A stretch of DNA of 41,047 nucleotides from an uncultured Roseburia sp. (GTDB taxonomy: Bacteria > Bacillota > Clostridia > Lachnospirales > Lachnospiraceae): assembly GCA_947088345.1 (NCBI GenBank), contig CAMUGE010000030.1, positions 1 to 41,047 on the forward strand, in the 5' to 3' direction. The position numbers and the translations under genes were made by a program. A model generated the notes under the pieces. It was not told where the DNA came from and searched no databases. It was given only the letters and a program-made list of their open reading frames with translations. Of the stretch, positions 1-41,047 are shown piece after piece; positions within the stretch are counted from its first letter, which is position 1, and every line of letters starts with the position of its first letter.

Positions 1-1
1 T

Positions 2-31
2 CCGAAAAAGTACACTTTTTCGGATTTTATT
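2..31 (+). terminator. Intrinsic terminator-like hairpin at left edge
   Basis: Positions 2-11 (CCGAAAAAGT) pair perfectly with 14-23 (ACTTTTTCGG) around a 2-base centre, and TTTTATT follows. This fits a terminator for a plus-strand gene lying left of the window. The stem is A/T-rich, so its strength is uncertain. Between it and position 184 I see no gene. Confidence 0.5.
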
Positions 32-184
32 GAATAATTCCTTAAATATAGGAAGCGGCAGGGTCTTTCCTATTATATGAGAACAGAGGCCGGAACCCGT
101 TTTTAAGATTCCCGCCTCATTTCAATGATGTTCCACTCTCCCACCCGGGCAGTCATTGCAGCCCCTTGTCTTGAAAGATTGCCA

Positions 185-217
185 AAAGAAAAAGAGCGGT
201 GGCAAGCTCCGCTCTTT
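185..217 (-). terminator. Intrinsic terminator of the glycan operon
   Basis: On the minus strand AAAGAGCGG (217-209) pairs with CCGCTCTTT (199-191) across a short loop, followed by a T-rich run (TTCTTTT). It lies about 70 nt past the stop of the last gene of the minus-strand glycan cluster and therefore closes that operon. Confidence 0.75.
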
Positions 218-285
218 GATGGACCATTTTGTCTTTTCTTTGCTGTTTTGATTCCCAATCGGTTTTCATCCGTTTTGACTTTCTG

Positions 286-948
286 TCAAAATTTAAGCTC
301 CCTGATGTTTTGCAGCGTCTCCCTATAAGATTCTTTTTTGCCAAACAACAGCGTTGTTCCGAGTACAAATCCCTTTACGCCTTTTGGCGCATATTCCCGT
401 ATCTTATCCGCCCCGCAGGCGCCGTCCCAGTATATCTCAAAATGCATCTCGTCTTTGAGCGCAAGAAGCTTTGTATATTTCTTTCCCACATACGGCAGAT
501 ACATCTGCCCGGCATTGCCGGGATTGACCGACATGACAAGTACTTTTTTTACGATGCGCAGCATCTCCATCACAGTTTCAATGCTGGTTCCCGGATTAAT
601 TGCGATCCCGGGCGTCATGCCGGCATTGATAATTTTCTGTAATGTAGTAGACGGATGGTACTCGGCCTCCGGATGGATATAGACGGTATCGCCTTTTCGC
701 AGCCGCTCCAGAAAAATATGTATATTGTTGTTTGGGTGTTCTATCATTAAGTGCACATCAAGCGGCCTGGCAGCTGCCGCTGCGATATAAGCCATATCGT
801 TCAGCGACATGGCAAAATTCGGCACATAGCGTCCGTCCATAATGTCAATATGGAAAGAATCTATGCCTCCGTCTTCAAGCGCTTTCACTTCCTGTTCAAG
901 ACAGCCGTAATTGGCGCACATCATGGATGCCATCAGCTCAAAATTCAT
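286..948 (-). CDS. Ribulose-phosphate 3-epimerase family protein
   Basis: A 220-residue TIM-barrel protein of the ribulose-phosphate 3-epimerase family, the usual length for that family. The metal/catalytic residues are visible: His and Asp in FHIDIMDG, His in DVHLMIEHP, and the later Asp in IYWDGACG. Members interconvert pentulose (or allulose-type) phosphates at C3. As the last gene of a glycan operon it may supply an unusual sugar precursor rather than serve the central pentose pathway; that is inference. The ATG at 948 has GGGGAAG upstream and matches the family start. An in-frame ATG at 1050 would add 34 unmatched residues and also has a passable ribosome site, so it cannot be excluded. 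The substrate is not determined by the sequence. Confidence 0.85.
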   Translation of the reverse strand: MNFELMASMMCANYGCLEQEVKALEDGGIDSFHIDIMDGRYVPNFAMSLNDMAYIAAAAARPLDVHLMIEHPNNNIHIFLERLRKGDTVYIHPEAEYHPSTTLQKIINAGMTPGIAINPGTSIETVMEMLRIVKKVLVMSVNPGNAGQMYLPYVGKKYTKLLALKDEMHFEIYWDGACGADKIREYAPKGVKGFVLGTTLLFGKKESYRETLQNIRELKF

Positions 949-1077
949 CTTATACTCACTTCCCCGTGTATTAAAGTAGTACTGTTTAGAGTCCCTCTCC
1001 AGAGACTTATCCCATCCCGCCAGTTCGTCTTTCTCTGTGATGACGTCCATTAAGAATACTTCCGGCCTTGATCTTTG

Positions 1078-1773
1078 TTATGCCAGAAAATTTTTATCAG
1101 CATATACGGCTCTGTATTGCTCCCTGCGGCTCTCAAAAAAATAAGTGATCAGCCGTTCCGATAAAAATCCGGGATAACGGTTTAAATAAGCATCCTCCTT
1201 AAGGCCTCCGTACTCGACCGCATCATCAAGAATGGGAAACATAAAGTTGCACAAATCATCTAACACATCCCGCTTTGTTATCAGCATATTGCAGGGGCAG
1301 TAAAGATTGCCGGCAAAAATTTGCTCCGCATCTTTGTATTCTTCCGGAAGATATTCCCTGAAATAGCGCATCATATGATCCCAGTCCAAAGCGTCGTGCC
1401 GCTTTCGGTAATTGTCTGCCACACTCGGCGCTACATAAAGCGGAACGGGCAAAATAACATCCACATCATTTACTTCCATACGCAAAATCCAGTCTTCCGG
1501 CAGCAGAAAATGCCTGCGGTAATGCACCAGTCCGACATAATCTTCCGGCGCGTTTTTCCAGATCCAGTAAAGACCCGTCAATTCGCAGTACTGTCTGTTT
1601 TTTGCGGAGATATTTTCACCCACGCAGTCCACAATTACATTCGGCGAGATTCTTCTGTCTGTCAGCGCAGCGCCGACCTGCAAAACGATCTCATCTTCCG
1701 TCAATTTATAGTTATCCTGTAACGGTTTGTCATTTACAGAACTTGCCACATATATCTTAGCCGTATGTCCCAA
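1078..1773 (-). CDS. DUF4422 glycosyltransferase-like protein (TTG start)
   Basis: A 231-residue protein of the DUF4422 family, recognised by the N-terminal KIYVASSVND strand and the GLVHYRRHFLLP motif. This family occurs in capsule and exopolysaccharide clusters and is regarded as a glycosyltransferase. I place the start at a TTG: AGGAGG lies exactly 8 nt upstream and the first residues (GHTAKIYVA) match the family's beginning. That ribosome site is embedded in the last codons of the preceding gene, whose stop is only 4 nt away, so translation is probably coupled. Donor and acceptor sugars cannot be told. Confidence 0.8.
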   Translation of the reverse strand: MGHTAKIYVASSVNDKPLQDNYKLTEDEIVLQVGAALTDRRISPNVIVDCVGENISAKNRQYCELTGLYWIWKNAPEDYVGLVHYRRHFLLPEDWILRMEVNDVDVILPVPLYVAPSVADNYRKRHDALDWDHMMRYFREYLPEEYKDAEQIFAGNLYCPCNMLITKRDVLDDLCNFMFPILDDAVEYGGLKEDAYLNRYPGFLSERLITYFFESRREQYRAVYADKNFLA

Positions 1774-1777
1774 TCTT

Positions 1778-2227
1778 TCACCCTCCTGCATCCAGCTCCT
1801 CAATCATCACAAACTCCCTGCCCCGCGCCCTGTATACCTTTTTCACATAAGAGTTCCGGAGCATTCTGTCCAATTCCACTGTCACAGGAATAATCTGCGA
1901 AAATCCCGCCCGCCTTAATTCCCGTTCCATTTTGGGTTGATTCACGCCTCGCGTCCCTATAAATACCGGGTTGTTAATATGCAGTTCGGACCCAATCAGC
2001 CGCACCGGAATCTCTCCAATCAGGGGATCATTCTCCGCCATATTATCCACAAGATATGCCTCAACTATGACATCCGGATAAAGAAATTCAATATATGCCT
2101 GCAGTGTACGGGCGCGCGAATGCGCGCCTGCTATATAGATATATCTTTCCTCCCCCATGTCCGGAAATGTCCATCCGAACCCATTTTCTGCTCTGCCCTT
2201 TTTTTGCGGCGGGTTCCTGTCTGACAT
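1778..2227 (-). CDS. Small Rossmann-like nucleotide-binding protein
   Basis: A 149-residue protein that is essentially one alpha/beta Rossmann-like domain. A strand and glycine loop (YIYIAGAHSRA) begin near residue 30, followed by an acidic second-strand end (EAYLVDN) and a GxIPVR segment. The same domain type is fused to many transferases in this cluster, and here it stands nearly alone. The glycine loop is atypical (GAHSRA instead of GAGxxG). The ATG at 2227 is chosen because of an AGGGAGG site; upstream codons in frame overlap the preceding gene and look non-coding. The enzyme activity is unknown, and it may bind a nucleotide sugar or act with the adjacent DUF4422 protein. Confidence 0.7.
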   Translation of the reverse strand: MSDRNPPQKKGRAENGFGWTFPDMGEERYIYIAGAHSRARTLQAYIEFLYPDVIVEAYLVDNMAENDPLIGEIPVRLIGSELHINNPVFIGTRGVNQPKMERELRRAGFSQIIPVTVELDRMLRNSYVKKVYRARGREFVMIEELDAGG

Positions 2228-2255
2228 AGCATCCTCCCTTTGATTGATCCATGAT

Positions 2256-3347
2256 CTACTCTGTTTTTTTGTCTCCTCTAACTCCGGATTTACCGATCGC
2301 TCTTTTGATTTCGCACAAATAGCGATATCTATTCTTTGTATCGGGTTCCAGATAATTTCCTTCCCCCCATTCGTTCCATGCATTGACAAAAAGGTATTCG
2401 TTACCCTCTTCTGCACTTTTTTGCATTGATTTTCTCAAATACTTTCCAAATTTTCGCGGTGTTACCCCCCTTGTTACAATAGCCCGCACCCCGCGCCTTG
2501 GCGTATCATCATAATCTGCAAACACTGTCCTGAATTCATTTTTTTTATGCGGCACAGACAACATATCCCTGTATATCTTATCATATTGAATTGATCTGAC
2601 TGCAAAACGGTTGAAGATCGCTCCTCCCTTTTCTCTTGCCCATACAGGAGTATCTGCCTGAAGTTTCTTTGATTTTGTCCTGTTCGGCTCAAAGTCAACC
2701 GTTCCATTTACCCATCTGCTTGCCGCAACATGCTCTCTGCATACATTCATGGAAATCAGAAAAATACCGTCAAAACCGTCTTTCTTCGCACATGCATTCC
2801 AATACTGTATCATACGGTTAAAATCAGAGATATTTTTTAATCGGTAAATCAGCAAAACCGGTTTATTTTGATACCTGATATACCTCTCGTCCAAAAAGTA
2901 TTCCCTAAAATAACAGTAGTGTCTGTCCCACTCCTCACTCCCGCCATATGTCTGCGGTATCAAAATTTCCTTATTTCCGCCTGCCCCATGCCATGTCTTA
3001 GTCCATGGCTCGTTTGCCCAGCAAAAACAAAAATGAGTCCTTATATTCTTGTTTTTCAGCCAGTTTCTAACCGGTTTCTCTAACACCAGACGCCCGTTAA
3101 ACCAATAATGATAAAAACAGAAACCATAGATCCCGGCCCTCTGCGCTAATGCGCTCTGACGCTCCATAATTTTTATATCAAGCAGATTATAATAATTATT
3201 ATGTAACGGCACTCTGGGCTGTCTGTGCCCGATATACAACGGCCTGCACTTTTTTACGTTTGTCCACTCCGTAAATCCATTTCCCCATGCGTCATTATTT
3301 TCCGGTATCTCATGAAATTGGGGCAGATAAAAACAGATCAGTTTCAT
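2256..3347 (-). CDS. WbsX / GH99-like glycan-processing protein
   Basis: A 363-residue protein that starts directly with the family signature KLICFYLPQFHEIPENN and carries GFTEWTNV, ANEPWTKTW and, near the C terminus, NAWNEWGEGNYLEPD. These mark the glycosyltransferase WbsX / glycoside hydrolase family 99-like group common in O-antigen and capsule clusters. The conserved acidic residues (NEPW, WNEWGE) are present. A further start at 3368 has a stronger ribosome site (GGAGGAGGT) inside the preceding gene; the ATG at 3347 fits the family N terminus, so the exact start is uncertain by 7 residues. The gene overlaps or abuts its upstream neighbour, which indicates co-translation. Confidence 0.85.
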   Translation of the reverse strand: MKLICFYLPQFHEIPENNDAWGNGFTEWTNVKKCRPLYIGHRQPRVPLHNNYYNLLDIKIMERQSALAQRAGIYGFCFYHYWFNGRLVLEKPVRNWLKNKNIRTHFCFCWANEPWTKTWHGAGGNKEILIPQTYGGSEEWDRHYCYFREYFLDERYIRYQNKPVLLIYRLKNISDFNRMIQYWNACAKKDGFDGIFLISMNVCREHVAASRWVNGTVDFEPNRTKSKKLQADTPVWAREKGGAIFNRFAVRSIQYDKIYRDMLSVPHKKNEFRTVFADYDDTPRRGVRAIVTRGVTPRKFGKYLRKSMQKSAEEGNEYLFVNAWNEWGEGNYLEPDTKNRYRYLCEIKRAIGKSGVRGDKKTE

Positions 3348-3355
3348 AATCCTCC

Positions 3356-3850
3356 CTACAGGCTCCATATTACCTCCTCCAGTGAAATAACAGGGCACTT
3401 AACTTTGACGGACAAAAGACTGCTGATTTCATTCATCGCATAAAACGGCGTTACTACAATGGCGTCTACCTGTTCCAGCTGCTCCTCAGGCGAATAAATC
3501 CGGTTCATTCGCGAAATAACGCCGCATACCTCACGGTCTATTCCGTATCTGATCTGCACATCGGAATCTGCCAACTCCTCACATAGACGATTGGCAAGCT
3601 CGCCCATTCCATAAACGGCAATATTTTTGTACCCGCTGTTCAGAAAATATTCTGCCGCACTGCCTCCGTTATTTTTTGCTTCAAGCCAGTGGCTTAACAG
3701 CTGAAAATTGTCAATATACCGGTCTCTGTCTTTTCTGTACCGAACTATACTTTGCATTCTGCGATAACTGTTCCACCCCTGTATCAGCGCCCATGCGGCG
3801 CTGACGAGACAAACTGCCGCCATGCATCTGTTCCGCCGCTTCTTCATCAT
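3356..3850 (-). CDS. Membrane-anchored small Rossmann protein
   Basis: A 164-residue protein with an apparent N-terminal membrane helix (about residues 9-26, MAAVCLVSAAWALIQGW), a linker, then a Rossmann-like domain starting at NIAVYGMGELANRL and ending with PVISLEEVIW. The C-terminal domain closely resembles the one at the end of the GT2 at 9788-10963 (both end PVVS/PVIS-LEE/IED). It is the only protein of the cluster in which I see a membrane segment. It could be the detached tail of a transferase. Two tandem ATGs (3850, 3847) share an AGAGGG site. Function unknown. Confidence 0.65.
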   Translation of the reverse strand: MMKKRRNRCMAAVCLVSAAWALIQGWNSYRRMQSIVRYRKDRDRYIDNFQLLSHWLEAKNNGGSAAEYFLNSGYKNIAVYGMGELANRLCEELADSDVQIRYGIDREVCGVISRMNRIYSPEEQLEQVDAIVVTPFYAMNEISSLLSVKVKCPVISLEEVIWSL

Positions 3851-3857
3851 TTTCCCT

Positions 3858-4982
3858 CTATTCCGCTGTCTTTGAGCTATACTCTTTTTCCAGCAGTTTC
3901 ACCTGCTGTTTCAAATCGAATCCGGCGCCTTTCATCTGATCAGACTGATCCTTTCTTTCATATGCGCCTGACCATTCCACGATTTTAATGCGCCAGCATT
4001 CTGCATCCAGTTCCAGAAATTCTACAAGATCTGTGATCCGTGCTTCTCTTGTAACGAAACTGCTTGTAATACACCGTAATCCTGCCGCCTGCGCCTCAAT
4101 CAATCCGATCGGCAATCCCTCAAACCAGGACGGCAGACAATACAGGTCAAATGCCTGGAGCCATTTGTCTACATCATCACGCCACCCCATAAACAGTACG
4201 TCCTCCTGCAGCCCCTGCTCACTGACCTGCTTTCTGATTTCCGCCTCTTCCGGTCCTTCTCCAATCAAAACAAGCGCTGCCGATGGTATTCTTCTATGAA
4301 CCTCTGCAAACACATGAATTAAAAACCGATGGTTTTTCTGATATTCAAATCTTCCGGTATGACCCAGTACAAACTTTCTTTCCAGCCCAGATTTCTCTCT
4401 GTATTTTTTTCTGTTGTCCTTATGAAAAAGATACCTGGACACATCAATGGCATTCGGCATAATCTTTATTTTTTGTCTGCTGATATTTGGCCCGTACAGC
4501 CAATCCGCCGCTTCTGTGGAACAGGCCCAGAAATCGGTGGCATACGTTTCGTTAAACTCCCGTTTCAGTCTCTCATGGATTTTTAACTGTTTTTCACGCT
4601 CATTCGAATCTCTCTGATCAATCCGCGAACTGTGCGCATGCACGATTACTTTTGGCATCCCCAGCTTCATTGCGACCTCTTCTATCATAAATCCGCGCCA
4701 ATAACTGGTGTGCAGATGCAGCACATCGTACCCATCTGAAAGTATTTCTGTAATTTCTCTGCAAAATCGGATCGGATTTTCTCTCTGCGGAATCGAAAAG
4801 CTTTTGATTTCAAATTTATATTGCAAATACTCCGCTGTCTCTCTTAGCTCCTGCGGATTCTGCATAAGAAAACTAAATTCATATTTTTTACGATCAATAA
4901 ATTTCAAATGATTAAATATATATTGGTATATGCCGTTTTTGACAACATACGGCGTCATATGTAAGACTTTTATTTTCTGCAT
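3858..4982 (-). CDS. Glycosyltransferase family 4 (GT-B fold)
   Basis: A 374-residue GT4-type transferase. The N-terminal half begins KIKVLHMTPYVVKNGIYQY and includes DVLHLHTSYWRG and VHAHSSR. The C-terminal half has the donor site signatures LGHTGRFEYQKNH, LIGEGPEEAEI and the EX7E-like PSWFEGLPIGLIEAQAAG. The layout resembles EpsF-like capsular transferases. A retaining sugar transfer from a nucleotide sugar at the cytoplasmic face is expected from the family. The start at 4982 matches the family N terminus and lies 14 nt after the stop of the upstream GT2; its ribosome site is weak (AGGGACGG). The longer in-frame reading to 5036 overlaps the upstream gene and is rejected. Confidence 0.88.
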   Translation of the reverse strand: MQKIKVLHMTPYVVKNGIYQYIFNHLKFIDRKKYEFSFLMQNPQELRETAEYLQYKFEIKSFSIPQRENPIRFCREITEILSDGYDVLHLHTSYWRGFMIEEVAMKLGMPKVIVHAHSSRIDQRDSNEREKQLKIHERLKREFNETYATDFWACSTEAADWLYGPNISRQKIKIMPNAIDVSRYLFHKDNRKKYREKSGLERKFVLGHTGRFEYQKNHRFLIHVFAEVHRRIPSAALVLIGEGPEEAEIRKQVSEQGLQEDVLFMGWRDDVDKWLQAFDLYCLPSWFEGLPIGLIEAQAAGLRCITSSFVTREARITDLVEFLELDAECWRIKIVEWSGAYERKDQSDQMKGAGFDLKQQVKLLEKEYSSKTAE

Positions 4983-4996
4983 AGTCTGTACCGTCC

Positions 4997-6176
4997 CTAA
5001 TCTAAAATCGTCTCTGGCGGATTCCAGAACAAGCATTCCTCTTTTATCCCCATCCGAATCAATTCCTCTCTGATTTTTTGTGCGCTGTCCTCAAACAAAA
5101 CAGCAATCACAATTCTGTCATACTCCCACTCCAACAGCATACTGACTGGTTCTACCGGCAGATTTTCATCCCGCAGTTTCTCCCATTGCCTGTCCACCCA
5201 TCCTGCGATTCTTTCCGGACAGATTAACTGCATCATCCTGTGGTAATCCCGGCCCACAACCCCCGCGCCATAGATAACTATTTTACTGTCAGCGGAAAGT
5301 TTTGCGGTCGGCGGGATATGCAGCGGAAGTACATGCCCTAAAGATAACCCCATCATTTTATTTAATCCCTCGTAAATCCTCGACACAAAATACTGATCCA
5401 GCCTTCTCTTGAAATCCTGCATACTGTCATCCAGCCTGCAGACGATACTTTGATAAAAAAGACTGAATTGCTCCAGATACATAATATCTGTGCTGTGACA
5501 GGCAGATCCCGCTCTCTGCCTGTAATGGTACAACGGGCGGTTTACAATACTTACGACCTCTGCCTCCATCAGACACGGGATCACACAGACAGAATCCTCA
5601 CAATATCTAAGTCTCCGATCTGTCTGCCCCATAAACCGCTCAATCAAATCACGCCGGAACAATTTATCGACCAGACTGATGCTGATCCCCTCTTTCTGCC
5701 CGTCCCTGCCCCAAAACAAATAGCCGCAGATCTCGTTTATCTTTTTTTTTGGTATAGACGCCCTCCTGCACCACCGGATCTTCCGCAAAGGAATATCCTG
5801 CCTGATTATGCTCTATCTGTTTTAAGCATATTGATACATCGGCATGAACAGACTGCAAAGATAGCAGGAGCTGTTCGTACATATCTTTCTCTACCCAGTC
5901 ATCTCCGTCTACAAATCCGATATATTCTCCTTTTGCCCTACGGAGTCCTGTTTTTCTTGCATCTGCAGTTCCCTGATTTTTCTGATGGATGACCTGGAAT
6001 CTAGCATCTGCATCTGCAAACTCCTCGCATATTTCTTCTGATCCGTCGTCGGAACCGTCGTCAACCAGAATGACCTCCAGGTTTCGGTATGACTGCCGAC
6101 GGATGCTCTTTAAACACTCCCTCAGATACGGCGATACCTGATATACCGCAACTATAATACTGATTGTAGGATTCAT
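4997..6176 (-). pseudogene. GT2 glycosyltransferase, frameshifted at an A9 run
   Basis: Two overlapping frames make one gene. The first (6176 down to 5664) has a GT2 start TISIIVAVYQVSPYLREC, EVILVDDGSDDGS and the DxD region YIGFVDGDDW. The second frame (down to 4997) continues with FWGRDGQKEGISISLVDKLFRRDL, CEDS, and a C-terminal Rossmann domain (IVIYGAGVVGRDYH). The frames join at nine consecutive A residues on the coding strand (5742-5750); eight would restore a 392-residue protein. This may be a true null allele, a slippage-dependent gene (DNA phase variation or transcriptional slippage) or a homopolymer sequencing error. The start has a GAGAGGGG site. The fusion order, catalytic GT2 then Rossmann tail, matches other genes of the cluster. 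Confidence 0.85.
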
Positions 6177-6190
6177 AAAACGTCCCCTCT

Positions 6191-7863
6191 CTAATCAAAA
6201 AGTTTTCCGCCCCGCTTTTCCAGTTCCCACATATAATAATTTTCCACAACATCTATCTCGTCGGTTTTGTGAGCGTACTGTATCGTCCCCAGATCCACAA
6301 TTTTACTTTTCATAGCGGGATGGTTTAATACCTCTTTTAATTCAGCTTTTGGCGTAATCTGATCTTCTTCCATCATACTGATCTGTTCAAATTCTTCCGG
6401 CGTATAAGTACCCCAGTTTAAAATCTTTGTAAAAAAAACCTCGTCTGCGCCAAGCGCTTCTCCCCATTGTACAAATGGGATCATTTCCCGATAATTATCC
6501 CGCTGGACGACAAAATTCAGGCGAAAGTAACATAAATCACCGCTCTTCCTTAAAGTGGAAGCAAACTCCATATTTTTCTTTAGCGACTCAAAGCTTCCGT
6601 TTTTCCTTATCTTTTCATAAGTCTCTTTCCCGGCTGCATCTACGGAGACAGTCAGCATGATCTTCCCCTGTTTGCCTGCGGAAAAACTTCTCCAGTTTTC
6701 CGGTGTAAATAGTGTTCCGTTTGACAGAATCCTTATGTAATCCGGATTACATTCCTGCGATTGATAAATACTGCGGTAAGCCGGGCTTGCAAACACCTCC
6801 CCGTCGCCTGCAAGTATCAAAAACCGGCAATTAGGCAAATATTCTTTCATTATCTTTTCTGTTACCTGTTTTACTTTTTCCGCTTCCCGCCCTTTTGCAA
6901 AATGTACTTCCTTACGGCAGGTGCCGCAGGATAAATTACAGGAAGAATCATGACCGATTGCCAGCACTTTCGGAAATTCGGACATTTGCCTGTACTGCTC
7001 TTTTCTCTCTATGTGTTTTGTATGTTTCCTGCCCACAAACAGAGGACACATATTTTTATCGCAAAATGTATATGTTCTGTTTTCAGTCGAAAGACACATA
7101 ATTTTATGCAGGTTGGAATGCCAGAGTTTTTCCGCATTTTTCTCAAAAATATTATCGAGATTATATTCTACGAAAGTGGTGCAGCAGCACCTTGTATCTC
7201 CTCCTGAAAAAACTTCCAGATGATTTAGCATCGTATTGCATGCAAGGTCATAGCAGGATTGGTCGAAAATTGTCCTGCGCAGCAAATCAGACGGCCTGCC
7301 GATCACTTTCTGATAAACTGCAAAATCAACGTTTTCTGTTAATCCCTGATCCAGCAAAAACTGACGAATCTCCTCATCCTTTGTGACAGCTATAATAACA
7401 AAGTAATTTCTCCATTCTGTAATCTGCTCCGGAGCAAAAACCGGATATCCCATAAAGAAATCCTGCGATTTATAGGAATCAATAAACAGCTCCGGCCTGC
7501 ACGAAAGCGGCTGACACATCATTTTCTCAGCCACTGTTCCGGTTCCCCAGACTGCGGTCCTCCTGTCATTGGGAATGTCCATCTCATCCAGCTGCTGAAA
7601 AAAATCTTCTTCATAGAGATAATCTTTGCCATAAAGCAGCCCCATTTTCTGTAAATATGCTGCTTTGGACGATTTATCAAAATCGCACACAATAATCCTG
7701 TCGCAGGAAGAATCCGAAAGAGCATCCGCAATATTTTTCTTTCATACCCGCAAAATTCACCTGCCCCGGAACCGTGATCCGCTATATATAAAATATCCAG
7801 TTTATCGAAAATATACAGAAAATCTTTTGCAACCCTGTTTTCACCATAAATAACATACTTCAT
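6191..7863 (-). pseudogene. Radical SAM protein with two Rossmann domains, frameshifted
   Basis: Two frames form one 557-residue protein. The N terminus (MKYVIYGENRVAKDFL, from 7863 with an AAGGGGG site) is a Rossmann-like domain. A single missing A in the A-run at 7734-7738 shifts the frame, and adding one base gives a smooth continuation (ERK-NIADALSDSSCD). A second Rossmann segment follows (RTAVWGTGTVAEKM), then a cysteine-rich stretch (TRCCCTTF, CDKNMC) like an auxiliary-cluster motif, then the radical SAM signature CNLSCGTC (CX3CX2C) at about residues 309-316. Its target in the glycan cluster is unknown. As written, the long downstream frame (6191-7690) has no good ribosome site, so the gene looks inactive unless the missing base is a sequencing error. 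Confidence 0.82.
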
Positions 7864-7878
7864 TCCATTCCCCCTTGT

Positions 7879-9822
7879 TTATATGCATATATATTGAAAA
7901 TTTCCTGCCGAAAGCAGCGGTATTATCTGCTTCTGATTTTTTTCATCCAGACATACAACAATCCCGGTATCCTCCGTGTTCTTAATTTCCGATAAAAACA
8001 AAACGCGTTTTCCATCCTGCATCTTCCTGCGAGGCTGTCCGTCAGAAACAACATAGGCCTCGATCCGGGAAATCGTACTCCGATACTCCATTGCCTTTCT
8101 GCCTGTCCCGTAAACATAAATGATGCTGTGCGTATTACAAAATTCAGCTAATACGCCTTTAAAAATCAGTTTCTCAATATCCGAAAATGAATCTGCTCTG
8201 CCGTAAAAGCGCTCCGTCTGACCGATCATTCGGTTCAGATAATACTGAAGGTTAACTGTCTGTAAAGACGCATACTGATCACTCTGTACAATTCCGGTAT
8301 AATATCCCTGGCTCTGCGCTATATATGGCCATATATAGCGCAGACAGTTCCTGTCCGGCAGTTCCTTTGGCATACTTTCTAATATTTTGCCCCTGATCCA
8401 GATATTTTCAGAATAGGAAAAAAGCCGCTGCTCTTTTGAAAGCCGGCACGAAATACGATTTCTTCGGATATACGCTTCAACCTCTTCGTAATAATCTTCC
8501 CAATCATTGGATATCCTGCAAAAATATCCTGCAAAATTTGGCGCCGGCGGCGTCAGTAATCCTAACCGTTTTTCTTTCTCAAAACACTGTATTACATGTT
8601 CCACATATGTTACGCCGCAAAGAAGATTGTGCCAGGAAAGATAAAAATAAGATTTTCCAGTGCAGCTTGGCTTATCATCACTGCTTACATCACAGTCATG
8701 CAAAAGACACAGATACCTGTAGCGGCTCCATTCCTCTCGGATCAGTTCCCTCTGATCTGCATCCTGCAGTACAATACATCGATAACCGCTTTTTCTATAG
8801 CAGTCTGCAATCTTCGGATGATGCGTATAAATCTTTATCGAAAGACTGCCAAAGAGCCGGTCCAGATAAGCCAAAACAATTTCTGCCGCCTGTAAATGTT
8901 CTGCAAAAACAATAATTGCAGCATCCGCAAACCGGCAGTGATCCCCCGTCTCCTTGCACGGTATCACATACCCTAAATGGAACTTTCTCTGCAGTTCTGA
9001 CAGGTCAAAGGAACGAATCAGGTTTTCCCAGATCAAATCCGTATCATATTCCGTATTCTGTTCTATATATGTAAGCGCCAGCTTCAGATTCTCCTGCGTC
9101 TGCATATCCAGCATATCAAATATAACCGGCTTCTTTTTTAAAAAAGGAAAATTTCTTTTCGCAATCAGTTCATACTGCAGATATCCGTACTGCATATAAT
9201 TGTTGCTGTTGTTTATGTCTGAATCATTTGCAGACAGATCTGCCAGACACTGATATGCAAAACCCGACGCATGAAAACAGGATGTAAAAACCATCTCATG
9301 TTTTGTCACAACATCCTCAAACCTGTCAAAATACGGCATATGTTCCCAGTACTGCCGAAACTCTTTGGATCGAAACATGTTACGCCGCACTGCCAGAAAA
9401 TAGCTCTGTATATGCTCTCTTACGATTTCATCGCATGTTTCTCTGTCCGCATGTTTTGTGAGTCCCCAGAAGTCGCATACACGGCCGTCCATTTCGTCAA
9501 AAATAAGTTTCATACTTATAAACGGACCATAAAAGGAATCATTTGCCAATATCAGCTCCTCATAATGATACAGATTATCCCAGCCAATATAGCTGCAAAT
9601 AGCATCCTTAAATCCACCCGCATCAAAGCCCCGATTATCTCTGTATACAATACGGTCTGCATACGGGGAAATCATCTGCTCCCCTTTCCATGCAGAGCGG
9701 GAATTACAAACCGCGAGCAGGTAAGTGCAGCACGACTTTAACTCTTTCAGCATATATGCGATATATCTGTCTATGACATTTTCGCTGTCATAGATCAGAT
9801 AAATACACAGTCGTTTCCTCAT
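7879..9822 (-). CDS. RgpF-like rhamnan synthesis family protein
   Basis: A 647-residue protein matching the RgpF (rhamnan synthesis F) style: an N-terminal module with LCIYLIYDSENVIDRYI, YRDNRGFDAGGFKDAI and LILANDSFYGP, and a second module with AAIIVFAEHL, CLLHDCDVSS, CFEKEKRLGLLTPP and RRNRISC. The last 100 residues form the cluster's recurrent Rossmann domain (IIYVYGTGRKAMEYR). Family members transfer rhamnose or related sugars during cell-wall polysaccharide synthesis; the sugar here is not determined. The ATG at 9822 has a GGGGGAG site and overlaps the previous gene by 35 nt, so translational coupling is likely. The in-frame extension to 9918 is inside the upstream gene and rejected. Confidence 0.85.
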   Translation of the reverse strand: MRKRLCIYLIYDSENVIDRYIAYMLKELKSCCTYLLAVCNSRSAWKGEQMISPYADRIVYRDNRGFDAGGFKDAICSYIGWDNLYHYEELILANDSFYGPFISMKLIFDEMDGRVCDFWGLTKHADRETCDEIVREHIQSYFLAVRRNMFRSKEFRQYWEHMPYFDRFEDVVTKHEMVFTSCFHASGFAYQCLADLSANDSDINNSNNYMQYGYLQYELIAKRNFPFLKKKPVIFDMLDMQTQENLKLALTYIEQNTEYDTDLIWENLIRSFDLSELQRKFHLGYVIPCKETGDHCRFADAAIIVFAEHLQAAEIVLAYLDRLFGSLSIKIYTHHPKIADCYRKSGYRCIVLQDADQRELIREEWSRYRYLCLLHDCDVSSDDKPSCTGKSYFYLSWHNLLCGVTYVEHVIQCFEKEKRLGLLTPPAPNFAGYFCRISNDWEDYYEEVEAYIRRNRISCRLSKEQRLFSYSENIWIRGKILESMPKELPDRNCLRYIWPYIAQSQGYYTGIVQSDQYASLQTVNLQYYLNRMIGQTERFYGRADSFSDIEKLIFKGVLAEFCNTHSIIYVYGTGRKAMEYRSTISRIEAYVVSDGQPRRKMQDGKRVLFLSEIKNTEDTGIVVCLDEKNQKQIIPLLSAGNFQYICI

Positions 9823-10963
9823 AATCTCCCCCGCCATCCTCCATACCCGGATTCCACATATCTTCCAGTATATCCTCGATGGACACGACCGGACAGTCAC
9901 AGCCTTTTGCAAATTCATCTCTTATCTCTTTAAAATGCAAAACCGAAGTGACAATTACCAGATCCGCATTCCCTCTATACTCTGACGGTTTTATCACTTC
10001 TATCCCGGCAAAAGCAAATTTGTCCTGGCGATCAATGATACAGCTCACTTTTATATCCGAGTTTTTCAGTTCGTTCAGCAAATGTGTCCCAAATTCGGCA
10101 TAACCATAAACGGCAATCTTTTTTACGCCCTTTCTGCGCAGATAGTCGGAAACAGACAATCCGGCCTGACGCAATGCGAGCCATTGATTATAGATGCCTG
10201 TGTAACACGCAGAATAATCCTTTTCTTCGGGAAGCATGGATCTATTTTCTGCTGTCAGCAAATGAAGCTCCTCAAATATCTTCCTTGTCTCCCTTGCATT
10301 TAACGCTACCGAATCCGCCCTCTCACTCAGCCCTCCCAGCGTATACCGGCAGACTGGAAAATCCAGCCTTTTCACTTTCTTTTTCATCAAAAGGCACTTA
10401 TAGTACCACTTCAGCTCCGCACGCAAACGATATGTCGTATCAAACAGATTCTGCCTAAAACAATCTTTATCAGCGAAAATGGATTGATGAATCAATCCCA
10501 GCCGTTCCCGTTTTAATTGCCCGGATATATCTTTTCCCTGCGGATTTTCAATGGAACCGGCTATCTGCAGGTATTCGTCGCCATTTGGAAAAATTACAAT
10601 ACTTGATCCATAGTACCAGTCCATCCCCGGCGTCGCTTCGATCCGATCCGCAACATCCTGCAATGTATGTTGATCCATGAAAAAATCTCCGCTGTTAATA
10701 AAACAGATATAGTCTCCGCACGCTCTCGACAGCGCGCGATTCATGGCGTCATATACTCCGCCGTCCTTCTCCGAATACATTTTCAAATGATTTTTTGGGT
10801 AAAAAACACTGGCACGCGAAACAATCTCCAGTGTCCGGTCCAGAGAACCGCCGTCCTGAATAATATGTTCATAGTCCGAATAAGTCTGTCGATATACAGA
10901 CTCTAATGTTTTTTGCAGTCTTTTTTCTTCGTTATAACAGATCGTTATGATCGAAAATTTCAT
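9788..10963 (-). CDS. GT2 glycosyltransferase with C-terminal Rossmann domain
   Basis: A 391-residue inverting GT-A transferase. It starts FSIITICYNEEKRLQKT and has IIQDGGSLDRT, the GGVYDAMNRAL acceptor-loop motif and a SGD variant of the DxD metal site (CFINSGDFF), a pattern seen in WcaA/WbbD-like GT2 enzymes. Residues from about 285 on form a Rossmann-like domain (KIAVYGYAEFGTHLLNEL ... PVVSIEDIL). The ATG at 10963 matches the family start; the ribosome site is weak (GGCGGGAT). It sits between the aminotransferase and the RgpF-like gene and overlaps the latter. Confidence 0.88.
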   Translation of the reverse strand: MKFSIITICYNEEKRLQKTLESVYRQTYSDYEHIIQDGGSLDRTLEIVSRASVFYPKNHLKMYSEKDGGVYDAMNRALSRACGDYICFINSGDFFMDQHTLQDVADRIEATPGMDWYYGSSIVIFPNGDEYLQIAGSIENPQGKDISGQLKRERLGLIHQSIFADKDCFRQNLFDTTYRLRAELKWYYKCLLMKKKVKRLDFPVCRYTLGGLSERADSVALNARETRKIFEELHLLTAENRSMLPEEKDYSACYTGIYNQWLALRQAGLSVSDYLRRKGVKKIAVYGYAEFGTHLLNELKNSDIKVSCIIDRQDKFAFAGIEVIKPSEYRGNADLVIVTSVLHFKEIRDEFAKGCDCPVVSIEDILEDMWNPGMEDGGGDYEETTVYLSDL

Positions 10964-10985
10964 CTCTATATCCCGCCAATATTTT

Positions 10986-12083
10986 TTACATGCAAAACTC
11001 ATTGATACATGCAATCACATAATCCTGCTCTTCTTTTTTCATTCCATTGTACAGCGGAATGGACAGTACACTGTCCGCATACTTTTCCGCAACAGGAAAA
11101 CTGCCTCTTTTGATACCAAGATATTGATACGCCTCCGACAGATGAGGCGGAATCGGGTAATGAATTGCTGTTTCAATCTGTTTTGTCTTCAAATAATGAA
11201 TCAGTTTCTGGCGATCCTCACATTTTATAACAAATTGATGCCATACATGAGATGCTCCCTCAAGAATATCCGGCAATTCAATGGCCGTATTGCTGATCTC
11301 ATGCAGATATCTGTCACATATCTGTTCTCTCTCCTCCTGAAGCTCTTTTATATGCTTAAGTTTCACTCTTAAAAAACCTGCCTGTATCTCATCCAGTCTG
11401 GAATTTGCGCCTACAACCTTATTAAAATACTTTTTATCGCTCCCATAATTCCTGAACATTCGGACATTCTGTGCAATCGCGCCGTCATTTGTGACAATTG
11501 CACCTCCGTCTCCAAACGCTCCTAAATTTTTTGATGGATAAAATGAAAAACATCCGATATCCCCAAATGTTCCTGTTTTTTTCCCGCCATACAACGCCCC
11601 ATGAGACTGCGCGCAATCTTCTACAACTTTTAAACCATGCTTTTTTGCAATCTTCAAAATATACTCCATGTTCGACGCCTGTCCGTAGAGATGGACAACC
11701 AGTATCGCTTTTGTTTTCTCTGTGATTTTTTCTTCCACACGAGCGGCATCCAGATTAAAATATCTGTCCGGTTCTATAAAAACAGGAGTCGCCCCGTTAA
11801 TCGTAATTCCCATAACACTTGCAATATATGTATTTGCCTGGACAATCACCTCGTCTTTCGGACCAATCCCAAGCATTTTAAACGCAATCCAAAGTGCGTC
11901 TAATCCACTGGCAAGCCCTACGCAGTGCCCTGCCCCCAAATATTGTGCAAATTCCTCCTCAAAAGAAGCGACCTCATTCCCCAATACATACCATCCTGAA
12001 TGCAGTACGTCCAACAACTTTTGCTCATATTCACTTTGATACATCCGAACGCCTCTGTCCAGCCTGTTCGCCATTACCTGCAT
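10986..12083 (-). CDS. DegT/DnrJ/EryC1 sugar aminotransferase (FdtB/QdtB-like)
   Basis: A 365-residue PLP-dependent aminotransferase of the DegT/DnrJ/EryC1/StrS family. Visible features are NRLDRG at the start, [11 protein letters not shown], the [11 protein letters not shown] cofactor loop and the PLP lysine in [15 protein letters not shown] (K185). Together with the FdtA/QdtA-type ketoisomerase at 13115-13549 it should convert a dTDP-3-keto-6-deoxyhexose to a dTDP-3-amino-3,6-dideoxyhexose (Fucp3N or Quip3N type); this is inference from the pairing, and no acetyltransferase partner is present. No dTDP-glucose pathway genes (rmlA, rmlB) lie in the window, so the precursor must come from elsewhere. 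Confidence 0.9.
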
Positions 12084-12121
12084 AAGCCTTTATCTCTTCT
12101 TTCCATTGATACGTTTTGTCT

Positions 12122-13093
12122 TCAGCAAAACAGTGAATACTGATAATAATTTTTTTTATGGTCTAATCTGTCCATATCGTCATCCCGAAACACACATTCA
12201 TTTCTCCAAATTCCCTCTTTTAACTGATATGTCCGGCATATTTGTTCCGTATAACGTATATATTTTTTGTAGACAAAAACAAGCGCTGTGTCCGGTAAGC
12301 AATACATATTATCCGCGAAATGAACAACGTCTTTATTAAAAAAAGAGAGACTGTGAAAATGATAAAAAACAAGAGGCGCCTTACTTCCGGTGGCCCTTTC
12401 CTGCAAAAATATCTTTCCTTCCCGCTCAAAAAAGCTGTATTGACTAACGTTCCAGGGCGCTACGCCTCCCCCCAAATGCTCCAGATCATGCACTCCCTCA
12501 AATTTCTCGTGAAAAAAATCCAAATACATCTGATCGCCAAACCGATTTTTTTCATTGACTGCAAAACACCATTCTATACATTTGTCTGCCCACCATCGCA
12601 AAACTTTCATCCCATTTTCGTTGTTTCGAATTGTTACAAACTGGACGCATTATTTTCCCGACACTTTTGTCTGATCACAATAGTCCGAATATCTGTGCGC
12701 CGTAATCAGGACCGCATCCTGTTCGGATAGCTCCTGAAACAATTCCTCCGGATCTGAAAAAAAACAAATGTCCGCATCTACATACGTGCACGCTGGTACA
12801 TGAAAACGTTCTATAATATACAGAATGGATTTTGAGGAGCACGTCCAGCAGTATTCTGCGGCAGTCCGTTCCCCCTTTACCCGCAGCAAGTCCTCATCCT
12901 CAAATTCTTCCAGCGATATGACAGACACCTTATCCAAATTCCAGTCTGTTAATCTGTCATACGTTGTCTTGTCAACTGCAATAATAAACAAATGAAAATC
13001 TGTCATTTCTTTTTTCAGTGATTCATACATGATAAGTCCGCGGGACATATAATTGGAATGAAACAATGTCACAAAATATTTTAAATCCGTCAT
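12122..13093 (-). pseudogene. GT8-like glycosyltransferase with in-frame TAA
   Basis: One 323-codon gene read straight through, interrupted by a TAA at codon 148 (12650-12652). The first part (LKYFVTLFHSNYMSRGLIMYESL ... TYVDADICFFSDPEEL) has the strand-loop start and DxD-like DAD of GT-A transferases of GT8 type. After the stop the same frame continues as CVQFVTIRNNENGMKVLRWWADKC, which is normal for this family. A tyrosine codon (TAT/TAC) at the stop position would be one base away. The downstream part could restart at an ATG at 12610 but lacks a ribosome site there. It lies between the aminotransferase and the ketoisomerase, so it may transfer the aminosugar. Confidence 0.82.
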
Positions 13094-13114
13094 AGTAATC
13101 CATCCTGCCCCTTT

Positions 13115-13549
13115 CTACCGATGCTGAATAAAGGCGTTGCTCTCCGATATCATCTTTTTATACACGTCGTAATCCCGAATGTATTCACTGTTATCATAAT
13201 GCTCATTTGAAAGCACCAACAGAACAGAATCTTTCGAAAAATCATACATATCTTTCCATAACATAGCCGGAAGATAAATCCCCATTCTTGGTTTGTTCAA
13301 TTCGACAACTGCTGTTGAAAAACCGTCGTCAATTTTTATTTTTGTACTCCCCGCAACATTTATTAATACAAATTCCGACTTTTTATTTGCATGGCTTCCG
13401 CGTATCATGGAAGCGTCTGTTCCATACATATAGAAAACACGTTTAATTTCGAATGGAATGTCCTGCCCGCCCTCTATTACAACCAGATTTCCTCTTTCAT
13501 CACCCATCTCCGGCAGCTCAAGTATTTTATAATGTTCATGTATTTTCAT
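13115..13549 (-). CDS. FdtA/QdtA-like sugar 3,4-ketoisomerase (cupin)
   Basis: A 144-residue cupin of the FdtA/QdtA/WxcM type, the usual size. It aligns over its whole length with dTDP-4-keto-6-deoxyglucose 3,4-ketoisomerases: ERGNLVVIEGGQDIPFEIKRVFY, then RGSHANKKSEFVL, and LPAMLWKDMYDFS with a YIRDYD end. In characterised FdtA the motif is RGxHAHK with two active-site histidines; here the second is Asn (H53-A-N55). That may mark a subfamily with altered activity. Its ATG overlaps the upstream stop as ATGA, showing tight coupling. The product is probably used by the aminotransferase at 10986-12083. Confidence 0.85.
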   Translation of the reverse strand: MKIHEHYKILELPEMGDERGNLVVIEGGQDIPFEIKRVFYMYGTDASMIRGSHANKKSEFVLINVAGSTKIKIDDGFSTAVVELNKPRMGIYLPAMLWKDMYDFSKDSVLLVLSNEHYDNSEYIRDYDVYKKMISESNAFIQHR

Positions 13550-14718
13550 TCTTTTCTGCGCTCCATCAAATAACCCTTATAACGAAATTCTCTGCCGTCT
13601 ACATATGCAATGCCGCCGTCTGCTTCCGAATCAAATTCTGTAACTTTCCTGTACTTTTTACTCAGAATATCCATTAACTCATACTCCCCTATGATTCGAA
13701 CCGGATATGACGCATTATATATATTCTCCCCGACATACTGAATGCAAATTCTTGACCGCTCACATACCGCCTGTCTTTCGATCAAAATGTATCTCGCGCC
13801 CAATTCCGTTAACTCGGACAATATATTCTGATAATCCGGCAGATACTGCAAAACACTGGACAAAAGAATCAGATCTGTCTGCTCTTCCTTTAATTGATCC
13901 ATATTGTGATAAAATTTCAGTTCGTGATTGGAAACTTCTTTTTGTCCGAGGAACACATAAGTATCCTGTTCGACTATATTCCAGGTAAAGTCTACGCCAA
14001 ACTGATAGAAAAAAGCTCTGTTTCTCCAGTATTCGCTTCCAAGCGCCCCTCCAAAATCCAGAATATGTATATGCTTTTTTTCAGATGCCAGCAGTCCAAA
14101 CAGACTGATCAGCCTGAAATTATATTCGTTCGTGTAAAACAATACGGAATCCCTCTCAAAGCAGGCTTTCTGTTCCATCACCTGCTTTGTAGCAGATAAT
14201 ACCTTTTTCGCAATACTCTCGTCTTCATATCCTCTGACATGCCGCCTTGCTTCCTGCCACGAATGATAATTTCCGGTAAAATAGTAATCTGCATTATTTT
14301 CCCGCGGCAAATGATAAAATTCCCCTTCATCATTTGCCGTATACAGCAGTACCGCCTGATCCGCCGCGCCATGCAGTTTTAAAAAAGTTGAAATATCTTC
14401 CTGATATTTAAAACTTGAAATTACAACGCAATCTATTTTCGTAAAATCCACTTCTTCCGGAGTATAGACGGACCTTCCATATACTTCATGTATCTGATAG
14501 TCATTCGCGTTTTTGTCAATAAAAAAATCGATCTGATATTTTAATAAATCTGTATATTCCAACAACTTTTCGGTATGCTTTCCAAGACACCATACTGCGC
14601 TCTTTTTGTCTTCCAATCTTTTCAGGATATGGTTGATCCCCCCTATTTTTTCCTCGAAAAACATTGCTTCCTCCGTATTTAACAAATCGACTGCGATAGC
14701 TTTCATTGCCGTTCTCAT
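13546..14718 (-). CDS. TIGR04325-type methyltransferase with N-terminal Rossmann domain
   Basis: A protein of about 390 residues. The first about 130 residues are a Rossmann-like domain (SAVWCLGKHTEKLLEYT ... VVISSFKYQEDIS). The remainder resembles the TIGR04325 family of putative methyltransferases: YYFTGNYHSWQEA, a SAM-binding-like ILDFGGALGSEYWRNR, LILLSSVLQYLPD and RYILIERQAV. The start is set at 14718, where ATG overlaps the upstream stop (ATGA); 14706 is an alternative, and neither has a strong ribosome site. The upstream frame beyond 14718 is shadow. The acceptor is unknown; O-methylation of a glycan is the natural guess. Confidence 0.8.
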   Translation of the reverse strand: MRTAMKAIAVDLLNTEEAMFFEEKIGGINHILKRLEDKKSAVWCLGKHTEKLLEYTDLLKYQIDFFIDKNANDYQIHEVYGRSVYTPEEVDFTKIDCVVISSFKYQEDISTFLKLHGAADQAVLLYTANDEGEFYHLPRENNADYYFTGNYHSWQEARRHVRGYEDESIAKKVLSATKQVMEQKACFERDSVLFYTNEYNFRLISLFGLLASEKKHIHILDFGGALGSEYWRNRAFFYQFGVDFTWNIVEQDTYVFLGQKEVSNHELKFYHNMDQLKEEQTDLILLSSVLQYLPDYQNILSELTELGARYILIERQAVCERSRICIQYVGENIYNASYPVRIIGEYELMDILSKKYRKVTEFDSEADGGIAYVDGREFRYKGYLMERRKE

Positions 14719-15746
14719 TTTTTTCTTGCAACTACAATGTTGTCCAGATACAGGTCTTTCTCGTCCCTGTATAATTTTGATAAGAGATATCCCTTTACAT
14801 TGATGAAAAATATCCCTGTTTTTCTGAACAGCGATTTTTCTTTTCCGCAAAACAACTTTTCGCATATAAATACATTCTGCATCTGTGCAATTGCTTCACT
14901 AAAATTTCCGGATTTGTGACATTTTAAAATGCTAAAACCATGCGATTCCATAAACATCTGTATTCCATTTTGTGTAAACCTTCTAAAGTCAAACGGTTTT
15001 AAGTGTTCCGGATAAACAAATGGCGCCGTTAACAGAACATACCCGCCAGGTTTGAGGACCCTGTGAATTTCGGTTATGATTTCATCCAAATTTGGAATAT
15101 GCTCAAAAACTTGGGAACACAGAATACTGTCGAATGTATCATTTTCAAACGGCAATGTTTTCCCGTCATAATAGACTACACCCGGATCTTTTATTTCCGA
15201 TTCAATTTCCACCCCAACATATTCCTCCGTTGAAAACAGCTGCTGATACGGCTTTATACCACAGCCAAAATCCAGGCATTTCCCGCCAATATATTTTCTA
15301 TTCTCCCGAATATACTTTAACAGCCCTTTTCGCGCAAAAAAATACGGATGGATACAGATAGAAATAGCGGATGGATAAAACTCCTGTCTGATACGTAACA
15401 TTCTGTATCTTAGAACGGCTTTCCCATATAAATTCATACATTCGGAAAATATCTGTTTCTCCTTTGGGCATAACTGCGCCGCATAGACAGGAAGAATGTT
15501 TTTTATTCCCATTCCGCTCAGTTCAATCCTGATCTCTTCTGCAAATACGGAACTGGTGATCAGGATATAGTCAAACCTTATTTTCTTTAATAAACGGGGA
15601 CTGCAAACCCTGATTGCTCCAATTCTCATCCCCCATTTTTCCTGATCATGATCCACAATTGCAATCACTTTCACATGTCTGAAGTCAATGTAATTTAGTA
15701 CACTTTTTAAATTGCCGCCCGCACCGAATAAAACTATCTTTTTCAT
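14715..15746 (-). CDS. Rossmann domain fused to class I SAM methyltransferase
   Basis: A 343-residue fusion. Residues 1-105 carry the recurrent Rossmann domain (KKIVLFGAGGNLKSVL ... IVDHDQEKWG ... YILITSS). From about residue 140 it is a Methyltransf_11-type domain: CLDFGCGIKPYQQLF (SAM motif I), LPFENDTFDSILCSQVFEHI (motifs II-III) and VLKPGGYVLLTAPF. It probably methylates a glycan or a glycan-linked intermediate. The ATG at 15746 is preceded by TTAGGGACGG, a ribosome context nearly identical to that of the GT4 gene. The stop overlaps the next gene by 4 nt. Confidence 0.87.
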   Translation of the reverse strand: MKKIVLFGAGGNLKSVLNYIDFRHVKVIAIVDHDQEKWGMRIGAIRVCSPRLLKKIRFDYILITSSVFAEEIRIELSGMGIKNILPVYAAQLCPKEKQIFSECMNLYGKAVLRYRMLRIRQEFYPSAISICIHPYFFARKGLLKYIRENRKYIGGKCLDFGCGIKPYQQLFSTEEYVGVEIESEIKDPGVVYYDGKTLPFENDTFDSILCSQVFEHIPNLDEIITEIHRVLKPGGYVLLTAPFVYPEHLKPFDFRRFTQNGIQMFMESHGFSILKCHKSGNFSEAIAQMQNVFICEKLFCGKEKSLFRKTGIFFINVKGYLLSKLYRDEKDLYLDNIVVARKK

Positions 15747-15757
15747 ATTTTCCGTCC

Positions 15758-16936
15758 CTAACTGAACTCCGTTTTACATGAATGCCGCTGGCGCAGCAGG
15801 TCATGACCAATCAGGATTTTTTCCCTGGCAATCCCGCACTCCGTCAGCTGCTGTTTCACAGAAATACATTCCTGCTCATCCTGAATCATAATTACAATTT
15901 TGTCATATGTATAATTTGTAATCTGATCTGTCTGAATTATTTTCCTGCCTGCAAACCAACCATGTTTCTTTCTGTCGATAAACGCTATGATATAAAATTG
16001 ACGATTGACTACATTCTCATTTTGAACAAAAAACCCTCCTGCACCATAGAGCAGAATTTTCTCTTTTGACTCCCTGTCACGACTGATCACTGTATCACTG
16101 CCGAATAACGGTGCAAAAGCCTCTACTGTGTTCGGAAAAATCTCAACTTGATCAGGCAACCGAAATGTACTCTTATTTTCGCAGCTTAGCTTCACATCAT
16201 ATTGATCCGTATCCCCGCAATGAACCCCCGAACCATCCAGACCAATATTCCTGATTAAAGAATCGTAAGGGTTGATACAGACGCCCTCGTCCAATATAAC
16301 GCGCAGCGCCCAAAAAACAGCCCACGAGTCACAATTTCCCCTGACATTATCCAAAAGCATTCCCTCTAACCCCTTGCCCCAGATAGCATAATTCTTAGAA
16401 GCGTTTTCTTCCTGATACATTTTTCTGACAAGTTCATAATCTTTCGAAAACTTAGCCCATCTGTCCTTCCATGTTCCCCAGCCCCAGGAAGAAATGCGCC
16501 CGCATCCGTATATGTCATACGGCCCGCGTTCCAGCTCAACAGGGTAACTGTAGCCACTGACAGAATACACCTTTTGTACGTTCTGATATTTTTTAAAACA
16601 CTGTTGCATAAAACTGATAAAATTTACTGCCAAAACACAATCGTCCTCTAAAACAATGACGGCGTCATATTGCTCAAATACACGTTGAATCCCATCCAGA
16701 ATCGAATTTGCAAGTCCTTTATTCGCACTTGAAACAATAATTTCTGTCTGACACCAGTCAATATCACAAATCAGACGGTTTACACGCTCCCACTCTTTCA
16801 CATTGTCATACTCACGGCGCCCGTCCTGAAAAACAAATAATCTTTGAGGCAGCACTGTATTTTGTTTCAACGACTGCAATACCTGTTCGGTATGATAACT
16901 TCTGTTATAGGTAAACAATAATGTAGCTATCTTCAT
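15758..16936 (-). CDS. GT-A glycosyltransferase (GNT-I-like) with Rossmann tail
   Basis: A 392-residue transferase. The N terminus IATLLFTYNRSYHTEQVLQS, the segment SSANKGLANSI and the metal motif VLEDDCVLA are those of GT-A enzymes of the GNT-I/GT2 group that work on surface polysaccharides; YGCGRISSWGWGTWKDRW is a typical tail motif. From about residue 295 a Rossmann domain follows (KILLYGAGGFFVQNENVV ... FIDRKKHG ... DKIVIMIQDE). The ATG at 16936 has CAGGGG 8-9 nt upstream. The gene is intact and in order with its neighbours. Confidence 0.87.
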   Translation of the reverse strand: MKIATLLFTYNRSYHTEQVLQSLKQNTVLPQRLFVFQDGRREYDNVKEWERVNRLICDIDWCQTEIIVSSANKGLANSILDGIQRVFEQYDAVIVLEDDCVLAVNFISFMQQCFKKYQNVQKVYSVSGYSYPVELERGPYDIYGCGRISSWGWGTWKDRWAKFSKDYELVRKMYQEENASKNYAIWGKGLEGMLLDNVRGNCDSWAVFWALRVILDEGVCINPYDSLIRNIGLDGSGVHCGDTDQYDVKLSCENKSTFRLPDQVEIFPNTVEAFAPLFGSDTVISRDRESKEKILLYGAGGFFVQNENVVNRQFYIIAFIDRKKHGWFAGRKIIQTDQITNYTYDKIVIMIQDEQECISVKQQLTECGIAREKILIGHDLLRQRHSCKTEFS

Positions 16937-16963
16937 CTTAATTTCCCCTGCCGTTTTACACTC

Positions 16964-17920
16964 CTATTTACAGGCAACAATCAGGCACCTGTTTTCATCA
17001 AAAGCACGCCCGCCGATCCTGCATATCGCTTCAAACAACTGCGGGCTGACCTCTTTTCCTATTTCCAGATAATGATTGGGCCATACTTCCTGCACTTTTT
17101 CTACAGAATGAACAAAATATCCGGCCGCTTTAAAAAGGTTTCCAAGCGTCAGACAATTCCAGGTATATAAATGATTGTTAATCTCGCTTCTTGTATATTC
17201 GGTGTCACATGACTCATTTGGTACATAGCAAATCATTCTTCCATTTTCCTTTAGCTTCCCTCTCAATTCGCGTAAAGCCTTAAGCGGATGTTCCACATGT
17301 TCCAGAGTACCTGTAGATACAATAACATCTGCATATCCGTCCGGAATTTCGTCAATATATTTTACGCTTTGAATCCCTGACTTTCTTGCCGTCTCCCTTG
17401 CCGTATCATTGATTTCTATCCCTATTTTCTCTTTTACATGAATGCTGTTTAATAAATAACCTCCGCCCGATCCAAAGTCCACAACAGTCATATTTTCATT
17501 TATATACGGGCGAATCATCTCCGCTTTTATTTTCCCGCCAAACTCTCCGATTTGCTGCTGATACGCAAAATAATTCTCGTCATAATATTCCTCGCCGCCC
17601 CCAAAATCCACCTGAGAAATTGAGATAAAATTAAATATATTCTGATCTGACAGCTGTTGTCTGATCTCCCTTTCGTAACGGCTGCATATAATAATCATAG
17701 TATTCTGATTATTCTGTTTACATAATTCTTCAAACGACAGCACCGAAACGCCCTGCACGACCTTTACATGTTTATTCTTATCGTTATCACAAAAGGCAAT
17801 TACCTTTGTCTTGTCTTTCAGTTTCGCCAACCCTTTCTTTCCATTCTCTCCCGCTCCAAAAATAATTGTCTCTTTTTTTTCTAAATATTTTAAATAATCT
17901 ATATCATTGTTCAGATACAT
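16964..17920 (-). CDS. Rossmann domain fused to SAM methyltransferase
   Basis: A 318-residue protein built like the one at 14715-15746 but clearly divergent. An N-terminal Rossmann domain (ETIIFGAGENGKKGLAK ... AFCDNDKNKHVKVVQGVSV) is followed by a class I methyltransferase domain (MTVVDFGSGGGYLLNS, DVIVSTGTLEHVEHPLKALREL, GRMICYVPNE). The start codon follows the stop of the CapA gene with no gap, and AGGGAGG lies 8 nt upstream inside the end of that gene. The two Rossmann-methyltransferase fusions and the TIGR04325 protein suggest several methyl groups on the product. Confidence 0.87.
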   Translation of the reverse strand: MYLNNDIDYLKYLEKKETIIFGAGENGKKGLAKLKDKTKVIAFCDNDKNKHVKVVQGVSVLSFEELCKQNNQNTMIIICSRYEREIRQQLSDQNIFNFISISQVDFGGGEEYYDENYFAYQQQIGEFGGKIKAEMIRPYINENMTVVDFGSGGGYLLNSIHVKEKIGIEINDTARETARKSGIQSVKYIDEIPDGYADVIVSTGTLEHVEHPLKALRELRGKLKENGRMICYVPNESCDTEYTRSEINNHLYTWNCLTLGNLFKAAGYFVHSVEKVQEVWPNHYLEIGKEVSPQLFEAICRIGGRAFDENRCLIVACK

Positions 17921-19042
17921 CTACTGTCCCTCCCTTTTGTTCTTTTCCAGAGCGCGAATCGCACGCTCGCAAATCCAGCGGTTTGTTTCAATCGCAATAT
18001 TATGATATACGAATAAATCATCCCAAAGGATTGCATCGTTCTGCAATCTGTGATATGCAAATTTACTGATGTTTTCCTTATCCGAAATATCCAGTCCCAG
18101 GATTGCCGCATAATATTGGCGAAACTCATTCTGGTATGCGGTCATACAAAACCGTTCAACATAATCACGATACTGCTTTTCCGATGCTAAAATCATGTTA
18201 GCATTTCTGAAATCTTCACATGTTTCATTGATTTTTACTTCGCCCTCTGTATATTCTGTTATGTACACATGATAATCTGCACGCTCTTTCTCAATATCAA
18301 CGCTAATGCACAACCCCAAAGGGTTATACGCAGATTTTCCGTCCTCCAGATCAAATGCAAAATTGCCCAGACTATAAAATATCTTTTTTCCTCTGTACTC
18401 CTCACTGCCCTGAATGACATGCGGATGATGGCCGATAACAGCTGTCGCTCCAAGATCAATAAATGTCCGATACAGCTCCTTTACTTCCGGCAGCGGAAGA
18501 ATCAGCTCCTCGGCGCCGCAATGGCATATCACAAAAAAATAATCGCAATCCTCCCGCGCCTGTCTGATTAACGACCAGGATTTCTGATCAAGCATCCACG
18601 CACATTCTGCCTGTCCTGCTCTTCCACTTCCAAACTCTTTTTCTGCAACCGAGATAAACCCAACTGTGATGTTATCTTGAGTGACTTTCTGCAGCTTATA
18701 TGCAGAACGCTTCCCCATTCCTGCGCCTAAAAAATAAAAATCCGGCTCCAACGCCTGTAAGGTGTACGCCAATCCCTTTGCACCATAATCCAGAATATGA
18801 TTATTCGCCAATGTTACCATATTAAAGCCGCTTTCTTTTAAACGCTCCGGCGTCAGAAAACCATTTCTTATATTTGGCCCTCTTTTGTTCAACGGGCGAA
18901 ACTCATTTTTTGCAATACATCCCTCCAAATTACAACAGGCAATATCGTGCTTTGCAATTAATTCATGAAATTCAGAACTCACCAGTGTTCCACTGTATGT
19001 TCTGTCGCTTAATACCACATCTCCGACAAATAAGATTTTCAT
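17921..19042 (-). CDS. CapA family metallophosphoesterase-like protein
   Basis: A 373-residue protein of the CapA/PgsA (PGA_cap) family. Metallophosphoesterase-type motifs are visible in order: FVGDVVLSD, CCNLEGCIA, TLANNHILDYG, VICHCGAEE, and GHHPHVIQG followed by FYSLGNFAFD. Related proteins participate in polyglutamate capsule synthesis, but many lie in polysaccharide clusters with unknown substrates. There is no N-terminal membrane anchor or signal peptide, so a cytoplasmic role is likely here. The next gene upstream encodes an asparagine-synthase-like protein, so amide or amino-acid decoration of the glycan is a possible shared theme (inference). Confidence 0.87.
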   Translation of the reverse strand: MKILFVGDVVLSDRTYSGTLVSSEFHELIAKHDIACCNLEGCIAKNEFRPLNKRGPNIRNGFLTPERLKESGFNMVTLANNHILDYGAKGLAYTLQALEPDFYFLGAGMGKRSAYKLQKVTQDNITVGFISVAEKEFGSGRAGQAECAWMLDQKSWSLIRQAREDCDYFFVICHCGAEELILPLPEVKELYRTFIDLGATAVIGHHPHVIQGSEEYRGKKIFYSLGNFAFDLEDGKSAYNPLGLCISVDIEKERADYHVYITEYTEGEVKINETCEDFRNANMILASEKQYRDYVERFCMTAYQNEFRQYYAAILGLDISDKENISKFAYHRLQNDAILWDDLFVYHNIAIETNRWICERAIRALEKNKREGQ

Positions 19043-19049
19043 TTCTTTT

Positions 19050-20366
19050 TTAACTCCGCTTTTTCATATCCCCTGTATATGCGCTCTCCTTTAGTTCCAA
19101 TAATTTTTGAACCGGATATAAAACCATATAAGAATAATAACAATTCATTTTGTCTTTTGACAGATTCCGCAGGGATCTGTTTATATACTCCAGATATTCT
19201 GTTTTCACTATCTGGCTTAACAACTTTACATTAAGCGGCTGAAATCTGGTATTTTTTGCAACGATATAATCAAGACAATTTGATGTATCACACGAAAGCT
19301 TCCACTCGCCGATCAGTACACCTTTTTGTCTGAAATAATCAACCTGCCACTTCCGTTTTTCTTTCTCTTTCCAATCCAGATTAATCATTCTGACCACTGC
19401 CCCATAATCCAGAAACGGCGACCATACCTGAAAACCATAATATTCGGGTATTCTCAACAAGTAAGACAATAGTACAATTTTCATTCTTGCCGCAAAAACA
19501 ATACGCCAGCTGTCATTCTTAAGTTTATCACGCATTTTTTCAAAAGCGGCGTCTCTTAATTCATGACTGCACTTTATTCTGGAATATGACATATCCAGCC
19601 TCATCCCGTGATGAATCGAAAACTCAATCAGATCTTTGCTCTGTAAAACATCCGGAAACCGCCAGTTGCCGGCCCACAAATCACCATATATGCCACTTAA
19701 TACCAAGCCTTTCTGGGGGATTTTAGTTAACATTTTCTGATAAAACTCCATTTGATACATGCCATGCGCATGCGCTGCTATTCCAAAAATTTGAAACCAT
19801 TCCCCGATCAGGTCATTATATCTGTTTAACTCAATCTGCTCCCAGTTTATGTGCAGCAATTCACATAATTTTCTGGCATATACTACCTCAAATGACTCCT
19901 GCTGATTTTCTGATGTCCCCCAGGTAAATGCATGTATCCGCTTTTTATCTTCTATCATACAGTTAATTAACCTGGAATCAAAACCGCCGCTTGTAGGCAC
20001 GATAAGATCTGTATCTGTCTCCTCAGCTCTCTTGTTAGTAATGTAATGCAGATAATCCAATGTATCATTTAAATTGGACGGACTGCACAGATCCCGCTCA
20101 AACAGATCGGGCAATTCTGTTATTTTGATTTTCCCGCCCTTTATAGCGATCTTTCTGTTCGGTTCTAATATTTTAATGTTTTTCACCGGCGTCTGTCCAA
20201 ACCCACAATATCCGTAATCCAGATAATTATAAAGGCCCTCCCAGTCAAACTCTATATTCTCACAGTCCATCAAATCATTTACATTGTCGCTAATCTGATT
20301 CGACTTTGTGTTATAAAATATATTTTTTGATGCAAGCCAATCGGTTTGCGCCTCCTGTAACAGCAT
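19050..20366 (-). CDS. Asparagine-synthase-like amidotransferase, shortened N terminus
   Basis: A 438-residue protein whose C-terminal part is an asparagine synthase domain: the PP-loop VPTSGGFDSR (residues 123-132) for ATP pyrophosphatase chemistry, HAFTWGTSENQ, LSGIYGDLW, and SPFLDYGAVVRM. The usual about 200-residue N-terminal glutaminase domain is reduced to about 100 residues that resemble only its end (YNYLDYGYCGFGQTPVKNIK.LEPN), and the catalytic Cys2 is absent. It may use free ammonia or another amine, or act as an adenylating ligase for amide formation on an acidic sugar. The ATG at 20366 has GAGGAG 9 nt upstream. A TTG at 20390 is less likely. Confidence 0.85.
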   Translation of the reverse strand: MLLQEAQTDWLASKNIFYNTKSNQISDNVNDLMDCENIEFDWEGLYNYLDYGYCGFGQTPVKNIKILEPNRKIAIKGGKIKITELPDLFERDLCSPSNLNDTLDYLHYITNKRAEETDTDLIVPTSGGFDSRLINCMIEDKKRIHAFTWGTSENQQESFEVVYARKLCELLHINWEQIELNRYNDLIGEWFQIFGIAAHAHGMYQMEFYQKMLTKIPQKGLVLSGIYGDLWAGNWRFPDVLQSKDLIEFSIHHGMRLDMSYSRIKCSHELRDAAFEKMRDKLKNDSWRIVFAARMKIVLLSYLLRIPEYYGFQVWSPFLDYGAVVRMINLDWKEKEKRKWQVDYFRQKGVLIGEWKLSCDTSNCLDYIVAKNTRFQPLNVKLLSQIVKTEYLEYINRSLRNLSKDKMNCYYSYMVLYPVQKLLELKESAYTGDMKKRS

Positions 20367-20396
20367 GTTTCGATTCTCCTCTATCGCCAATCCGAC

Positions 20397-21584
20397 TCAC
20401 TGCGAATCTACAAAACTACAGTCTTTGCATATATCCAATCCGCAGCTCCCGTCCAAAAAAGTTTCCTTTATTTTCCTTCTCATCTCAGACTGCAGCACGT
20501 TTCGGATACTGGTATCCATAACATTTCCCATATCGTAAATACCCTCGCTGTCAAAGCAGCACATTGCATACGCGCCATCGCTGAACACACAGATATCCTG
20601 ATATAACTGCTGACATAATGGCCGGTTAAAAACCTTGTTTCGATAACCGTCACTTTTTGAGAATAACGTTTCCCCCTTTTCCTGTAGCCATTTTCCCTGT
20701 TTTAAAAATCGTACTTTTACACCCCGATCTGTCCATTTCGAATAAAATTCCTCAATCACGTTTTGGTTGTCCTGCGTTTTTACAATCGAAACTTCAATAT
20801 CCAAATCCGATTCACGCTTATCACGCTGCTCAATCAGCAAGTTTAAGTTTTCGCACAGTCTGTCCCAGTTTAAGCCCATTATTTTTTCATATTCCGCCTT
20901 TTCAACGGCATTTACGCTAATTACAATAAAATCCTGTTCACAGTCAAATATTTCGGAAATCATCCGGGGTGTTGCAAGTTCAAAATTTGTAGTATACCCC
21001 GTTTTGCTGTTTGGGAATTGTTCTTTCAGCCTGCGGATTTTCCAAAAAATCCCCGGGTCCAACAGCGGTTCCCCACATAAATGCAATCGAAAAACCTCCG
21101 GTTCCTGCTTAGCCTCTTTCAAACGCCAAATGATTCTGTCAAAAACCTGATCCGACATAATACCTTTTTTTCTTTTCAACGAGGGATTTACACAAAATTC
21201 ACATCTGGCATTGCAGATGGAGCTTGTCTCAATCATACAATTCTTAATATGCGGATGGCGTAAATGTTCCTCAAATTCAATACTTGCTATCACAAACGGC
21301 AGCGAGATCCACCGTTTCATATTGCGTTTAGTTAACTGCCTGCTGACTTCTCTGTCTTGATATGTCGTAATAATCACAACGACCCTTTCATCATTCTGTC
21401 TCTCCAGCTCTGAAATCGGCAAAACCTCTTCCTGTTCCTCTGCGCAGCTGTCATATATTCCCGCAATATGCAGCGACGTCTGTACGACAAACGCCTTTCC
21501 CAGTTTTCCATATCCCCAAATCACGATTTTATCTGAAAACCGGATATTTTCTTTTATAATTTGGTCAATTCGTTCTATATTCAT
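20397..21584 (-). CDS. Radical SAM/SPASM protein with N-terminal Rossmann domain
   Basis: A 395-residue protein. Residues 18-100 form the recurrent Rossmann domain (KIVIWGYGKLGKAFVV). The radical SAM core starts at IETSSICNARCEFC with the CX3CX2C cysteines at 124, 128 and 131; LHLCGEPLLDP and FIVISVNAVE follow. The C-terminal part has a SPASM-like set of cysteines (CQQLYQDICVF, AMCCFDSE, CGLDICKDC) that would bind an auxiliary Fe-S cluster. The substrate is unknown; family members modify sugars, peptides and other small molecules. The ATG at 21584 follows a GTG at 21587 that has somewhat better spacing to AGGG, so the start may be one codon earlier. Confidence 0.87.
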   Translation of the reverse strand: MNIERIDQIIKENIRFSDKIVIWGYGKLGKAFVVQTSLHIAGIYDSCAEEQEEVLPISELERQNDERVVVIITTYQDREVSRQLTKRNMKRWISLPFVIASIEFEEHLRHPHIKNCMIETSSICNARCEFCVNPSLKRKKGIMSDQVFDRIIWRLKEAKQEPEVFRLHLCGEPLLDPGIFWKIRRLKEQFPNSKTGYTTNFELATPRMISEIFDCEQDFIVISVNAVEKAEYEKIMGLNWDRLCENLNLLIEQRDKRESDLDIEVSIVKTQDNQNVIEEFYSKWTDRGVKVRFLKQGKWLQEKGETLFSKSDGYRNKVFNRPLCQQLYQDICVFSDGAYAMCCFDSEGIYDMGNVMDTSIRNVLQSEMRRKIKETFLDGSCGLDICKDCSFVDSQ

Positions 21585-21587
21585 CAC

Positions 21588-22520
21588 TTACATTACCCTG
21601 TTTGTTTTATCATAATATATTGCAGTTCGATGATACTTATCCGACAGGCAGTAATCATGCTCCGTCAGAAATTGATAAATTTCACTTTCCAATATGCCTT
21701 TGATATCCAGATACTGTTCTACCAGCAGAATGCGGGGCCTGAACTGTTTCCAGTCATTTGATTTTAATACGTCCATTTCATAACCCTCAACATCAATTGA
21801 CATAAAATCAATTTCTGTCATTTTATGCGTATGCAGGACATCTTTCAGTTTTTGAACCGGGATATCCCGAATCTCTACCGGTTTTAATACGTCCCGATAG
21901 AGATTCTCATCAAATGTATTACACGCCTTTTCCTCGTATACATAATACTTCATTTTGCCTGTCTTATCTGCAATCCCTGCATTAACATTAATATCCTTTG
22001 GCCTAAATGTAAGAAACTTTTGAAAAAGCTCCTGATCCGGTTCAATATTTACACCCGTCCAACCTCTCTGATAGGCCCAGTATGTATTGGAAAACCGATA
22101 CGGATGATGCGCCCCTACGTCAACGTAAACTCCTTTTTGACCTGAATCAATCATTTTGGAAAATATACTTGTCAGTAAAATGTCTTCGCCATCCTGTCCC
22201 CATGAAATCACTGCATGCATATCCTCCTGACTTACAATCTGATTGATATCCGGATGAAATACACCGACAACCTGTTCCAGCAGATTCATCTTGCCTAACT
22301 GTGTGCAGACTTCCTCCCATGCTCCGCATGTGATAATAATCTCCAACTCCTTTGTATTGAACTTAGAAAGGCAGCCGCTGTGAATCACTTCTATTCCCTC
22401 TACATACTGTCCGCATTACTCCGGATTGTTATCACAAAACAATAATTTGTCATGACTGATGTCTTTCACATGCTCATATGCTTTCTTTCCGATCTTTCCA
22501 CACCCAAATAGTATTTTCAT
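21588..22520 (-). pseudogene. FkbM family methyltransferase with in-frame TAA
   Basis: Read through, the gene is 310 codons. It starts at 22520 (AGAGGAG, 7 nt spacing) with a Rossmann domain (MKILFGCGKIGKKAYEHV ... LLFCDNNPE), is stopped by TAA at codon 35 (22416-22418), and continues in the same frame CGQYVEGIEVIHSG into an FkbM methyltransferase domain: AVISWGQDGEDILL, GVYVDVGAHHPYRFSNTYWAY, and IDFMSIDVEGYEMDVL. The nonsense codon falls where relatives usually have KWG after NPE. A GTG at 22388 with GAGGG 7 nt upstream could restart translation and yield a 266-residue protein still holding the full methyltransferase domain, so activity may persist. Confidence 0.85.
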
Positions 22521-22550
22521 CGCCGTGCTCCTCTCATCCAATGGCCATAT

Positions 22551-24918
22551 TTATCTTCTTTGGTCAAGTACTTTTCCCATCTCCTCATTCTCCACATATG
22601 CATCCGGCGTCATACGGTCTCCTGTTAATATGATGCTTTGTCCGTATTCTGCGGGATCTGTCGACTCAATATGAAAATAAAGCTCCTCCTTGGAAAGAAT
22701 AAGCGCATCGACAATAAACTGGTTTTCTTCCATCGTTAACACGGTCTCTGCTTCGTCCATTTTATTGATTCTTATGATCCGGTTTCCGGAAAGCGGAAAG
22801 AAATAGATCTGATCGTTCCACACGATACATTGCGAGAAGACCTCACTCCATCCAACCTCTCTGCATGCAAAACCGTCCGGAAAATTTTCTATGTATGTGA
22901 CTTCGTTTGAGAGGATATCCCATCGCACCAGCACCTGCTGATTGCCGCTTAACCAGATGCTGTTTCCCCTGATGCATATCGCATTATATTTTATCCCCCT
23001 GTCTCCTACAGAAACAATTTTAAAATCAAACCGCTTCATATCATAAACTAAAATTTTATCCGGCTCTGAAAGAGGAATAAAAAAAAACACAGCCATATAC
23101 ACATGGACTATATTTATGAACATATTCATATAGACTCTGATTGTTTTTTCTGTCTCTCCACCTGAATTTATCTTCTGCATGGCATGTCTCCATTTGAATA
23201 CACAGTTCTTTGGAATCCCGCTCCCCAAACAGTACTATATTATTTTCCATGACAAGGTGCGCTTTATATCCCCTGGAGAAGAATTTTTTATATGTTAAAG
23301 ATCTTTCATTGATATCATAGATTGCCAAATCATCCGCTTTATATGGGAAAAAATACAGTTTGCCCTTGTATAGTTCCATATCTCTGTATAAAAACGGTTC
23401 TACGGAATTATTTGCAATGCAGACTACTTTCTCATATCTGTGTTCCTTTCGCCTGTATAAAATTCCCTCCCGGGAAAGCACATATGTGACTTCTTTATCC
23501 TGTGCTTTTGCTTCAATCGCAACCGACTGTCTTTCGTCGCTTTTGTACATTGTCTGAATCACGATATTTTTTCCCAGACTTCGAAATAATTCAACCACGC
23601 TGCTGCTGTCGCCATAATAAGTATCACAAATGACAACTGCCCGGTCCAGATCGGCACTGTCATCATAAATTCCCCACCCGGCATTTCTGTACTGTTCTCT
23701 GATTCTTTGATATTGAACCCAAAGCAACGGTCTCATGGAATTAAGCGTACTTTCAATTAACGGATGAGGACGCCAGATCAGCGCCGCCTCCTCTTTCTTC
23801 TTATAAAAAAAATCAAATACACTCTCCATCTTTTCCAGCATGCGTTCATTATTTTTTAACAGCGCATTGATACCTGTATTATAAAAGATTACTTTTTTTC
23901 GGCTTCCATCGGACTTTTGTATGATCTTCTTCCATTCCTCCGGAATTTCCAGTTCCTCTCTTTTTATATTTAAAATCCGGACCACTTTCGGCGAACCAAG
24001 GCCTAATATCTTTTTTTCCAAAAACAGCCTGTCCGTATGTTCTTCGGACAAACCCGCTTCCTGCGCCGCTTTTCTGTATTCATTGATATAAATCTGGCGC
24101 ATTTTCTCCGATTGCACAATCACCTTATGCGCATATACAACGCCGGGCAGAAAACAAAAATGTTTCATCTCGTCAATTGCCGTCTGATTCTGCGGCTCGA
24201 TTTCCTGCAAAACAAAATAGGGAATGTAAACCAGCTGTTCCGTATATTGTCTTAAATTTTTCGCATAATAAAACGGGTGGACACTCGTCACAAAATTCGC
24301 CTCATCATATGGCGAATGAATGTAAATGACATCCGGTCTGCGCGCCTCAAAATCGTATTCGTCGTATCTGGTAATCGGAACATACGCAGGGTATAAATCG
24401 CCCTCATAATGCTCCTTTCGAAAACTTCCATCCGGATTTTTATCATAATACGGGATTGGAATTACATAGGCATCCGTCCCCTCATCTGCATCGGCAGCTT
24501 TCCATACGCTTTCCAGCGAATCCCACATGCTCGCCTTATATGGCAGGAACACGACTTCTCTCCTGTCTTCCGGCATTGTTTCCGTTATGGCGCTGTTTAG
24601 TTTCGCCAACTGCTTTCTGATTTTTTTTGACAGCTTTCTACAGGTATTCTCATTATGAAAATTCATGCTCATCTGATATATCATCTCGCAGTAATCTTCG
24701 AGCATATGTACCATCTGTTCATAGTCCCCGTTTAGTTCTTCTAATATTGTACCGATCCTGATGGCCGACTCCTGACACTGGGTAAACGCTTCCATAATCA
24801 CGGATGATTCTTTTGTTCGAGCGCTGCAAATAGATTCATTCGCCCTGTTTAACAATTCTACTGTACGCAGAATATCTTTTTTTCTGTATCTGTCCACCGT
24901 CTTTTCCCTCTGTGCCAT
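22551..24918 (-). pseudogene. CDP-glycerol glycerophosphotransferase-like protein, frameshifted
   Basis: Two frames form one 788-residue protein. The N-terminal 130 residues are helical/coiled-coil. The central part (VVFLPYKASMWDSLESVW, DVIYIHSPYDE, YIPYFV, AHKVIVQSEKMRQIYI, FYNTGINALL, IWRPHPL, CDTYYGDSSSVVELF) resembles CDP-glycerol glycerophosphotransferases. The C-terminal about 280 residues are beta-rich repeats (LYFFPYKADDLAIYDI, IWLSGNQQVLVRWDI, IYFFPLSGNRIIRI), propeller-like. The first frame ends at 23056 after a run of nine T on the coding strand (plus-strand 23079-23087); eight T would join both frames. It is the first gene of the glycan operon. The start at 24918 has an AAGGG site. 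The truncated product would keep the transferase part but lose most of the propeller. Confidence 0.82.
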
Positions 24919-24965
24919 CCATCCCTTTACAACACTGCTTTCCACAAAATTATCATACGAATTAG

Positions 24966-25033
24966 CCGGGCGTTTCCGCCTGCAGCGCTGTGATCTATGC
25001 ACAGCGCCCGCTTCGCTCCGTGTAAGGCCACGG
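24966..25033 (-). promoter_or_regulatory. Structured leader upstream of the glycan operon
   Basis: Three consecutive perfect hairpins are seen on the transcribed strand: CCGTG/CACGG (25018-25033), GCGCTGTG/CACAGCGC with a 7-nt loop (24985-25007) and GGCG-GAAA-CGCC (about 24966-24979). They lie 50-115 nt before the first gene and are not followed by a T run, so they are not ordinary terminators. They may form a regulatory leader RNA (for example an antitermination or stability element). I see no convincing promoter for the operon between here and the tnpB-like gene. Confidence 0.4.
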
Positions 25034-25092
25034 TCCTGGCATACCGGAAAACCTTTCTCGCTTTGCGCCGCTGCCGTAATTGCACAGAGCAT

Positions 25093-25287
25093 ACAAAACC
25101 TTAAGGATTAGATAATGCCGCCTTTTGCCTGACAAACAGCTCTAAATCTCCGTTTGTCCGGGATTCGGGACTAAAGCGCCCATTTCCCATATTGCCATAA
25201 CATGTCTCCCGAAGATCCGGTTCTCCGGTAAAACTGCCCCACAGTAAGGATCGTGAAACCGTTTATTCTCCGGGGTGCATGGTTCAA
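25093..25287 (-). ncRNA. Possible TnpB-associated RNA region (uncertain)
   Basis: This 195-nt non-coding stretch lies directly 3' of the tnpB-like gene, where functional TnpB genes carry their guide (omega/reRNA) scaffold. It contains small inverted repeats: CCGG-AGAA-CCGG (around 25218), and a 9-bp stem with one G-U pair (25131-25139 with 25150-25158). It ends near the palindrome CCTTAAGG (25099-25106). No gene is seen here. Whether an RNA is made cannot be decided from this sequence. Confidence 0.3.
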
Positions 25288-26667
25288 TCATTCCTGTTTC
25301 AAAACTTGCGAAAAATCCGCTTTGTTGTTTTTATTATATTTCTGTTCTATATTTTTTGCGCCGTTCAAAGGTATAGCGCTCCAATATCCACAATTGCCGC
25401 AGACAAACAGGCCTGCCTCGCGTTTCCCTTTCGCGCCGCAGTTAGAACATACACTTCCCGTCCCTTTTGAATTGATCTCCACAAGTTCAATAGAATTAAC
25501 CTGACATTTATACGTAAGGCGTTCCCTGATATAACCGGAAAACCCTCTTGTCATTTTCCGGTTTGCGGACTTTGAAATAAATTTTGTACGATTCGCCGTC
25601 ACAGGCTTTGTGATGACAATCTTCCCCGGTTTCTCATCCCGGAACATCCGATTGATTTCGGTATTGATAAAACTCTTCGTCTTTGCACGTTCTTTTTCTT
25701 TCTGCCTGTTATATTTTTCCAGGCCCAAATTATTTGCTTCTATATTGTCCGCCTTTTTCCACTCGCCGGCCGTAAGGCTCTCCTGCCATATCATACGCGC
25801 CTTTGTGCGCTCCCGGTTCTTTTCCGCCAGCCGCTCTGTCTCCGGGGCGGTAATGTCATCCAGTGATTTCCCATAAATATTGCCGTTTGAGAGCGTAAAC
25901 ATATCCCGACATCCGATATGGACGTAGATGGTACTCCCGTAATCTTCATGCCTTTTAATTCTGGTTTCCACCGGAATGGCAAGAGCGGCGTCGTTTTCCC
26001 GGATACAGATACGAATCTGCCGGTCGCTTGTGCGGGTGTCTTTTAAGGGAAGTTCCATACGCTGTCCATGAACCCTGGAGGCAATGCAGATAGCGCCGTC
26101 CCTGTAGGAATAACCGCCTGGCGTTATACTGAAAACATCGCTTCTGCCCACAGTTGGTTTTGTAAGATATTTTCTGGTCAGCCTGCAGAGGATGTTGTTG
26201 AGCCTTTGCACATCAATGTCAAGTCCCTGTGCCTTTTTAGGCATTTCATATGGCTGGCGGTTTAATACAGCGGCGTATATCCGATCCAGTTTCAGCACTG
26301 TTCTAAGATACAATCTGTCCGCATCACTTAAGTTTTCATTTGACGTAATTCTAACCTGAATCCTGTTTTTCAGAACGCCCCACATTCCTTTGATATCCGA
26401 CACAGCTTCCACAATTGCAGGATCGAAATATGCGCTTGGCAGACAAAGGCGTGCCCGTATGCCGCTGTGACGCACCTCGCCCATAATGTCATAGACCGGC
26501 GTCAGCCGGGAAAGGCTTTTTATGCCCGAATACCTTTCAAACGTATAATTTTTCACACAATGATAGTCCGCGGCAATCTCCCTCAAAAATTGCATTGTTT
26601 CTTCCGGCAGTATCTTTGTGTACTGCCAGACAGTTTTTGTCAGTGTATCGCCAGATTTTGCAGCCAT
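25288..26667 (-). CDS. TnpB-like protein lacking RuvC catalytic residues
   Basis: A 459-residue protein with the TnpB/IS605 OrfB C-terminal architecture: a RuvC-like strand (IYVHIGCRDMFTLSNGNIYG, 247-266), KIVITKPV (349-356), a four-Cys zinc finger (C407, C410, C423, C426) and a final LNGAKNI. At the three positions where active TnpB has Asp, Glu and Asp (G-I-D-L-G, I-V-I-E-D, and D-x-N-A-A) this protein has His250, Thr353 and Pro433. It is therefore predicted nuclease-dead, like TnpB-derived repressors, though the function is unproven. The frame is intact over its whole length, arguing against simple decay. The ATG at 26667 has GGTGG and GGAG sites; 26709 is an alternative. It lies between the invertible segment and the glycan operon. 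Confidence 0.78.
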   Translation of the reverse strand: MAAKSGDTLTKTVWQYTKILPEETMQFLREIAADYHCVKNYTFERYSGIKSLSRLTPVYDIMGEVRHSGIRARLCLPSAYFDPAIVEAVSDIKGMWGVLKNRIQVRITSNENLSDADRLYLRTVLKLDRIYAAVLNRQPYEMPKKAQGLDIDVQRLNNILCRLTRKYLTKPTVGRSDVFSITPGGYSYRDGAICIASRVHGQRMELPLKDTRTSDRQIRICIRENDAALAIPVETRIKRHEDYGSTIYVHIGCRDMFTLSNGNIYGKSLDDITAPETERLAEKNRERTKARMIWQESLTAGEWKKADNIEANNLGLEKYNRQKEKERAKTKSFINTEINRMFRDEKPGKIVITKPVTANRTKFISKSANRKMTRGFSGYIRERLTYKCQVNSIELVEINSKGTGSVCSNCGAKGKREAGLFVCGNCGYWSAIPLNGAKNIEQKYNKNNKADFSQVLKQE

Positions 26668-26711
26668 ATCCACCCGTCTCCGTATAAAACCTGTAACAGA
26701 TCCAAACATTT

Positions 26712-26738
26712 TTTCGCAGAACTGTCTATTCTGCGAAA
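26712..26738. repeat. Left recombination site, inverted 10-7-10
   Basis: Arm TTTCGCAGAA (26712-26721), spacer CTGTCTA, arm TTCTGCGAAA (26729-26738): the two arms are perfect inverted complements. This is the layout of a tyrosine-recombinase core site. Positions 26718-26738 are a perfect 21-bp inverted repeat of 28244-28264. It sits 32 nt past the recombinase stop and just before the tnpB-like gene. Confidence 0.85.
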
Positions 26739-26769
26739 CCTAATGCGAAACGGGAATTTTATGTATTTT

Positions 26770-27891
26770 CTATGCTGCCCGACCACAAATCTGACCATAA
26801 AAACCAGGCAGTCTGCCAATCTGTTCTCTCTTTGCTTCAAGCGTCGGATGCACATAACAGTTTAACGTAATCTTTACATCAGAATGACCTAATATCTCGC
26901 TGAGACTCTTTATATCCATACAATTTTCCATACAATTTGTAGCAAAGGTGTGGCGAAGTATGTGAAAATTTCTTCTTTCAATCCCCGCTTCTTTCAGAAT
27001 TTGCTTAAACCGGTATTGCATTGTTCTAGGTTCTAACGGTTTCATGCCGCCAAAAACATAGAGCTGTCTGTTCTGAAGCCCCCTGAGAAGATCCATCATT
27101 TCTTCAGAAACAGGAATCGTTCTTTTCGACGTACCGCTCTTTGGGGCCGACTCCATCAGGGCGCTTTTTTTCCTTTGATTTTCGGTCGCTATTCGCTGTA
27201 CCGTATGGTTTACAGAGATTGTAATATTTTTTTCATCCAGATCTGTCCACCTTAAGGCGCAAAGCTCGCCAAGGCGCAGTCCTGTATACATACACAGAAG
27301 AACTGCGGTTATATACAAATCCATATCCTTATATAGATTAGAAAACAATTTTGCCTGCTCCGGTTTGGAAAAAGTCTCAATCGGCTTTTTTTCGGTTTTT
27401 ATGAAAGCCCTCTCAACCTTTTCGACACAGATATGATAATGTCGGGCGGCATAGCGCAAAATCTGGTTTAAAACGCAGCAAATACTTTTTTGCAGACTTA
27501 CAGATAAACTGCTCCATCGTTCTGATGCCTGACAGATCGCACTGATTTCAGTAATCCGGCAGGACCCCAAAAAATCAGACAAATGTTTCCGGTAGATTAA
27601 TTCATATTTTATATAGGTTGAATATTTCCTTTTTTCTCTTACTTCCTCTAACCATTCTTTTGCTGCCTGTGAAAATAAAAGACTGCCGCCGGAATCTTTG
27701 CCGGAGTACATCCTGCATTCATATTTCTGTAAAAGATTTTTCTGAGTGGTCAATTTATCCTTGACTTCATGATAAGTATGACCATACACCGAACGATACA
27801 TATTCTTTTTTCGTATTTCATCGTAAACCTTGTACCTGCCCTCCCATCTGCCGTCGATACGTTTTCTGATATTCTCTCCATGTCTTCCCAT
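26770..27891 (-). CDS. Tyrosine recombinase/integrase
   Basis: A 373-residue tyrosine recombinase. The N terminus (MGRHGENIRKRIDGRWEGRY) is the arm-binding/AP2-like region. A core-binding SAM-like domain spans about 70-160, and the catalytic domain is complete: R206 (TGLRLGEL), K251, H310 and R313 (HILRHTFAT), H336 (ILGHSDV) and nucleophile Y346 (NCYVHP). The ATG at 27891 has GGAG 6 nt upstream; codons back to 27966 derive from a dispersed repeat. The gene is enclosed by inverted recombination sites, so it probably drives inversion of its own segment; an integrase of a mobile element is the alternative. Transcription through its stop would reach the tnpB-like gene, as no terminator separates them. 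Confidence 0.93.
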   Translation of the reverse strand: MGRHGENIRKRIDGRWEGRYKVYDEIRKKNMYRSVYGHTYHEVKDKLTTQKNLLQKYECRMYSGKDSGGSLLFSQAAKEWLEEVREKRKYSTYIKYELIYRKHLSDFLGSCRITEISAICQASERWSSLSVSLQKSICCVLNQILRYAARHYHICVEKVERAFIKTEKKPIETFSKPEQAKLFSNLYKDMDLYITAVLLCMYTGLRLGELCALRWTDLDEKNITISVNHTVQRIATENQRKKSALMESAPKSGTSKRTIPVSEEMMDLLRGLQNRQLYVFGGMKPLEPRTMQYRFKQILKEAGIERRNFHILRHTFATNCMENCMDIKSLSEILGHSDVKITLNCYVHPTLEAKREQIGRLPGFYGQICGRAA

Positions 27892-27897
27892 AATAAT

Positions 27898-27932
27898 CTC
27901 CATTTCTGCATTGCGAACACAGTTCGCATTCG
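27898..27932. repeat. Dispersed repeat copy 1 with internal palindrome
   Basis: About 33 bp (CCATTTCTGCATTGCGAAC, then GTTCGCATTCG after 3 variable bases) recurs at 30274-30306 in the same orientation with two differences. The centre is palindromic (TGCGAAC/GTTCGCA), and a looser similarity continues for about 20 bp (TTAT-CG-ATA). It lies immediately upstream of the recombinase start. Confidence 0.6.
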
Positions 27933-28168
27933 CCTTATGCGCATAAGCGAATTTGCGGCAAGCCATTTATGGCTTTGCATTTTACAGACACAAATCGCCT
28001 TGTATAAATTTATCTTTCACATTAAATCTCATTTCTGTGTATCCTATGTATGCCTTTGATTTTGACCATAAATGTGACCACAAACCATCATGATACTGTT
28101 TTTCTTTTCAAGTAAGGAAAAAAGAACCATAAAATCCAAATGTAACCGACAAAAATGAAAAAAACATA

Positions 28169-28197
28169 TTGCAAAATCATGTTGTGTATCGTATAGT
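28169..28197 (+). promoter_or_regulatory. Outward-facing sigma-70 promoter inside the invertible segment
   Basis: TTGCAA (28169-28174), a 17-bp spacer and TATAGT (28192-28197) form a near-consensus promoter. It reads rightwards out of the segment across the right recombination site. There is no gene in the next 400 bp for it to serve in this orientation. Confidence 0.7.
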
Positions 28198-28243
28198 AAA
28201 CGTGTTGTTATTTAGAAATTCTTTTCAATATTATACTTCGTTA

Positions 28244-28270
28244 TTTCGCAGAATAGACAGTTCTTGGCAA
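28244..28270. repeat. Right recombination site
   Basis: Arm TTTCGCAGAA (28244-28253), spacer TAGACAG (28254-28260) and a diverged outer arm TTCTTGGCAA that keeps 7 of 10 positions. It is the inverted partner of the site at 26712-26738; arm, spacer and four outer bases are identical over 21 bp. The inner arm being perfect and the outer arm less so is normal for recombination sites with unequal flanks. Confidence 0.85.
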
Positions 28271-28583
28271 TGAACCGAGTATAAAAACTTTCTTATTTCC
28301 CCATCCGCCGCACCAAATGTAGATTGCGTCAGCGACTACTTTCTTTTTGCAGGAATATTATATTATTATTTTTTCTGAAAGAAGTCACATTCACGCGAAA
28401 GCGTATCAAGGTCTTTCCGGCAGAAAAACAAAGTGAACAAGACCGCTTCAACTTCCGGGTCGGCTTGGCTGGCTTTTCTCTCATTCTTGTAGGATTCGCA
28501 CGATTTGTCCTGCCGAGTGTGCCGACACTCTGTTCATGGATTATTCATTCATGCGTTTGTCTTGGGCATAAAATGTCCTTTCA
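28271..28583. other. Gene-free stretch right of the switch
   Basis: About 310 bp with no supported gene. One open frame of 87 codons (28324-28587) begins with TTG, lacks a ribosome site and has no recognisable product. The DNA may be remnant sequence of a former gene, but I cannot identify it. Confidence 0.5.
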
Positions 28584-28612
28584 TTGACTTTCATGCCATA
28601 TCGTGGTACGAT
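28584..28612 (+). promoter_or_regulatory. Promoter of the TPR-like/ankyrin operon
   Basis: TTGACT (28584-28589), a 17-bp spacer and TACGAT (28607-28612), about 115 bp before the ATG at 28727. It fits a sigma-70 promoter well and has the right orientation. Confidence 0.65.
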
Positions 28613-28726
28613 AATTTTTAACAGTGTAAAACATAAAAGAAAAAACATTTCAGAGAGAAACCGGCAGAACAGGACACTTTTTTACCACAGAGTTCCTGCC
28701 CTGGGACAAAAGACAGGTTGGTAAAA

Positions 28727-29210
28727 ATGGATTTTTTAAGAAGCACAAAAGCTACAGAACCGTTCGCAGAAAATGACGATCTGCTGCACCGGGCGCTGTC
28801 AGCGGGCGATCTGGCTGCTGACAAGGCCGCTTTTGGAACTCATGAAAACCGGTATACTGCCTGCCGCAACTGCTTTTAACTGCGGGCTTTGCCTCTACCG
28901 ATTGGAGGAATTTGAAAAAGCGCTTTCCATATTAAAGAATGCGGAGCAGTCACTGGGCGTGCCGCCTGAACCGGATACACCTGAAAAAAGACTGTTCTTG
29001 CAGGCACTGCAAAAAAATCCGCAGGTATTCCTACAGCCGTTAGACCCAAAAGGAGGCAGCGGATTGGAGCGTTACTCTCTGATTCGGGTCCGCTGGCTTA
29101 CAGCATTCTGTCTGCTTCGTTTGGATCGACGACAGGAAGCCGCCTCTGCAATCCGTTTTCTGGCCCAATACCAAATCGAACTGAAAGAAGGAGAATCACA
29201 ATGCAATTAG
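28727..29210 (+). pseudogene. Small helical/TPR-like gene, frameshifted
   Basis: The ATG at 28727 (AGGTTGG upstream) opens MDFLRSTKATEPFAENDD and reads LLHRALSAGDLAA before running into a stop at 28877-28879. The next frame continues LLELMKTGILPAATAFNCGLCLYRLEEFEKALSILKNAEQSL, a TPR-like helix pair, and stops at 29210. Removing one base, most simply the A at 28821, gives a continuous 160-residue protein. The stop overlaps the ankyrin gene's start, so the two were co-translated. Function unknown. The shift may be real or a sequence error. Confidence 0.65.
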
Positions 29211-30184
29211 ACAATATGCTGCTGCAAGCCTGCAAGAATAATCAAAAGAGCGTCGTACAGACTTTTTTAAAACGGGGTGGAGTGGATGTAAATAAACGAG
29301 ATGAATCCGGCAACACTCCGCTGATCTATGCATGTCAGAAAAGCGCCAGAGATCTGGCAAAGCTGCTGCTTGAACACGGGGCAGACGCAGGTCTTGGCAA
29401 TCAGAAAAACCGGATGCCGGTTCATTTTGCTGCGGAATCCGGCAATATCCAAATTATCAACATGCTGATTGACGCAGGCGCCGATGTCAACTGCACCGAC
29501 AACAACGGTATAACCCCGCTTATGCTGTTAGCTCAAAACGGAAAAACAGACGCCGCTTTAAAACTTCTGAAAAATCCGGACACAGATATCAGCATTAAGG
29601 ATAACGACGGCCGCATGGCCATAGACTATGCAACTTCCGCAGGACTGAAAGAACTGGTAAAAGCTCTCTCGGAAGCCAAAGAAGAGCATGCCGACACATA
29701 CGGAAACACATCGCTCCATCATGCATGTTGGAACGAACAAAGCGAAGTGGTAAAAATCCTGCTGGAAAAAGATCTATCCAGTGTCAATAAACCAAACGAC
29801 GAAGGAGAATCCCCGCTGATTCTGGCGACTGAAAAATCCAATCTGATGATTGTGGAACTTCTGCTGGCCGCCGGCGCGCAAGCCGATTATGCCAATTCAA
29901 ACGGTGTCCTGCCGTTACATATTGCAGCAGACAAGGGCGATCTTTTCGTTGGAAAAGCGCTGCTGGCCGCCGGCGCAGGTATCGACAAAAAAACATCTGA
30001 CGGGCAGACTCCGCTGATACTGGCAGCCAGGAACGGCAAAAATGACTTTACCGCTATGCTGATTGAAATGGGCGCCGATGTCAACAGTGTTGACAACGAC
30101 CAGCACAGCGCCATGTATTATGCCTCGGAATCGGGATATTCCGAGATTGTGGAACAGCTGCTGATAGCTGGAGCAGAAAATTAA
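29201..30184 (+). CDS. Ankyrin-repeat protein
   Basis: A 327-residue protein made almost wholly of ankyrin repeats, about nine, each about 33 residues, with the familiar GNTPLIYACQKSARDLAKLLLEHGAD and GQTPLILAARNGKNDFTAMLIEMGADVN patterns. There is no signal peptide or membrane segment, so it is probably a cytoplasmic protein-binding scaffold; the partner is unknown. AAGGAG lies 7 nt before the ATG, inside the end of the preceding gene. A terminator follows the stop within 20 nt, so it closes a two-gene operon. Confidence 0.92.
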   Translation: MQLDNMLLQACKNNQKSVVQTFLKRGGVDVNKRDESGNTPLIYACQKSARDLAKLLLEHGADAGLGNQKNRMPVHFAAESGNIQIINMLIDAGADVNCTDNNGITPLMLLAQNGKTDAALKLLKNPDTDISIKDNDGRMAIDYATSAGLKELVKALSEAKEEHADTYGNTSLHHACWNEQSEVVKILLEKDLSSVNKPNDEGESPLILATEKSNLMIVELLLAAGAQADYANSNGVLPLHIAADKGDLFVGKALLAAGAGIDKKTSDGQTPLILAARNGKNDFTAMLIEMGADVNSVDNDQHSAMYYASESGYSEIVEQLLIAGAEN

Positions 30185-30200
30185 AAACAGGCCTCAATCA

Positions 30201-30262
30201 AAAGGCAGCTATGTTATGATTCACGGCGCAAAAGCCGCTTGTCGTAACACAGCTGCCTTTTT
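30201..30262 (+). terminator. Intrinsic terminator after the ankyrin gene
   Basis: AAAGGCAGCT (30201-30210) pairs with AGCTGCCTTT (30251-30260), extended by ATGTTA/TAACA pairing and an inner GGCG/CGCC-like stem, and ends in TTTTT. Confidence 0.8.
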
Positions 30263-30272
30263 CAGATAAATT

Positions 30273-30306
30273 CCCATTTCTGCATTGCGAACGCCGTTCG
30301 CATTCG
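30273..30306. repeat. Dispersed repeat copy 2
   Basis: Second copy of the repeat described at 27898-27932, here between the ankyrin terminator and the SPFH promoter. The centre TGCGAAC-GCC-GTTCGCA is a perfect palindrome around 3 bases in this copy. Confidence 0.6.
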
Positions 30307-30348
30307 TTTTATACGGATAGAAGTACTTCTCACACGAACCCTCGAATC

Positions 30349-30376
30349 AGGCCTTTTCAGGCCTTTCATTTTTTAT
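30349..30376 (+). terminator. Weak terminator-like hairpin
   Basis: AGGCC (30349-30353) and GGCCT (30360-30364) form a short stem followed by a T-rich run. It lies about 40 bp upstream of the SPFH promoter and may back up the terminator at 30201-30262. Confidence 0.4.
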
Positions 30377-30401
30377 TTCTTTTCTGTTTTTCAAATAATA
30401 C

Positions 30402-30430
30402 TTGCAATGCACAGATCGAAGTGATATTAT
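30402..30430 (+). promoter_or_regulatory. Promoter of the SPFH-RHH operon
   Basis: TTGCAA (30402-30407), a 17-bp spacer, then TATTAT (30425-30430), 37 bp before the ATG at 30467. Confidence 0.7.
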
Positions 30431-30466
30431 AATGATATCAATCAGATACGAATGGAGGAATTATCT

Positions 30467-31462
30467 ATGAAAGAAAAAATTTTAACCGGCAAAAAACATG
30501 GAATGTCCGCGCTTCTCTTTTCCCTGCTGCTCTATGCAGTGGCAATCACCGGCATCATAATTGGCGCCTTTATGGTGGAAGACGGCGGCAATCCCGCTCT
30601 TATGATTGTATCGATCATCGTAGTATCGACTGCCTGGATTCTCTGGCCGGGGCTTCATGTATTAAAACCGCAGGAAGCGCTTGTGCTGACACTGTTCGGC
30701 AAATACATCGGCACCATTAACGAACCGGGCTTTTACTTTACCAACCCGTTCTGCAGCGCCGTTAACCCTGCCGCAAAGACAATTTTAAGCCAGAGCGCCG
30801 ATATCTCGACAAATCCGGCTGCCGCAAATATTGCCGCCGCAGAGCTTGGCAAAAAGATGTCGTTAAAAATTATGACGCTAAACAACAGCCGCCAGAAAAT
30901 CAACGATTGCCTTGGCAACCCGATCGAAATCGGCATTGCAGTTACATGGAAAATTGTGGATACGGCAAAAGCCGCTTTTAACGTAGACAATTACAAAGAA
31001 TTTCTCTCGCTCCAGTGTGACAGCGCACTGCGCAACATTGTACGTCTCTATCCGTATGACGCCGCTCCCGACGTTGACACAACAGGCGACGGTATTGCAG
31101 ACGACGGCAGTCTGCGCGGATCAAGCGATATTGTTGCAGGCAGAATCCGGGATGAGATTCAGCAGCGTGTTAACGAGGCGGGAATTGAAATTTTGGAAGC
31201 GCGCATCACCTATCTCGCCTATGCGACAGAAATTGCAGCCGTAATGCTGCAGCGCCAGCAGGCATCGGCAATTATCGACGCGCGCAAAATGATAGTAGAC
31301 GGAGCAGTCGGCATGGTGGAAATGGCATTGGAGCGCTTAAACGAAAATCAGGTTGTCACGCTGGACGAGGAACGCAAAGCCGCTATGGTTTCAAATTTAC
31401 TTGTCGTCCTCTGCGGCAACCACGACGCACAGCCTATTGTCAATTCAGGCAGCCTCTATTGA
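30467..31462 (+). CDS. SPFH/band-7 domain membrane protein
   Basis: A 331-residue protein with two N-terminal membrane helices ([21 protein letters not shown] and [17 protein letters not shown]) followed by an SPFH/band-7 domain ([65 protein letters not shown], and a helical [12 protein letters not shown] end). SPFH proteins form membrane-microdomain scaffolds; the specific client is unknown. The ATG at 30467 has GGAGGA 9 nt upstream; an ATG at 30452 overlaps that ribosome site and is rejected. The small RHH gene starts one base after its stop. Confidence 0.92.
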
Positions 31463-31463
31463 T

Positions 31464-31664
31464 ATGGCTGAAAATACAAAAAAACAGATTCCGCTTCGTC
31501 TGTCACCAAAACTATACGATGCCATTGCAGCCTGGGCGGAAGATGATTTCCGTTCTGTAAACGGACAGATTGAATATCTGCTGACAGAATGCGTCAGACA
31601 GCGAAAAAAGAATGGAAAATATGTCTCTGACGAACTTGACGTTCCGCCAAAACTTGATATTTAA
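31464..31664 (+). CDS. Small Arc-like ribbon-helix-helix protein
   Basis: A 66-residue protein: a basic beta strand [41 protein letters not shown] shows the ribbon-helix-helix layout of Arc/MetJ-type DNA-binding proteins. Its ATG lies one base beyond the SPFH stop, so it is translationally coupled. Such a small RHH protein following an SPFH gene is an arrangement I recall from other Firmicutes. It may regulate the operon. Confidence 0.75.
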
Positions 31665-31721
31665 ACTATGCAGGAAACTGCCCGACAATAAAACCGCCGC
31701 ACAATTACACAAAATAACACA

Positions 31722-31766
31722 GACTGCCGCAATATGAGAGAGAACCATACTCATATTGCGGCAGTC
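31722..31766. terminator. Bidirectional hairpin between convergent operons
   Basis: A perfect 17-bp stem (31722-31738 with 31750-31766, GACTGCCGCAATATGAG and complement) with an 11-nt loop lies between the RHH gene and the convergent AMP-ligase gene. T runs are weak on both sides, so it may act as a terminator or as an mRNA 3' end stabiliser. Confidence 0.65.
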
Positions 31767-31791
31767 CTTATCAATAATCCGACAGCAATAC

Positions 31792-33309
31792 TTATGACTG
31801 ATAGCGTTTGATTTTTTTGGATGGCGTCTTGTCAAATTCCGTATCGCGCACAGAAAGCTTATATATCTTTTTATACGACGGTGCATTCTTATTATAATCG
31901 TCAATCAGCTGCTGAAGCGCTGCTGCAATATCCGGAATTTCCGCTTTACGCGCATACTCAAAATCCGGGTAAATCGCAGCTTCAATCACGCCCTCGCTCT
32001 CTGAAACCAGAATTTCCTGTACCAGACGGTCACTGCCGATTTTATTCTCCAGCTCCTCGGGAGAAACATTCTCCCCGTTCTTTGTAATAATCAGGTTTTT
32101 CTTTCTGCCGGTCAGATAGACAAATCCCTCTTCATCCACATAGCCGAGATCTCCTGTAAGCAGCCAGCCGTCTTTTAACGTTTCGGACGTCTCCGCCGGC
32201 ATATTGTAATAGCCGCTCATTACGCTGCTGCCGCGAACCCAAAGTTCGCCGTCCACCGTCTTTGCCTCGCAGTTCGGAATCAGTTGTCCGACCGAACCTT
32301 TTTTAATATTCCAGCTTACTGTCGTACTAATGACAGGCGAACACTCTGTCATGCCGTATCCCTGGAGAATCGTGACGCCATATTTCGCAAACAAATCAAG
32401 ATACTCCGGATTTAAGTACGCGCCGCCGCTGCAGATCGTGTGGAACTGCTCGCCGAATACTTCCTTTTTCACCATCTCCGGCGGAAGCGCCGCAGCATCT
32501 TCCAGCTTCTTAGCAAAAGTCTCTATCATCAGCGGCACCATTAAAATCATATTTGGACGAAACAGTTTAATATTTCTTGCCACTCGAAGCAGAGAATCAT
32601 TAATGCAGAACACACTGCCAAGAGAAAAACCTTTTAACACATCCATACTTAAGCAGTAAGCATGATGAATGGGCAGTACGCTTAAGATAACGGTTCTCGG
32701 CGGAATTTTCATATCAAGGCAGGTCGCGTTCTCCGCCATATTGCGGTGCGTTAACATCACGCCTTTGCTCTTTCCTGTCGTACCGGAAGTGAACATAATC
32801 GTACACAAATCTTCCGGCTTGGGCGTAATATCGCAGGCGCCGCGGTTTTCTTCAATCAGCTGCCAGAATGAAAGCGACGTCTGATCACTCTTCTCTTTTT
32901 TCATCATGATCAGATGTTTTAATTTCGGACAACGCTCTTTTACGATCGCCGCCACATCCGCACGCATGTCGTCCAGCACGAATACCGTTGCGTCTGAGCG
33001 GTCAACCTGATCGCACATCTCGTCCGCCGGAAGTGAAACATCCAGCGGAACGGCAACACTCCTGCTGTTTACAATTCCAAAATATGCCGCCAGCCATTCA
33101 TAGGACGTCATACCTGTCACTGCAATATGCGCCCCCTGCTCGCCTAATGTACCAAGGACATTGGAAAAACTCTCACTGTCCTCTTTTAAATTATGATAAG
33201 ATTTTGATTCAATCGTATCACTTTTTACTTTGTAGCGAACCGCGTCCTCTTTGCCGTAATGATTCGCCGCTTCTGTTAAAATCTCATGAATTGTGTGAAA
33301 AATTCCCAT
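31792..33309 (-). CDS. AMP-forming acyl/amino-acid ligase
   Basis: A 505-residue ANL-superfamily ligase. Core motifs appear in order: IMFTSGTTGKSKGVMLTHRN (A3/P-loop), LQGYGMTECSP (A5), LLTGDLGYVDEEGFVYLTGRKKNLIITKNGENVSPEELE (A7-A8) and the C-terminal lysine region FDKTPSKKIKRY (A10). It would adenylate a carboxylic or amino acid and load it onto the adjacent carrier protein (inference from the neighbouring acyl carrier gene). No transmembrane or extra domain is present. Start at 33309, AGGAGGAG 8 nt upstream. Substrate unknown. Last gene of a four-gene operon. Confidence 0.9.
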   Translation of the reverse strand: MGIFHTIHEILTEAANHYGKEDAVRYKVKSDTIESKSYHNLKEDSESFSNVLGTLGEQGAHIAVTGMTSYEWLAAYFGIVNSRSVAVPLDVSLPADEMCDQVDRSDATVFVLDDMRADVAAIVKERCPKLKHLIMMKKEKSDQTSLSFWQLIEENRGACDITPKPEDLCTIMFTSGTTGKSKGVMLTHRNMAENATCLDMKIPPRTVILSVLPIHHAYCLSMDVLKGFSLGSVFCINDSLLRVARNIKLFRPNMILMVPLMIETFAKKLEDAAALPPEMVKKEVFGEQFHTICSGGAYLNPEYLDLFAKYGVTILQGYGMTECSPVISTTVSWNIKKGSVGQLIPNCEAKTVDGELWVRGSSVMSGYYNMPAETSETLKDGWLLTGDLGYVDEEGFVYLTGRKKNLIITKNGENVSPEELENKIGSDRLVQEILVSESEGVIEAAIYPDFEYARKAEIPDIAAALQQLIDDYNKNAPSYKKIYKLSVRDTEFDKTPSKKIKRYQS

Positions 33310-33327
33310 CTTTTACTCCTCCTGCTG

Positions 33328-33552
33328 TCACTGAAGTGATTCCAGATATTCAACCGCTTCCTGCACAGTACGTATCCCCGCTGCTTTCTGCTGATCAATC
33401 TCCACCTCGAGTTCCTCTTCCAGTTCCCCTAACATACTCATAAAATCAAATGAGGTAAAACCCAAATCTTCCATAAAGCGCGCTTCCGGCGTCACCTGAT
33501 TTTCCTCAACCTCAACGTAATTTAAAATAATACCTTTTAGTTTTTCAAACAT
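33328..33552 (-). CDS. Acyl/peptidyl carrier protein
   Basis: A 74-residue carrier protein with the four-helix pattern and the phosphopantetheine attachment region DLGFTSFDFMSML; Ser34 (counting from 33552) is the modified serine, in a TSF rather than the usual DSL context. Tandem ATGs (33555, 33552) follow GGGGGAG; the second has the better spacing. It stands between the condensation-domain and ligase genes and should shuttle the activated acyl group between them. Confidence 0.9.
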   Translation of the reverse strand: MFEKLKGIILNYVEVEENQVTPEARFMEDLGFTSFDFMSMLGELEEELEVEIDQQKAAGIRTVQEAVEYLESLQ

Positions 33553-33563
33553 CATTCTCCCCC

Positions 33564-34964
33564 TTAAACCATCTCAATGATCTCACCAATCGTGCGGTTC
33601 GGCTCTTCAATACCGCGGAACAAAATCTTGCATAAATAATAATACATATATTCCAGCGTATCCTTGCTGACCGCTTTTATCTGGTGCTCAAAGTTAAAGT
33701 TCAGCCCATTGTCATCCGGCCTGTGCATTACCGTTAAATACATCCCCTGCGTTGTCGCCCCGTTCGGATACCATTTTGTTTTATACTGAATGTCGCCCAG
33801 CCGGTCAAGTCCTTTGTCTTTCATGGTCAGCGGCTGATAGGTCAGAGACATGGGCTCATACGTAAGTCCGGGTGCATTCGGATAAAGCTTGCTCCTGTAT
33901 GCAAAATAGGAAACCGGATCATAATTGGCATGACGGAACATCTCGTTTTGCTGATCACGGATTTCATAGATTCCCTCCAGGAACGTCTTATCTCTTGTAA
34001 TAATCGTGCGAAACGGAAACGAGTGGATTCTTGTGCCGCCCGATTTCTTTTCCTTGATCGTCGCGCGCCTTGCGATTGCCGTGTTGATCGAGACATCATC
34101 GTTTCCGTTCATCTTCTGGAAATAAGTGCGCAGTCCCATTATAAGGAGCGTAGCAAGCGAAATATGATATTTCTCGCAAAAATCAATCAGTTCCTGCGTC
34201 GGCTGCGCCTCAAGTTTGAAAATATCAAGCGCCGACTCCATTGAGTCCGTCGCATTGTATGCGGCTCTTGCATTCGGATTTCCTGTCCGCTCGCGCGTTT
34301 CATCCAGATTTTTTGTTCCCAGAATACCATTGTAAATCGGTTCGGAAGATGCGATCAGCTTTTCAAAATATTCCGCATCCTTTTGTTTCATTTTACTGCC
34401 CGCCTCATACGCAAGATCTTTCTCCAGCTGTTCGATATAGGAAGCCATATCTTTTGGGTAATCAATTCCCTCATACATCCGGTTACAATAAAGCTCAATA
34501 ATATCTTTCATAAAACAGATCAGCGACTGCGCGTCCATCGTCAGATGGTCAACAAGCAGATAGATACCGTTATATCCGTCCGGCGTTTTAATCATAACAA
34601 GCCGGTTCATCGGAGAATCAAAGCGTTCAAACGCTTTTCCTGTCCACTCCCGCATAACGGCCTCCGCCTCTTCCATACTCTTTCCTGTAAAATCACAGAA
34701 CTCAATCTCGCGCTCTTCCTTTGCTACGATATACTGGTATACTTCCCCATCCTTATCTTTTGCAAACCGAATCCGCATCGACTCACAGCGCTCGTATGCT
34801 TTATAGATTGACTGGCGCAATACTTCCCAGTCTAAATCGGCGCCGATCGTCAGACTTGTTCCGATATTCACCACAGCCTTATTTGGACAGAAATCCAGAT
34901 AAAAAAAATGAAATTTTTGTGCAACTGTAATTGGATAAACCTTATATCCCTTTCTTGTTTTCAT
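33564..34964 (-). CDS. Stand-alone condensation-domain protein
   Basis: A 466-residue protein spanning a whole NRPS condensation / acyltransferase domain and nothing else: VYPITVAQKFHFF at the start, YLLVDHLTMDAQS at 135-147, SINTAIARRAT, and FEHQIKAVSKDTLEYM at the end. In the HHxxxDG motif the first His is Asp139, while the catalytic second His (H140) and Asp144 remain, so activity is expected. It would join the carrier-bound acyl group to an amine or alcohol acceptor. GGGGAGG lies 9 nt before the ATG at 34964. Upstream in-frame codons to 35003 overlap the hydrolase and are rejected. Confidence 0.87.
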   Translation of the reverse strand: MKTRKGYKVYPITVAQKFHFFYLDFCPNKAVVNIGTSLTIGADLDWEVLRQSIYKAYERCESMRIRFAKDKDGEVYQYIVAKEEREIEFCDFTGKSMEEAEAVMREWTGKAFERFDSPMNRLVMIKTPDGYNGIYLLVDHLTMDAQSLICFMKDIIELYCNRMYEGIDYPKDMASYIEQLEKDLAYEAGSKMKQKDAEYFEKLIASSEPIYNGILGTKNLDETRERTGNPNARAAYNATDSMESALDIFKLEAQPTQELIDFCEKYHISLATLLIMGLRTYFQKMNGNDDVSINTAIARRATIKEKKSGGTRIHSFPFRTIITRDKTFLEGIYEIRDQQNEMFRHANYDPVSYFAYRSKLYPNAPGLTYEPMSLTYQPLTMKDKGLDRLGDIQYKTKWYPNGATTQGMYLTVMHRPDDNGLNFNFEHQIKAVSKDTLEYMYYYLCKILFRGIEEPNRTIGEIIEMV

Positions 34965-34995
34965 TCGGATCAACCTCCCCTGTTCTCTCTGTTTG

Positions 34996-35940
34996 TTATG
35001 CATGTTCCAAATGCAGTTTCAGCCATTCATCCAATGCATGTTCATACGCCCCCATATCCTTATAATAACTCTCTGCATGGGCGGCGCCCTTTATAATCAG
35101 CTTCCGTTTTTCCGAAGCGCAATTTTCGTAAACTTTCTCGCACATCTCAACCGGTACAAACGTATCTGCATCGCCATGGATAAAAAGAATCGGCACTTTG
35201 GCCTTTTTTACTTCCCGCGCGGCATTGCACTCATCCATCCCATAACCCGCCTGTCTGCGATTGATCCGGTCCGAAATCTGAATCAGCGGAAATGCCGGCA
35301 TATGGTACATGGTGTGCAGTACATGCGTAAACACTTCTTTTGGCGAGGTAAACGCACAGTCTGAAACAATCGCTTTTACCTGAGACGGAAGCTCCAAACC
35401 GCTTGTCATAAGCACATTGGCGCCCCCCATCGACGTACCATGCAGAACAATTTCCGTATTGCATTTTTCCATCACCCAGTCAATCCATTTCAGGCTGTCA
35501 TAACGGTCGAGACATCCGAATCCAATATATTTCCCCTCGCTCTGCCCGTGCGCGCGTTCGTCCACAAGAAGCATCTGATAACCCCTGCGGCGCAGATAAT
35601 AATCGGAAAGCCCGATATAATCGCTCATTCCCTCACTTGTATAGCCGTGAAAACAAATCACTGTCACTTTTGCGCTCTCACGTGGGAAAAAAGTAGCATG
35701 GAGCTTTAATCCGTCATCTGATTGAATAAAAACATCCTCATGAAGCTGTTCCAGCAAATACGACTTGCGCTCCCCGATCAATTCCATATACTGTCCCCAG
35801 TCGGTACCCGCCATTTTCATGGTACGCTCTACTTTCGCGTTACTTCGTATCATGGTTCTTCTGTAAAAGTATGCGGCAACTCCACCGCACGCCACTGCCC
35901 CGATTCCAAGGCAGCACACCCCGGCAGCAATTTTCTTCAT
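34996..35940 (-). CDS. Membrane-anchored alpha/beta hydrolase
   Basis: A 314-residue alpha/beta hydrolase with an N-terminal membrane helix (IAAGVCCLGIGAVACGGVAAYF). Catalytic features: CFHGYTSEGM (oxyanion HG), the nucleophile elbow GTSMGG, the acid in HGDADTFVP and the histidine in GAAHAESYY, i.e. a complete Ser-Asp-His triad. It may hydrolyse or cyclise/release a product outside or at the membrane. Start at 35940 with AGGAG 6 nt upstream. It is the first gene of the TetR-controlled operon with the condensation, carrier and ligase genes. Confidence 0.88.
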   Translation of the reverse strand: MKKIAAGVCCLGIGAVACGGVAAYFYRRTMIRSNAKVERTMKMAGTDWGQYMELIGERKSYLLEQLHEDVFIQSDDGLKLHATFFPRESAKVTVICFHGYTSEGMSDYIGLSDYYLRRRGYQMLLVDERAHGQSEGKYIGFGCLDRYDSLKWIDWVMEKCNTEIVLHGTSMGGANVLMTSGLELPSQVKAIVSDCAFTSPKEVFTHVLHTMYHMPAFPLIQISDRINRRQAGYGMDECNAAREVKKAKVPILFIHGDADTFVPVEMCEKVYENCASEKRKLIIKGAAHAESYYKDMGAYEHALDEWLKLHLEHA

Positions 35941-35961
35941 TCTTTTCTCCTTCTCACTTTT

Positions 35962-35976
35962 TCGACCAGCAGTCGA
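35962..35976. promoter_or_regulatory. TetR-type operator 1
   Basis: Imperfect palindrome TCGACCAGCAGTCGA downstream of the likely transcription start of the hydrolase operon. It matches operator 2 in sequence, which supports binding by the same dimeric repressor, probably the divergent TetR. Confidence 0.6.
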
Positions 35977-35990
35977 TTTATCTTGTCTAT

Positions 35991-36020
35991 AATCTACCAT
36001 ATTTTTCGACCACTGGTCAA
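35991..36020 (-). promoter_or_regulatory. Hydrolase-operon promoter overlapped by operator 2
   Basis: Minus-strand TTGACC (36020-36015), an 18-bp spacer and TAGATT (35996-35991) form a moderate sigma-70 promoter. The -35 box lies inside a near-perfect palindrome TCGACCACTGGTCAA (36006-36020). A repressor bound there and at 35962-35976 would block transcription. Confidence 0.6.
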
Positions 36021-36079
36021 TGTTACATTCTACCAAAAAATACAGTATAATTTTTCCCATTTCCGGCCATTTTATCCAA

Positions 36080-36109
36080 TTGCATTTTAGGCGCCGTCCG
36101 TGCTATACT
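36080..36109 (+). promoter_or_regulatory. Promoter of the TetR gene
   Basis: TTGCAT (36080-36085), an 18-bp spacer and TATACT (36104-36109), about 55 bp before the ATG. The operator-like palindromes lie about 60 bp to the left, so autoregulation is possible but not evident. Confidence 0.6.
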
Positions 36110-36162
36110 GATAGAAAACGCTTATCATTTCACCAACGATTCGAAACGAGAGGTGCAAAATC

Positions 36163-36780
36163 ATGCCGGACATGAAAAAATATGACAAGATACTGAATGC
36201 ATTAGATGAACTTCTTGGAAAAAAAAAGTTACAGACAATCTCGGTCAGCGAGATCGCTCAGGCTGCCGGAATCGGAAAAGGGAGCATTTACTACTATTTT
36301 CCATCCAAAGACGCGATCTTTGAGGCCTTAATTAAGCGCAAATACGAAGCGCCCATTGAGACGGCAAAAGATCTTGCAAAAGAAACACAGATCTCCCCAT
36401 TTACCCGCATGGCCATGATTTTCGCTGCATGCCGCAGCTCCTCCGCTACATTCTTAAGCCAGCGCAACACCTCGGAACAGGAAACGCTGCAGGAATCCAC
36501 CTGGCTCCACCAGAAATATTTAAAACATCTGATTTTCGAATTAAAACCGGTACTGACCGCAATCATACAACAGGGAATTGAAAACGAAGAAATTCATTTC
36601 GAATATCCGTCGGCGCTCGCCGAGATTGTTCTGATTATCCTCTCGGTCAAGTTAGATAATATGTTGGTTCCTTCTACGCCGGAAGAAATCGAAGAAACGC
36701 TGCAGGGTCTTGTCTCTCTGTTAGAAAAAGGAACCGAAAATCCCTCCGGTTCCTTAAAGTTTTTGACGCTGACTCTGTAA
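36163..36780 (+). CDS. TetR/AcrR family transcriptional regulator
   Basis: A 205-residue regulator with a typical N-terminal TetR helix-turn-helix (TISVSEIAQAAGIGKGSIYYYFPSKDAIFEALI, about residues 26-58) and an all-helical ligand domain. It is divergent from the hydrolase/condensation/ACP/ligase operon, and paired palindromes in the intergenic region fit its binding. It probably represses that operon until a lipid- or acyl-type ligand appears; the ligand is unknown. AGAGGTG lies 7 nt before the ATG. Confidence 0.92.
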   Translation: MPDMKKYDKILNALDELLGKKKLQTISVSEIAQAAGIGKGSIYYYFPSKDAIFEALIKRKYEAPIETAKDLAKETQISPFTRMAMIFAACRSSSATFLSQRNTSEQETLQESTWLHQKYLKHLIFELKPVLTAIIQQGIENEEIHFEYPSALAEIVLIILSVKLDNMLVPSTPEEIEETLQGLVSLLEKGTENPSGSLKFLTLTL

Positions 36781-36786
36781 AACATC

Positions 36787-36820
36787 AGAGAGGCTGCCGT
36801 AATTTCACGGCAGCCTCTCT
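36787..36820. terminator. Terminator between TetR gene and PfkB gene
   Basis: AGAGAGGCTGCCGT (36787-36800) pairs fully with 36807-36820 around a 6-nt loop. It lies 7 nt after the TetR stop and abuts the convergent PfkB stop, so it can serve both directions. Confidence 0.75.
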
Positions 36821-37909
36821 TTAACGTTTGATATCATAATTCATATTCATCAGATTACGGATGCTCTGCACATCGTCGGTAATATTTGCATCCCCGCGAA
36901 TCGTATGTTTAATCACACTGCTTGCAACTGCAAAATTCACCATGTCCATCGGTTTATACCCATGCATCATCGCATAGATCAGGCCGCTTGCAAAAGCGTC
37001 CCCGCCGCCGACCCGGTCTAAAATATTAAAAGTAAACAATTTGCTTTCAAAGGTATGGTTCTCATACCAGAGAAACGCTTTTAAACTGTTCTCGCTTCCA
37101 CTATGCGCATAGCGCACATGGCGTGCAATGCACTTCAGATTCGGATAGCGCGCAATAAACGCCTGGAAAATTTCATCCTGCTGTTCATAGCTCGGCTGCA
37201 ACGGAACGCCGTCTTTGACATCCCCCCTGCTGTGATCATCTTCATCTCTCCACAGATGGTACGGCTCGATTCCGAGCAGCACATCCACATACGGCAGACA
37301 TTCGGTACAAAAATCTCTCGCCTGTTCCCAGGTCCAGAGTTTACTTCTGAAATTTCCGTCGAAACTGACAATAATATTTTGCTCTTTGGCCACTTTCAGA
37401 CAATCCATCACCAGTTTTCTGCAATTAGGCGCAAGAGCCGGCGTAATACCGCTCAAGTGCAGCCAGGTAAAGCCCGCCAGCAAAGATGAAAGATCCACTG
37501 AATTAAAGTCAAACTCAGTCATCGCACTATGCTTGCGGTCATAAATCACCTTGCTTGGACGTATCCCATACCCACTTTCCAGATAATAACTTCCAAGGCG
37601 GTGAGACGGCGTCTGCTCCGGTGATGTAAGTATCATCGGCGTACAGTGTACATCATTGCTGCGCAGCATACGAACCGCGCTCTTTCCAAGACTGTTATTC
37701 GGCACAACGCTAAAAAATGTGCTGTCTACGCCAAGATTTGCAAGGGCAAGCGCAATGTTTGCCTCGCTCCCTCCGTAACTCGCCTCAAAATTAGTCGCCA
37801 TGCGTATTTTTTCGTAGCTGGGAGGCGTTAAGCGGAGCATTATCTCACCGATCGTGATAAATCGGTTGTCCGTATCGTTCTCCCCCAAAAGCGGATTCCT
37901 GTGTTCCAT
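36821..37909 (-). CDS. PfkB family sugar kinase
   Basis: A 362-residue PfkB/ribokinase-fold kinase. The N-terminal FITIGEIMLRLTPP and ASYGGSEANIALALANLG substrate-side motifs and the C-terminal catalytic DRVGGGDAFASG are clear. The pattern is nearest to 2-keto-3-deoxygluconate kinases, but the substrate cannot be fixed. The start at 37909 (GGAGG 9 nt upstream) lies 65 nt inside the preceding DUF5722 gene, so the two proteins are translationally coupled and probably act in one pathway: outside cleavage of a glycan followed by phosphorylation of a released sugar (inference). Confidence 0.9.
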   Translation of the reverse strand: MEHRNPLLGENDTDNRFITIGEIMLRLTPPSYEKIRMATNFEASYGGSEANIALALANLGVDSTFFSVVPNNSLGKSAVRMLRSNDVHCTPMILTSPEQTPSHRLGSYYLESGYGIRPSKVIYDRKHSAMTEFDFNSVDLSSLLAGFTWLHLSGITPALAPNCRKLVMDCLKVAKEQNIIVSFDGNFRSKLWTWEQARDFCTECLPYVDVLLGIEPYHLWRDEDDHSRGDVKDGVPLQPSYEQQDEIFQAFIARYPNLKCIARHVRYAHSGSENSLKAFLWYENHTFESKLFTFNILDRVGGGDAFASGLIYAMMHGYKPMDMVNFAVASSVIKHTIRGDANITDDVQSIRNLMNMNYDIKR

Positions 37910-39863
37910 AAGGCATTTCCTCCATTTCTAACATATACATTCCGGACTTTACTTCGGGAACAATCCATTCCCGCTCCTCTGAAAAATTACCGAAGATCGT
38001 CTTTAAAGTTCCGGAAAAATCATAGTTCGCTATTTTTTTATAGGCGCGTACCTTATACACATAACGCTGGCCCATTTCCAGATCTCTGTCTACATACGAA
38101 GATTCTCCGCTGCCAACAACGGCAATCCGCTTTCCGTCGCGATAAATCTGATAGCCGTCACATCCGGTCACACCGGTCCAGTTCAGCCGAATACTCGTTG
38201 CAGAATCATAGCCGAAATCTGTAATTGCCGGCTGCGCGCATGGCCTTTGTATTTTGGGAAATCTGGAAACCTTTGACTTCAACCCCTTAATCTTTGTCCA
38301 TGAACTTATATTTGTACGTTTTACAAGCGAGTTTGTATATTGAAACGATTCCCTGCAGTCTATGTACTTAAAGACATTCCAGATCAGACGCCTGTTGCGG
38401 TTTTTATCGCTAAGCCCCCAGAAAAAATTTTCATTATTTTCCTTTTCCGTATCAAACTCGCGTCCGTACACAAACGACTCGATCATACTGTTCGCTTCGC
38501 TCAGATAATAGGCATAGGCAAATGTAGCCGCCTGCAGATCCTCGCCCCAGTTTGCATTGAACGACTGCTCCGCAAGCATAATCGTGCAGTTTTTACCGAA
38601 CCTGTCTTTCACATAATTGGTCAGGACATGAATATTGTTCATCGTAATAATTTTGCTGCCGATATCGTTGCTCGTATCAAAATCATCCCAGAACGCCGGC
38701 TCCCTTAAGCCCTGTGAATACGCGTGATATGCAATACGAAAATTAATTTTTCCCTTGCTCTTTAATTTGGAATAAAAAGCATCCAGCGTTGCTTTTGTCG
38801 TAAAGTATGCGTTTCCGCCTCCATCCGCATCGTAATTCCAGTTATAGTCGAGACTGATGTAGACATTCGTATTTTTACTTTTGCTTCTGACTGCATTGTG
38901 GCAGATTCGAAAAGCAGTTGCATAATCCGCCATATAGGCGCCAAGACTCTTTCCGCCTCCATAGTTCCAGTTCCCCGGGCTGTCAACTTCATTTCCCAGA
39001 ACCCAGCCCGATACAAGATTATCCTCGGTCGAATACCGTTCGCCAAGATAAGTCATCAGCGCTTCCCAGGTAAGACATCCTCTCTGATTTGTCACATTGA
39101 CCGAGGAGAACGCCGCGTCCGAAGCGCCGTAACACATAGACGCCGTATCTTTCGAGACTCCATACTGCAGCAGCAGAATCACATACACGCGCGCGCCGGA
39201 AGCAACATACTGTTTGACAAGACTGTCATGATAGTTCATAACATCCTGGTCAAAATAATAATATTTCCCTCTGTATTTGTAGGTAATCGTATTTTTCGTA
39301 TGTACGGTCCGAAACATTTCATTTATTGTCCAATTTAAAAGGACATGCTGCGCGCCGAGCGCCAGCGGATCGTTTACTTCTCCGTAATCCGGCTGTACGC
39401 CTTTTTTGGAGTAAGTCGCAGCCCCTTTTCCGGTATAGGTCGCAAGTACTTCCGGATTTGTTATATAGCTGGCATTGCTTGCAATCTTATATTTCCCGCC
39501 TTTCTTATATGCAACAACAAACTGCTGACAGAGCATTTCCGGCTTATATTTCACAGAAAAAGTGATCGTCCCTTTCTTTGCCCTCACCACCTCAACCGGC
39601 TTTGCCGCAAGAACCCCGCTGTCTTTTTCATAAGAGTCAAGCGCCAGAAGATACAGATTTTTTCCCATCTCCGCTTTTTTTGCCCCGACAGTCGCTTTAA
39701 TGTTCAAATTTCTGCCGTTTCTGGTCAGCGTACAGCTTTTGATCGTTATCAGATCGCCTGCAGCCGAAACCGTCTGCGTATGCAAAAACAGCCAGCCTGC
39801 AGCCAGAAATAAAAACAGCAGTGCGCACAACCGCAACCTCTTTATTTGCCTTTGGTTTTGCAT
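37845..39863 (-). CDS. Secreted DUF5722 protein with fibronectin type III domain
   Basis: A 672-residue exported protein: signal peptide (basic start, hydrophobic LCALLFLFLAAGWLFL, cut near VSA-AG), an N-terminal beta-sandwich-like region (to about 140), a DUF5722 domain resembling a TIM-barrel glycosidase (WVLGNEVDSPGNWNYGG, IAYHAYSQG, IMLAEQSFNANWG) and a fibronectin III-type domain (about 550-625, IRLNWTGVTGCDGYQIYRDGK). The Glu of LGNEVD and of LAEQSF could be the acid/base and nucleophile, by analogy to clan A hydrolases. No anchor motif is seen. GAGGAGG precedes the ATG. Substrate unknown. Confidence 0.85.
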   Translation of the reverse strand: MQNQRQIKRLRLCALLFLFLAAGWLFLHTQTVSAAGDLITIKSCTLTRNGRNLNIKATVGAKKAEMGKNLYLLALDSYEKDSGVLAAKPVEVVRAKKGTITFSVKYKPEMLCQQFVVAYKKGGKYKIASNASYITNPEVLATYTGKGAATYSKKGVQPDYGEVNDPLALGAQHVLLNWTINEMFRTVHTKNTITYKYRGKYYYFDQDVMNYHDSLVKQYVASGARVYVILLLQYGVSKDTASMCYGASDAAFSSVNVTNQRGCLTWEALMTYLGERYSTEDNLVSGWVLGNEVDSPGNWNYGGGKSLGAYMADYATAFRICHNAVRSKSKNTNVYISLDYNWNYDADGGGNAYFTTKATLDAFYSKLKSKGKINFRIAYHAYSQGLREPAFWDDFDTSNDIGSKIITMNNIHVLTNYVKDRFGKNCTIMLAEQSFNANWGEDLQAATFAYAYYLSEANSMIESFVYGREFDTEKENNENFFWGLSDKNRNRRLIWNVFKYIDCRESFQYTNSLVKRTNISSWTKIKGLKSKVSRFPKIQRPCAQPAITDFGYDSATSIRLNWTGVTGCDGYQIYRDGKRIAVVGSGESSYVDRDLEMGQRYVYKVRAYKKIANYDFSGTLKTIFGNFSEEREWIVPEVKSGMYMLEMEEMPYGTQESAFGGERYGQPIYHDR

Positions 39864-39925
39864 TTCAAAACTTCCTCCTCATGTTTACCTGAAACACCCT
39901 TAATATCCTTTCTTTTTCCGTTCCC

Positions 39926-39982
39926 TCAATTGAGGACAGCGTTTATCGCCTGATCTTTTTCCGTCGTTTCCAGTCCTTTCAT
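39926..39982 (-). CDS. Possible 18-residue leader ORF
   Basis: ATG at 39982 with AGAGGAGGAG 6-8 nt upstream opens an 18-codon frame (MKGLETTEKDQAINAVLN) between the promoter at 40019-40047 and the DUF5722 gene. The strong ribosome site and position argue for translation. It could be a regulatory leader or a chance reading; no function is recognised. Confidence 0.4.
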   Translation of the reverse strand: MKGLETTEKDQAINAVLN

Positions 39983-40018
39983 AAACACTCCTCCTCTCTG
40001 TTTTGGAACTATAAAGGA

Positions 40019-40047
40019 ATTATAGCTTAAGTCAGGAGGAAGCTCAA
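40019..40047 (-). promoter_or_regulatory. Promoter of the DUF5722-PfkB operon
   Basis: On the minus strand TTGAGC (40047-40042), a 17-bp spacer and a perfect TATAAT (40024-40019). Confidence 0.75.
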
Positions 40048-40229
40048 GCGTTTTCCCTGGTAATTTAAGGAAAACTGAGGTGAGCCGCAAAAAAGGCAAT
40101 AGATTTTCTCTACTGCCCTTACTGTCTCTCGCCTTTACCTATCGGCTTAGAATTTTCATCTCACTTTTAAATGATGCTTTCCATATTACAGAAAAAGAGC
40201 ATTGCGCCCGGTCTGTAATAACATTCTGC

Positions 40230-40517
40230 TTACTCATAATCGGCGCCTGCCTGCAATTCTTTCTCTAAAAACTGCTTTATATATGGATTGTTTTCCTCAC
40301 TCAATGTAGGCTGAAACGCCATATAACGGCATTTCTGATACTGCTCCCCATCCAGCACAAAGGTAAATCCCATTACACATTTCGAATTACAGTCATCAGG
40401 ATTGATCAGTCGTTTACAGACGGACGCTTTCTTGATTTCCTTTTTTACCTTTTCGGGCAGTGTGTCAAGAAAGCTCTGGTATTCCTGTATATGTTCGGGA
40501 TAAATGCGAAGCTTCAT
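40230..40517 (-). pseudogene. Cys-containing hypothetical protein, probable C-terminal fragment
   Basis: A 95-residue reading from the ATG at 40517. It contains LRIYPEHIQEYQSFLDTLPEKVKKEI, CKRLINPDDCNSKC, VLDGEQYQKCRY and SEENNPYIKQFLEKEL, a recurring cysteine-bearing module I recall from the C-terminal end of larger Clostridia proteins of unknown function. There is no proper ribosome site before the ATG, and the in-frame sequence upstream to 40667 shows no protein-like pattern, so the gene has probably lost its 5' part. An intact small protein is possible. Confidence 0.45.
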
Positions 40518-40735
40518 TCCCGTTTTTCGTGATACAAATGTTGCCAAAGTTCTTTGCGGCAATATTTTTCCCGTCATTATTACTACGCACTGGAAGAAAA
40601 ATTTGGCAAAGTTCCCCGGAAAATCTTTTCGTGTTTTCGTAACAGCATTTGACAAAAACGGGCGCAAAAAAACAGGAAACCTTTTCTTGATTTCCTGCTT
40701 TCTGACTGCCTAAAATGGCGGCGGTTATTCGGTTG

Positions 40736-41047
40736 TCATTCCCCGGAAGCAAACTTGTAGCCTATGCCTAAAATGGTCTTTATGTAGGTGGGGTTTTTGC
40801 TGTCCGGCTCTATCTTTTTCCGCAAGTTGCATATCACGCTGGCAACGCTTGACTGGCAGCTTTCGCTTTCCATGCTCCACACGGATTCAAAGATTTGCGC
40901 CTTTGTGAATACCCGCCCCGGACTGGCGGCAAGGTAGCAGAGTGCGCCGTATTCCAAACGTGTGAGGTATATGTCTGCCCCGTCTTTTAATACCCGGCGT
41001 TGGTGCAGCCTTATTTCCAATCCCGGAAAAACCAGTGCGGGGGATTG
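40736..41047 (-). CDS. OmpR-type response regulator, C-terminal part (runs off window)
   Basis: The frame is open to the right edge, so only the last 103 residues are here. They form the OmpR/PhoB winged-helix DNA-binding domain: LEIRLHQRRVLKDGADIYLTRLEYGALCYLA, RVFTKAQIFESVW, and the recognition helix region SVASVICNLRKKIEPDSKNPTYIKTILGIGYKF. The receiver domain lies outside. No histidine kinase gene follows in the 500 bp downstream, which is unusual since partners are normally adjacent. The partner may have been lost with the fragment at 40230-40517. Confidence 0.88.
   Translation of the reverse strand, partial: QSPALVFPGLEIRLHQRRVLKDGADIYLTRLEYGALCYLAASPGRVFTKAQIFESVWSMESESCQSSVASVICNLRKKIEPDSKNPTYIKTILGIGYKFASGE

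Follow-up and report, generated by a model that had tools for sequence, protein, structure and literature searches.

A putative self-contained promoter switch upstream of a surface-polysaccharide operon with a nuclease-dead TnpB-like first gene

We conclude that the segment at 26712-28270 is very probably a self-contained phase-variation switch (inverton), in which a promoter would be flipped by the tyrosine recombinase encoded within the same segment. The window, meaning the whole stretch of DNA that we analysed, is the entire contig C30 (41,047 nt) of a 3.05-Mb genome assembled in 80 contigs. The features on which the argument draws are as follows.

286-24918, minus strand: surface-polysaccharide cluster (glycosyltransferases, RgpF, WbsX, PGA_cap, DegT aminotransferase, methyltransferases).
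24952-25120, minus strand: conserved RNA-like block, a candidate omegaRNA/guide-RNA scaffold, which ends in TATGAT and is followed by variable sequence from 24951 downward.
25288-26667, minus strand: nuclease-dead TnpB-like (TldR-like) protein of 459 aa, the operon's first gene, with its likely start after a GGAG-like ribosome site.
26712-26738, plus strand: left recombination site, TTTCGCAGAA-CTGTCTA-TTCTGCGAAA, with a 10-bp arm, a 7-bp spacer and a 10-bp arm, the arms being perfectly palindromic.
26770-27891, minus strand: tyrosine recombinase of 373 aa, counted from MGRHGENI; the annotated ORF extends to 27966.
26780-26797, plus strand: arm-type direct repeat pair CGACCA-N6-TGACCA, overlapping the final recombinase codons.
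28063-28080, plus strand: arm-type direct repeat pair TGACCA-N6-TGACCA, at the promoter end of the cassette.
28169-28197, plus strand: predicted outward sigma-A-like promoter TTGCAA-17-TATAGT (9/12 consensus), facing away from the glycan operon.
28244-28270, plus strand: right recombination site, TTTCGCAGAA-TAGACAG-TTCTTGGCAA, inverted and with a degenerate outer arm.
28584-28612, plus strand: separate promoter-like site TTGACT-17-TACGAT with an extended TG, preceding TPR/ankyrin genes.

The original prediction had placed the recombinase gene between inverted sites sharing 21 bp, including a 7-bp spacer and a 10-bp arm, and we confirmed this arrangement. The inverted repeat (26718-26738 and 28244-28264) spans 21 bp with 100% complementarity, and the right-site spacer TAGACAG is the exact reverse complement of the left-site spacer CTGTCTA, so the window contains the two inverted sites with an identical crossover spacer that mark an inverton. 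A pattern of 9-bp arms around a 7-bp gap, with up to three mismatches, matched only these two sites in 41 kb, with a chance expectation of 0.09, and none of 100 shuffled sequences gave two sites under the same pattern. When a stricter pattern was applied to the whole 3.05-Mb genome, only the two window sites matched; a looser pattern allowing two mismatches added one site, on contig C15. The exact 21-bp site was absent from viral_contigs. Inside the core sites, repeats of the form TGACCA-N6-TGACCA (at most four mismatches) were found at the recombinase-3' end in 13/15 elements and at the promoter end in 7/15, all 20 in the same orientation. Stray matches with four mismatches were few and lay elsewhere in the elements, two of them reversed, and shuffled elements gave 0.14 matches each. 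Such arm repeats fit a lambda/Tn916-type integrase with an arm-binding domain.

The recombinase matches PF00589 (6e-27) and PF14659. Since its relatives start with MxRxGENI or similar, translation most likely begins at residue 26 of the annotated ORF. Residues R206, H310, R313, H336 and Y346 were invariant in 15 aligned recombinases, and we take them to be the catalytic R-H-R-H-Y residues of the tyrosine recombinase family. The segment therefore encodes an integrase-family recombinase with the R-H-R-H-Y residues expected for an inverton of this kind. We ruled out a Hin-type (serine) inversion system, since the recombinase belongs to the PF00589 tyrosine family.

An outward promoter at 28169-28197, as originally predicted, is present; in the window alone it is marginal (p = 0.06 against shuffles), with relatives repeating both its position and its spacing. 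We could locate a recombinase start in 14/15 elements from the genus, and in all 14 the best outward sigma-A-like match had a 17-bp spacer and lay 18-69 bp inside the site at the recombinase 5' end. Across a larger set of 68 elements, the outward score exceeded the inward score in 64, the outward promoter reached p<=0.05 in 43 (200 shuffles each), and spacing was 17 bp in 56, a length that the score mildly favours. Promoters were weak at several elements next to dead TnpB genes (L018, p 0.08; L098, 0.145; L100, 0.095; L101, 0.455; L103, 0.14). The element is thus predicted to carry the outward promoter inside the segment that is characteristic of an inverton.

The likely start of the TnpB-like gene is ~45 bp from the left site, and that of its L018 counterpart ~26 bp. 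The promoter of the first operon gene most likely sits inside the cassette, because a start ~45 bp from the site leaves little room for a fixed promoter. In the present orientation, the glycan operon would be OFF or transcribed only by read-through from the recombinase transcript, and the OFF state may be leaky, since there is no clear terminator between recombinase and operon. The promoter had been said to face a gene-free stretch at present, which agrees with our finding that the right side is gene-poor until about 28.73 kb. Beyond this, the other flank (28773-31462) carries TPR-like, ankyrin-repeat and Band-7 genes.

These features are consistent with the following mechanism. The recombinase would bind both inverted core sites, with its N-terminal domain probably binding the TGACCA arm repeats, and would flip the 1.5-kb segment bearing its own gene. 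As the segment now lies, the promoter at the recombinase 5' end points right, away from the glycan cluster, which would be the OFF state. After inversion, the promoter would fire across the site into the dead TnpB-like gene, the RNA-like block and the polysaccharide operon, giving the ON state. Catalysis, flipping in this strain and ON/OFF transcription are inferred.

We next describe related switches in other genomes. A recombinase search of 60 genomes, including the window's own, gave a match at E<=1e-60 in 10. The recombinase lay inside an exact inverted pair at 15/22 genus loci examined, including the window, a count that is not an unbiased sample because the loci were fetched both by recombinase and by site pattern; these genus elements measure 1.2-1.95 kb. 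Among the same 22 loci, L028 adjoins a 363-bp pair, and six had no pair by the exact-pair test, including L019, which was later found to carry a site. One further locus, L059, has a short inverted pair and no recombinase. Elements that contain a recombinase are 1.1-1.95 kb long. The site pattern with an N9 centre and two mismatches matched in 24/62 genomes, including the window's own, compared with 2/62 for a reversed control; single matches may be due to chance. A single-protein scan of genome_contigs gave no match, and a profile scan of named genomes gave 561 candidate stretches encoding recombinase relatives, of which 80 loci were listed. Among these 80 listed loci, an inverted pair of at least 14 bp surrounded the recombinase at 53, and a pair of at least 18 bp at 48, compared with 11/800 for mismatched left and right regions and 0/400 for shuffled left regions. 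The other 27 listed loci had no inverted pair of at least 14 bp; six of these lie too near a contig end for the test. Palindromic arms (at least 8/10) were present at 41/53 paired loci from this list, the remaining 12/53 lacking clear palindromic arms. The 41 loci have 36 different spacers, each within its own exact repeat, although the 14-bp threshold favours matching spacers, so that agreement within pairs is partly selected. Recombination between two sites requires spacers of this sort, specific to a locus and matching within its pair.

Several of the related loci have features of their own. Contigs break at the repeats (for example, G033:C42 ends 1 bp past a site), a hint of mixed orientations that we set aside as evidence for inversion, since any repeat can break an assembly. 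Contigs C117, C135 and C137 of G029 share a common site and spacer, TTTCGCAGATTGCGCACGTCTGCGAAA, with L105 (one C135 copy differs by one base), and recombination between loci sharing TTTCGCAGATTGCGCACGTCTGCGAAA is conceivable. At L161, L159 and L162, related switches lie ahead of very large ORFs and not glycan genes; the large ORF of L161 encodes an LRR_5 protein by Pfam, and those of L159 and L162 look secreted by eye. Besides the dead TnpB, the other recurrent first gene behind the switches encodes a DEAD-type helicase with repeated HA (helicase-associated) domains. It was found at L023, L027, L054, L055, L060, L118 and L120, identified by Pfam at L027 and L118 and by similarity at the others, and at L027 it is followed by a sugar transferase.

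We compared the flanks of homologous loci after orienting each locus by its recombinase. Two contigs of one isolate (CAJTDK; L118 and L120) had swapped flanks, matching at 91.7% over 2530 bp and 93.9% over 245 bp, and the matches break at the inverted repeats. In a second pair from one assembly (G065; L054 and L055), the operon-side flanks match on opposite sides, at 93.4% over 1127 bp; G065 is listed as 7% contaminated, so L054 and L055 might come from different strains. In Lachnospiraceae COE1 (L103), a cultured commensal relative, a TnpB-like gene of the window type (71% over 1216 bp) lies on the promoter side of the element, whereas in the window it lies on the recombinase side. The dead TnpB first gene was on the promoter side at 3/11 loci (L018, L101 and L103) and on the other side at eight, two of which had no detected inverted pair; most of these eleven genes were reached by way of the recombinase, and their tally is not unbiased. 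Similarly, the HA-helicase first gene was on the promoter side at 3/7 loci (L055, L060 and L120) and on the other side at four. Homologous loci hence occur in both orientations, including two pairs that each lie within one assembly, the loci compared being paralogs and relatives and not one clone in two states. Together with the recurrent sites and the outward promoter, this supports the earlier reading of the segment as an invertible promoter with the recombinase inside.

The same comparisons bear on the possibility that the segment is a minimal mobile element, namely a tyrosine-recombinase transposon with Tn916-like ends that inserted by chance upstream of the operon, its repeats being transposon ends. 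The arm-type repeats inside both ends and the arm-binding-like N-terminus resemble Tn916 ends, and would fit this explanation. So would the inverted repeat TTCGTAGAGTACATTACTCCACGAA, which is identical and at equal offsets in L131, L132 and L135 (Butyricicoccus, Blautia and Agathobaculum records) and which suggests recent transfer of a larger segment. However, the spacers match in inverted and not direct orientation, the outer arms are often conserved too, and the elements carry a recurrent outward promoter. They also occupy the same position beside homologous first genes in either orientation. We consider a simple mobile element highly improbable, because the spacers match inverted and the position upstream of homologous first genes is kept in either orientation.

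A sibling of the switch appears to exist in the same genome. Contig C15 (L063 9021-9285) has one site and the promoter-bearing half of an element, cut after recombinase codon 3, with a dead TnpB gene behind them. On contig C46 (L019 7892-9060), a paralog of the window recombinase precedes a site whose spacer is identical to that of the C15 site. These parts look like one element split by inserted DNA, and the new sides of the split carry a resolvase-like recombinase and a DNA-methyltransferase-like gene (named by eye). The C15 promoter faces its operon, and the locus is probably ON because its promoter points at the operon. This split sibling would be in keeping with the window switch being a degenerate, locked former inverton, with either the recombinase or the right site dead and the operon fed only by recombinase read-through, as would the differing outer arm of the right site (TTCTTGGCAA). 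By contrast, the recombinase frame is intact with all five catalytic residues, the inner arms and spacers of the two sites are identical, and outer-arm differences are also seen in other members of the switch family. We regard a locked inverton as quite unlikely.

The operon downstream of the switch had been described as a 20-gene glycan cluster. Glycan synthesis was borne out by a Pfam scan covering 18 ORFs; the gene count is approximate, there being 26 minus-strand ORFs of at least 90 aa, some of them overlapping. The tnpB-like gene had been treated as a bystander; we find instead that it belongs to a conserved nuclease-dead family and is a recurrent first gene behind such switches. The family is predicted to have the TnpB fold that TldR proteins share. 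Three aligned positions, presumably the RuvC catalytic motif sites of TnpB, were without D or E in 27/27, 27/27 and 26/26 readable members (L207 has no residue at the third), and in some members an acidic residue is found one or two places off the RuvC-III position. The RuvC catalytic residues are thus lost, as in TldR, and we rejected the reading of the gene as an IS200/IS605 TnpB transposon, since the active RuvC triad is absent. By these features, the family resembles TldR, the nuclease-dead RNA-guided repressors.

The TnpB-like protein was present in 5/62 genus genomes and 9/299 family genomes, with the window's own genome counted in both. We found 21 loci and examined 20, leaving out the fragment G368:C75. 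An inverted pair lies directly upstream of the gene at 7/20 loci (the window, G032:C52, G004:C239, L201, L203, L204 and L208), with a recombinase inside the pair at six of these seven. Variant arrangements were seen at 3/20 loci: the split element on C15; L205, which has a 24-bp inverted pair about 100 bp apart; and L206 (3500-9112), where a 24-bp inverted pair has a small tyrosine recombinase beside it and is followed by a csrA-like ORF, a flagellin-like ORF and a dead TnpB (by eye). Judged by this gene order, L206 is a flagellin version of the same arrangement. No pair was found in the fetched flank at the other 10/20 loci. These ten include G029:C45, where the gene runs off the contig and leaves no flank; G009:C207, with a single site-like match 1.1 kb upstream; and L207, with a 16-bp pair farther off that we left uncounted.

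A conserved block lies 3' of the TnpB-like gene in nine copies, including the candidate scaffold in the window. Ten chosen base pairs form in 9/9 copies and three of these show two-sided change, a number that 68/500 shuffles also reached. For four copies, many shuffled sequences folded at least as well (z -0.65 to -1.47). A further stem was left out of the model, being unpaired in 4/9 copies as aligned, and a pseudoknot was considered and likewise left out. Rfam gave no match in window positions 24600-28800, and one sub-threshold match elsewhere, in L206. An ncRNA pattern search of the window's own genome found only the C15 copy, the window copy being missed because its gap is longer.

We searched for guide targets with the 16 bases after TATGAT (at most two mismatches) from the window, G009, G029 C140 and G032 C52 copies. 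Non-self matches numbered six for the window in its own genome, one for G009, two for the G029 C140 copy and four for the G032 C52 copy (in G000 and G032), a total of 13 compared with 19 for reversed controls (one in the window search and 18 in the G032 C52 search). Placed on ORF maps, four of the 13 lie between ORFs (L088, L177, L178 and L181), one lies in a doubtful small ORF before an epimerase-like gene (L090), and the remainder lie inside ORFs; none was convincing as a target. We also compared 17 guides from 18 loci (one locus had no recognisable end) with the upstream regions of the loci. Guides matched their own upstream regions at a mean of 9.8/14 positions, 14 sibling pairs at 9-11, and unrelated regions at a mean of 10.0 (maximum 13). 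Matches to self or siblings were hence no better than to unrelated regions, and no self or sibling targeting by the 17 guides was seen.

RNA guidance of the TnpB-like protein is something we infer, and treat as a strong lead. In its fullest form, one flip would, in several Lachnospiraceae genera, turn on a surface polysaccharide together with a nuclease-dead, RNA-guided TnpB repressor from the same operon, and the repressor would then silence rival surface loci. Such an operon would be the RNA-guided counterpart of the UpxY/UpxZ logic of Bacteroides. We consider this scheme doubtful, and judged it slightly less likely because the single-copy folds do not support the RNA block. An alternative for the first gene, which leaves the switch itself unaffected, is that the dead TnpB and the RNA block target the transcript of their own operon in cis, by antitermination or attenuation like that of the NusG-type proteins LoaP and UpxY, rather than as an RNA-guided DNA-binding repressor. 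This would be consistent with the place of the RNA-like block within the operon, after gene 1 and before gene 2, and with the guide searches having found no target. It would also be consistent with L147 and L157, where a NusG-like protein is the first gene beside a related recombinase, though no inverted pair was found at either locus; these NusG-like first genes recall the UpxY/LoaP antiterminators. We hold a role in cis to be possible, if tentative.

Self-contained tyrosine-recombinase switches of the kind described here appear to form a large family in commensal Clostridia. Because the genus site TTTCGCAGA-N9-TCTGCGAAA is recognisable, candidate phase-variable polysaccharide and surface-protein loci can be found from sequence. 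The analysis further puts nuclease-dead TnpB proteins at the head of glycan operons that are probably phase-variable; should these proteins act as RNA-guided regulators, gut Lachnospiraceae would choose their surface sugars under RNA-guided control. Our literature search, which covered few subscription papers, turned up neither a dead TnpB described from a polysaccharide operon nor a self-contained tyrosine-recombinase inverton family of this type.

Among known systems, the capsule promoters of Bacteroides resemble the arrangement proposed for the window in that promoter inversion ahead of surface-polysaccharide operons sets an ON/OFF state. Capsule operons of Bacteroides have a regulatory first gene, UpxY; their invertible segments are short, Mpi is a trans-acting serine invertase, and Tsr is another name among Bacteroides inversion recombinases. 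These systems also differ from the window in belonging to another phylum. The part of PMC5903667 that concerns invertible capsule promoters of Bacteroides cites Mpi, and the same source, in its treatment of recombinases within their own invertible segment, calls this an occasional case and names the Hin recombinase of S. Typhimurium. Like the segment described here, the H-segment of Salmonella carries both the recombinase gene and an outward promoter inside the flipped DNA (PMC5903667, same part). By contrast, Hin is a serine recombinase acting on flagellin, whereas the window has a tyrosine recombinase, a polysaccharide operon and arm-type repeats. A portion of PMC11892184 describes clostridial inverton group 139 and invertase group 35, with orientation shifts in cultures. 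As in the window, these invertons are found in Clostridia and have a tyrosine recombinase near the invertible segment, but two group-139 examples given there are about 255 bp end to end, whereas here the recombinase is inside the segment. The nearest published combination that we found is in PMC13418256, sections of which describe TldR, csrA-tldR loci, and hin with ~120-bp promoter inversions upstream, including hin-csrA-tldR-fliC in Oscillospiraceae; its main text has no words beginning polysaccharide, glycosyl or lachnospir. In the loci of those sections, as is predicted for the window, a promoter inversion lies upstream of a nuclease-dead TnpB. The two differ in that the published loci have flagellin targets and Hin beside a ~120-bp inverton (PMC13418256, same sections), whereas the loci described here have polysaccharide operons behind what is predicted to be a self-contained tyrosine-recombinase inverton.
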